From: Gluconobacter aidae
Lineage (GTDB): Bacteria; Pseudomonadota; Alphaproteobacteria; Acetobacterales; Acetobacteraceae
Length of the DNA stretch: 43,993 nucleotides
Reading direction: 5' to 3'
NCBI RefSeq assembly: GCF_009547075.1
Contig: NZ_WIPH01000021.1
Location: 1 to 43,993 of the forward strand
Shown here: positions 1 to 43,993 of the stretch, piece by piece
Layout: the number at the start of each line of letters is the position of its first letter
Position numbering within the stretch: position 1 is the stretch's first letter
The notes under the pieces: model-generated
What the model saw: only the letters and a program-made list of their open reading frames with translations
What the model was told of the DNA's origin: nothing
Databases searched by the model: none
Made by a program: the position numbers and the translations under genes

Positions 1-29
1 CCCTCCACCTGCATGCGTGGTGCTGTCAT
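1..29 (-). CDS. possible start of the next gene after ispE (cut by window edge)
   Basis: On the minus strand an ATG at 29 is preceded by an AAGG-like ribosome binding site about a dozen bases upstream and opens a frame (MTAPRMQVEG) that runs off the window. It begins 35 bases after the ispE stop, a spacing that suits a further gene of the same operon. Only about nine codons are visible, so no function can be given and it may be chance. Confidence 0.25.
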
Positions 30-64
30 GACGTTCGTCGCCTTTCTGCCCGGTTGCGTTGTGA

Positions 65-994
65 TCAGGTGGAAGTCCCAGTGTGGTGGAAGCCGCCAGC
101 CCATGTCCACCAACCCAGACGTGCGCTCTGTGCACTCAGAACGCGGGCGGCGGCAACGGCGCTTTCGGGGCTGGAGAAAATGCCGAAACATGTGGCGCCC
201 GAACCGCTCATGCGGCTGAGCAGGCAGCCTGGCAGGCTTTCGATCGAGGCCAGGACAGTGCCGATGACAGGGCATTGTGACAGGGCCGGGGCCTGAAGAT
301 CGTTCGTGGTCGCGTTCAGATCGACCACCATCTCGTGGACCGTGTTCCAGCGATCAGGCAGAAACGGTTCGGGACGTTCAACAATACCGCCCCCCGCAGC
401 GAAGGCCCGGAAAACATCCGGTGTCGAGACACCGACACCGGGATTGACCAGCAGGAGACCGGCATCTGGCAGGAGCGGAGCGGGGGCGAGGATTTCTCCA
501 ATACCCTGCATCCGGGCTGGGCGCTGGGCGACGCAGACGGGGACATCCGCTCCCAGTGTTTCGGCAATCGGAAAGAGGGCGGCCTGATCGACATTCCATT
601 CCCGCGCCAGCAGACGCAATGTTGCGGCGGCGTCAGCCGACCCGCCACCGATACCGGATGAGACGGGCAGGTTCTTTTGCAGTTCCAGATGAAAGGATTC
701 AGTCAGGCCGCCAATCGTGGTGCCGGCCTGGGCCTGAAGGGCGCGGGCGGCGCGGAGCACGAGATTCTGGTCGTCCGCTTCAAGGCCCCGTCCAAACGGC
801 CCGTCGATCGTCAGCGACATGCTGTCGCTTGGAGCGGTGAGTGTGACGCGGTCTGCGGCTCCTGCAAACACGGCAAGACTGTCGAGCAGGTGATAGCCAT
901 CATCGCGGCGGCCAGTGATGTGCAGGAACAGGTTGATCTTGGCGTGCGCCGTAGTCTGCGGGGCGGTGGAAGAGATTATGTCTGGCAAGGTCAT
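65..994 (-). CDS. ispE: 4-diphosphocytidyl-2-C-methyl-D-erythritol kinase IspE
   Basis: IspE phosphorylates the 2-hydroxyl of CDP-methylerythritol with ATP in the non-mevalonate isoprenoid pathway, in the cytoplasm. The 309-residue protein has the GHMP-kinase signatures: an N-terminal [18 protein letters not shown] segment, the glycine-rich ATP loop [15 protein letters not shown], and a late [12 protein letters not shown] motif. The open frame extends further upstream, but I chose the ATG at 994 because it gives the family length and overlaps the stop of the preceding TPR gene as ATGA, the usual sign of translational coupling. The extra upstream residues would lie inside the TPR gene and show no family similarity. 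Confidence 0.95.
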
Positions 995-2766
995 TGTTTC
1001 TGTTCGAAAGCTGCGAGATGGGGGCCGCCCTTCTGGAGCGCCTGCACCAGAAGGGCGCGATCCTGCGGCTGGGGGCTGTCGTCCAGGGACTGGTTCCACT
1101 GGTCCTGTGCCTCGGTATGCCGTCCGAGATACCAGTAGGCAACGCCGAGATGGTAGCCGATTTCAGCATCGCCGGGCGCATGTTCCGCGGCCTGCACGAG
1201 GATGGGGAGCGCGGTTTTGATATCCGCGCGATATTTGAGCAGGGCCCAGGCATAGCTGTCCTGGATGGAGGCATCAGTCGGCTGGAGATCGACGGCCTTT
1301 TTCAGCATGGCAAGGGCCTGAGCCTGATCGGCGTCATGCTCGATATTGGCATAGCCCACGAAATTGAGCACTTCGGGCTGGTCGGGAGCAAGTTGCAGCG
1401 CATGCTTCATGTCATCCTGAACCATCGACCAGTTGCCGCTTTCTTCCGCCGCCATCGCGCGACCGAGCAGGATGGGCCACAGGATCTCCTTGCGGGGCGG
1501 GGAAGCCTTGAGGGCGCGGGTATAGAGATCAATGGCCTGCGTATGATTGCCGCGCTGGTCTTCGACTTCCGCAAGCTGGATCAGGAACTCGGGATTATCG
1601 GGACGCAGGGCAAGGGCGCGATGCAGGGCATCCGCTTCCTGCTCGAGGTCGCCCGAGCGCAGGGCCAGGTTGATGCGTTCCTGGGCGGCCAGGGCGGCGA
1701 GGGGATCGGAAGGCGGGATGCCATCCAGTTCAGCCAGCCCGCTGGAGATCTGGTTGGCTTCCCGAAAGGTGTCGGCCAGAAAGATTCGCGCGATTGTCAG
1801 GCCGGGATCAAGAAAAATGGCCTGTTGCAGGGCGATGATGGCCGGGTCCCGCGGAATGCCGTCCTGCTGGATGACATCCGTGATCATAAGGGCGATCTGC
1901 AGGTTGAGAACCGCGCCCCCAAGGGCCGGGCTCGGGCTCTTCAGATGCGGAAGGCTGTGCTGGATCGGGCCGATGACGAGAGAGGCCAGAGGAGAGGTCA
2001 CGCCGAGGGCTGCGACGGTGTCATCGGCGTCCTTGTGACGGCCATGGCGTTCGAGCCAGCTCCCATAGAGCTGTGCATAGAGGATCTGAAGTGTGAGCGG
2101 GTCGCCGGAGGCATTTCCCGTCCGGTGATAAAGCTGTCCCGCCAGCTGCGGGGTGGGAAGGGATTCCGCGATCATGGCCGCATGCAGAAGATACAGTCTG
2201 CGGGTCGCGGGCTGGGCTGCCGCTTCTCCCAGCAGATTCAGGGCCTTGTCGACATGTCCCTCGGCTGCAAGGCTCCAGGCCATGAGAGTGGGGGCCGCAA
2301 TGGCGACGAGCGGACCGTGATGGGGGCTGCGGGTCAGGATACGGCGCATTTCGGCCCAGTCCTGACGGGCAAAGGCATCCTGCGCGAGAATGAGGGTCCC
2401 GATATCGCTGCCGACGTCATGATCGGGGAGTGCATTGGCGAGTCTGACAGCCTCGGCCTGTTTCCCGGCCATCGCGGCGTAACGCAGGGCATCGTGCTGC
2501 AACCGGAGATTGTGCGGGGCGAGGGGCAGGGCATGCGAAAGCGCCAGATTGGCGGCGGAAACGTCTCCGCGCTCCATCATGACGGTCGCGGCCATCATCC
2601 AGCCGTTCAGGGATTTTTCGGGATTGACGGCCGGCAGCATGGCGGGAGGAACGGCGGCCGCAGCAGGCCCCGTGAGGCAGCCACCCAGCATGAGAGCGGG
2701 AAGCGCCAGACGGAGCGGACGGGAAAAATCCTCGAATGATCTGGGCCAGCCGCGTGTGATCTGCAT
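991..2766 (-). CDS. TPR-repeat lipoprotein
   Basis: This 591-residue protein starts with a lipoprotein signal: a hydrophobic stretch ending LMLGGC, with the lipid-accepting Cys at residue 30. That places it in the periplasm, anchored to a membrane. The rest is mostly alpha-helical tetratricopeptide repeats, clearest in the C-terminal half (for example the [17 protein letters not shown] unit). TPR arrays are protein-binding scaffolds; the partner cannot be read from the sequence. An upstream start at 2868 would bury the signal peptide behind 34 charged residues and overlap the divergent gene, so the ATG at 2766 is preferred, although no strong ribosome binding site is seen. It overlaps ispE by 4 bases, a pairing I recall from other Acetobacteraceae. 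Confidence 0.85.
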
Positions 2767-2866
2767 AATGGACGAAACTTTAGCCCTCTTGAGGCCTGAC
2801 GCCAACCGCTCCTCCTTTTTTGGAGGGCAGGGCTTCCGGCCCGGAGGCAACCAGAACGGATAGATC

Positions 2867-3724
2867 ATGACGCCCCAGCCGGTTGTGAGCCGGGCCGAAC
2901 TTCTGGCCGCGCTCCAGCTTCAGTATGAATGGGGAGCCGACGAGGCTCTGTGCGAACTGCCCGTGGACCGTCTCTCCGAGGCGGCTCCCCGTTTATCCTC
3001 CGCCAGGCAGCCGAGCGCGATGGTGGGGCGGCAGGCGACCGCGGGGTCCTTCCGGGAGACCGGGCGCGAGGAAGGGAATGCTGCGCGTCAGGCCGGAGCC
3101 AGGATCACCGGAATGGCAGCGGGGAGCCTCTCCACGCAGGCGCTGGAGAAGGCCCCTGATCTTCCGGCCCTGATGCGGCTGACAGAGGCCCCGGACGACC
3201 TGTTTCTGGCCCGGACTGCCACGCATCGGCTGGAACCGGTCTTCGTGGAGGACGCACCCTTCATGCTGATCGGCGAGGCCCCCGACGCGGATGAGGACCG
3301 GTCCGGCACGCTCTTTGCCGGCGAGGCTGGGTCGCTTCTGGAGAAGATGCTCCGGTCAGCCGGTCTGGAGCGGGGGCAGATTTCCATGGCGCCGGCCCTG
3401 CCGTGGCGACCGCCGGGCGGCCGGACTCCGAGCGATACGGAGATGCAGGCCTGCCACCCACTCCTGCTGCGGACGATTGCCCTGTGTCGACCCCGCTTTC
3501 TGGTGACGATGGGCGTGACGCCTCTGAAGATGCTGCTGGGGCCGGATGCGGCTGTCGGAAGATTGCGCGGGAAGTGGACGGAGGTTCTGGTTCCCGGGCT
3601 TGCGACTCCGGTTCCGCTTCTGCCGATGCGACACCCCCTTCAATTACGGGCCAGTGCGGCTGCGCGGCGGAATGCGTGGCAGGATCTGCTGATTCTGATG
3701 GAGAAACTGGCTCCGGAGGGATGA
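2867..3724 (+). CDS. uracil-DNA glycosylase family 4-like protein
   Basis: Family 4 glycosylases remove uracil from DNA in base-excision repair. This 285-residue protein shows the family order: GEAP followed by an acidic DADED run (136-144), an FAGEAGSLLEKML segment, PWRPPGGRTP (around 179-188), the ACHPLLLRTI helix (Cys196), and a C-terminal MRHPLQLR motif in the catalytic-His position. The usual GEAPG has become GEAPD (Asp140). The iron-sulfur cysteines of the thermophilic enzymes are largely absent: Trp180 stands where the Cys of CRPPGNR would be, and the N-terminal CxxC is missing. As I recall, the Trp is normal for the alphaproteobacterial branch. About 100 residues of low-complexity linker separate the N-terminal helix from the core. 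It is divergent from the TPR gene with a 100-base gap. Confidence 0.8.
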   Translation: MTPQPVVSRAELLAALQLQYEWGADEALCELPVDRLSEAAPRLSSARQPSAMVGRQATAGSFRETGREEGNAARQAGARITGMAAGSLSTQALEKAPDLPALMRLTEAPDDLFLARTATHRLEPVFVEDAPFMLIGEAPDADEDRSGTLFAGEAGSLLEKMLRSAGLERGQISMAPALPWRPPGGRTPSDTEMQACHPLLLRTIALCRPRFLVTMGVTPLKMLLGPDAAVGRLRGKWTEVLVPGLATPVPLLPMRHPLQLRASAAARRNAWQDLLILMEKLAPEG

Positions 3725-3752
3725 GGACCAAACCGGTACAAATGGCATCCTT

Positions 3753-3832
3753 AAAAAACTTCGGAAAAACGCAAAAAAACGCGCCAGAACAGGTGTTTGC
3801 CACTGGATTGTTTTGAGGTTGGGTTGTATCAT
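3753..3832 (+). promoter_or_regulatory. phased A-tracts and candidate promoter of the transglycosylase gene
   Basis: Three A-tracts (A6 at 3753, A5 at 3765, A7 at 3773) are spaced 9-12 bases centre to centre, the phasing that bends DNA. They lie upstream of a TATCAT hexamer at 3827-3832 (5 of 6 to the -10 consensus), with a weak TGGATT 17 bases before it. The next gene starts at 3907. The promoter assignment is inference. Confidence 0.3.
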
Positions 3833-3885
3833 TGCTCAGTCCAAGGTTATGTGAAACTTAACAAGTTCTTGCCAACGGCCTGCAA

Positions 3886-3903
3886 AGCGGGTAGCAACCC
3901 GCT
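3886..3903 (+). other. hairpin just before the transglycosylase start codon
   Basis: AGCGGGT (3886-3892) and ACCCGCT (3897-3903) are perfect complements around a 4-base AGCA loop. The start codon follows at 3907, so the hairpin covers the place where a ribosome binding site should be, and no purine-rich site is seen outside it. It may limit translation, or the true mRNA leader may be short. Confidence 0.5.
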
Positions 3904-3906
3904 GCT

Positions 3907-5871
3907 ATGCGAAGGACAACCCCTTTCATTTCTGGCAGTAACGCACGGGCCCTGCTCGTTAGCGTGCTGATTCTGGCCGGTGGCTCACTGTCTCCGGCGC
4001 GCGCGGAAAACACACGAGAACTCCCCCCTCAACCGGAACGGGTGGGAGATGAGACTGCGTTTGCCGAAGCCCGTCCGTCTCTGGGCGGGGACGGCATTGT
4101 ATCGCTTCCCCATCCGCTGACCGCTGCAATGGCCAGCCGCTACCGGCTGATCTTTCAGGCCCAGCGGGAAGGCAACGCCCGGTCCGTTCAGGACCAGATG
4201 CGTCTGGTGACGGATCATGTCCTGCTGCCGGATGTTCTGGCCGAGCGTTATCTGGCGCCGGGTGCTCATCCCGCCGTCGAACAGCTCCGGGAATGGCTGC
4301 ATGACTATGCCTCCCAGCCCGATGCCGCCAGTATTCAGGCCCTGCTGCTGAAAATCGCGCTTCCGGGAACGGTGCAGCCGCAGTCCTTCATCCGTCCTCT
4401 CGCCGCTGATGCGCGGGCTGAAGACGTGAAGGGCACATCGGCCCCCGCTGACCCTCTTCTTCATGCCTTCGTGCGCAATCCGCTTCTGGACCGGACGGTT
4501 CAGGAGCGCGTGCTTTCTGGTGTGCGGGGGGCGGAAAGCGCGCTGCATCTTGTGGATATCACGCCGGGTATGACAGCGCCTTATGCCGCCCAGCTTTACG
4601 GTGAAGTGGCCCTCGGGCTGCTGTCCCAGGGCGAAACTCTTCTGGCCCTGCGGCATGGCAGCGCGGGATTTGCCCGTGGCAACAGTCAGGTCGGGCTGCC
4701 CGCCTATGTCGCGGGTCTAGCGGCCTGGCGTGAAGGCCATATCGAGGCGGCCTACGACCTGTTCCAGTCCGCCGCCAACGCACCCGTCACGTCGGTGGAA
4801 CTGCGTGCGGCCGCTGCCTTCTGGGCGGCGCGGACCGAAGGGCGGCGTCATGACATGGCGGGCTATGTAAAGTGGCTGCATCGCGCGGCCACTCATCATG
4901 AGACATTCTACGGGATTCTGGCGTCCCGGACGCTTGAACTTGGACGACATGGTCATGCGCGTCTCCCGGGCGGGAATGTGGAAATCACCCTGCACGATCC
5001 GGTGCCCGTCCTCGCAGAAATTGACGTCGAGGCGGTCAGCGCTCTTCCGCAGGGGCGTCAGCTCTTCGCACTGTTGCAGGTCGGCGAGCGGATGCGGGCC
5101 GAGAACCTGATCCGGCGGATGTGGATCGACGTCGCAGATGACAGCGCACGGTCACGCTCGCTTCAGCTCGTGGCGCAGGCGGCGGGTTACGAGGATCTGT
5201 CCGAACAGCTCGCATCCCTCATCATGCATCAGGAATCGCGGGTCACGAAGCCGACACCCCTTCCCCTGCCGTCTTTGAAGCCCAGCCATGGCTTCCGGAT
5301 GAACCCTGCGCTGGTGTATGCGCTGACGCGGGTGGAATCCAATTTCGATCCGTCGGCAACATCGGGGGCCGGAGCGCATGGCCTGATGCAGATCCGCCCC
5401 GTAACGGCAAGTTTCGTCACCGCATCGCACATGACCTATGATTCACACGGCGTTGCGGTGATCCCGGTCGCTCCGGACATGGTCAGCCGTCTGCACAATC
5501 CGTCCTCCAATCTGGAAATCGGACAGCTCTATGTGCTGTATCTGGCGAACCAGTCCAGCCGGATTGCGACGGTCACGCCGCCCGAGGGTGGCGACCTGGT
5601 CCGGGTTCTGGCATCCTATAATGCCGGACCGGGTGCCATTGCCCGCTGGGAAGGCGCGCAGAAGGCGGATATGCACGATCCGCTGTTCTTTATGGAAACG
5701 CTCCCCAATGGTGAAACGCGGGATTATGTTCATCGCGCTCTGACCTACACCTGGCTTTACGCGCACCGTATGGGGCTGCCGTCTCCGTCTCTGAAGGCGC
5801 TGACGCGGTCCGAATGGCCCTCCTTCGGGGAAGAGCAGGCTATGGCGCATGAGCGCATGGCGCTCAACTGA
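3907..5871 (+). CDS. slt: soluble lytic murein transglycosylase (Slt70-like)
   Basis: The enzyme cleaves the MurNAc-GlcNAc bond of peptidoglycan with formation of 1,6-anhydro-MurNAc, in the periplasm. The 654-residue product has a Sec signal peptide ending near residue 36 (SPARA/EN), a long alpha-superhelical U/L region, and a C-terminal SLT domain. The catalytic glutamate is Glu477 in RVESNFDPS, followed by GLMQI, NLEIGQLYVLYL, LASYNAGPGA and the closing RDYVHRALTYTWLYAHR. All key motifs are present and the length matches Slt70-type enzymes. The ATG at 3907 is the only Met before the signal peptide; a stable hairpin lies directly upstream. The gene is monocistronic and ends at a strong terminator. 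Confidence 0.93.
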   Translation: MRRTTPFISGSNARALLVSVLILAGGSLSPARAENTRELPPQPERVGDETAFAEARPSLGGDGIVSLPHPLTAAMASRYRLIFQAQREGNARSVQDQMRLVTDHVLLPDVLAERYLAPGAHPAVEQLREWLHDYASQPDAASIQALLLKIALPGTVQPQSFIRPLAADARAEDVKGTSAPADPLLHAFVRNPLLDRTVQERVLSGVRGAESALHLVDITPGMTAPYAAQLYGEVALGLLSQGETLLALRHGSAGFARGNSQVGLPAYVAGLAAWREGHIEAAYDLFQSAANAPVTSVELRAAAAFWAARTEGRRHDMAGYVKWLHRAATHHETFYGILASRTLELGRHGHARLPGGNVEITLHDPVPVLAEIDVEAVSALPQGRQLFALLQVGERMRAENLIRRMWIDVADDSARSRSLQLVAQAAGYEDLSEQLASLIMHQESRVTKPTPLPLPSLKPSHGFRMNPALVYALTRVESNFDPSATSGAGAHGLMQIRPVTASFVTASHMTYDSHGVAVIPVAPDMVSRLHNPSSNLEIGQLYVLYLANQSSRIATVTPPEGGDLVRVLASYNAGPGAIARWEGAQKADMHDPLFFMETLPNGETRDYVHRALTYTWLYAHRMGLPSPSLKALTRSEWPSFGEEQAMAHERMALN

Positions 5872-5897
5872 CATTTTCAGTCTGATGACATAAAGAA

Positions 5898-5927
5898 AAA
5901 GCCCGGCACTTAAGCCGGGCTTTTTTT
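5898..5927. terminator. bidirectional intrinsic terminator
   Basis: AAAGCCCGGC (5898-5907) pairs perfectly with GCCGGGCTTT (5914-5923) around a 6-base loop. It is flanked by A-rich sequence on the left and a run of seven T on the right. It serves the transglycosylase gene on plus and the YqaA gene on minus. Confidence 0.92.
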
Positions 5928-5946
5928 GTGTTGGTGCGCCGGCCTC

Positions 5947-6525
5947 TCAGAGGAACTCGATCAGCGCGATACCGCCTGCGATCAGGATCAGGGCACCAAA
6001 CAGGACGAGCGCCAGACGTTTTTCGATAAAATCGCGGATGGGCTCTCCAAAAGCGCGGAGAAGGGCGGCTTCGAGAAAGAAGCGTGCGCCCCGGGTAACG
6101 ATGCTGGCGGCGATGAACGGAAGCAGCGGGAAGTGCGCCGCGCCTGCCGCCAGCGTGACGAATTTGTAAGGCAGCGGGGTCAGACCCTTGGCGAGGATGA
6201 TCCAGACGCCGTAATGGCGAAACATGGCCTCAAGATTCAGGATGCGCTGATCCGCGTGATAGAAATGCGCGATTGGCATGCCGAGATGTTCCATGAGGAA
6301 CGCGCCGAGAACCCAGCCGATCAACCCGCCAGCGACACTGGCCGCTGTACAGACGGAGGCCAGGAACCACGCTCGTTCACGCCTGGCGAGCAGCATGGGC
6401 ACGAGCATCAGGTCTACCGGAAGCGGAAAAACCGAGGCCTCAGCCATCGCGACAAGGATCAGCCACCACACGGCGCGCGGAGACGCCGCCAGTTCGGTAA
6501 TGCGCGTGTACAGCAATGTCAGCAT
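5947..6525 (-). CDS. YqaA-family (DedA/SNARE-associated-like) membrane protein
   Basis: This 192-residue inner-membrane protein carries the YqaA-type features: the EASVFPLPVD re-entrant segment near residue 30, several hydrophobic spans, and a C-terminal RFFLEAALLRAFGEPI block followed by a last membrane span. Relatives in the DedA/VTT superfamily are linked to lipid movement and membrane homeostasis, but the substrate of the YqaA branch is not settled. The frame extends upstream to 6621, but those 32 residues are polar and not family-like; the ATG at 6525 has an AGGA site about 13 bases before it. The gene is divergent from the cytochrome b561 gene and shares the terminator at 5898-5927. Confidence 0.85.
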   Translation of the reverse strand: MLTLLYTRITELAASPRAVWWLILVAMAEASVFPLPVDLMLVPMLLARRERAWFLASVCTAASVAGGLIGWVLGAFLMEHLGMPIAHFYHADQRILNLEAMFRHYGVWIILAKGLTPLPYKFVTLAAGAAHFPLLPFIAASIVTRGARFFLEAALLRAFGEPIRDFIEKRLALVLFGALILIAGGIALIEFL

Positions 6526-6670
6526 GGCGGTCGGGTATTCCTGTGAAAGCGTGCAGCCTGTCCTAGCCGTCCTGCGCACGCTTGAAAATCCGTAACTCCG
6601 CGCAACGTGTGTTCCGGCCATGGAACGGGTTATAGAAGGCGGAACCGTTCTTCAGGAGTGCTGCCGTCTC

Positions 6671-7219
6671 ATGGACAAGACCCTTCCGCCGTTCCAGCGA
6701 TATTCCCTTGTAGCCAGGATATTTCACTGGAGCATGGCGGCGATCATTATTCCCCTGTGGCTTCTCGGGTTTTATGTGGGGCGGATCATGCCGCATGCGG
6801 CAACCCCGCAGAAGGCGCTCCTGCTGCTGATCCACAAGGAAATCGGGCCGTTCATCATTGTCCTGACGGTTCTGCGGCTTGTCTGGCGGGCGACGCATCG
6901 GCCGCCCGCACTGTCGTCGGACATTCCGGAAGAAGAGCGTCTGGCGGTGCAGGTCGGGCATTTTGCGCTTTATGCGATGATGCTGGTGGTGCCGCTGACG
7001 GGATGGGTTCGGAGTTCGGTGCATGGGTTGCCGATCCCCATGATGTGGGTCGTCGATCTGCCGCCGCTGGCCCACAAGGCGCCTGTATTTGTACCGCTGG
7101 TGAATGTGTTGCACCAGTTTTCGTCATGGATTCTGGGGGTGCTGATCGCCGGGCACGGCATTGCGGCGCTGCTGCATCGCTATGGTCGCAGGGATACGGT
7201 TATGGACCGGATGCTCTGA
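6671..7219 (+). CDS. cytochrome b561
   Basis: A 182-residue di-heme membrane cytochrome of the bacterial b561 family (CybB-like), which in E. coli takes electrons from superoxide or quinol pools. Four membrane spans are evident. Candidate heme-ligand histidines are in ARIFHWSM (span 1), LLIHKEIG (span 2 start), QVGHFALY and VLHQFSS/AGHGIA (later spans). The frame opens 17 codons earlier, but the ATG at 6671 is preceded by AGGAG at 6654-6658 and starts directly with the family's typical YSLVARIFHW region. The gene stands alone, between a divergent YqaA gene and a convergent protease gene. Acetic acid bacteria rely on membrane-bound electron transfer, but no partner dehydrogenase is adjacent. 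Confidence 0.88.
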   Translation: MDKTLPPFQRYSLVARIFHWSMAAIIIPLWLLGFYVGRIMPHAATPQKALLLLIHKEIGPFIIVLTVLRLVWRATHRPPALSSDIPEEERLAVQVGHFALYAMMLVVPLTGWVRSSVHGLPIPMMWVVDLPPLAHKAPVFVPLVNVLHQFSSWILGVLIAGHGIAALLHRYGRRDTVMDRML

Positions 7220-7248
7220 AAACCGGCAGACCATAAAAAAGCCCATAA

Positions 7249-7286
7249 AAAAAGCCCCTGGCCGATCGCTTGGACAGGGGTTTTTT
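7249..7286. terminator. bidirectional intrinsic terminator
   Basis: CCCCTG (7255-7260) pairs with CAGGGG (7275-7280). The stem is extended by an A-run on the left and six T (7281-7286) on the right, around a 14-base loop. It lies between the convergent cytochrome b561 and tricorn-like protease genes. Confidence 0.75.
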
Positions 7287-7304
7287 GTGGGGTGATGCCC
7301 CGGT

Positions 7305-10300
7305 TTACTTCGGGGCGGCGGGCTGCTGGGCCGGGAAGGGAGCCGGTTTCAGAGCTGGGCGTGGATGATCGGCCATATCCTTTCGCAGCCATGTCAGGGC
7401 CGCGTCGAGCTGCTGGTCCTGCCCGTTGAAGGTGGCGACCGGCATGTTCTCGACCTCGATGTCCGGGGAAACACCCTTGTTTTCCACCAGCCACTGTCCG
7501 TTGAGGTCGAAATAGGGATTTTCGGCCGTGCGGGCATTGCCGTTGTCGATCAGGCGGTCCCCGTCAGACAGCCAGACGCCGGCACCCGCCGTGCGCTCGC
7601 CGAGCAGCGGTGCGATATGCAGGGACTTGATGCCCTGAGAGAAGGTCTCGCCGTCCGAATAGGTCATTTCATCGGACAGGACGATCAGGCGCCCCTGGAA
7701 AGACTGCTGCATGTCCACCGAAGGCGCATTGCCATAGCGGCTCCAGAACATCCATGGACGACGCATGAGCTGGGTGAGGACCCAGCTGTCGATATTGCCG
7801 CCCGTATTGCCACGGACGTCCACAATCAGGCCGTCCTTGTCGATATTGGCGTAGAACTCACGGGCGAAGGCTTCCATGTCGTCACCGACCATGGACTGAA
7901 GATGCAGATAGCCGATGCGTCCGTGGCTGGCGCGATCGACGACATCCGCACGGCCGACTTCCCAGTCCCGCGCGCGCAGGGCCCGTTCTTTCATGTAAGA
8001 CACGGGCGTTACGATGATTTTGTGCTCCTTTCCGGCGCGCGAGAGCGTCAGGAGAACCTGCTTTCCGGCCTGATCGGCAAGCAGCGAACCCAGATCGGGC
8101 TGCCCCGCCGTGGGCTGTCCGTTGACGGCGACGATAAGGTCTCCGTCACGGGCATCCACACCCGGAGCCGCCAGCGGAGACTGCTGGTCCGGGAGGTCGC
8201 GGTCTCCCTGATAGATATGGTCGATGCGGAAGCCATTGTCTTCATGCGTCAGATGCGCGCCAAGACCCGCAATGAGGCTGGACGCGGGCTGGTCAACGGT
8301 CGTGGGCGCGTGGAGCTGCGAGTGCATGGCGCCGATTTCCGCCACCATCTGGCCGAGCAGATCGTCGAGATCCGCACGGTCCCCGAGGCGGTCCACGAAG
8401 GGGGCGAAATGGGCGCGCACGGCTTTCCAGTCCACGCCGTGCAGGTCGCGGTCATAGTAATGGTCGCGGTGCAGGCGCCAGGCATCCACGAACTCGTCCG
8501 ACCACTCCTGCCCGGGATCGATCCGCAGGCGCAGATGGTCAAGCTCGATCTTCCTGCCGGACAGTTCCTTGGGCTGCTTTTCACCCGCAGGCGTCAGGAG
8601 CAGTTCCGGCGCGCTCTTTCCGCGACGGCTGAGTGTCAGGAGTGTTTTGCCGTCGGGAGTGATATCGAAGCCCGAGATCCTGGCGGCGTAGGTTTCGATC
8701 TTGTGTTCGTTATTGTCGATATGGATCGACTTCAGATCGCCCGGACCATCGCCTGAGCCGGAGCTGTCGATGGTGAACAGATATTCGTCAGAAACGCCGA
8801 GACCACTATAGTCCCCGGCCGGGACGGGCGCCTGATACAGACGTGTCGCAAGGCCGGCCCATTCGATGGCGGGAAGGGGCTTCTTTTTGTCTGTATCCTT
8901 CTTTCTGGCATCCTTTTTGTCGGCGTCGGGCTTCTTGTCCGCCGGGTCCAGTTCGGTGGCGGGCTGGAACGGAAAGCGTTCGCCGGACTGAAGGGCGAGG
9001 GCGTAGATGCCTGTCCGCTTCGGGAAGGCGGGGCCGATATTGCGGTCACCCCAGGGCGAACCATTGGACAGAGAGAAGGTGCGGTCCGAAAGGAACCAGA
9101 GCCATTTCCCGTCCGGTGAGAAGCTCGGCGTATAGGATTCGTAGCGCCCGTCCGTGACCCAGTTCGTCTGGCCGGTGGAGGGAACGTAAAGCGCGATCTG
9201 ACGACGCAGGTTTGCACCACGGGTCCGCACGAAGGCCAGCACATGCCCGTCCGAGGACCATGACAGGGAGTCAAAGACGTTGGTGCCGTCCAACGTGGCG
9301 TTGTCGACGAGCTTATCGGCCTTCGTGGAGAGGTCCGTCAGCCACAGCCGGCCCAGAAGATCGGTATGGGCGGCGTATTTTCCATCCGGCGAGAGCGACA
9401 GGATCACGGGTTCGGTCGGGGAGGGTTGGGTGATGGCCTCACCCTTGTCACTGCCGTCTGCTGCAAAGCGCCACAGAGCGGAATCGCCGTTGACGTCGCT
9501 GAAGGCGATGACGGATTTGCCGTCCGGTGTGATCTGGGCGAGGCGCAGGCGCACATTGTCTGGGGTGGCGAGGACGACGACGCGGCGGGGCGAAGCGCCC
9601 GCGACGACGACATGGCCGCGCATGGTGAAGGTTGCGGTCTCCCCTTTGGGCGAAATTGTTGAGGACGTCAGGAAGCGCGTGGGTTTCTCCAGCCAGTACG
9701 GGCTGCGCGGCAAATTGTCGGAGGTCAGGTCGACCTTGATGGGGGTGGTCTCGCCGCTCGCCAGATTGAAATCGAACAGGTCCGCACCCTTGCGGAAGAC
9801 GATGTGATCGCCGGAAATGGAGGCTTCGAGGATGCTGTAATCCGTGAAATGGGTGAGCTGTTTCGCGTCCGTGCCGTTCGTGGCGAGGCTCCACAGATTG
9901 TAGCGGCCGTTCTCGTCGGAAATGACGATCAGCCGGTCACGCCAGGGCATCGGGCGGATGAGATTGGCCTCATGCGTGCCGATGCGCTCGGCTTCCCTGC
10001 CGTTCTGAAGATCGAAGCGCCAGAGCTGGGACAGGGCTCCGCCGCGATAGGCGCGCATGTGGTCGCCGGTTGTGGCGAGGCCGAAGCGGACGGCATAGAG
10101 CCAGCGTCCGTCCGGGCTGAGGGCGGCATCATTGACGCCGGAGAGCGGGAAGACGTGCTTTGCGCTGGTCTTCGGATCAATGGCGGTGACGGTCTGGGTG
10201 TAATATGGCCCCGTAGCGGCGGGAGCGGCGTAGAGGATGCCGGCATGGGCATCCCAGCCGATGATTTTCAGGCGGGCGACGTTCTCGAAGGTCAGGCGCC

Positions 10301-10625
10301 GGGGCGTGCCGCCACTGCGGGGCATGACGTAGATTTCGGTCGGGCCGTCGAAATTGGCGGCAAATGCGATCCGGGTGCCGTCGGGGGACATGACGGGGTG
10401 CGGGTCGATGGCATTCGCACCCTGCGGCACGGTCGTCAGGCGCTGGGCCTGCCCGCCCGCGAGGGGAACGCTCCAGACGGACTGCTCGGCGTTGAACAGG
10501 ACGGTCTGGCCGGAAATCGAGGGTTCACGCAGATAGCCCGGCTCGGCCTGAGCGACGCCGAGGCCCAGCCCCATCAGGGCTGCGCAGGACAAAAGGGACC
10601 TTCTGAGCGACGGGCGCTGGAGCAT
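7305..10625 (-). CDS. tricorn-like S41 protease, exported
   Basis: A 1106-residue protein built like archaeal tricorn: a Sec signal peptide (cleavage near residue 27, AQA/EP), two beta-propeller regions (TolB/WD-like repeats such as MSPDGTRIAF, LSPDGKYAAH and FSPDGKWLWF, about residues 30-560), a charged linker, a PDZ domain (about 770-850) and a C-terminal S41 peptidase core. The core contains GNTGGNIDSW and the nucleophile motif TYSDGE with Ser990-Asp991, then VENKGVSPDIEV near the end. Tricorn trims oligopeptides in the archaeal cytosol; the signal peptide puts this one in the periplasm, where peptide recycling is a plausible job. The linker at about 8890-8960 is rich in Lys and Asp with an imperfect DKK repeat. 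A perfect inverted repeat lies just upstream of the start. Confidence 0.88.
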   Translation of the reverse strand: MLQRPSLRRSLLSCAALMGLGLGVAQAEPGYLREPSISGQTVLFNAEQSVWSVPLAGGQAQRLTTVPQGANAIDPHPVMSPDGTRIAFAANFDGPTEIYVMPRSGGTPRRLTFENVARLKIIGWDAHAGILYAAPAATGPYYTQTVTAIDPKTSAKHVFPLSGVNDAALSPDGRWLYAVRFGLATTGDHMRAYRGGALSQLWRFDLQNGREAERIGTHEANLIRPMPWRDRLIVISDENGRYNLWSLATNGTDAKQLTHFTDYSILEASISGDHIVFRKGADLFDFNLASGETTPIKVDLTSDNLPRSPYWLEKPTRFLTSSTISPKGETATFTMRGHVVVAGASPRRVVVLATPDNVRLRLAQITPDGKSVIAFSDVNGDSALWRFAADGSDKGEAITQPSPTEPVILSLSPDGKYAAHTDLLGRLWLTDLSTKADKLVDNATLDGTNVFDSLSWSSDGHVLAFVRTRGANLRRQIALYVPSTGQTNWVTDGRYESYTPSFSPDGKWLWFLSDRTFSLSNGSPWGDRNIGPAFPKRTGIYALALQSGERFPFQPATELDPADKKPDADKKDARKKDTDKKKPLPAIEWAGLATRLYQAPVPAGDYSGLGVSDEYLFTIDSSGSGDGPGDLKSIHIDNNEHKIETYAARISGFDITPDGKTLLTLSRRGKSAPELLLTPAGEKQPKELSGRKIELDHLRLRIDPGQEWSDEFVDAWRLHRDHYYDRDLHGVDWKAVRAHFAPFVDRLGDRADLDDLLGQMVAEIGAMHSQLHAPTTVDQPASSLIAGLGAHLTHEDNGFRIDHIYQGDRDLPDQQSPLAAPGVDARDGDLIVAVNGQPTAGQPDLGSLLADQAGKQVLLTLSRAGKEHKIIVTPVSYMKERALRARDWEVGRADVVDRASHGRIGYLHLQSMVGDDMEAFAREFYANIDKDGLIVDVRGNTGGNIDSWVLTQLMRRPWMFWSRYGNAPSVDMQQSFQGRLIVLSDEMTYSDGETFSQGIKSLHIAPLLGERTAGAGVWLSDGDRLIDNGNARTAENPYFDLNGQWLVENKGVSPDIEVENMPVATFNGQDQQLDAALTWLRKDMADHPRPALKPAPFPAQQPAAPK

Positions 10626-10640
10626 GGTGATGATCTCGAT

Positions 10641-10669
10641 GTGAAACGAATATGGTCCAGTCGTTTCAC
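10641..10669. promoter_or_regulatory. perfect inverted repeat in front of the tricorn-like gene (possible operator)
   Basis: GTGAAACGA (10641-10649) is repeated as its exact complement TCGTTTCAC (10661-10669), with 11 bases between, so the half-site centres are 20 bases or two helical turns apart. It sits 16-44 bases upstream of the protease start. A CATATT hexamer on the minus strand (10654-10649) falls at the left half-site boundary and could be a -10 element, which would make this a repressor site. The cognate regulator is not identifiable. Confidence 0.45.
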
Positions 10670-10728
10670 AAAGGTGTCATCGCGTCAAAGGCCCCCGGAT
10701 GACATCCTGTTAAGATATAACACTTCGT

Positions 10729-11394
10729 TCAGCCCACCGCGGCTTTCAGCCCCTGTCCGGCGGCGAGGGGACACAGTGGCAGGCAGGCGAAGAGGCATGC
10801 CCCCAGCAGATCCAGACTGGCGGCAGGCGATGTCGCAAGCTGTCCGGCATAGGACGAGGCCGCGCCGAAGATCAGCACAGGCGTTGCGAGTGGCAGGACC
10901 AGCAGCGGCAGCAGAACGCCACCCCGTCGCGCGCCCAGGACGATCGAAGCCGCCATGCCGCCGAGGAGCGAGAGGGACATCGTACCCATCGCAAGGCCGA
11001 GCAGCAGAAGCGGCAGTTCCGGGCCTTTGACGCCGAGCATGATGCCGAGCGGGATACTGGCGATCAGCAGCGGCAGGCCGGTCGTCAGCCAGTGGGCGGC
11101 CATTTTGGCGAAGGCTACGGCAGCCGGGGCGGGGCCAGTCAGCATCAGCAGGTCGAGGGAGCCGTCCTCGAGTTCCGCTCCGAACAGCCGGTCCAGCGGG
11201 AGGAGGCAGGCGAGCAGGGCGCAGACCCAGATGATGCCCGGCCCCATGTGTCGCAGCAGGTCGGGCGAGGGGCCGAGGGCGAGCGGGAACAGGCTGCCGC
11301 ACAGGATAAAGAACAGCAGAGAGGCCAGCGTGTCGGCGCCGAAGCGGAAGGCCAGACGGAGGTCACGGTCGATCAGGGCAAGAAAAGCGGTCAT
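10729..11394 (-). CDS. ccmB: heme exporter membrane protein CcmB
   Basis: CcmB is the membrane subunit of the CcmAB ATPase, which acts in system I cytochrome c maturation by releasing holo-CcmE from CcmC. The 221-residue protein has about six hydrophobic spans and the family's LDRLFGAELEDGSLDLL cytoplasmic segment around residues 66-82, plus a MAASIVLGARRGGVLLPLLV block. It overlaps ccmA by 4 bases (ATGA), so the two are translationally coupled. In many alphaproteobacteria ccmC follows ccmB; here the next gene on this strand is the tricorn-like protease after a 103-base gap, so the rest of the system must be elsewhere. Confidence 0.92.
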   Translation of the reverse strand: MTAFLALIDRDLRLAFRFGADTLASLLFFILCGSLFPLALGPSPDLLRHMGPGIIWVCALLACLLPLDRLFGAELEDGSLDLLMLTGPAPAAVAFAKMAAHWLTTGLPLLIASIPLGIMLGVKGPELPLLLLGLAMGTMSLSLLGGMAASIVLGARRGGVLLPLLVLPLATPVLIFGAASSYAGQLATSPAASLDLLGACLFACLPLCPLAAGQGLKAAVG

Positions 11395-12026
11395 GACAGC
11401 CAGAAGGACTCTACATGTGCGAGCGAAGGCAGCTCGTGCGAGCGGGTATTATCGAGGGGAAGCGGAACATGTGTCGTGACGATTATGGCACCGCCCTTGG
11501 CGCGATGAGCCGCCATGACGGCACCGAGACGCTCGATACTGGCGATATCCAGCCCGACAGTCGGCTCGTCGAGCAGCCACAACGGAGCGCCGGAGAGCAT
11601 GACACGGGCAAAGGCGGCGCGGCGCTTCTGCCCGGAGGACAGCAGGCGCGCCGGAAGGTCGGTCAGATGGGTGAGATCCAGGGCCTCAAGTGCGTCCGGC
11701 AGACTGTTCGTGCCGAGCTTTTCAGCCAGGGCCAGGTTCTGTGCCAGTGTCAGTCCGGGCTTGAGCGCATCCTGATGGCCGAGCCAGGCGAGATCGCCAT
11801 AGCGGATGACTTCCCCGGAATCGGGGCGACGCAGACCGGAAATCGTGCGCAGGAGGGTGGATTTCCCGGCCCCGTTCGGGCCTGTCAGGATCATGGCATC
11901 TCCGGCATCCAGCGTCAGCGACACGCCGTCAAGAACAAGCCGGTCCCCACGGAAGACCGTGACGTCCTCGACATCGAGCAGGCGTCCAGGGACGGTGGGT
12001 GTGGGGAAGTCAGACGGGCTGGTCAT
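11391..12026 (-). CDS. ccmA: heme exporter ATP-binding protein CcmA
   Basis: ATPase subunit of the CcmAB complex for c-type cytochrome biogenesis. The 211-residue protein has a Walker A motif GPNGAGKST, an ABC signature variant LLSSGQKRR, a Walker B ending LWLLDEPTVGLD and an H-loop VTTHVPLP. The size, without extra domains, is typical of CcmA. The start is the ATG at 12026; a TTG codon directly before it is in frame but less likely. Acetic acid bacteria depend on many c-type cytochromes in their alcohol and sugar dehydrogenase complexes, so this function is expected. Confidence 0.92.
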   Translation of the reverse strand: MTSPSDFPTPTVPGRLLDVEDVTVFRGDRLVLDGVSLTLDAGDAMILTGPNGAGKSTLLRTISGLRRPDSGEVIRYGDLAWLGHQDALKPGLTLAQNLALAEKLGTNSLPDALEALDLTHLTDLPARLLSSGQKRRAAFARVMLSGAPLWLLDEPTVGLDIASIERLGAVMAAHRAKGGAIIVTTHVPLPLDNTRSHELPSLAHVESFWLS

Positions 12027-12215
12027 CAAAGGGTCTCATGCGCGGGTTCGGTTCTGTCCCGGTGTGTGTCTTTCTGTTTTAGAGACCCTGCGGACGTGCT
12101 TCGCAAGAGCGGGGCTCCGGATGGGCGGAATATGATGATCGTATGAATTGTGTCGCGCACTGTATTAAGGTCTCGATACACTGGCGCAGGTCCGTTATGA
12201 GGGCTGCGCGGTCAT

Positions 12216-13010
12216 GTGATCGTGCATCTCTTTTTTCGAGGGTTTCCGGAACTGGCTGATCTGGTGCTGCAGGCGAGTGGTATCGCCAAGTCCTTTGGTG
12301 GGAACGAGGTTCTGAAGGGCCTGTCGCTCGACGTGGAGCGCGGCGAACTGATCTCGATGATCGGGCCTTCGGGATGTGGCAAGTCCACGTTCCTGCGCTG
12401 CCTCAATTTTCTGGAACATCCGGATGCGGGCTCTGTCCGGATCGAGGATGTGACGGTCGCGTGCACGGGCAGGCACTGGAGCCGCGCCAACGAGGCCGAG
12501 GCTCATAAGCTGCGCTCGCATGTCGGCATGGTGTTTCAGGCCTTCAATCTGTTTCCCCATCGCACGGTGCTGGACAACGTCATGATGGCGCCGATCCAGG
12601 TCAAGAAAATGTCGCGTGACGAGGCGCAGTCCATTGCCTGCGAACTTCTGGCGAAGGTCGGGCTTGCGGCCGTCAAGGACCGGTATCCGGACAGTCTTTC
12701 AGGCGGTCAGAAGCAGCGCGCCGCCATTGCGCGCGCTCTGGCGATGAAGCCGTCCGTGATGCTGTATGATGAACCGACATCCGCGCTCGACCCTGAGCTT
12801 TCCGAGGAAGTGCTGTCCGTCATGCGGGCACTGGATGACGAGGGCATGACGCAGCTTGTGGTGACGCATGACATGCGGTTCGCGCGCGCGGCCTCGGACC
12901 GTGTTCTGTTTGTCGAGGGTGGGGAAATCGTCGAGAGCGGTGATCCGGACCTGATGTTCGCCAACCCTCAGGAGGGACGGACACGCCGGTTCCTGCGGAC
13001 GCTGCTGTGA
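12216..13010 (+). CDS. polar amino acid ABC transporter, ATP-binding protein
   Basis: A 264-residue ABC ATPase of the GlnQ/HisP group that energises import of a polar amino acid. It shows Walker A GPSGCGKST, a Q-loop MVFQAFNLFPH, signature LSGGQKQR, Walker B VMLYDEPTSALD and the switch VTHDM. The open frame begins with GTG at 12216; the conserved domain starts at about residue 17 (LVLQASGIAKSFGG), where a second GTG at 12264 is an alternative start. Neither has a clear ribosome binding site. The stop overlaps the next gene's ATG (TGATG), so ATPase and transporter are co-translated. The transported amino acid cannot be named from sequence. Confidence 0.9.
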   Translation: MIVHLFFRGFPELADLVLQASGIAKSFGGNEVLKGLSLDVERGELISMIGPSGCGKSTFLRCLNFLEHPDAGSVRIEDVTVACTGRHWSRANEAEAHKLRSHVGMVFQAFNLFPHRTVLDNVMMAPIQVKKMSRDEAQSIACELLAKVGLAAVKDRYPDSLSGGQKQRAAIARALAMKPSVMLYDEPTSALDPELSEEVLSVMRALDDEGMTQLVVTHDMRFARAASDRVLFVEGGEIVESGDPDLMFANPQEGRTRRFLRTLL

Positions 13011-14536
13011 TGAAGAAACTTTTCGCACTCCTGCTGGCGCTTGCCGTCAGCCCCGTTTCCGTCGCGCTGGCGGACGCGCCCGCTGCATCGCAGGAGCTGC
13101 TCTGGGCATCGGATGGTGAGGCGAATGTGCCTTACGTCTTCCACGATCCGGCCCATGAATCCCGGATGACCGGTTTCGAGTATGAACTGGTCAACGAGAT
13201 CGCCGCACGGATGCACCGGAAGGCACAGTTCATCCAGAATGACTGGGACGGCCTGATCCCCGGCCTGTCGCGCGGGCTGTACGGGATGGTGCTGGACGGC
13301 ATCGAAATGACGCCGGAGCATAAGGCGGCCGTTCTGTTCTCGCGTCCGTATTATGTGACGAGCGAGCGGATCATCGTCCGGCACGACCAGACCGGTCTGG
13401 ACACGATGGAGGCCCTCAAGGGCCATACCGTTGGCACGATCAAGGATACCACGGCCGAGCGGATGCTGCGTCGGCAGGGCGGCTCGAACGTGCGGTCCTA
13501 TGAAGAAGAGACGAATGCGTTCTCGGATCTGCGGAACGGGCGTCTGGATGCGATCCTGCTCGACGCCCCGATCGCACTTTATTATGGCAGCATCTCGCCA
13601 GACATGAAGCTCGTGGGCGAGCCGATCGGCAGCATGGAATACGGGATCGCGTTCTCGCCGGAGAACCGTGTGTTGCGCGATCAGGTGGATGCGGCGCTCG
13701 GCGAGATCATCAAGGATGGAACGCTGCATCGTATTCTGGCGCGCTGGAACCTGTGGACGCCCCTGATGGCGAATTACACGGGCGATAACAGCCAGCCGGA
13801 CATCGCGCCGACGGAATGGGACCATTACCGGCAGGCCATGGCGAACACGACGGGCAGCGGCTGGCATGTTCTGGTTCGGCGTTATGTGAGTTTCCTGCCG
13901 CTGATCGGGCAGGCGGCGCTCATGACGCTGGCGGTGTCGGCACTGGCCATGGTCCTGGCCGTGGCACTCGGGCTCCTGCTGGCGCTGGCCCGGCATTACG
14001 GCTCGGCTCCGCTGCGTTTCGTGGCGGGCGTCTATGTTGAAGTGGTGCGCGGAACGCCGCTGCTGATTCAGGTGCTGTTTATCTTCTATGGACTGCCGGC
14101 TTTCGGCATCCGTCTGTCGCCATTCATGGCGGGTGTGCTGTCGCTGGGCCTGAATTACGCGGCCTATGAAGCGGAAAACTACCGCGCCGGTCTGCTCTCC
14201 GTGCCGCGCGGACAGATGGAAGCGGCGATTGCGCTGAACATGACGCACTGGCAGGCGCTGCGGCTCGTGATCGTGCCGCAGGCATTCCGGACGGTTGTGC
14301 CCGTCATGACCAACGACTTCATTTCGCTGCTCAAGGACAGTTCGCTCGTCTCCGTCATCACGCTGACGGAGCTGAGCCAGACCTATGTGCGGCTCTCCTC
14401 CACCTATTACGATTATTTCGGGACGGGGATCATGGTCGGCCTGGCCTATCTGCTGCTCGGGCTACCGTTTGTGCGGCTGGCGCGGATGGCGGAACGACGG
14501 CTGGGGCGTGGCTTCTCGGGGGCAGGGCACCACTGA
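13010..14536 (+). CDS. polar amino acid ABC transporter, substrate-binding protein fused to permease
   Basis: The 508-residue product joins two parts usually encoded separately. Residues 1-22 are a signal sequence, about 30-255 are a family 3 solute-binding domain (GFEYELVNEIAARM, GMVLDGIEMTPEHKAAV, and AFSDLRNGRLDAILLD), and about 290-500 are a HisM/GlnP-type permease with RGTPLLIQVLFIFYGLP and the EAA loop EAAIALNMTHWQALRLVIVPQ. Such fusions are known from lactic acid bacteria (GlnP). The binding domain is therefore tethered to the outer face of the membrane domain. The ATG at 13010 overlaps the ATPase stop; an in-frame GTG one codon earlier is ignored. The 210 bases downstream hold no gene I can recognise. 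Confidence 0.9.
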   Translation: MKKLFALLLALAVSPVSVALADAPAASQELLWASDGEANVPYVFHDPAHESRMTGFEYELVNEIAARMHRKAQFIQNDWDGLIPGLSRGLYGMVLDGIEMTPEHKAAVLFSRPYYVTSERIIVRHDQTGLDTMEALKGHTVGTIKDTTAERMLRRQGGSNVRSYEEETNAFSDLRNGRLDAILLDAPIALYYGSISPDMKLVGEPIGSMEYGIAFSPENRVLRDQVDAALGEIIKDGTLHRILARWNLWTPLMANYTGDNSQPDIAPTEWDHYRQAMANTTGSGWHVLVRRYVSFLPLIGQAALMTLAVSALAMVLAVALGLLLALARHYGSAPLRFVAGVYVEVVRGTPLLIQVLFIFYGLPAFGIRLSPFMAGVLSLGLNYAAYEAENYRAGLLSVPRGQMEAAIALNMTHWQALRLVIVPQAFRTVVPVMTNDFISLLKDSSLVSVITLTELSQTYVRLSSTYYDYFGTGIMVGLAYLLLGLPFVRLARMAERRLGRGFSGAGHH

Positions 14537-14748
14537 GCCTGTTGTTTGGTGCCGGGGTTCCGGTTGAAATCTGCGGTGCGGCTCCACAGGTTCGCCATTC
14601 CAGCTCGGTCGGTTGGCAGGAGGCTTTCCAGCCCCAGCGTTACCGCCCACATAGGTGGAGGGCCGCGCCGGATCCACCTTCTCCGGGGCAAGACGCAAAA
14701 GAACCGTTGCTGTCATTAATGTTGCTGCTGCCCGCGCCGTAACGACTG

Positions 14749-14771
14749 AAAGCACCGCTCTATGGTGCTTT
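14749..14771 (-). terminator. hairpin overlapping the stop codon of the beta-helix gene
   Basis: AAAGCACC (14749-14756) pairs perfectly with GGTGCTTT (14764-14771) around a 7-base loop. The TAG stop of the beta-helix gene (14760-14762) lies in the loop and its last codons form one arm. Only the stem itself supplies T residues, so termination is likely but not certain. Confidence 0.5.
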
Positions 14772-16769
14772 CTTATGCTTGCGAAGAAACGACATCCGGC
14801 CGCGTATTACAGCACTCGACGTGAAATTAGTGTTTGTGACCGCGCTCAGGCCCGTTGCGCTCCATTGATATAATCCAGCAAGTCCATTTCCGCCGTTGTC
14901 CATTGACAATGTGACGGCGCCGCTCAGCCCGGAAAGTCCGGTGGCATAATTGACGCTTCCTCCACCACCTTGAGCAGTAATGGAATTCTGTCCCATGGGC
15001 AGGTTTGCGATCGTGGCTGAACCAGTGGCCGACCCAACATCGCTCAGTGCGATATTAAAATCGACATTCACCGTCATGCCATCCAGCGTGTATTGGCCAC
15101 CCTGCGTGCGGTAGGATATGCCAGTCGCATTGCCACCAAACCGCAATTCCGGCGCAAAGGAAAAGGGGCCACCGTAAAGCGGGAGCGTGGAGGACAGAGT
15201 ATTCACATCGTAAGCCGTGCCATTCAGCATGACCGGGTTGTGGCTTGCGATCTGCATTCCAGGAGCCGAACTGGCGATATTCTCTTTCGCGTTGTTTCCA
15301 AATATCTCTGAAGACGCAATCGTGATCACGGCACTGGGGTCCATATCATAAACGCCGTGACCCTGATGTCCCTGAATGGCATATCCAGCCAACACCACAG
15401 CGCCATTTGTAAAGTTTTGGACGGTAACCCCGTTGCCCGAGCCGCTGGCGCATCCGCCACAGGCATTCCACCCGTAGTCGAAGAAGCGCTTGGTTCCGCC
15501 GAAGCCGTTCACAGCCACGCTCCCCGTATCGTTCAGGACGATATTGTCGTCGATCGAACTATCTGTGAAAGTCGCTGGCCCAAGAAGAACAGTCTGGTTT
15601 TGGACACTGGTCTGAGAATTATCGACCAGAACATTATGATGGTTCGCAATGATATCCACGGCATCGACAGACAGGCCACCCACCGATCCTGCGACGTGAA
15701 TACCGGTTTGCGAATACTGCCCGCCGCCGCCACGATTGAGCTGCGGATCGCTGGGTGCGATCTTGCCCTGGCCCAGCCGGACCTCACCGACGTAATTTGG
15801 ATACCATGATTCCGATGGCTTCGAGCCGTTGACGAGGACATTGTCGTTCGCAGCCCCGTAGATATAAGCGTTGGGAGTGCGGACGATGTCCACCTCATCA
15901 TAGTGAACGCCGTTCCAGAACTTACCGTTACCGGACTGGCCGGACATGGTGGGGTCGATGCGGGACTGCTTGAGGTGCCACAGGTGCAACCCGTCGCCCG
16001 CCGTCATCTGTGTGTTGCTGTCCAGTCGGAAGCCGGTGATCGTGACGCCATAACTGTCGCCTGACGTCCCCACACCACCGATCGTCAGGAGATCAACAGT
16101 GGTGCTGGGGCCGCTGTAGACAAGCGTGCTGCACGTCGCATTATCGGCTCCGCGCATGGTCCAGTTCGTGCCATTTCCGGCTTTTAGCGGAGTGGAGAAA
16201 TAGCCGTAACCGCACGGCAGGACCAGTGACCCTGAATTGGCTACCGCCCAATTTATAGCGGCCTGTAGTGGAACAGAATCGTCGGTTGAATTGAATTTTG
16301 CGCCCCATATCTTGGCGCTCGCCTCATTGTTCGGGAATGACGCGATCCAGCAACGGTTGATCGGAGCAGGAATTTGCGATCCATTGTCTCCTGCACCACC
16401 GTTGAGGGTGCATGGGGACGATGAAAGCGTGTAGTTCGCCTGGCCGCCATCACCGGCGGCATAGTATCCGGCTCGATGAGCGGTAGTGGAACTGGCGATC
16501 ACCCAACTCGACAGCGCCGCCAGAGTGGCCTGGTCTCCAACCTGCAAGACGCCGTTGATCGTGCCCCCCGATATTGTCGGCGCCAGTAACTGGCCATTGC
16601 TGGCATCGACCTTGCGGCCAAGGGCCGCTGCCACCGTCGGCGACCTGATCTGATCCGCAGGATTGCCCGTGGCTTCAGCGGACTTCCAGCCCGGTGTAAA
16701 ATTCGTCGGGAACGCCATGGCCGATCCGGCCGCAAGCGCGACAATGACGGCAGGAATGAACTTGTTCAT
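14760..16769 (-). CDS. secreted right-handed beta-helix (tail-spike/pectate-lyase-like) protein
   Basis: A 669-residue protein with a clean Sec signal (AAGSAMA/FP near residue 19). Around residues 150-200 it has the entry signature shared by phage tail spikes and pectate-lyase-3 enzymes: an alanine- and aspartate-rich STDDSVPLQAAINWA helix followed by GSLVLPCGYGYFSTPL. After that come roughly 300 residues of Asn/Gly/Val-rich beta-helix rungs and a C-terminal beta-rich domain. The N-terminal 100 residues (APTISGGTINGV and similar) look like a phage tail-fibre attachment region. A polysaccharide-binding or -cleaving role is plausible; no catalytic residues can be assigned. No other phage gene is nearby, and the Asn/Ser/Thr-rich composition differs from its neighbours, suggesting acquisition. 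Confidence 0.7.
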   Translation of the reverse strand: MNKFIPAVIVALAAGSAMAFPTNFTPGWKSAEATGNPADQIRSPTVAAALGRKVDASNGQLLAPTISGGTINGVLQVGDQATLAALSSWVIASSTTAHRAGYYAAGDGGQANYTLSSSPCTLNGGAGDNGSQIPAPINRCWIASFPNNEASAKIWGAKFNSTDDSVPLQAAINWAVANSGSLVLPCGYGYFSTPLKAGNGTNWTMRGADNATCSTLVYSGPSTTVDLLTIGGVGTSGDSYGVTITGFRLDSNTQMTAGDGLHLWHLKQSRIDPTMSGQSGNGKFWNGVHYDEVDIVRTPNAYIYGAANDNVLVNGSKPSESWYPNYVGEVRLGQGKIAPSDPQLNRGGGGQYSQTGIHVAGSVGGLSVDAVDIIANHHNVLVDNSQTSVQNQTVLLGPATFTDSSIDDNIVLNDTGSVAVNGFGGTKRFFDYGWNACGGCASGSGNGVTVQNFTNGAVVLAGYAIQGHQGHGVYDMDPSAVITIASSEIFGNNAKENIASSAPGMQIASHNPVMLNGTAYDVNTLSSTLPLYGGPFSFAPELRFGGNATGISYRTQGGQYTLDGMTVNVDFNIALSDVGSATGSATIANLPMGQNSITAQGGGGSVNYATGLSGLSGAVTLSMDNGGNGLAGLYQWSATGLSAVTNTNFTSSAVIRGRMSFLRKHKKAP

Positions 16770-16973
16770 GTATGGCTCTCAGGCGAGTAAATGCTCCCGA
16801 TCGAATATGCCCCGGCGTCACCGAGAACAAAAGCCATGCCGCCCGCAGGGAGAGGGGTCGAAGAAGCGTTTTTTGAACTCCTGTTTCCTGGGTTATGGCG
16901 TTTGATTGACGGTTGTCAGGGGCATTTTTTGTCTGAGTGAAGAAATGGAATCACGGCATAGGCCACAAAACCA

Positions 16974-16994
16974 GGAGGTTTTTTCGATTCCTCC
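16974..16994 (-). terminator. weak terminator-like hairpin after oxyR
   Basis: On the minus strand GGAGG (16994-16990) pairs with CCTCC (16978-16974) around an 11-base A-rich loop, followed by TGGTTTTG. It lies 15 bases past the oxyR stop. The stem is short, so the call is tentative. Confidence 0.3.
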
Positions 16995-17008
16995 AGGCCG
17001 TACATGTC

Positions 17009-17938
17009 TCAGTTTCTGGCGTGGCAGTGTTCCGGGGTGATGCTGCGCAGATAGGCCGCGAACTCGCGGAAGACCGGAGCACGGGGGTCGGAGGCGCGCC
17101 AGGTCAGGCCGATCGTGCGGCGCGCCTCGGCTTCGGGCAGGGTGCGGACGGTGATCAGGTCTTCGAAATCCGCGCGGTTGCGGAGCGCGAGCTGGGGGAT
17201 GAGGGAGAAGCCTTCGCCCGCGCCGATCATGTACCACAGCATTTCAAGGCTGGTGGCCAGGCGCTGCTCGCCTTCGCGTGGAACCGTTGGACAGATGGAC
17301 AGGGCCTGATCGCGCAGACAATGCCCGTCTTCCAGAAGCAACAGGTCCGGGCGGCCAAGCTGGCTGAGGGAGAGTTCCGGTTTCTGTGCCAGTTCATGCG
17401 TGTTTGGAAATACGGCGAGGAACGCCTCTTCGAAGATTGGTGCGCTTTCCAGAGCTTCTGAAGGTGCGGGCAGCGCCATCAGGGCCACGTCCAGTTCGTT
17501 GTTGCGCAGGGCGCGGACGAGCGTGTCCGTCATGCTTTCGCGCAGGCGCAGGCTGAGCGCCGGATAATGCTCCCGCAGGCGCGGCAGGACGCCCGGAATG
17601 TAATACGGTCCGAGCGTGGGAATGACGCCGAGCCGCAGCGCGCCTTCCATCGGTCCGGTCTGGGCGCGGGCGACTTCGAGCAGGTTGCGGGCTGCGGCGA
17701 GAACTTCCCGTCCAAGCGCCAGCAGGCGTTCGCCATCGGGCGTCGGCGCGACATGACGTCGGGAGCGCTCGAAAAGCGTGACGTCGAGAAGCTGTTCGAG
17801 CTTGCGGACCTGTTCGGACAGCCCGGCCTGACTGACGCCGCAGCGTTCTGCCGCGCGGGAGAAGTTGCGCAGATCATCGACCGCGACCACATATTCAATA
17901 TCGCGCAGGGACAGGCCGGAGAGGGGGACGTAGCTCAT
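17009..17938 (-). CDS. oxyR: hydrogen peroxide-sensing LysR-type regulator OxyR
   Basis: OxyR is activated when peroxide forms an intramolecular disulfide, and then switches on peroxide-defence genes. The 309-residue protein has an N-terminal winged-helix domain (NFSRAAERCGVSQAGLSEQV) and an effector domain holding the diagnostic LLEDGHCLRDQALSIC segment. Cys207 and Cys216 are nine residues apart, exactly as Cys199 and Cys208 in E. coli OxyR, so redox sensing should be conserved. I chose the ATG at 17938, since the 24 extra upstream residues do not belong to the family. The gene is divergent from ahpC with 246 bases between, the natural place for its operators. Confidence 0.93.
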   Translation of the reverse strand: MSYVPLSGLSLRDIEYVVAVDDLRNFSRAAERCGVSQAGLSEQVRKLEQLLDVTLFERSRRHVAPTPDGERLLALGREVLAAARNLLEVARAQTGPMEGALRLGVIPTLGPYYIPGVLPRLREHYPALSLRLRESMTDTLVRALRNNELDVALMALPAPSEALESAPIFEEAFLAVFPNTHELAQKPELSLSQLGRPDLLLLEDGHCLRDQALSICPTVPREGEQRLATSLEMLWYMIGAGEGFSLIPQLALRNRADFEDLITVRTLPEAEARRTIGLTWRASDPRAPVFREFAAYLRSITPEHCHARN

Positions 17939-18100
17939 GTCCCATAGATAGGACCGAATAACGTCATGGGGAAGCGCGGCTTTGCCTGTCAGGAGAAAAT
18001 AGCGGCGCAAGAGGCGGTTTCCTGAAGATGGGCTTCATACCATGATCGGGAGTCTTGATATCTTCATCTGGTCAGTTCGGTTTTGACGATCAGTCATATT

Positions 18101-18120
18101 GACAGGAACTGTTTCCTGTC
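18101..18120. promoter_or_regulatory. inverted repeat in the oxyR-ahpC intergenic region
   Basis: GACAGGAA (18101-18108) and TTCCTGTC (18113-18120) are exact complements with a 4-base spacer. It lies 65-84 bases before the ahpC start and overlaps a consensus-like TTGACA (18099-18104), with a possible CATATT -10 at 18095-18100 beside it. It does not match the ATAG-type OxyR consensus, so it could be an operator for another regulator or a leader hairpin. Confidence 0.4.
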
Positions 18121-18184
18121 CCTCTCTTTCTGTGGGACACAGAGTCCGCAACACAACACCAACCCAAGGTCAGGAGACAGTCTG

Positions 18185-18748
18185 ATGGTTCGCATCAACT
18201 CCCCGCTGAAGCCCTTCTCTACCGATGCTTTCCGCAACGGTGAGTTCCTCACGGTCACGGACTCCGACGTTCGCGGCAAGTGGTCCGTTTTCTTCTTCTA
18301 CCCTGCTGACTTCACGTTCGTCTGCCCGACGGAGCTTGAAGATCTCGCTGACAACCAGGCCGCTTTCGACAAGCTGGGCGTGGAAATCTATTCCGTCTCC
18401 ACGGACAAACATTTCACGCACAAGGCCTGGCATGACACATCGCCGGCCATCGGCAAGATCAAGTACACGATGCTGGGCGACCCGACGGGCACGATCGCAC
18501 GCAACTTTGATGTGCTGATCGAGGAAGCCGGTCTGGCCGATCGCGGCACGTTCCTGATCGATCCGGAAGGCAAGATCCAGTACATCGAGATCACCGCCGG
18601 CGGCGTTGGCCGCAGTGCTGCCGAGCTGCTCGACAAGATCCAGGCGGCCCAGTACGTCGCCACGCATCCGGGTGAAGTCTGCCCGGCCAAGTGGAAGGAA
18701 GGCGGCGAGACGCTGAAGCCGTCCCTCGACCTCGTCGGCAAGATCTGA
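18185..18748 (+). CDS. ahpC: alkyl hydroperoxide reductase peroxiredoxin subunit AhpC
   Basis: AhpC reduces hydrogen peroxide and organic hydroperoxides and is recycled by AhpF. The 187-residue protein has the same length as E. coli AhpC and the same key residues: peroxidatic Cys47 in [10 protein letters not shown] and resolving Cys166 in GEVCPAKW, so it is a typical 2-Cys enzyme. The ATG at 18185 has AGGAG at 18172-18176. It lies first in an ahpC-ahpF unit opposite oxyR, which implies OxyR control. A pair of stem-loops follows the stop and may set the ahpC to ahpF ratio. Confidence 0.97.
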
Positions 18749-18791
18749 TCCGGCACCGGATCTGATGATGGTGGGACCTTCGGGTTCCACC
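18747..18791 (+). other. two stem-loops in the ahpC-ahpF gap
   Basis: The first is GATCCGG/CCGGATC (18747-18753 and 18756-18762), starting inside the ahpC stop codon. The second is GGTGGGACC/GGTTCCACC (18770-18778 and 18783-18791), nine pairs with one G-U, closed by a C(UUCG)G tetraloop, one of the most stable RNA loops known. No T-run follows, so this is more likely a processing or mRNA-protecting structure than a full terminator. Confidence 0.5.
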
Positions 18792-18873
18792 AGCCCCGCC
18801 TCCTTCATGGGGGCGGCTGCGCCGGACAGTCTTCCGGCCCAAATTGTCCAGTCCCGAAATCCGGAGAAAAACA

Positions 18874-20448
18874 ATGCTTCAGGACGACCTGAAAACCCAG
18901 ATGCGCGCCTATATGGAGTACCTGCGTGATGCGGTCGTGCTTGAGGCGACCCTTGGCACGGATGACCGCTCCAATGAGGTACGCGGTTTGCTGGAAGATA
19001 TTGCCAGCCTGTCTCCCAAGGTCACGTTCTCGGACAAGGGGCACGGCACCCGCATCCCGTCCTTCGTGATCCGCCGGCCGGGCACGGATGTGCAGGTCTG
19101 CTTTGCCGGTCTGCCGATGGGGCACGAGTTCACGTCCCTGGTTCTGGCGCTGCTTCAGGTCAGCGGGCATCCGCCGAAAATCGAAGCGGATGTGGTTGCG
19201 CAGATCCGCGCGCTGGACGGGGACTACCATTTCGAGACGTATTTCTCCCAGTCCTGCCAGAACTGCCCGGATGTGGTGCAGGCGCTCAATGCCATGAGCG
19301 TGCTGAATCCGAAGATCCATCACACGGCCATTGATGGCGCGGATTTTCAGGATGAAGTGGAACGCCTTGGCATCCGCTCGGTTCCGCAGGTCTATCTGAA
19401 CGGGGAGCCCTTTGCGTCGGGCCGGATGGAAGTGGCGGATATTCTCGCCAGGCTGGACACGGCTTCCGTTGCCCGTTCGGCGGAGACGCTGAACGATCTG
19501 GCACCGTTCGACGTGCTTGTTCTCGGCGCGGGGCCGGCTGGTGATGCGGCGGCGATCTATGCCGCACGAAAGGGCCTGCGCACGGGCCTCGTGGCCGAGC
19601 GGTTTGGCGGTCAGGTTATGGACACCGCCGGGATCGAGAACTTCATTTCCGTGCCCGAAACGGACGGCCCGAAACTCTCCGCGGCACTTGAGGCGCATGT
19701 CCGGCAGTATGACGTGCAGATCATTGCCTCGCAGCTGGCGGCGAAGCTGATCCCGGCTGCGGAAACCGGCGGTCTGCACCAGATCGTTCTGGAAAGTGGT
19801 GCGACCCTGCGCTCGAAGACGGTCATCATCGCGACCGGCGCGCGCTGGCGGCATCTGGGTGTGCCGGGTGAGGACGAGTATCGCACCAAGGGTGTGGCGT
19901 ACTGCCCGCATTGCGACGGTCCGTTCTACAAGGGGCGTCCGGTTGTGGTGACCGGCGGCGGCAATAGCGGCGTGGAAGCGGCGATCGACCTTGCGGGAAT
20001 CGTCTCACATGTCACGCTGTTGCAGCGTGGCGCGCATCTCAAGGCGGACAAGGTGCTTCAGGACCGGCTGCTGAGCCTGCCGAATGTCACGGTCCTGACC
20101 AATGCCCTGACCACGAAGATCGAGGGTGACGGCAAGGAAGTGACCGGCCTGACCTATAGCGACGGGGACGGCGGCCTGCACCAGATCAAGACGGATGGCG
20201 TGTTCGTGCAGATCGGCCTGCTGCCCAATACGGAATGGCTGAAGGATACGCTGAAACTGAGTCCTTATGGCGAGATCGTCATTGACGACCATTGCGGGAC
20301 GTCTGTTCCGGGCGTGTTTGCGGCGGGCGATGCGACGACCGTGCCGTACAAGCAGATCGTCATTGCCATGGGTGAGGGCGCGAAGGCGTCCCTGTCCGCA
20401 TTCGATTATCTGATCCGCCTGCCGATCAATGCGCAGACAGCAGGCTGA
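18874..20448 (+). CDS. ahpF: alkyl hydroperoxide reductase flavoprotein subunit AhpF
   Basis: AhpF passes electrons from NADH through FAD and two disulfides to AhpC. The 524-residue protein has the full AhpF layout: an N-terminal tandem thioredoxin-like domain with redox pair Cys128-Cys131 (SCQNCPD), an FAD-binding GAGPAGDAA motif, the NADH-binding [10 protein letters not shown] motif and the thioredoxin-reductase-type pair Cys344-Cys347 (CPHCDG). These match E. coli AhpF closely in position. The ATG at 18874 has GGAG at 18863-18866; ten in-frame codons upstream are not family-like. It follows ahpC after 125 bases that contain two stem-loops. Confidence 0.97.
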
Positions 20449-20492
20449 GGGGAAGGATTGGGCCTTTGTAAAAGCGGGTGTATGTCTGGATC

Positions 20493-21131
20493 ATGCACCC
20501 CTACCTTATTCCCCTCCTGACCTTCGCCGCAGCAGCGGCTGTTTTCACCATCACGCCGGGCCTCGATACGGCCATGACGTTGCGAACCGCCACGACATCC
20601 GGCTGGAAGGCTGGTCTTGCGGCGGTTGTGGGGATCTGTCTGGGGCTGGGTCTCTGGGGGCTGGCGGCGGCGTTTGGTCTCACGGCCCTGCTGGCCGCAT
20701 CCGAAACTGCGTTCACGATTGTTAAATGGGCCGGTGCGCTCTATCTCGCGTGGCTCGGGATCGGGTTGATCCTGCATCCCCGTTCTTCACTGGGTACAGG
20801 CGAAGCGGCGGTTCCGGCAGGACATGATGATGCATATGTTGCATTCCGACGTGGTCTGCTGAGCAATCTGCTCAACCCCAAGGTGGGCGTTTTCTACATG
20901 ACGTTCATGCCGCAGTTCATTCCACCACATGTGAATGTGCAGGAGTTCTCCCTCCTGCTGACCGGCATCCAGGCAGCCCTGTCTTTCTCGTGGCTGGCCC
21001 TGCTCGTCGCCATGACGGTGCCGCTGGGACGGTTTCTTTCCAGCCCGGTGGTTGTGCGTCGCATGGACAGGTTGACGGGCGGGATTTTTATCGCGTTCAG
21101 TCTGAAACTCGCGCTCAGCCGTCGGGCTTGA
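20493..21131 (+). CDS. LysE/RhtB-family amino acid exporter
   Basis: A 212-residue membrane protein of the LysE superfamily, whose members export amino acids or other small metabolites. Six hydrophobic segments are visible, with the family's N-terminal FTITPGLDTAMTLR, the span-3 KWAGALYLAWLGIGL and the central RRGLLSNLLNPKVGVFYMTFMPQF block. The ATG at 20493 is preferred over an in-frame GTG five codons earlier. It starts 44 bases after ahpF and may be read from the same transcript, but a link to peroxide defence is not evident. Substrate unknown. It ends at a strong terminator. Confidence 0.88.
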   Translation: MHPYLIPLLTFAAAAAVFTITPGLDTAMTLRTATTSGWKAGLAAVVGICLGLGLWGLAAAFGLTALLAASETAFTIVKWAGALYLAWLGIGLILHPRSSLGTGEAAVPAGHDDAYVAFRRGLLSNLLNPKVGVFYMTFMPQFIPPHVNVQEFSLLLTGIQAALSFSWLALLVAMTVPLGRFLSSPVVVRRMDRLTGGIFIAFSLKLALSRRA

Positions 21132-21142
21132 GATGTCAACGA

Positions 21143-21170
21143 AAATGGCGGGGCTGAAGCCCCGCCATTT
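21143..21170. terminator. bidirectional intrinsic terminator
   Basis: A perfect 12-pair stem, AAATGGCGGGGC (21143-21154) with GCCCCGCCATTT (21159-21170), around a TGAA loop. It starts 11 bases after the exporter stop and ends one base before the aconitase stop on the other strand, so it serves both converging genes. Confidence 0.88.
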
Positions 21171-21171
21171 C

Positions 21172-23865
21172 TCAGTCCACTGAGGCCATTCCCCGCAGGA
21201 CGTAGGGCAGGATGCCGCCGTTGCGGTAATATTCCGCCTCATCGACCGTATCGACACGACACAGCAGCGGGACATCCTGCGTGCTGCCATCCTGACGGGT
21301 GATCGTCATGGTCAGGGTCTGGCGCGGTGTCAGGGTTTCGATGCCGTGAATGGCGATCGTCTCCGTTCCGTCCAGCCCCAGCGTCCTGCGCGTCGTGCCC
21401 GGTTCGAAGGTCAGGGGCAGGACGCCCATGCCCACGAGATTGGAGCGGTGGATGCGCTCGAAGCTCTCCGCGATGACGGCCTTGATGCCGAGCAGGCGCG
21501 TGCCCTTCGCGGCCCAGTCACGGGACGAGCCCATGCCGTATTCCTTGCCGCCGAACACGACGAGCGGCACGCCGTCCTGCGCGTAGCGGCTGGCGGCATC
21601 ATAGATGGACATCTGCGCGCCATCCGGCTGATGCAGCGTGACGCCGCCTTCGGTTCCGGGAGCCATCTCGTTGCGGATGCGGATATTGGCGAAGGTGCCC
21701 CGGACCATGACGCGGTCATTGCCGCGACGGGAGCCGTAGGAATTGAAGTCCTTCACCGCGACCTGATGTTCCTGAAGATACACGCCCGCCGGAGAGGACG
21801 GTGCAATCGCGCCGGCCGGGGAGATGTGATCGGTCGTGATGTTGTCTCCCAGCAACGCCAGAGTGCGCGCGCCGGTGATGTCCTTCGTGGGCGCGGGTTC
21901 GGCGGTCAGCCCGTCGAAATAGGGCGGGTTCTGCACATAGGTCGAGCCCGGCTGCCAGTCATAGGTGGCCGAGGTGCCGGCAGAGGCCAGAGCCTGCCAT
22001 TCCTTTGTGCCTTCCGTGATGTGGCTGTAACGCTCGACGAAGGCTTCGCGCGTGACGGCGGAGCCCACGAGTTCTGCGATCTCGTGGTTGGTCGGCCAGA
22101 TATCGCGCAGATGGACCGGCGTGCCGTCGGGCGCGTGTCCCAGAATGGCCGTTGTGATGTCCTCGCGCATCGTTCCCAGCAGGGCATAGGCGACGACGAG
22201 CGGCGGGCTTGCGAGATAGTTGGCGCGGACGTTCGGCGAAATTCGGCCCTCAAAGTTCCGGTTGCCGGACAGGACAGACGTTGCGACCAGACCATTGCCT
22301 TCAATGGCGTCCACAAGCTCTTTCGCCAGCGGGCCGGAATTGCCGATGCAGGTCGTGCAGCCATAGCCGACCGTCTCAAAGCCCAGCGCGTCCAGATCGG
22401 CGCTCAGATTGGCGCGATCCAGATAATCCGTGACGACCTGCGAGCCCGGCGCGAGGGACGTCTTGACCCAGGGCTTCGGCATCAGACCGAGCGCTCTCGC
22501 CTTGCGCGCCACCAGTCCGGCCGCGACCAGAACGGCGGGGTTGGACGTGTTGGTGCAGGACGTGATGGCGGCAATGACGATGGAGCCATGCCCGATCGCA
22601 TAATCCGTGCCAGCGACGGGGGCGGTCTTGTGAATGTCGGCGGGTTTGACGCCCAGCGTTTCCGTCAGGGCCTTTTCGAAAGCCGGGGTGGCGGCGGAGA
22701 GTTCGATCCGGTCCTGCGGGCGCTTGGGGCCGGAAATGCAGGGCGTGACCGTGCCCAGATCGAGCGTCAGGACGTCCGAAAACACCGGCTCCGGCGTGGA
22801 GGCGTCGCGGAACATGCCCTGCGCGCGCAGCCAGGCTTCCGTCAGCGCAATGCGATGCTCGTCACGGCCGGTTTGGCGCAGATAGTCGAGCGCCAGTGCA
22901 TCCACGGGAAAGAAGCCGCAGGTCGCGCCATATTCCGGGGCCATGTTCGCGATGGTCGCCCGATCCGCGACCGGAAGATGATCCAGAGCCGGGCCAAAGA
23001 ACTCCACGAACTTGCCAACCACGCCCCTGGCGCGAAGCATCTGCGTGACCGTCAGGACCAGATCGGTCGCGGTCGTGCCTTCCGGCAGACGCCCGTCCAT
23101 GCGGAAGCCCACGACATCGGGGATGAGCATGGAAATCGGCTGTCCGAGCATGGCGGCCTCGGCCTCGATCCCGCCAACGCCCCAGCCCAGAACACCGAGG
23201 CCGTTGACCATGGTGGTGTGGGAATCCGTGCCATACAGCGTGTCGGGATAGGCGTAGGTGACGTCCCCGACCGTGCCCGTCCAGACCACCTGGGACAGAT
23301 ATTCCAGATTGACCTGATGGCAGATGCCAGCCCCCGGCGGGACGACGCGGAACTGGTCGAACGCTTCCTGACCCCAGCGCAGGAACGCGTAACGCTCGCC
23401 ATTGCGCTCGAACTCCAGCGAGACATTCTGCTGGAGCGCGTCCTTGCGTCCGGCGACGTCCACCATGACGGAATGGTCGATCACCAGATCGACGGGCACG
23501 AGCGGATTGACCTTCTGCGGGTCACCGCCGAGTGAGACGATGCCATCGCGCATGGCCGCCAGATCGACCACGGCAGGCACGCCGGTGAAATCCTGCATCA
23601 GGATGCGGGCGGGCTTGAACGGGACTTCCTGCGTGGAGTGGGCGTTCTTCGTCCAGTCCACGATCGCCTGTGCGTCCTCGACGCGATAGGTCGAGCCATC
23701 CGTAAAGCGCAGGACATTTTCGAGCAGCACCTTCAGGCTGACGGGCAGGCGTGAAATGTCCCCCAGCTTTTCAGCCGCGACAGGCAGGGAGAAATAGCGA
23801 TAGGAGCGGCCTTCAACCGAAAGGTCGCGCTGGCAGTCCAGAAGGTCGTGTCCAACCTGTTTCAT
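21172..23865 (-). CDS. acnA: aconitate hydratase AcnA
   Basis: Converts citrate to isocitrate via cis-aconitate with a [4Fe-4S] cluster. The 897-residue protein is a full-length AcnA/IRP-type aconitase. Cluster ligands are Cys437 (SCTNTSNP) and Cys503/Cys506 ([12 protein letters not shown]), almost the same positions as in E. coli AcnA; the C-terminal swivel domain includes the [10 protein letters not shown] substrate loop. It follows the isocitrate dehydrogenase gene after 34 bases, so citrate-to-2-oxoglutarate conversion is encoded as one unit. In Gluconobacter the TCA cycle is known to be incomplete, and these steps mainly feed glutamate synthesis. Confidence 0.97.
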
Positions 23866-23899
23866 AATGGGAATGGTCCTTGGAGGGCTGTCAGGAAAA

Positions 23900-24922
23900 T
23901 TACTGAATGGCGCGCAGAAGGGCCTGCGTGACGTCCTGCGTGGTGGCCTTGCCGCCCAGATCGCGGGTGCGGAGGCCGTCGACCTGAAGGATCTGCTTCA
24001 TGCCGCCGTCCAGCCGCTCGGACAGGTCCAGCCGTCCGACATGCGCCAGCATCATGCTGCCCGCCATCATCAGCGCCAGCGGATTGGCGATGCCCTGTCC
24101 GGCAATATCGGGCGCGGACCCATGCACGGCCTCGAAGATCCCCATTTTCTCGCCGATATTCGCACCCGGCGCCATACCCAGGCCGCCTACGAGACCGGCT
24201 GTCAGATCGGACAGGATGTCGCCGAACAGATTGGTCGTGACGATAACGTCGTAGTTCTCCGGACGGATCACAAGTTCCATCGCGCAGGCATCGACGATGC
24301 GCTCTTCCAGCGCCACGCGGCCTTCGTATTCCGCAGCGACCTTGCGACCTTCATGCAGGAACAGGCCGCTCAGGATTTTCAGGATGTTCGCCTTATGGAC
24401 GAGCGTCACCTTCTTGCGGTTGTTCTTGATGGCGTATTCGAAGGCGAAGCGGACGATCCGGTTGCATTCGGCACGGGTATTGAACCCGGCGCCGTAAGCC
24501 ACGGCTTCGGGGTCCCCGTCCACGGCCATGTAATGCTCCATCGCGGCGTAAAGCCCTTCGATGTTCTCGCGGATTACGACCAGATCGACGTTTTCATAGC
24601 GGCCGCCCGGTACGATCGTCTGGGTCGGGCGGACATTGGCATACAGGTCGAACGCCTGACGCAGCGTGACGTTGATGGAGCGGAAGCCCTTGCCCACAGG
24701 CGTGGTCAGCGGCCCTTTCAACACGAGGCCGGTGCGGCGGATGCTGTCGAGCGTGGCCTCGGGCAGGGCCGTACCGTGCTGGTCGAATGCGCCGACGCCT
24801 GCGCTCTGGTGATCCCAGAGGAAGGGGGCGCCGAGGGCCTCCATGACGGTCGTGACCGACTGCATGATTTCCGGGCCAATTCCGTCACCGGCGATGAGCG
24901 TGGCGGGAATGGTCTTGGTCAT
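23900..24922 (-). CDS. icd: NAD-dependent isocitrate dehydrogenase
   Basis: A 340-residue beta-decarboxylating dehydrogenase that makes 2-oxoglutarate from isocitrate. The segment [18 protein letters not shown] matches the mitochondrial-type NAD-isocitrate dehydrogenase active site rather than isopropylmalate dehydrogenase, and HGSAPDIAG carries Asp-Ile where the NADP enzyme of E. coli has Lys-Tyr, which indicates NAD. Conserved [16 protein letters not shown] and [13 protein letters not shown] blocks follow. Tartrate or homoisocitrate dehydrogenase are less likely alternatives given the aconitase neighbour. The ATG at 24922 has an AGGAA site; 32 codons upstream are not family-like. It forms an operon with acnA and is divergent from a LysR gene. 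Confidence 0.88.
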
Positions 24923-25016
24923 GGCGCGTTCCTGTTCGGTCAAGGGATGTGTCTGTGACGCGGCGGACCTTAAAGAAGTTCCGTGTCTGAACCAATGTTT
25001 GCGGAACGGTTTCATC

Positions 25017-25031
25017 ATACCTTAAAAGTAT
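25017..25031. promoter_or_regulatory. LysR-type box ATAC-N7-GTAT
   Basis: ATAC (25017-25020) and GTAT (25028-25031) form a dyad with a 7-base A/T-rich centre that fits the T-N11-A pattern of LysR-type binding sites. It ends four bases before the LysR start codon, in the 112-base divergent region shared with icd. Autoregulation and control of icd-acnA are inferred. Confidence 0.45.
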
Positions 25032-25034
25032 GGA

Positions 25035-25961
25035 ATGATCGAACTCAGACATCTCCATGCCGTCATCGCGATTGCCGAAGAACGCAACCTGACCCGGGCT
25101 GCCGAGCGCCTCGGGGTCCAGCAGCCGCCTTTGACCCGGCTGCTCAAGGGCATGGAACAGGAACTCGGTGTTCAGCTCTTTGAACGTCATGCCCGTGGCA
25201 TGCGTCTGACCCCGGCCGGGCGCAGCATGCTCAAGGGGGCGTATGATGTCATTGAGCGTATGAATGAGACGGTCGAGGATGTTCGCCGCATTGTGCGTGG
25301 CGAGGCTGGAGAGCTGTCGATCGGGTTCACGAACTCCGCGCTGTGTCATCCCAGTTTGCCGGATATGCTCGGGCAGTTCCGCGAAACCTGGCCGGATGTG
25401 GGGCTGATGCTGATGGAGGGCAATTCCAGTCAGCTTCTGGGCGCATTGCGCGACGATACGGTGGATGTCGCGTTCGTGCGGACGTCCATTCCCGATGTGT
25501 CGGATGTGGTGGTCGAGCTGATCGTGGAAGAGCCCATGGTGGTGGCTGTACCGAAGAGCCATCGTCTTGCAAAAGAGGCGCCGGCTGCGGGTCTGAAGCT
25601 GGCTGAACTCGAGGACGAGGACTTCATCCTGTATCAGAGCCAGTACAATAACGGTCTGTACAAGACGATCATCGATGCCTGTCTGGGTGCGGGCTTCACG
25701 CCGCGGATCCGCCAGAAAGGTCCGCAGCTTCTGGCCGCCCTGAATCTCGTGGCCGGGGGCTTGGGGATTTCACTCGTGCCCCAGTCCATGCAGCAGCATC
25801 ACGCCGGACAGGTGGTCTATATCCCGCTCTCGTCCCGCACGGCCCTGACAGCGCCGCTTTATCTGGTGTTTCGCTCGGTCCGGATGACGGGGGCCAAGCT
25901 GTATTTCATCCATCAGGCCCGCCGTATCCGACAGGCCTATGGCGCTGTCGCGTCGGAATGA
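25035..25961 (+). CDS. LysR-type transcriptional regulator divergent from icd-acnA
   Basis: A 308-residue regulator with the N-terminal winged-helix domain (RNLTRAAERLGVQQPPLTRLLKGME) and a periplasmic-binding-like effector domain from about residue 90 (GELSIGFTNSALCHPSLP). The PPLTR variant in the recognition helix places it near the BenM/CatM/AlsR-type group, which respond to small organic acids. Its position head to head with icd-acnA and the T-N11-A box in between suggest it controls that operon, perhaps in response to citrate or another acid; the ligand cannot be read from sequence. It converges with the AI-2E-family gene with a 4-base gap. Confidence 0.9.
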   Translation: MIELRHLHAVIAIAEERNLTRAAERLGVQQPPLTRLLKGMEQELGVQLFERHARGMRLTPAGRSMLKGAYDVIERMNETVEDVRRIVRGEAGELSIGFTNSALCHPSLPDMLGQFRETWPDVGLMLMEGNSSQLLGALRDDTVDVAFVRTSIPDVSDVVVELIVEEPMVVAVPKSHRLAKEAPAAGLKLAELEDEDFILYQSQYNNGLYKTIIDACLGAGFTPRIRQKGPQLLAALNLVAGGLGISLVPQSMQQHHAGQVVYIPLSSRTALTAPLYLVFRSVRMTGAKLYFIHQARRIRQAYGAVASE

Positions 25962-25965
25962 GGGT

Positions 25966-27063
25966 TCAGGAATCCAGAGACGTCGAAATGGATGGGGGTG
26001 TCTGGCGGGAGTCGCTGATCCAGCTCTTGGTCAGCGTATAGGCCACGGACAGGATCAGCGGGCCGATGAAGATCCCGACCAGCCCCAGACCGCCGAGGCC
26101 GCCAATCACGCCGAGCATGATGAGAATGAGCGGGATATCGGCCTGTTTGCGGATCAGGAACGGGCGCAGGACGTTATCGATGATGATCGTGATGATGGTG
26201 ACGACGAGCAGAAGCGCTGCCGGGGCAAGGCCACGGTCAAAATAGACCCAGATCACGGCGGGGATCAGGGTGACGCCGGGGCCGGCCTGAAGCAGGCAGA
26301 CCATGAAGGTCACGGCGGTCAGGATACTGACCCAGGGCGCACCGGCGAGTTTCAGCCCGATGCCGGCCACGGCGGATTCAACGACCGCGGTGACGGTCAC
26401 GCCAAAGGCGACCCCCCGGATCGTATAGGCTGCAAGCTGAAGCATTTCCTTGCCGCGATTGCCGGCAAGGATGGTGACGAGTGTCTCTGCGGTTGCAATG
26501 GCGGCTTCGGCGCGCATGAGGAGTACGCCGAGGATAACCAGCGTCAGCACGAACTGGAGGGCAAGAATGCTGAAACTCCCGGCATAGGCCAGGAAGGTGT
26601 GAATAAGGGTTTCCGGGGATGGAATGATCTGCCGGACCATTTCGGGAAATTGCATGCGCTGCACGCGATCCCAGAATGGCGCGATATGGGGACCGATCAG
26701 GGGCAGGCGCTCGATCCATCCCGGTTCGTCAGGAATATGGAGGGTTGAAGAGGATGAGACCAGACTGACGATCTCGCCGAAATGACTCGAAACCGTCGTG
26801 ATGGCGAGCCAGAGCGGCATGATGAAGACCAGCATTGCGATCAGGATGGTGAGGGAAACGGCAATCCTGCGGCTGTTCCCGACGAGAGCCTGAAGCCGTC
26901 GCAGCATGGGCCAGGTGGTCACCGCGATCGTGACGGCCCAGATCGTGGCGGGAAGGAACGGCTTGAGAATCCAGATGGCGCTGATGACAATGCCGCTCGC
27001 CAGCAGGGCAACCAGAACGGACCGGGTACTGTCCTGAGAACCGTTCTGGAAAAGATCTGGCAT
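25966..27063 (-). CDS. AI-2E family (PerM/YdiK-like) membrane transporter
   Basis: A 365-residue polytopic protein with about eight spans. It has the AI-2E family features: an N-terminal pair of spans with LKPFLPATIWA, a long extracytoplasmic segment between residues 90 and 180, the GIGLKLAGAPWVSILT region, a PGVTLIPAVIWVYFDRG block, and the family's C-terminal DNVLRPFLIRK and GLVGIFIGPLIL segments. Members are variously reported as autoinducer-2 exporters, Na+/H+ antiporters or of unknown substrate, so no substrate is assigned. The ATG at 27063 begins just before the first span; the frame is open upstream to 27168 without family similarity. Confidence 0.85.
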   Translation of the reverse strand: MPDLFQNGSQDSTRSVLVALLASGIVISAIWILKPFLPATIWAVTIAVTTWPMLRRLQALVGNSRRIAVSLTILIAMLVFIMPLWLAITTVSSHFGEIVSLVSSSSTLHIPDEPGWIERLPLIGPHIAPFWDRVQRMQFPEMVRQIIPSPETLIHTFLAYAGSFSILALQFVLTLVILGVLLMRAEAAIATAETLVTILAGNRGKEMLQLAAYTIRGVAFGVTVTAVVESAVAGIGLKLAGAPWVSILTAVTFMVCLLQAGPGVTLIPAVIWVYFDRGLAPAALLLVVTIITIIIDNVLRPFLIRKQADIPLILIMLGVIGGLGGLGLVGIFIGPLILSVAYTLTKSWISDSRQTPPSISTSLDS

Positions 27064-27210
27064 TGAAGGCTTGGCTTTCCATGGAAATAAAATCAGCAGT
27101 GCTGCGCAGGGAAAGATAGGCCGATCGGTCCGAAGGAGAAAGTAGGGGTATCTGAAATCTGCGAACATCCGCCAGGAGCCCTCAAGGCAGCCAGATTGTC
27201 CGGGGTGTTT

Positions 27211-28215
27211 TTACGCCGTAAAGGTGATGCTTCTGTTTGATATCTCAACCCGGCATCGGATCAGGCGTGCAATGGACAGGGCGAAATCTTCCGGCGCCGC
27301 CAGAGCGAAGCTGCCGGAGATCCTGCTTCCTGAAAGATGGGGATCGCGGATCATGAGTTTCAGGCGCGTATAGGGTGCAAATCGCGCAAGCGCATTCTGG
27401 AGCGTTGTGTCGTTCAGCACGAGGGTTCCCTGTCTCCACGCCGTCTGTTCGATGATGTCATCGGGGGAAAGCGGGCGGCAGGTCGCTTGCAGACTGCGGC
27501 CGGCTTGCGTGAACTCCACAGCTGTGGGGATGGTCAACTGGTGTTGGCCATCAGGGGTCTGCCAGGTGAGCGTTCCGGCATAGTGCTGAAGGCGCAGGCC
27601 CTGAGGAGAGCGTGTCAGATCGAAATCCGCTGCCGTTCCCGTAAGGCGCAGGGTGTCTGTCGAGACCGAGACGATCCCGGAATGAAGCTGGATGCCGAGC
27701 CGACCATTGACCATATCGATCCTGTCGCTGGAGGTCGCTTCCGGCAGGTAAGCGGTGGTGAGGGCATCCAGTGTAATGACGCCCTGATGCCAAGCATAAT
27801 TGCGCGGGAGTTCGTGTCCACGCTCCAGACGGACTGTTTGGTCCCGGGCCGTATCGTACAGCATCAGGCTCCCGATCGAGGCGGCGGCAAGCGGCAGAAA
27901 GCGGCGTCGCGATATGGTCGCTGTCCGGGGCGGACGGCTCGGAGTATTCCGGGCAGGGAAATGGCTCAGGGATGGAGAAGCCCGGTAATTCAGATGTCTG
28001 AAAAAGGCCTGCGCGCGGACATACGCTCCGAAATTGCGCACGTCCTGAGCAAGCCATGCCTCGAAATCCTGACGCTCTTTGCCAGTGAGGGATTGAGCAT
28101 CCTGCTGTGTGACCCAGTGTGCGGCCATTGCGTCACTGTCTTCTGATCTGTCTTCAGGCAAGAAACGATACTTTCGACTTTGGACCCTGTCGCGGGATGG
28201 GGGCGCGCTTTCCAT
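27211..28215 (-). CDS. FecR-type sigma-factor regulator (anti-sigma) with Tat motif
   Basis: A 334-residue single-span protein of the FecR family, which relays a signal from a TonB-dependent receptor to an ECF sigma factor. Residues 30-75 form the cytoplasmic FecR N-terminal domain (AAHWVTQQDA, LTGKERQDFEAWLAQD, YVRAQAFF). A twin-arginine segment SRRRFLPLAAASIG precedes the only hydrophobic span, so the Tat system may insert it. The FecR periplasmic domain and an STN-like C-terminal domain (NDTTLQNALARFAPYTRLKL, then SGSFALAAPEDFALSIARL) follow. A later start at 28128 is possible. The sigma gene that should partner it, 45 bases upstream, is broken, yet this gene shows no stop or frameshift. 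Confidence 0.85.
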   Translation of the reverse strand: MESAPPSRDRVQSRKYRFLPEDRSEDSDAMAAHWVTQQDAQSLTGKERQDFEAWLAQDVRNFGAYVRAQAFFRHLNYRASPSLSHFPARNTPSRPPRTATISRRRFLPLAAASIGSLMLYDTARDQTVRLERGHELPRNYAWHQGVITLDALTTAYLPEATSSDRIDMVNGRLGIQLHSGIVSVSTDTLRLTGTAADFDLTRSPQGLRLQHYAGTLTWQTPDGQHQLTIPTAVEFTQAGRSLQATCRPLSPDDIIEQTAWRQGTLVLNDTTLQNALARFAPYTRLKLMIRDPHLSGSRISGSFALAAPEDFALSIARLIRCRVEISNRSITFTA

Positions 28216-28259
28216 GATGTGTCCGGCGCCGCGGACAAGTCTGACTGACGGGGTGGCTG

Positions 28260-28692
28260 TCAGGAATCGTCACTTCCAGCCTTGAGGAGATAGGCGAGGC
28301 CGGTTGCGATATGCCGTTCGACCGACCGTCTTGAAATGCCAAGTCGGGTCGCGATGTCGTCCTGATCGCAGTCATACAGTTTTCGGAGAATGAATGTATT
28401 TCGGTACGGTTGCGGCATATCGTCGCGCGTGACACCGTGCAGAGACACCGCGCCGAGCCAGGATCTCACGGCACGTTCATGCGGGACAATGGCCCGGGCA
28501 ATCCAGTCGAAGCAGTCCTCTTCCGGCAGGGATGCAGGGCTGGCGTATCATCCGGCCAGTGCCCAGAGCGAACTGGCGTCATTCAACGGCTGCGTTTCGG
28601 ATGCGCAATCAGCGGTCGCAGCGTATGAGGATCTGCTTGCGAAGGCCGTGGATCAGAAACTCAAACAGCTCTTCTACGGGATCGGCAGGCAT
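28260..28692 (-). pseudogene. decayed FecI-type ECF sigma factor
   Basis: Pieces of an ECF sigma factor lie in two frames. From an ATG at 28692 the first frame gives an N-terminus (MPADPVEELFEFLIHGL) that stops after RKQILIRCDR. Shifting frame near 28620 continues with ATADCASETQ, the region 2 pattern, but runs into TGA in LAG-stop-YAS near 28549. After it the same frame reads PEEDCFDWIARAIVPHERA and an intact region 4 helix-turn-helix (PQPYRNTFILRKL, DDIATRLGISRRSVERH) to the end at 28260. Region 2.3-2.4 is also too short. One frameshift, one stop and a deletion argue for a real pseudogene rather than a single sequencing error. It sits between the PnuT-like gene and fecR. Confidence 0.72.
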
Positions 28693-28776
28693 GACGCGCA
28701 GGCCGTGGCCGCAAGAGCGGGCATGTTGCATGCGGCGCTGAACCGCGCCCGCTCGCTTATGGCGCAGGGGGCAGGA

Positions 28777-29340
28777 CTACGGGGCGGCTGACGGAGCGGG
28801 CTTCCAGAGGCGGTATCCGTTGGCGGCGAGCAGGACGAAGCCGGCATACAGCACTGCCGTCGGATAAAGGCCGCGGCTGATGAACAGGGCGACATAGGCG
28901 CTGTTCACCACGATCCACAGGACCCAGGTCTCGCGATAGCGCATGGTGTCCCACCCTTGGGCAAGGATGCTGTAGGCCGTGAGAGTGGCATCCGTGACGG
29001 GCATGGGATCGTTGGTGAAACGGGCGAGGACGAAGGCCCAGACCGCGCTTCCCGCCGCGCCGCAGAGCAGTCCGTTCAGGAGGGTCCGGCGTGTCGGGCG
29101 ACGGACGCGGATCCGGCCATCCGGTCTTTCCATTCGGTGCCAGTGCCGCCATCCGTAGACAACATACAGACAGAACGCGATCTGAAGCCCTGCATCGGCA
29201 TAGAGCCGCGCTTTGAGGAACACCCAGCAGTAAAGCCCCGCCGCCGCCAGCGAGACGGGCCAGCAGATCATGCTGCGTCGCGATGTCAGCCAGACGGCGA
29301 GTGCGCTGAGGATTGCGCCCAGAATTTCGATCAGGGACAT
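28777..29340 (-). CDS. pnuT: PnuC-family vitamin transporter, probably thiamine type (PnuT)
   Basis: A 187-residue inner-membrane protein of the PnuC family of facilitators, which import nicotinamide riboside, riboflavin or thiamine. Family features are the VSLAAAGLYCWVFLKARLYADAG block, the VVYGWRHW signature (Y-G-W-x-x-W) and the C-terminal VNSAYVALFISRGLY and ANGYRLW segments. The operon is headed by a TPP riboswitch, which points to thiamine or a precursor rather than nicotinamide riboside; such riboswitch-controlled members have been named PnuT. PnuC-type transport needs the substrate to be phosphorylated inside the cell, and the gene overlaps an upstream kinase gene by 10 bases. Confidence 0.82.
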   Translation of the reverse strand: MSLIEILGAILSALAVWLTSRRSMICWPVSLAAAGLYCWVFLKARLYADAGLQIAFCLYVVYGWRHWHRMERPDGRIRVRRPTRRTLLNGLLCGAAGSAVWAFVLARFTNDPMPVTDATLTAYSILAQGWDTMRYRETWVLWIVVNSAYVALFISRGLYPTAVLYAGFVLLAANGYRLWKPAPSAAP

Positions 29341-30485
29341 GAGGGGGCCTGAAGGGTCCGGGTCAGCCAGCGCAGGAACTGCTGCCCGGAGGGCGACGCG
29401 AACCAGTGCGCGTGGCCCAGAAGATAGTCCGTATAGGCCGCTTTCACGCCAGCCCGGTCGTGGACCAGCGTCTCGTAATAAGCGACTTCGGAGAGGGCAT
29501 ATTCGACGTGAACGAGGGGCAGGAAGAGGGGCACCAGACGGCGTTCTTCGCGGGAGAGCGCATATTGCGCCAGATAGCCCGACAGGAACGCTTCCAGCCG
29601 TTCATGAATGACGGGGCAGTCGTTCCGGGGTTCGAGCCACGCAATGGCGGTGCGTTCGATGGCGACAGCCAGATCATAGGCGGCGCAGGTCCGGTCCGAC
29701 ATGCCGAAATCGAGAATGCCACAGACCTGTGCATCGGCTCCGGTGCCGTTCCAGAACAGATTGGAGGGATGCCAGTCGCCATGGCCCCAGCGGGGCTGGA
29801 TCGTGCCGAGATGGGGTTTCAGTCTCTCATGAAACGGCAGCAGGGCGGCGGGGATATCCTCACGCCAGGGATGACGGGTCAGGGCTTCTGTCAGCCCGGC
29901 CTGTTGGGGGACCCAGCGTTCCAGCCCGCTCATCAGATCGGGGGATGTGATGACCTCGAACGTGGAGAGCAGGGGGCGTCGTGAAGGGCGGGCAGGGGCA
30001 TTGAAACTTCTGGCCGCCTCGTGAAGCCGCCCCAGATGCAGGCCGCCGGAAAAGGCGTGTTTGACGTTGTGGAACGGCTCCCAGGACTGCACGGTTTCGT
30101 ACAGGTCATGGCCGGGCATGATGGAAAAGACTTCGTATGCTGACCCATCGAGATCGAGGGCGGCCTGCCCGGTTTTCGTGCGCCATGTCTGGCCGACCGG
30201 AACGCCCTGTTCGGCCAGATGCGTGATGAAGCGGTGCTCTTCCCCAAGAGCTGCGGCATCGCGCAGGCAATGGTCATGACGTTTGACGAAAACCCGGCTC
30301 CCGTCCGCCAGCGCGACGACGCCCGTTGAGGAAAACGGTCGCCGTCCATGCCAGATGACCTGTCTGGCCGGGGCGGGGAGCGGGAAATGGGACAGGACCT
30401 CGCAGGCTTCGGCATCCGACAGCGCCGGCCAGTCCCGTTTGTTTTCGGGACCGTTGACGCCGAACTGTCCGGATGCCTCTGCCAT
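29331..30485 (-). CDS. APH-fold small-molecule kinase, candidate thiamine kinase
   Basis: A 384-residue member of the aminoglycoside phosphotransferase / choline kinase fold. It shows a nucleotide-binding N-lobe with RVFVKRHDH (likely ATP-binding Lys), the catalytic loop RWGHGDWHPSNLFW with the Brenner-type HGDxxxxN pattern, and the metal-binding GILDFGMSD. Similar proteins phosphorylate choline, homoserine, methylthioribose, antibiotics or, as ThiK in E. coli, thiamine. Its place between a TonB-dependent receptor and a PnuT-like permease behind a TPP riboswitch makes thiamine or a thiamine precursor the best guess; antibiotic resistance is unlikely. It starts 2 bases after the receptor stop and overlaps the permease gene. 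The substrate is inferred from context only. Confidence 0.78.
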   Translation of the reverse strand: MAEASGQFGVNGPENKRDWPALSDAEACEVLSHFPLPAPARQVIWHGRRPFSSTGVVALADGSRVFVKRHDHCLRDAAALGEEHRFITHLAEQGVPVGQTWRTKTGQAALDLDGSAYEVFSIMPGHDLYETVQSWEPFHNVKHAFSGGLHLGRLHEAARSFNAPARPSRRPLLSTFEVITSPDLMSGLERWVPQQAGLTEALTRHPWREDIPAALLPFHERLKPHLGTIQPRWGHGDWHPSNLFWNGTGADAQVCGILDFGMSDRTCAAYDLAVAIERTAIAWLEPRNDCPVIHERLEAFLSGYLAQYALSREERRLVPLFLPLVHVEYALSEVAYYETLVHDRAGVKAAYTDYLLGHAHWFASPSGQQFLRWLTRTLQAPSCP

Positions 30486-30487
30486 GC

Positions 30488-32971
30488 TCAGAATCCCGTG
30501 GAGGCGGTGAACAGGGCCGCGAAGCCACCACCGATATAATAGCTCGGGGCACTGCCGGCGATGGTGGTGCCATAGACGCCGGTCGTGTCCTTCGCGTTCA
30601 GGGTGGGGCTGGCCACGCCGGAAAGATAGTGCTCGTTCGTGATGTTGATGAAGTTCATCCGCAGGGTCGGCTGATGCAGATGGACGTGGTCCGAAAAGCG
30701 GTAGCCGATGGCGAGATCACCCGTCGTATGATCCGAGACGCGCTCGTCATTCATGAAGGTGGCGTACTGGTGGCCGGTGTAATGCACGGTGGCGACGCCG
30801 AAGATGTGTCCGTCATCGTAACTCAGCCCGGCCGCGGCCTGAAGGGTGGGGCTGCGGACAGCGATCTTGCCACGGGTGCGCAGAAGGTCCCCGCCGGACA
30901 TCAGATCGTTGTCGATGGTGGCGTGCAGGTATTCACCCGACACATACGGGCTGAAATGGTGCCAGGGGCGCAGGCCGATTTCCACGTCCACACCGCGTGA
31001 CGTCTGGCCACCGGCATTCATGGTCGTGCTGACGATGGAGCCGTTCTGCACGGCCTGCGTGGAGATCTGGCGGTTGGTGAAGTTGTAGTTGAACAGTGTC
31101 AGGCTGCCGATGATCCAGCGCCCCGTCCGGCGATATCCCAGCTCTTCGGAAATGGAATATTCGTTGCGGATATCCGTGGAGCCGGTTCCGTACATCTCGC
31201 CCGATGAGGGGTCATAGGTGTTGTAAAGCGCGGTCTGATCGGGTGCTCGGAAATTGGTCGTGGCATTGAAGAAAAGCTGGTTCTCGCCGTCAATCCGCCA
31301 GCGCACGCCCAGACGGGGCAGGGGCTCCATGCTGTTGGACGCGACATGATACTGCGGGCCCGGCAGGCTGTTCGTGCCATCACGGCTCATCATGACGGCT
31401 TTGAAGCCGAGGTCGATGGCCAGACGATCATGAAGCAGCGATATATGATCGCCGACGAACAGGGCATTGGTCTGGGAAATGGTATGGAAGCTGCCTCCCA
31501 GAAGCCGCTCGCCATTTGACAGGCGGATCACGTCCTTGCCGTTTTCCGCCCAGATGTCCGGTGCATATCCGTTGGTCTGGACGGCTGTGAAGGGCTGCTG
31601 CTCGTTGTCGTCGCCGTAATCGTACCAGTAACCGAGGACGAAATCGTTCCAGCCGGTCTTGTAATGCAGGGCGCTGGTAAAGCCGGAACGGTAGCTGCGC
31701 TGGGTATAATCCGCGCGGACCACACCGACGCCATCCTGCGCGCCGGGCAGGTTCAGCGTGTCGGACAGGGCCTGCGTGCCCTGATAGAGACCGGAGGTGG
31801 ACATCGTGCTTCCGCCCGGCCAGTTGCCATAGGCGAACTGGGCATAAGGCGTGACGTCCAGGGACAGGCGGTCTGTCAGCGTCAGATGAACGGGCGCCCC
31901 GCCATAAAGCGTGCGCTCTCCGTCCCGCCACAGGCGCCAGTAATTCGCGCCATTCTCGGGATTGCTGCTGTCATAGTGAGCCAGAAGATTGTTCTGGCCT
32001 CCGATGCCGTCCGATTTCCAGGAGGACATGGTGGGTTCGGGATACCAGCTTGTGATGGTCGTGTTGAAGGACCCCAGGAGACTGGCGCGGTTGCCCTGTC
32101 CCCATTCCTTGAGGAACTTGAAATCGACGTGCTGTTTCTCGTCGCGTCCGGGGCCGCGCCAGTTATCGGTTGCGCCATGGGAATAGGACACGAAGCCACG
32201 GATGCCGGTATGGGCGATGTCGCCGGTATCAAGCCGGATGAACTCGCGGTTGGTGTTGTAGGACCCATAGGACACGCTGGCATTGCCACCGGCTTTTTTG
32301 GCGGGGTCGCGGAATGTCAGGTTCATCAGGCCGCCGGCCGCGTTCAGGACCGGGCTGTCGAGGTCGGCCGATCCCTGCGCCAGGGCGATTTCCTGATAGT
32401 TCTCACTGTCCGCGAACTGGCTCGGCGTGCCGGAATAATAGGCCACGTCATTCAGCGGCATGCCTTCGAGAACATAGCCGATGGCGCTGTTATCGAGACC
32501 GCGGACGGTGATGTTCGTATTTGGGGAAAAGCCCATTGGATCGGAGGAGGCGACATTGGCGCCGGGCAGCATGGAGGCAAGCTGGAAGGCCGTCGCCATC
32601 GGGGCCTGTTTGGAAATGAAATCCTGGCTGACGGTACTGACGGATTTCACGCCGTCCTGCAGATGGATCAGTCCGCCCCCCGGCTGGTTGCCGGGAGCGC
32701 TGTCCGCAATGCGATGCACGATGATGTGCTCGGCCCTGGCGGACTTGACGGCCTGCGCCTGGGCTGTGGTCTGCTGGACCGGTGGTTTGGTCGTGGCTGG
32801 CGTATCGGCGGCCCGCGCGACCGAAAAACAGACCGTTGTGCCGATCAGGACAGGCAGAAGGCTGCGATATCGCGAACGCGAGACGGGAGGCGCAGGCGCT
32901 TCCCGCATTGTGGAGCAGTATGGTCTGACAGACGCCGGGGCCGGAATGGCCGGGTGTTGTCTGTGTGCCAT
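30488..32971 (-). CDS. TonB-dependent outer-membrane receptor under TPP riboswitch control
   Basis: An 827-residue receptor that should import thiamine or a related compound across the outer membrane with energy from TonB. An N-terminal signal sequence (hydrophobic core LLPVLIGTTVCFSVARA) is followed by a TonB-box-like EHIIVHR, a plug domain (about 90-220, with NITVRGLDNSAIGYVLEG) and a 22-strand barrel ending in an aromatic (TASTGF). There is no N-terminal STN signalling domain, so it is not a transducer for FecR. The ATG at 32971 has GAGGAG about 9 bases before it. A TPP riboswitch lies 105 bases upstream, and kinase and permease genes follow tightly. Siderophore uptake is an alternative the riboswitch makes unlikely. 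Confidence 0.87.
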   Translation of the reverse strand: MAHRQHPAIPAPASVRPYCSTMREAPAPPVSRSRYRSLLPVLIGTTVCFSVARAADTPATTKPPVQQTTAQAQAVKSARAEHIIVHRIADSAPGNQPGGGLIHLQDGVKSVSTVSQDFISKQAPMATAFQLASMLPGANVASSDPMGFSPNTNITVRGLDNSAIGYVLEGMPLNDVAYYSGTPSQFADSENYQEIALAQGSADLDSPVLNAAGGLMNLTFRDPAKKAGGNASVSYGSYNTNREFIRLDTGDIAHTGIRGFVSYSHGATDNWRGPGRDEKQHVDFKFLKEWGQGNRASLLGSFNTTITSWYPEPTMSSWKSDGIGGQNNLLAHYDSSNPENGANYWRLWRDGERTLYGGAPVHLTLTDRLSLDVTPYAQFAYGNWPGGSTMSTSGLYQGTQALSDTLNLPGAQDGVGVVRADYTQRSYRSGFTSALHYKTGWNDFVLGYWYDYGDDNEQQPFTAVQTNGYAPDIWAENGKDVIRLSNGERLLGGSFHTISQTNALFVGDHISLLHDRLAIDLGFKAVMMSRDGTNSLPGPQYHVASNSMEPLPRLGVRWRIDGENQLFFNATTNFRAPDQTALYNTYDPSSGEMYGTGSTDIRNEYSISEELGYRRTGRWIIGSLTLFNYNFTNRQISTQAVQNGSIVSTTMNAGGQTSRGVDVEIGLRPWHHFSPYVSGEYLHATIDNDLMSGGDLLRTRGKIAVRSPTLQAAAGLSYDDGHIFGVATVHYTGHQYATFMNDERVSDHTTGDLAIGYRFSDHVHLHQPTLRMNFINITNEHYLSGVASPTLNAKDTTGVYGTTIAGSAPSYYIGGGFAALFTASTGF

Positions 32972-33075
32972 GATGAGAGACTCCTCGCCTGCAAGCAATG
33001 AGATCTCAGCTCTGACAGGAAAGGTTCAAGCTGCTGGCTGCATTGTGCATGGGCATGCGTCGGGCAGACAGCGAC

Positions 33076-33188
33076 CACCATCCCTCCGCCAGTACGAACT
33101 GGATCAGGTTCAATGGGTCACTGCGCCGCATGACTTTTAAGGGTCACATCAGCAGAATCTCAGCCCCATGCCGGAGCCCCCCACGGTG
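33076..33188 (-). promoter_or_regulatory. TPP (thiamine pyrophosphate) riboswitch
   Basis: On the minus strand the aptamer landmarks occur in order: a closing stem P1 (CACCGT at 33188-33183 with ATGGTG at 33081-33076), a G-rich P2 strand, CTGAGA (33163-33158), a long P3 arm (CTGC...GCAG with internal pairing), GACCC (33119-33115), TGAACCTGATC ending at 33102, a CCAG/CTGG arm and the 3' GGCGGAGGGA. These are the universally conserved pyrimidine- and pyrophosphate-sensing segments. It precedes the TonB-dependent receptor by 105 bases. Ligand binding usually turns expression off; whether this one acts on transcription or translation is unclear, as no leader terminator with a T-run is seen. Confidence 0.93.
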
Positions 33189-33196
33189 AAACGCCA

Positions 33197-33225
33197 CAAA
33201 TCCTCTGTAGAAGATCAATTGTCAA
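33197..33225 (-). promoter_or_regulatory. candidate promoter of the thiamine operon
   Basis: A perfect TTGACA (33225-33220, minus strand) is followed after 17 bases by GATTTG (33202-33197), a poor -10. Transcription from here would begin around 33190, right at the first base of riboswitch stem P1 (33188), which supports the placement. Confidence 0.35.
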
Positions 33226-33456
33226 CATGAAGAAGGGGAGCCTGACCTGCACGTTCCGGCGGCCTTTCAGTCTCGTCCGGGAGATCCGCAGCATCATCAC
33301 CTCCTCGGGGCGTCCGCCTGAGAAGGACTTTTCCGCGGAGCCGGGCAGGGGGAACATTATCGCGACATGCCTCGACATCGGCCCTGATATTCCCGACACT
33401 GTCGGCATGCCGGCTCGTCCCTCGTGCTCTCCTGTCCTGAATGACGGATCCTGCCC

Positions 33457-34695
33457 ATGATGGGGCAGGCGTTCCGCTCTCTGGGGAGACGTAACTACCG
33501 CATCTGGGCCATGGGGGCCCTGGTCTCGAATATCGGGACCTGGATGCAGATGACGACGCAGGACTGGCTGGTTCTGACGGAACTGACCCGGCATGATGCG
33601 ACGGCTGTCGGCATCGTCATGGCGCTTCAGCTCGCGCCACCGCTCCTGCTGATTTTCTGGACCGGGAAAATCGCCGACAGGGTGGAGAAGCATCGCTTTC
33701 TGCTGCTGACCCAGGCTGCACTTGGGACTCTGGCTATTGCGCTGGGGGTTTTGGTGGTGACGGGCCTGATCCGGTTGTGGGAAGTGGACCTGTTTGCGTT
33801 TCTGAGCGGCTGTGTGGCGGCGTTTGACAGCCCGGTGCGGCAGATTTTCGCGGGCGAACTGGTGGGCGAAGCGGATCTGGCCAACGCCGTTGCGCTCAAT
33901 TCCGTCTCTTATAACGCGGGGCGCATGATCGGGCCGGCCGTAGCGGGGTTCTGTATCGCGGAACTCGGTTCGGGCTGGTCGTTCATTCTGAACGGGCTTT
34001 CGTTTTATGGCGTGCTGATGTCGCTCCTCTCCCTGCGGACACAGGAACTGCATCGTCTTGCCCCCGTCAAACCGGAAAATGCGCATCAGGAAAAACAGGA
34101 TCTGCTGACAGGCGTGCGCTACGTCTGGAAGCGCGATGACCTGCGGACCATCCTGTTCATGCTGTTTTTGCTGGGGGCGTTCGGGCTCAATTTCCCGATC
34201 TATATCTCAACCATGGCCGTCAGCGTCTTTCACGTTGGGGCGCATGGCTATGGTGTTCTGAATTCGGCCATGGCGGTCGGGACGATCACGGGGGCCCTCT
34301 TCGCGGCCAGCCGTAAGACCATGCAGTTTTCCGCCCTGCCGCAGGGGGCCGTCGTCTTCAGTCTGGCCTGTCTGCTGGGCGCACTTTCGCCGGGATACTG
34401 GGCTTTTGCTGTCACGCTGGTCATGGCCGGCATGGCGTCGCTGACCTTCACGGCGGTGAGCAATAGCTACATGCAGCTGGCAACGGATCCGGGCATGCGC
34501 GGGCGTGTGGTGTCGATCCGCTTTGCCGTCTTTGCAGGATCGTCTCCGCTAGGGGCACCGCTGGTGGGCATGGTTGCGAACTGTCTGGGCCCCCGCTGGG
34601 CGCTGGGGGTGGGATCTCTTTCCGGGATTCTGGCAGCCGGGGTGGCGCTGCTTTACCTGCACCGGTTGCAGGCTGGAAAAGAGACCTGTTCCTGA
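33457..34695 (+). CDS. MFS transporter (EntS-like / DHA3 group)
   Basis: A 412-residue major facilitator protein with twelve hydrophobic spans. The start FRSLGRRNYRIWAMGALVSNIGTWMQ, the loop after span 2 (GKIADRVEKHRFLLLTQ, the MFS motif A region) and VSYNAGRMIGPAVAG are typical of the EntS-like exporters. Members export siderophores, drugs or other small molecules; the substrate here is unknown. It begins with tandem ATG codons at 33457/33460. The 268 bases upstream contain only the divergent riboswitch promoter and nothing else I recognise. Its stop overlaps the ydcF start (TGATG), so the two proteins are made together. Confidence 0.87.
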   Translation: MMGQAFRSLGRRNYRIWAMGALVSNIGTWMQMTTQDWLVLTELTRHDATAVGIVMALQLAPPLLLIFWTGKIADRVEKHRFLLLTQAALGTLAIALGVLVVTGLIRLWEVDLFAFLSGCVAAFDSPVRQIFAGELVGEADLANAVALNSVSYNAGRMIGPAVAGFCIAELGSGWSFILNGLSFYGVLMSLLSLRTQELHRLAPVKPENAHQEKQDLLTGVRYVWKRDDLRTILFMLFLLGAFGLNFPIYISTMAVSVFHVGAHGYGVLNSAMAVGTITGALFAASRKTMQFSALPQGAVVFSLACLLGALSPGYWAFAVTLVMAGMASLTFTAVSNSYMQLATDPGMRGRVVSIRFAVFAGSSPLGAPLVGMVANCLGPRWALGVGSLSGILAAGVALLYLHRLQAGKETCS

Positions 34696-35279
34696 TGTTC
34701 TGGGGCATGATCGCCAGAAGGCTGCGTCGGGGACTGGTTGGCGTCGTGGTGCTGGCCGGTCTGTTGCTGCTCTGGATGGGGTGGGTCGCGTTCCGGGGTG
34801 TCTCGGCTGTGCCGGTCCGCTCGGAAATGGCGGTTATTCTCGGAACAGCCGTTACTCACAACGGAGAGCCGCGACCGGCGCTGCGTGAGCGGCTGGAAGA
34901 AGGGCTGCGGCTGTGGCGTGCCGGGTTTGTACGGACGATCATGGTGAGCGGTGCGATCGAAAGCGGCAACCATCAGGACGAGGCCCGGATCATGGCGGAC
35001 TGGCTGATGGCCAGGGATGTTCCGGCTTCGGCAATCATTGTGGATTCGCACGGAAACAACACCTGGCTGACGGCCCTGCATGTCGCCCGGCTGCATCCCG
35101 AGGGCGCTGTCGTGGTCACGCAGTGGTTTCATGTCCTGCGGTCGGAATGGTCGCTTCGCCGGGCTGGGGTGAAACCGGTCTCGGGGGCGGCGCCGTGCCG
35201 CTTCCGGATGGTGGAACTCTGGTACCTGTTCCGGGATTCCGTGGCGCTTCCGGTCTATGTGCTGACGAAAGCGCCTTAG
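34695..35279 (+). CDS. YdcF/SanA-like DUF218 protein
   Basis: A 194-residue protein with one N-terminal membrane span (about residues 14-30) and a DUF218 domain facing the periplasm: MAVILGTAV near residue 45, the LRERLEEGLRLWRAG helix, IMVSGA, EARIMADWLMARDVPASAI and the SHGNNTWLTALHVAR motif, then VVTQWFH. The family includes SanA and YdcF; SanA affects envelope permeability to large antibiotics, but the biochemical activity is not established. It overlaps the MFS gene by one base. It converges with the AGE-family isomerase gene with a 10-base gap and no terminator. Confidence 0.87.
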   Translation: MFWGMIARRLRRGLVGVVVLAGLLLLWMGWVAFRGVSAVPVRSEMAVILGTAVTHNGEPRPALRERLEEGLRLWRAGFVRTIMVSGAIESGNHQDEARIMADWLMARDVPASAIIVDSHGNNTWLTALHVARLHPEGAVVVTQWFHVLRSEWSLRRAGVKPVSGAAPCRFRMVELWYLFRDSVALPVYVLTKAP

Positions 35280-35289
35280 GGCTGGCGGG

Positions 35290-36549
35290 TCAGTAAGGGA
35301 CGCCGATCTGCTCGATGGCCGTGGCAAGGGACGGGGCGAGCGGCATCATCGGGGCGAGCGTGGCCTGATAGGCGTGGTACAGGTCTCCCTTGCCCTTGTA
35401 GATCGTCTCGGTGGGTTCGCCCTCGGGGCTGACTTCATTGAACCAGCTCCCGAAATCGCGGTCGATCAGGGTCGTGTCGATATAGTCCCAGATCATGCGA
35501 TACCAGTGCTTGTAATGGGGATTTCCGGTCCGCTTGTAGAGGTTGATGGCAGCCGTCAGGGCTTCGGCCTGCGCCCAGTGGATGCGGCTGCGGTTATGCG
35601 GGCCGTGCTCCCAGTTGATGGTGTAGAGCATGCCTGGCCGACCATCGGCGTTCCAGCCGGTATTCATCCCGGTTTCAAACAGGGCCTGGGCGTCATGCAG
35701 CATCCATTCGGGCGTGGCCAGGCCGTGACGCAGAAGGGCGGCTTCGAGCTTCAGGGTCAGATGGGCCCATTCCACGAAATGTCCCGGCGTCATGCCATAG
35801 GGCCGCAGGTCATCGTTGGGTTTGTCGCTGTGATAGTCGCGCATGAGCGTCCAGTTGCGGTTGAAATGCTCAGGCATCGCGAATCCTTCCGCGGCGGCCA
35901 GTTCATGCACGAAGCGCGTGACGATGCGCCGGGCGCGATGCAGCCATTTCACGTCTCCCGTGACGTCCGCCAGCGCCATGAAGGCCTCGGTGGAATGCAT
36001 GTTGCTGTTGGCACCGCGATAGTCTTCCTCGTCCGACCAGTCCGGGGCGAAGCTTTCGCGCATGACGCCTTCGTCCTCGCTCCAGAAATGGGTTTCGATC
36101 TGATCGATCGCATCCCGGAGCAGGTCGCCCGCGCCTTCCGCCCCGATCAGGACGGCCGAGGACGCCGCGAGGGCCACGAAAGCGTGCAGGTAAGCCTGCT
36201 TGCGGTCATTGTCCTTGTCCGCGAAATGCTGCCAGCCGCCATGGGCATCATCACGGAAATTCGTGCGCAGGGCATGGATTCCATGGGCGACGAGAGGCGC
36301 GCTTCCGGGAAGGCCCTGAAGCTCGGCCACGGCATAGGCATGGACGCAGCGCGCGGTCAGCGTGGCTTCAGGTTTCGCGTTTTCGGGGAGCGTGCCTTCC
36401 AGATCCAGCCCGGTAAAACCGCCGTCAATGCACCCGCCCTTGCTGAAATCCAGAAGGCGGCGACCCTGCATTTCCAGCCATGCCCGGTGAGAGGGGCGGC
36501 GGATCCAGCTGTCGCGGCTGAGGAGGGTGGGTGAAAGGCGGTCGGTCAT
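35290..36549 (-). CDS. AGE/YihS-family sugar isomerase or epimerase
   Basis: A 419-residue (alpha/alpha)6-barrel protein of the N-acylglucosamine 2-epimerase superfamily, the same length class as E. coli YihS (aldose-ketose isomerase). Conserved elements are ANSNMHSTEAFMALADVTGD around residues 180-200, GHFVEWAHLTLKLE with a catalytic-type His near 255, and EHGPHNRSRIHWAQAEAL near 320. Mannose or lyxose isomerase activity is more likely than N-acyl epimerase activity, but the sequence does not decide. The start at 36549 has no competitor. It is divergent from rpe, so a carbohydrate theme is shared, but they need not be co-regulated. Confidence 0.85.
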   Translation of the reverse strand: MTDRLSPTLLSRDSWIRRPSHRAWLEMQGRRLLDFSKGGCIDGGFTGLDLEGTLPENAKPEATLTARCVHAYAVAELQGLPGSAPLVAHGIHALRTNFRDDAHGGWQHFADKDNDRKQAYLHAFVALAASSAVLIGAEGAGDLLRDAIDQIETHFWSEDEGVMRESFAPDWSDEEDYRGANSNMHSTEAFMALADVTGDVKWLHRARRIVTRFVHELAAAEGFAMPEHFNRNWTLMRDYHSDKPNDDLRPYGMTPGHFVEWAHLTLKLEAALLRHGLATPEWMLHDAQALFETGMNTGWNADGRPGMLYTINWEHGPHNRSRIHWAQAEALTAAINLYKRTGNPHYKHWYRMIWDYIDTTLIDRDFGSWFNEVSPEGEPTETIYKGKGDLYHAYQATLAPMMPLAPSLATAIEQIGVPY

Positions 36550-36705
36550 GAGGCACTCCGGGCAGGTCGACAGATGTGGCTATCAGGACGTTTCAGGGAC
36601 GCCGGGGTTCCGGAAGGGTGTGTGGACAGACATGATGCTCACGAAGATGCGCACGGATGCGGATGTGGCTTGCGTCGCGCGATGGGTTTGCCGATACAGG
36701 AGAGT

Positions 36706-37383
36706 ATGACTGACCGGCCCTCGATCATCGTCGCTCCCAGCCTTCTGGCTGCTGACTTTTCCCGCCTCGGGGAAGAGATCGCTTCCATTGCGCGTGCGCC
36801 CTGGCTTCATCTTGATGTGATGGACGGGCATTTCGTGCCGAATATCTCGTTTGGCCCTCCGGTCATCGCGGCCTTGCGTAAGCATACGGATGCGAAATTC
36901 GACGTCCATCTGATGATCGATCCGGTGGACCCGTATCTGGAGGCCACTGCGAAAGCAGGTGCCGATCACATCACGGTGCATGTCGAGAACGCGCCCCATC
37001 TGCACCGTTCGCTTCAGACCATCCGCGCCCTGGGCTGCCGTCCCGGCGTTGCCATCTGTCCGGCGACGCCTGCCGTGGCGCTGTCGGAAGTCATGGATCT
37101 GGTGGACATCATCCTCGTGATGACGGTCAATCCGGGATTCGGCGGCCAGAGTTTCCTCGACAGCCAGCTTTCCAAGATCAGGACGCTCGCGGAAATGATC
37201 CGGGAGAGCGGTCGGGACATCATCCTCGCCGTGGACGGTGGGATCGACCCCAGCACGGCACCGCGCGTGGTTGAGGCTGGTGCCACCATGCTCGTTGCCG
37301 GATCGGCCATTTTCGGAAAAGAGGACCGGGACGCCGCCATCAGGGCGCTTGAAGGGCCGTTCGTGGAACAGATTACCGGATGA
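36706..37383 (+). CDS. rpe: ribulose-phosphate 3-epimerase
   Basis: Interconverts ribulose 5-phosphate and xylulose 5-phosphate in the pentose phosphate pathway, the main sugar route in Gluconobacter-type bacteria. The 225-residue TIM barrel carries LHLDVMDGHFVPNISFGP, FDVHLMI, MTVNPGFGGQSF and the phosphate-binding VDGGI, all with their usual metal-ligand His and Asp residues. The frame extends 44 codons upstream, but the ATG at 36706 has an AGGAG site just before it and begins the family-typical region. The last four bases overlap the start of the heparinase-like gene, so the two are coupled. Confidence 0.96.
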   Translation: MTDRPSIIVAPSLLAADFSRLGEEIASIARAPWLHLDVMDGHFVPNISFGPPVIAALRKHTDAKFDVHLMIDPVDPYLEATAKAGADHITVHVENAPHLHRSLQTIRALGCRPGVAICPATPAVALSEVMDLVDIILVMTVNPGFGGQSFLDSQLSKIRTLAEMIRESGRDIILAVDGGIDPSTAPRVVEAGATMLVAGSAIFGKEDRDAAIRALEGPFVEQITG

Positions 37384-39032
37384 CAGGCAGTCGCTGGCTT
37401 CGAGGTCTTCGTCTCTCCCTTGCCCGTCTGCCCTTCGGGGGGCCTGCTTCCGAAGGCCCAGTGCATGCGTTCCGTGATCCCTGGAAAGGCGATCCGGATC
37501 AGGGTGCGCGCCTGATTGGTGGCCATTTCCGTTTCGACCGACAGGATTATCCGCTGCCGAACGGAAACTGGGAGCGTGGTCCCTGGCCGGAGCCGGTGCG
37601 CGAATGGCTCCACGGATTCAGCTGGTTGCGGGATCTGCGGACCCTCGGGAGCGACAGGGCCCGTCTGACCGCGCGGGGACTCGTCAGTGACTGGCTGGCG
37701 CATCCGCCAACCGATCCGCTGGTTCGCGATGCGTGTGTCACGGGGTCCCGCCTGGCGTCGTGGCTGTCGAATCATGAGTTCTGCCTGGCCTCTGCCGATC
37801 CGCGACTTCAGCAGCGTCTGATGGAACGGATGCTGGTGGAGGGCCGGACCATCGCGGCCCTTCTGCCTCTGCCCCCGCAAGGTGCGCGTGGCCTGATGGC
37901 ATTCCGGGGACTGCTGGCGGCAGCCATGGCGATGCCGGAGCAGACGGGGTTCATGTCCCGATTCCTGCGGTATCTGCCCGGGGAACTGGAGCGGCTGGTT
38001 CTGGCGGATGGCACGGTGGTGGAGCGCAGTCCGGAGGCGCAGTTCCTTGTTGCGCGGGAGTTGGCGGAAATGTCCGTCATGTTCCGCACTGCCCATGCCA
38101 GTGTTCCGCCCTTTATCGACCGGGCGCTGGACAAGGTCTGTCCCGTTCTGCGGGCGATGCGGCACGGGGATGGCGGTCTTGCGGTCTTTAACGGAGCGAA
38201 CGAGCGGCACAGTGCCGCTGTGGAAGACGTTCTAGCGCAGGGCTCGCGACAGAAGCTGATTGCGCCTGCCATGCCGCAGGGAAAATTCACGCGGCTGGCA
38301 CTCGGCAAATCACTGCTGCTGGTGGACAGCGGCCCCCCCCCGCCAGCCGGTTTTGACAACATGGCGCATGCCGGAACGTTGTCCTTCGAGTTCTCGCACC
38401 AGCGTCATCGCCTGTTCGTGAACTGTGGAAGTGCCGTGGTCGGGGCCTGGCGTGATGCCATGCGATGCAGTGCCGCTCATACGGTTCTGGTGGCGGATGG
38501 TCTGTCGTCCGCGGACTTCGGACCGGATGGCGGCATGACGCGCCGGCCGGTTACCGTGTCCTGCGATCATCAGACGGACGGTTCCGCGCACTGGCTGGAT
38601 CTGTCGCACGATGGCTACCACGCGCCGCTGGGCGCAAAATGGACCCGTCGCCTGTATTTCGGCTCCGATGGCGAGGATCTGCGCGGACAGGAAATCATTG
38701 ATGGGGAACGCAACATCGACTTTACCATCCGCTTTCATATTCATCCGGATGTGAAGGTGACGCAGGATGATGAGGACATCATTCTGCAGGTTGGCGGGAC
38801 GATCTGGCGTTTCAGGCAGCGTGACGGCGCCGTGCGGCTGGAGAACGACGTTTATCTGGGGCGCGGAAAGCGCGAAGTCTGCCAGCAGATCATCATTACG
38901 CCCCGCCCCCTTCCTGATGCGGCCCCACCGGAAGGAGAAGCCGCGCCGGCTGATGAAAAAACTGACGCCGAGAACGCGGTCAAACGGACCCATCAGAGCG
39001 TGACCTGGCTGCTCGAACGCATCCCGGAATAG
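37380..39032 (+). CDS. heparinase II/III-like protein
   Basis: A 550-residue protein with an alpha/alpha-toroid N-terminal half and the heparinase II/III beta-sandwich C-terminal half (AGTLSFEFSHQRHRLFVNCG, then the RSAAHTVLV-like segment MRCSAAHTVLV and HDGYHAPLGAKWTRRLYF). Alphaproteobacteria commonly carry this gene next to rpe or purH; no signal peptide is seen, and its true substrate is unknown, so polysaccharide lyase activity should not be assumed. It overlaps rpe by ATGA. Nine consecutive C bases at 38333-38341 encode a PPPP stretch and are a slippage-prone site. The last 40 residues are acidic and low in complexity. Confidence 0.85.
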   Translation: MTGSRWLRGLRLSLARLPFGGPASEGPVHAFRDPWKGDPDQGARLIGGHFRFDRQDYPLPNGNWERGPWPEPVREWLHGFSWLRDLRTLGSDRARLTARGLVSDWLAHPPTDPLVRDACVTGSRLASWLSNHEFCLASADPRLQQRLMERMLVEGRTIAALLPLPPQGARGLMAFRGLLAAAMAMPEQTGFMSRFLRYLPGELERLVLADGTVVERSPEAQFLVARELAEMSVMFRTAHASVPPFIDRALDKVCPVLRAMRHGDGGLAVFNGANERHSAAVEDVLAQGSRQKLIAPAMPQGKFTRLALGKSLLLVDSGPPPPAGFDNMAHAGTLSFEFSHQRHRLFVNCGSAVVGAWRDAMRCSAAHTVLVADGLSSADFGPDGGMTRRPVTVSCDHQTDGSAHWLDLSHDGYHAPLGAKWTRRLYFGSDGEDLRGQEIIDGERNIDFTIRFHIHPDVKVTQDDEDIILQVGGTIWRFRQRDGAVRLENDVYLGRGKREVCQQIIITPRPLPDAAPPEGEAAPADEKTDAENAVKRTHQSVTWLLERIPE

Positions 39033-39057
39033 GCTGTTTCGTGTCCGGGATGCGATT

Positions 39058-40176
39058 GTGAAGATACTTGAAATCACCAACGTGGATTTTGCGCTCCGGC
39101 AGTTCCTGCTGCCGCTGATGCGGGAGCTGCGTGATGCCGGGCATGACGTTCAGGGTGCCTGTGCCGAAGGCTCCCATCTGGAGCCTGTCCGGGCCGAGGG
39201 CTTTACGGTGCATGGCGTTCCGATGGCGCGCTCTTTCTCCCCAGTGGCGCAGTATAAGGCATTTGTTGCTCTGGTGCGGCTGATCCGGCGCGAAAAGCCG
39301 GATCTGGTCCATGGGCACATGCCGATCAGCGGCATTCTGGCGCGATTTGCCGCGCGGCTCTGCGGGGTGCGTGTCGTGGCCTATACCTGCCACGGCTTCC
39401 TGTTCAATCAGCCGGGATCATGGCGTCGGCGGACACTTTCCCTGATCCTGGAATGGGCGGCAGGGCGCATAACGGACCTGTATATGACGGTCTCGCGTGA
39501 AGAGGCGCGGGATGCACGCCGGCTGCATCTGAACCGTAACCCCATTGCCATCGGCAACGGTCGTGATCCCAAGCGCTACCATCCCGATCCGGAGACGCGT
39601 GCACGCTTGCGCAGGGAACTCGGAGTGCCGGAAGACCGGCCGGTGGTCATCGTGGTGTCGCGCCTGGTGCGGCACAAGGGTCATCCCGAACTGCTGCGTG
39701 CGATGGAAGATGTGCCGGAGTCGGAGCTCTGGGTGGTCGGGGAGCGTCTGCCTTCGGATCATGGTGCGGATCTGACGACAGCCTTCGCATGCGCGCGCGA
39801 CCGTCTCGGCCCGCGTCTGCGGATGCTTGGATATCGTGAAGATGTCCCGGAGTTGCTGAGGGCTGCAGATGTGTTTGCGCTGCCCAGCCATTTCGAAGGG
39901 CTGCCCATGTCGGTTATCGAAGCGATGCTGACGGGATTGCCGGTCGTGGCGACGGATGTCCGGGGGCCGAGAGAGCAGGTGCTGGACGGCAAAACGGGAT
40001 TTCTGGTTCCGCCTGGCCTGTCCATGCCTCTCGCAAAGGCCCTGCGCACACTGACGCAGGACGTAGCGTTAAGGCAGAAGATGGGCGCGGCCGGAAGGCA
40101 GGTCGCGCTTGAGGCGTATGACGAACGGCATATCCTGAAGCATGTCGTGGCGCTTATGGAAAAAGCCTGTTCCTGA
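39058..40176 (+). CDS. family 4 glycosyltransferase
   Basis: A 372-residue GT-B enzyme that transfers a sugar from a nucleotide sugar to a glycan or lipid carrier. It has an N-terminal domain with LLPLMRELRDAGHDV and HGHMPISGILARFAARL, and a C-terminal GT4 domain with IVVSRLVRHKGHPELLRA and the EX7E motif HFEGLPMSVIEAM. The start is GTG at 39058, directly opening the MKILEIT fold; no ATG exists nearby upstream. It lies 25 bases after the heparinase-like gene and may be in one transcript with rpe, perhaps for capsule or exopolysaccharide. Acceptor and donor cannot be named. Confidence 0.88.
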   Translation: MKILEITNVDFALRQFLLPLMRELRDAGHDVQGACAEGSHLEPVRAEGFTVHGVPMARSFSPVAQYKAFVALVRLIRREKPDLVHGHMPISGILARFAARLCGVRVVAYTCHGFLFNQPGSWRRRTLSLILEWAAGRITDLYMTVSREEARDARRLHLNRNPIAIGNGRDPKRYHPDPETRARLRRELGVPEDRPVVIVVSRLVRHKGHPELLRAMEDVPESELWVVGERLPSDHGADLTTAFACARDRLGPRLRMLGYREDVPELLRAADVFALPSHFEGLPMSVIEAMLTGLPVVATDVRGPREQVLDGKTGFLVPPGLSMPLAKALRTLTQDVALRQKMGAAGRQVALEAYDERHILKHVVALMEKACS

Positions 40177-40203
40177 AACCCTGTCAGCCCCGGTGTCGCT
40201 TTT

Positions 40204-40234
40204 CCCCGGCCCTTCTGTATCGAAAGGGTCGGGG
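40204..40234 (+). terminator. GC-rich hairpin after the glycosyltransferase gene
   Basis: CCCCGGCCCTT (40204-40214) pairs with AAGGGTCGGGG (40224-40234), 11 pairs with one G-U, around a 9-base loop. It is 28 bases past the stop codon. The following sequence is ATTGAATATG, so a proper T-run is lacking and the terminator call is moderate. Confidence 0.45.
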
Positions 40235-40484
40235 ATTGAATATGGAATTGCCGGACCGGATAATTTTAATGAAAACATGGATTAATACTTAAGAGAATGA
40301 AATACATTTATTTATTGTAATTTTCAAAGAGCCCATAATCCACTATTCTGTTTTGGTGTTATTATCAGGACTAAAATACTCTGTTTATGATGACTTCGAT
40401 TCTCCCGTAAACTTGTCTTTTGTTTTTGTGCTGTTTTCATGAGACTGTCGTCGCACGAGATGATTGAAGACAAAGGTATTCCCC
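40235..40484 (+). promoter_or_regulatory. AT-rich control region upstream of lutABC
   Basis: About 250 bases with no credible gene and a much higher AT content than anything else in the first 43 kb, including the near-palindromic AAATACA...TGTAATTT at about 40300-40325. The lactate operon starts at 40485. It most likely carries promoter and regulator sites (lactate operons are often controlled by GntR-type regulators), but I cannot mark individual sites with confidence. Confidence 0.4.
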
Positions 40485-41228
40485 ATGAAGGTCGGTCTGT
40501 TCGTTCCCTGTTATGTGGATATGTTTCACCCCGAGACAGGAATTGCGACTCTGGAACTGCTGGAGCGCTTTGGGCTGTCCGTTGAATATCCCGTTGACCA
40601 GACATGCTGTGGCCAGCCCATGACCAATACCGGCTGCGAGCGTGAAGCGGCCAGGACGGAAGAGCTGTTCGTCCGTAATTTCGAGAAATACGATTATATT
40701 GTCACGCCGTCCGGAAGCTGCACCAATCAGGTCCGCAACAACATGACGGCCATCGAGCAGAGCGACGCCGTCAAACACGTTCGCGGCCGGACCTACGAAC
40801 TGGTCGAGTTCCTGCATGATGTTCTGAAAGTGGATGCCTTTCCCTGGGCCGAGTTTCCGCATCGTGTTGCGCTTCACAACAACTGCAATACGCTGCGGAA
40901 CCTGCGGATCGCGAGCATGACCGAGCGCCGTGAAGAGCCGTTTTCCAAGCCGAAAGCGCTCCTGAAGATGGTCAGGGGGATCGAATTCGCTGATCTGACG
41001 CGGCCTGACGAATGCTGCGGCTTTGGCGGGACGTTTTCCGTGTTCGAGGAAGGTGTCTCGGCCAAGATGGGTCAGGACAAGGTCACGGACCAGCTCAAAT
41101 CCGGAGCGGAATATGTCACGTCCTCCGACAGTTCCTGCATGATGCATCAGGAAGGCTGTGCCCGGCGGATGGGTGCCAATCTCAAATACATCCACATCGC
41201 CCAGATCCTGAATGGAGCACGCGCATGA
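40485..41228 (+). CDS. lutA: L-lactate oxidation Fe-S protein LutA (YkgE-like)
   Basis: One of three subunits of the LutABC complex, which oxidises L-lactate to pyruvate. The 247-residue protein has two CCG domains: the first with VPCYVDMFHPETG and QTCCGQPM, the second with HNNCNTLRNL, DECCGFGGTFSV and SSDSSCMMHQEG. This double CCG pattern binds an iron-sulfur cluster or contacts the electron acceptor. The ATG at 40485 has AAGG 8 bases before it; seven in-frame codons upstream are ignored. A 308-base region, mostly AT-rich, precedes it. Its stop overlaps the lutB start (ATGA). Confidence 0.92.
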   Translation: MKVGLFVPCYVDMFHPETGIATLELLERFGLSVEYPVDQTCCGQPMTNTGCEREAARTEELFVRNFEKYDYIVTPSGSCTNQVRNNMTAIEQSDAVKHVRGRTYELVEFLHDVLKVDAFPWAEFPHRVALHNNCNTLRNLRIASMTERREEPFSKPKALLKMVRGIEFADLTRPDECCGFGGTFSVFEEGVSAKMGQDKVTDQLKSGAEYVTSSDSSCMMHQEGCARRMGANLKYIHIAQILNGARA

Positions 41229-42748
41229 CCGCCGAACTGCATGAAGAACTGACCGATCCCCATGCCGATCAGCTGGATCACGGGGCAGCATCCTCCCGGC
41301 CGCTGAAATCGAGGATTTCGGAGCCCCAGCCCCGTGGCGCGAAAATCCACGGGAACCGGCCGGTCGATCAGTCCGAGGCGGCAAACCGCTTCATGGCGGC
41401 GACCGAACATGAGGCCATGCATGACGCGCGTCTGTGGGACCTGCGCCAGAAGCGCGACAAGGAAATGCATGGGATCGAGGAATGGGAAGAGCTGAGAAAC
41501 CTGGCCTCGGGCATCAAGGAGCACACGCTTTCCAAACTCGATTACTATCTTGAGCTGTTCGAGAAAAATGCGACGGCCAACGGGATCAAGGTTCACTGGG
41601 CCAAGGACGGGGCCGAGCATAACGCCATCGTTCTGGAGATCCTGCGCAGCAAGGGCGTCGAGCGGCTGATCAAGAGCAAGTCGATGCTGACGGAGGAATG
41701 TGGCTTCCGGGAGTTCATGGCCGAGAACAATGTCGAGGTCATCGAAACGGATCTTGGCGAGCGTATCCAGCAGCTGGATGATGAAGCACCCAGCCATGTT
41801 GTCGTGCCCGCCGTGCACAAGCTGCGGACCGATGTCGCGAGTGTTTTTGCCAAAACAATCGGTTCCGATCCGGACAATGCGGATGCCCATTACCTGACGG
41901 AATGTCAGCGCGAAGCCACGCGCCCGCTGATCCTGTCGGCGCAGGCCGGCATGACGGGCGGCAATTTCGTAGTGGCGGAGACGGGGACCTTCGTTGTCTG
42001 CACCAATGAGGGCAATGCAGATCTGTCCGCCAACACGCCGCCGCTGCATATCGCGTCCATCGGGATCGAGAAGCTGATCCCCGGTCTGGATGATCTGCCC
42101 GTCTTTATCCGGCTCCTGTCCCGCAGTGCTCTTGGATCGCCGATCACGCAGTACACGTCCCATTTCCGCGGCCCTCGTGAGGGGGGCGAGATGCATGTCG
42201 TGCTCGTGGACAATGGCCGTTCCGCCCGGCTTGGCATGGAGAAGTTCTGGCCGGGGCTGAAATGCATCCGCTGTGGTGCGTGCATGAATACCTGCCCGGT
42301 TTTCCGGCGTAGTGGCGGCCTGAGCTATGGCGCGACCTATGCCGGTCCGATCGGGCTGATTATCGACCCGACCTTCAACGTCCACAAATACCGCAACCTG
42401 CCGTATTCCTCGACGATGAACGGCAGTTGCACCAATGTCTGTCCGGTGAAGATCAATATTCACGAACAGATCGCCGACTGGCGCAAGACGCTGGCGGGGG
42501 AGGGGGAAATCTCCCCGGTCAAGAAGGTCATGATGAAGGCGGCCGGCGAGGTTCTGGCATCCCCGGTGGTCTATCGGGCAAGTCTGCCCCTGGGCCGCAG
42601 CGCGCTGCGGCATCTTCCGCATTTCATGCTCTACAACAAGCTCAATACCTGGGGCCGCAAGCGCGACATTCCCGAGACGCCCAAACAGACGTTCAATGAA
42701 TGGTATCGCAAGAACCGGAAGCAGCAGGACGAAGGGAAGAAGTCATGA
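41225..42748 (+). CDS. lutB: L-lactate oxidation Fe-S protein LutB (YkgF-like)
   Basis: Core subunit of the lactate-oxidising complex. The 507-residue protein has the LUD domain (about 90-330, with SKSMLTEECG, VVPAVHKLRTDVASVF and GGNFVVAETGT), then a first [4Fe-4S] motif Cys347-x2-Cys350-x2-Cys353-x3-Cys357 (CIRCGACMNTCPVF) and a second motif at 399-406 reading NGSCTNVCPV. In the second motif Asn399 stands where many family members have the first Cys of CGAC; I recall the same NGSC variant in some other LutB proteins. A C-terminal amphipathic part follows. The start at 41225 is fixed by the ATGA overlap with lutA; the open frame further upstream is not family-like. Confidence 0.94.
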   Translation: MTAELHEELTDPHADQLDHGAASSRPLKSRISEPQPRGAKIHGNRPVDQSEAANRFMAATEHEAMHDARLWDLRQKRDKEMHGIEEWEELRNLASGIKEHTLSKLDYYLELFEKNATANGIKVHWAKDGAEHNAIVLEILRSKGVERLIKSKSMLTEECGFREFMAENNVEVIETDLGERIQQLDDEAPSHVVVPAVHKLRTDVASVFAKTIGSDPDNADAHYLTECQREATRPLILSAQAGMTGGNFVVAETGTFVVCTNEGNADLSANTPPLHIASIGIEKLIPGLDDLPVFIRLLSRSALGSPITQYTSHFRGPREGGEMHVVLVDNGRSARLGMEKFWPGLKCIRCGACMNTCPVFRRSGGLSYGATYAGPIGLIIDPTFNVHKYRNLPYSSTMNGSCTNVCPVKINIHEQIADWRKTLAGEGEISPVKKVMMKAAGEVLASPVVYRASLPLGRSALRHLPHFMLYNKLNTWGRKRDIPETPKQTFNEWYRKNRKQQDEGKKS

Positions 42749-43338
42749 GCGGTTCACGCGAAGCCATTCTGGACACAATCCGGAAAAATCACGTCCAGGG
42801 CGACCGCCCCCGACCCACTGTGCCGCTGTTCGATCAGGCCGCACCAGCAGACCTGAAGGCGCTGTTTCAGAAGTCTCTTGAACGCATGGGCGGCAAGATG
42901 CTGACCCCGGATGTGGCCGATCCGATGGCGCCCGTGCGTCAGGCCATCGTCAAGCCGGGGCCTGTCCTGTCCTGCGTGCCGGAGTTCGAAGGGGACATGA
43001 AAATCACGCCCCAGACGAAGCCGACGGATATCGCCCCGGTCGAATATGCCGTTCTGCGGGCGGCATTCGGTGTGGCGGAGACGGGATCGCTCTGCTTCAC
43101 CGAAAAACAGCTTCTCGTGAACACGACGGGCTTTCTGCCGCAGCATCTGGTGATCCTGCTGGACCCGGCGCAGATCGTGTACAACCTGCACAATGCCTAC
43201 CAGCGCCCGGAATGGACGCAGGCGCATTATGCCGTGTTCCAGAGCGGCCCGTCAGCCACGGCGGACATTGAGGGTGTGCTCGTCCATGGTGCGCAGGGTG
43301 TGCGTTCGCTGAGCGTGCTGTTTCATCCGGTGTCCTGA
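42745..43338 (+). CDS. lutC: L-lactate oxidation protein LutC (YkgG-like)
   Basis: Third subunit of the LutABC complex. The 197-residue LUD-domain protein begins with a short helix (SREAILDTIRKNH) and has the family core VEYAVLRAAFGVAETGSLCF, LPQHLVILLDP and a C-terminal GPSATADIEGVLVHGAQGV segment, the G-P-S-x-T-x-D-I-E motif that is diagnostic for LutC. The ATG at 42745 overlaps the lutB stop by 4 bases, and 15 in-frame codons upstream lie within lutB. The three genes form one coupled operon. The 170 bases after the stop hold only a short TCCC-GAAA-GGGA hairpin near 43365-43376. Confidence 0.94.
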   Translation: MSGSREAILDTIRKNHVQGDRPRPTVPLFDQAAPADLKALFQKSLERMGGKMLTPDVADPMAPVRQAIVKPGPVLSCVPEFEGDMKITPQTKPTDIAPVEYAVLRAAFGVAETGSLCFTEKQLLVNTTGFLPQHLVILLDPAQIVYNLHNAYQRPEWTQAHYAVFQSGPSATADIEGVLVHGAQGVRSLSVLFHPVS

Positions 43339-43520
43339 TCCGGAAGGAGGCATAAACCCTGCATCCCGAAAGGGGAGCGGAAAAATTGGCGGGACTCCAT
43401 ACTTTTTATTGGGCTCCCGCTTGCGCTCCCTGTCGTTCAGCTGGCCATGAATGTACGGATAAATGCAGCGCTCAGATTGGAAAAAATCTGGAAAACGAAT
43501 TTAAAATTGATGGATTTATT

Positions 43521-43993
43521 TTGGAAAATATTCAGGAGCGTCAGATACGGGCCGTATTCGACCAGAAAACAATCCGTGTCTATCAGGCCTATAGCGATGA
43601 AATAGCGGATGCTGCCCTGTCAAACGGTACGTTTCGACCGCCTACGTTCAAAATGGAACGTATGACCTGGATTAAACCGTCATTCCTGTGGATGATGTAT
43701 CGAGCGGGATGGGGCTATAAGGACGCTGGGCAACGCCGAATTCTTGCCATGGATATTACGCGCACAGGCTTTGAGTGGGCTCTTACGCATAGCTGCAACA
43801 CTCATCGGGGTGACGTCATGAGTCCAGAAGAATGGAGCAACCTTAAACTTAAATCGCCTGTACGAATTCAATGGGATCCAGAACGAAATTTGCAGCTTGA
43901 ACCTCTGCCCTATCGTTCGCTTCAAATTGGATTGAGTAAAGAAGCTGTCAGTCTCTATACTGGTGAATGGATACAGAAAATCACAGACGTGAC
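43521..43993 (+). CDS. DUF4291 protein, 5' part (cut by window end)
   Basis: An open frame runs to the window end without a stop and reads as DUF4291: IQERQIRAVFDQKTIRVYQ, MTWIKPSFLWMMYRAGW, AMDITRTGFEWAL, PVRIQWDPERN and YRSLQIGLSKEAV in order. The domain has no known activity that I can name. No ATG begins this frame before residue ~45: the nearest possible start is TTG at 43521. One extra T in the TTTT run at 43519-43522 would join it to ATG GAT TTA at 43510 and give MDLFLENIQERQIR, so a one-base deletion (real or a sequencing error) is likely. The gene and its 180-base upstream region are richer in AT than the lut genes, which suggests transfer. Confidence 0.75.
   Translation, partial: MENIQERQIRAVFDQKTIRVYQAYSDEIADAALSNGTFRPPTFKMERMTWIKPSFLWMMYRAGWGYKDAGQRRILAMDITRTGFEWALTHSCNTHRGDVMSPEEWSNLKLKSPVRIQWDPERNLQLEPLPYRSLQIGLSKEAVSLYTGEWIQKITDV

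Follow-up and report, generated by a model that had tools for sequence, protein, structure and literature searches.

A TPP riboswitch-preceded operon of Gluconobacter aidae predicted to import thiamine and trap it with an APH-family kinase

In the OMthi - PnuT - tnr3 operon of gut Bacteroidetes, a TPP riboswitch is combined with a TonB receptor, a PnuC-family permease and a thiamine-phosphorylating partner. Both transporters were reported in 91 of 114 genomes, and in a Bacteroides thetaiotaomicron without biosynthesis the loss of either the receptor or PnuT raised the thiamine requirement about 10 times; tnr3 is called a pyrophosphorylase in that paper (PMC5613172). Escherichia coli imports thiamine through the ABC system ThiBPQ; its conversion to TMP with ThiK (YcfN) and then to TPP with ThiL is drawn in PMC12632268. 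PMC7749635 cites Jaehme 2018, whose title names facilitated diffusion for the PnuT of Shewanella woodyi, a member of the same permease family as the one described here.

We analyzed a window of 43,993 nucleotides, positions 1 to 43,993 of a contig from Gluconobacter aidae, which carries a predicted thiamine uptake operon that is real, well conserved and of a known kind. As in the Bacteroidetes, it unites a TPP riboswitch, a TonB receptor, a PnuC-family permease and a predicted thiamine-phosphorylating partner. This partner is an APH-family kinase in place of tnr3, which we take to be a thiamine pyrophosphokinase, with the final step left to ThiL, and the permease gene differs in position by coming last and overlapping the kinase gene. 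The predicted chemistry, thiamine to TMP followed by ThiL to TPP, is shared with E. coli, whereas transport depends on ThiBPQ there and on a TonB receptor plus permease here.

We hold with good confidence that this operon serves TPP-repressed import and trapping of thiamine, through a kinase of a family distinct from both ThiK and thiamine pyrophosphokinase and common to several Pseudomonadota lineages. At low TPP, the aptamer would be empty and the operon made, the riboswitch presumably acting as an OFF switch, perhaps by hiding the ribosome site. Judging from families and context, scarce thiamine would then cross the outer membrane through the receptor and the inner membrane through the permease, by facilitated diffusion, to be converted to TMP by the kinase. 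Since TMP made in this way would trap thiamine, net uptake would be driven; thiamine entering through the PnuT of S. woodyi is reportedly trapped by phosphorylation. ThiL, encoded elsewhere, would turn TMP into TPP and thereby close the feedback loop.

The operon and its leader

The original prediction placed a TPP aptamer at 33188-33076 ahead of three tightly packed minus-strand genes. An Rfam scan found the same element as a strong RF00059 match on the minus strand (33064-33193; 67.3 bits against a gathering cutoff of 54.3 bits; E 3.3e-11), which was the sole Rfam match at gathering score in the window. The match spans all 105 positions of the model (1-105), and the alignment contains the CUGAGA, ACCC and GAACCUGAUCC cores along with a 26-base insert in P3. 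With the full-length score above gathering and the CUGAGA and GAACCUGAUC cores, the element belongs to the TPP class, and TPP binding is predicted. The gene order was also as proposed, with intact receptor, kinase and permease genes whose reading frames are all open from start to stop. The TonB-dependent receptor (30488..32971, minus strand; 827 aa) contains the Plug (PF07715) and beta-barrel (PF00593) domains and is predicted to be an outer membrane thiamine receptor. Its longest ORF starts at TTG 32998, but ATG 32971, 9 bases past a GAGGAG, is the likelier start. NCBIfam hemin-receptor models match this protein far under their cutoffs. The kinase gene (29331..30485, minus strand) begins 2 bases after the receptor gene, as had been stated, and the permease gene (28777..29340, minus strand) overlaps the kinase gene by 10 bases; given this spacing and overlap, a single transcript is likely. 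A FecR-like (DUF4880) gene lies downstream of the operon (27211-28215 of the window).

The receptor-kinase-permease order was kept in all 13 named Gluconobacter loci that we fetched for comparison. The aptamer was present in each of the 10 among them that were scanned with Rfam, and the remaining three leaders (L047, L048 and the aligned part of L049) have the same aptamer core letters. The sequence TTGACAAT, 5' of the aptamer, is identical in all 14 Gluconobacter leaders that were aligned. Since a consensus scan of the leader region gave no full sigma-70 match, TTGACA at 33220..33225 (minus strand) is put forward only as a possible -35 element of the operon promoter, together with a weak -10. 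In the leader, GAGGAG at 32981..32986 (minus strand) probably serves as the ribosome binding site for the receptor gene, and the expression platform may act on it. The predicted fold pairs four of its six bases. The GAGGAG region was paired both with and without the aptamer held, so that no switch was visible by folding, and the operon leader contained no intrinsic-terminator-like site; we infer translational control by the riboswitch. The hairpin over the ribosome site predicted in the window is not clearly kept in the L040, L043, L044 and L045 leaders and, with the pairing found in both folds, a hairpin that hides this site is a guess.

Identity of the kinase and the permease

The kinase (384 aa) matches APH (PF01636, E 1.3e-22) and no other Pfam family, and it has the HxDxxxxN and DxG catalytic motifs and the APH fold of APH and choline kinase-like proteins. 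From its family and surroundings, it is predicted to be a thiamine kinase converting thiamine to TMP. The view that it is no thiamine pyrophosphokinase stands: besides its single Pfam match, TPK_catalytic was found in none of the 41 permease-bearing genomes of the family Acetobacteraceae, and TPK_B1_binding had no match in the strain's own genome, both searches giving matches in control genomes. E. coli ThiK, which presumably has the same APH fold, is annotated as a thiamine kinase, and an APH-type thiamine kinase as such is therefore not new in principle. However, the window kinase family matches no ThiK model. Neither the window kinase nor four relatives matched TIGR02721 or NF007620 at E 0.01, where E. 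coli ThiK as a positive control scored 338 and 554 bits, and a profile comparison of the window kinase with ThiK gave a probability of 0.2%; ThiK identity was thus rejected. The closest curated models, also in fold, are those of homoserine kinase (thrB_alt, PRK05231) and SrkA/YihE. This weighs against the uptake reading, but the matches stay below cutoff (55.7 bits against 271 on NF003558), and the genomic setting of homoserine kinase and SrkA differs from that of the window kinase. In the portions of the literature covered, we found no paper that makes an assignment for this kinase family; an earlier prediction may exist in Jaehme 2018, Rodionov 2002 or RegPrecise.

The permease (187 aa) is a full-length PnuC-family protein, with the NMN_transporter domain (PF04973, E 3.1e-50) covering residues 2-180. 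Profile matches link it to the solved PnuC 4qtn (E 4.3e-18) and to E. coli PnuC (99.4%), and it is 94 to 96% identical to its counterparts in Gluconobacter potus, G. oxydans NBRC 14819 and Gluconobacter sp. P1C6_b. A tree of 85 rows, which leaves out eight near-identical Gluconobacter loci and those already represented by a longer locus, places it within a supported group of 41 permeases. Thirty-nine of these are kinase-linked, the two unlinked members being those of G029 and G116, and E. coli PnuC lies outside the group on a long branch. Kinase-linked permeases overall do not form one clade (five changes, shuffled mean 24), which weighs against the uptake reading; the label 'other' in this tree means that no kinase was seen, and with flanks of 1.5 kb a kinase could lie beyond. 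Thiamine specificity, i.e., assignment as PnuT, is predicted from context, namely the riboswitch, the kinase linkage and the separation from E. coli PnuC in the tree.

Distribution among acetic acid bacteria and in genomes without thiC and thiE

Among 299 genomes of the family, the permease was found in 41 (E 1e-10), the kinase in 43 (E 1e-20) and both in 39, a co-occurrence (Fisher p 8e-42, kinship not accounted for) whose p value overstates independence because the genomes are related. Permease without kinase occurred in G029 and G116, and kinase without permease in G001, G049, G080 and G128. A receptor of the same family stands beside the kinase in 36 of the 39 genomes, being in pieces at L069, L072 and L081 and shortened at L067. 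None was found near the kinase in G037 or G117, and the contig of G180 breaks off within the kinase gene. In G049 and G080, the kinase is clustered with an ABC ATPase, a permease, an NMT1/THI5-like binding protein and a same-family TonB receptor, in place of the PnuC-family permease (L150 5968-12021, L151 5238-11683).

Of the 39 genomes having kinase and permease, 17 have the aptamer ahead of the trio, a proportion that weighs against the uptake reading; the 22 trio genomes without it all have thiC. For one of them, G030, the contig begins 112 bases before a shortened receptor ORF, so the aptamer may be absent merely from the assembly. Scans with the whole of Rfam, covering 9 of these 22 loci, gave no further RNA family ahead of the trio, their one hit being a fluoride element that lies 7 kb beyond the trio in L063. 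Among the leaders of the 22 aptamer-less loci (e.g., L053, L054, L059, L066, L070 and L086), some have a common AT-rich ATATGAGA-like stretch, which by eye is slightly Fur-site-like. On a kinase tree of 58 rows, the aptamer label needs three changes (shuffled mean 19) and marks three groups: Gluconobacter with G218 and G250, thirteen genomes of 1.9 to 2.4 Mb, and three Sphingomonadaceae. This tree leaves out the split or partial kinases L069, L081, L077, L152 and L153 as well as eight near-identical Gluconobacter loci, and it labels L131 and L132 'no' although an aptamer follows the kinase; locus L158 did not enter the analysis. Three genomes of the window's genus (G054, G131 and G180; L074, L075 and L077) carry an aptamer-less trio of another branch, G054 and G131 being placed there on the kinase tree and all three on the permease tree, which suggests replacement by horizontal transfer. 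In G169 and G242 (L088 1960-2941, L089 5106-6087), a second TPP aptamer precedes a gene read as ThiD-like, beyond which lies another TonB receptor; the one in L088, which was checked, did not match the trio receptor profile.

The original prediction credited the operon with a complete thiamine salvage chain. This did not hold, as the conversion of thiamine to TPP also requires ThiL, which in the strain's own genome (127 contigs) is encoded on another contig than the operon (303.8 bits), so that the chain of the operon is incomplete by itself. One further TPP aptamer, also on another contig, precedes a gene run with ThiC and ThiE, whose other genes look like thiO, thiG, thiF-like and thiD. With this run, ThiL and the uptake operon all present, the strain probably both makes and imports thiamine. 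For G. oxydans 621H, a table in PMC5756330 gives one TPP riboswitch, located before the phosphomethylpyrimidine synthase gene and with signs of early termination. As this is the only TPP riboswitch that the table gives, 621H seems to be without the operon aptamer and perhaps without the operon.

Genomes without thiC and thiE offered a natural test of the prediction. ThiL scored over cutoff in all 41 permease genomes, ThiC was present in 33 (in two pieces in G211) and absent from 8, and ThiE gave a match in 36, over the curated cutoff in 19. Six of the thiC-less genomes (G032, G070, G136, G243, G273 and G296) are also without thiE, five having no match at all and G032 only a 19.7-bit fragment. 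Every one of the six carries the kinase and permease behind a TPP aptamer. Because ThiL needs TMP and both ThiE and TPK are absent from these genomes, the trio kinase is the only candidate TMP source found in them, in searches that covered ThiE and TPK. The trio could thus account for TPP synthesis from imported thiamine in acetic acid bacteria that have neither thiC nor thiE. The two other thiC-less genomes, G029 and G116, have thiE and lack the kinase, a contrast of 6/6 with 0/2 (Fisher p 0.036, kinship disregarded). Two points weigh against the uptake reading here: the six genomes represent three genera, with four of them in one, and in G136 the receptor, alone of the trio, reads as pieces.

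In G029 and G116, a TPP aptamer stands before a same-family receptor (888 and 883 bits) followed by TenA-family genes (L092 2066-6090, L094 1605-4857), two in tandem in G029; the starts of these TenA-family proteins resemble signal peptides, so they may be periplasmic thiaminases II. G029 also has two tandem divergent PnuC-family genes, without the kinase, right after a TPP aptamer (65.5 bits; L079 6607-7901). Receptor and kinase are in pieces in G126 and G286, both of which have thiC and thiE. The fragmented genes of G136, G126 and G286 (loci L072 8782-11131, L069 and L081) reflect either decay or sequencing error. In G211, thiC and thiE lie in pieces behind a TPP aptamer (G211:C1:288139-290540) and the riboswitch-controlled trio is open; biosynthesis is apparently being lost there.

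These genomes also bear on an unlikely alternative, in which thiamine is imported as proposed and the kinase either makes TPP directly, as an APH-fold pyrophosphokinase, or acts on a different alcohol related to thiamine, such as HMP or hydroxyethylthiazole. The absence of TPK_catalytic from the 41 genomes would fit such an enzyme, as would the NMT1/THI5-like (PF09084) system that the kinase adjoins in G049 and G080, a family that includes pyrimidine-precursor binding proteins. However, ThiL is kept throughout, even in the six thiE-less genomes, where the ThiE and TPK searches gave no other source of TMP, and HMP or thiazole would be useless in those six since ThiE is absent. Moreover, APH kinases transfer one phosphate.

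Related cassettes in other lineages and their annotation

The original prediction described the operon as a distinct version of the pathway in acetic acid bacteria. A class-wide search with the kinase profile had looked like such a restriction, its hits at E 1e-40 being 2 of 385, both in the own family, but plasmid records and a phylum-wide permease search turned up relatives elsewhere. Novosphingobium resinovorum, N. humi and Sphingomonas parapaucimobilis share the same riboswitch-receptor-kinase-permease order, and kinase and permease also occur in Burkholderia and Acinetobacter. The kinase was present in 36 plasmid records (Acinetobacter 25, Novosphingobium 5, Burkholderia 4, Sphingomonas 1 and Rhizobium 1), 8 of which were examined in detail. 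N. capsulatum has the three genes without the aptamer, which weighs against the uptake reading. The aptamer is likewise absent from two Burkholderia plasmids with permease and kinase and from two Acinetobacter plasmids with the order kinase-receptor-permease. In two further genomes of the phylum (G510 and G387), the order is kinase, aptamer, permease; the kinase lies upstream of the aptamer and thus is not under its control, which again weighs against the uptake reading. So does the lack of any match between the own-family receptor profile and the TonB receptors that accompany the kinase in G467, G546, G355 and A. schindleri; Pfam domains are present in those of G546, G467 and A. schindleri. 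From these profile misses, the kinase-permease pair seems to have been combined with different receptors. At L137 (6913-10917, G591), where no kinase was matched, a minus-strand TPP aptamer precedes a long minus-strand ORF and a PnuC-family gene lies beyond on the plus strand.

Taken across lineages, the window kinase probably represents a third family of thiamine kinases, distinct by sequence model from ThiK and thiamine pyrophosphokinase. It would occur in three classes of Pseudomonadota, on Acinetobacter plasmids as well. Its partner would be a PnuT, replaced in two genomes by an NMT1/THI5-like ABC system; uptake and trapping would thus move together in a single cassette, which has a TPP riboswitch in three lineages.

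The trio might instead handle another compound, such as nicotinamide riboside or an iron-linked ligand, with the riboswitch recruited in some lineages only. The 22 of 39 trios without an aptamer would suit this reading, as would the weak hemin-receptor matches and the public annotation of the permease as a nicotinamide riboside transporter and of the Acinetobacter receptor as a siderophore receptor. Yet we judge it very unlikely, because three separate groups of the kinase tree have the aptamer ahead of the trio, as do all six genomes devoid of thiC and thiE. Furthermore, two Bacteroidota PnuC proteins fall outside the window's permease group, as does E. coli PnuC, and the AAA_28 gene beside the two Bacteroidota genes, which we presume to be of NadR type, is absent from the window operon. 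The best sequence match of the kinase among solved structures (an amicoumacin kinase, E 5.9e-7) might suggest a detoxifying or drug-phosphorylating enzyme that lies in the operon by chance. This is improbable in the extreme, given that kinase and permease occur together in 39 of 299 genomes, that their genes overlap by 10 bases and that the neighbors of the kinase are retained in the own family and in Sphingomonadaceae.

The thiamine import and trapping reading predicts a substrate for an unassigned 'phosphotransferase' found beside the 'nicotinamide riboside transporter PnuC'. In the annotated plasmid records that we examined, the permease is named a nicotinamide riboside transporter and the Acinetobacter receptor a siderophore receptor; if the prediction holds in the plasmid-bearing lineages too, both labels would be wrong. 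The Acinetobacter plasmids of L142 and L146, typed as mobilizable, carry the kinase, the TonB receptor so annotated and the PnuC-family permease as one unit.
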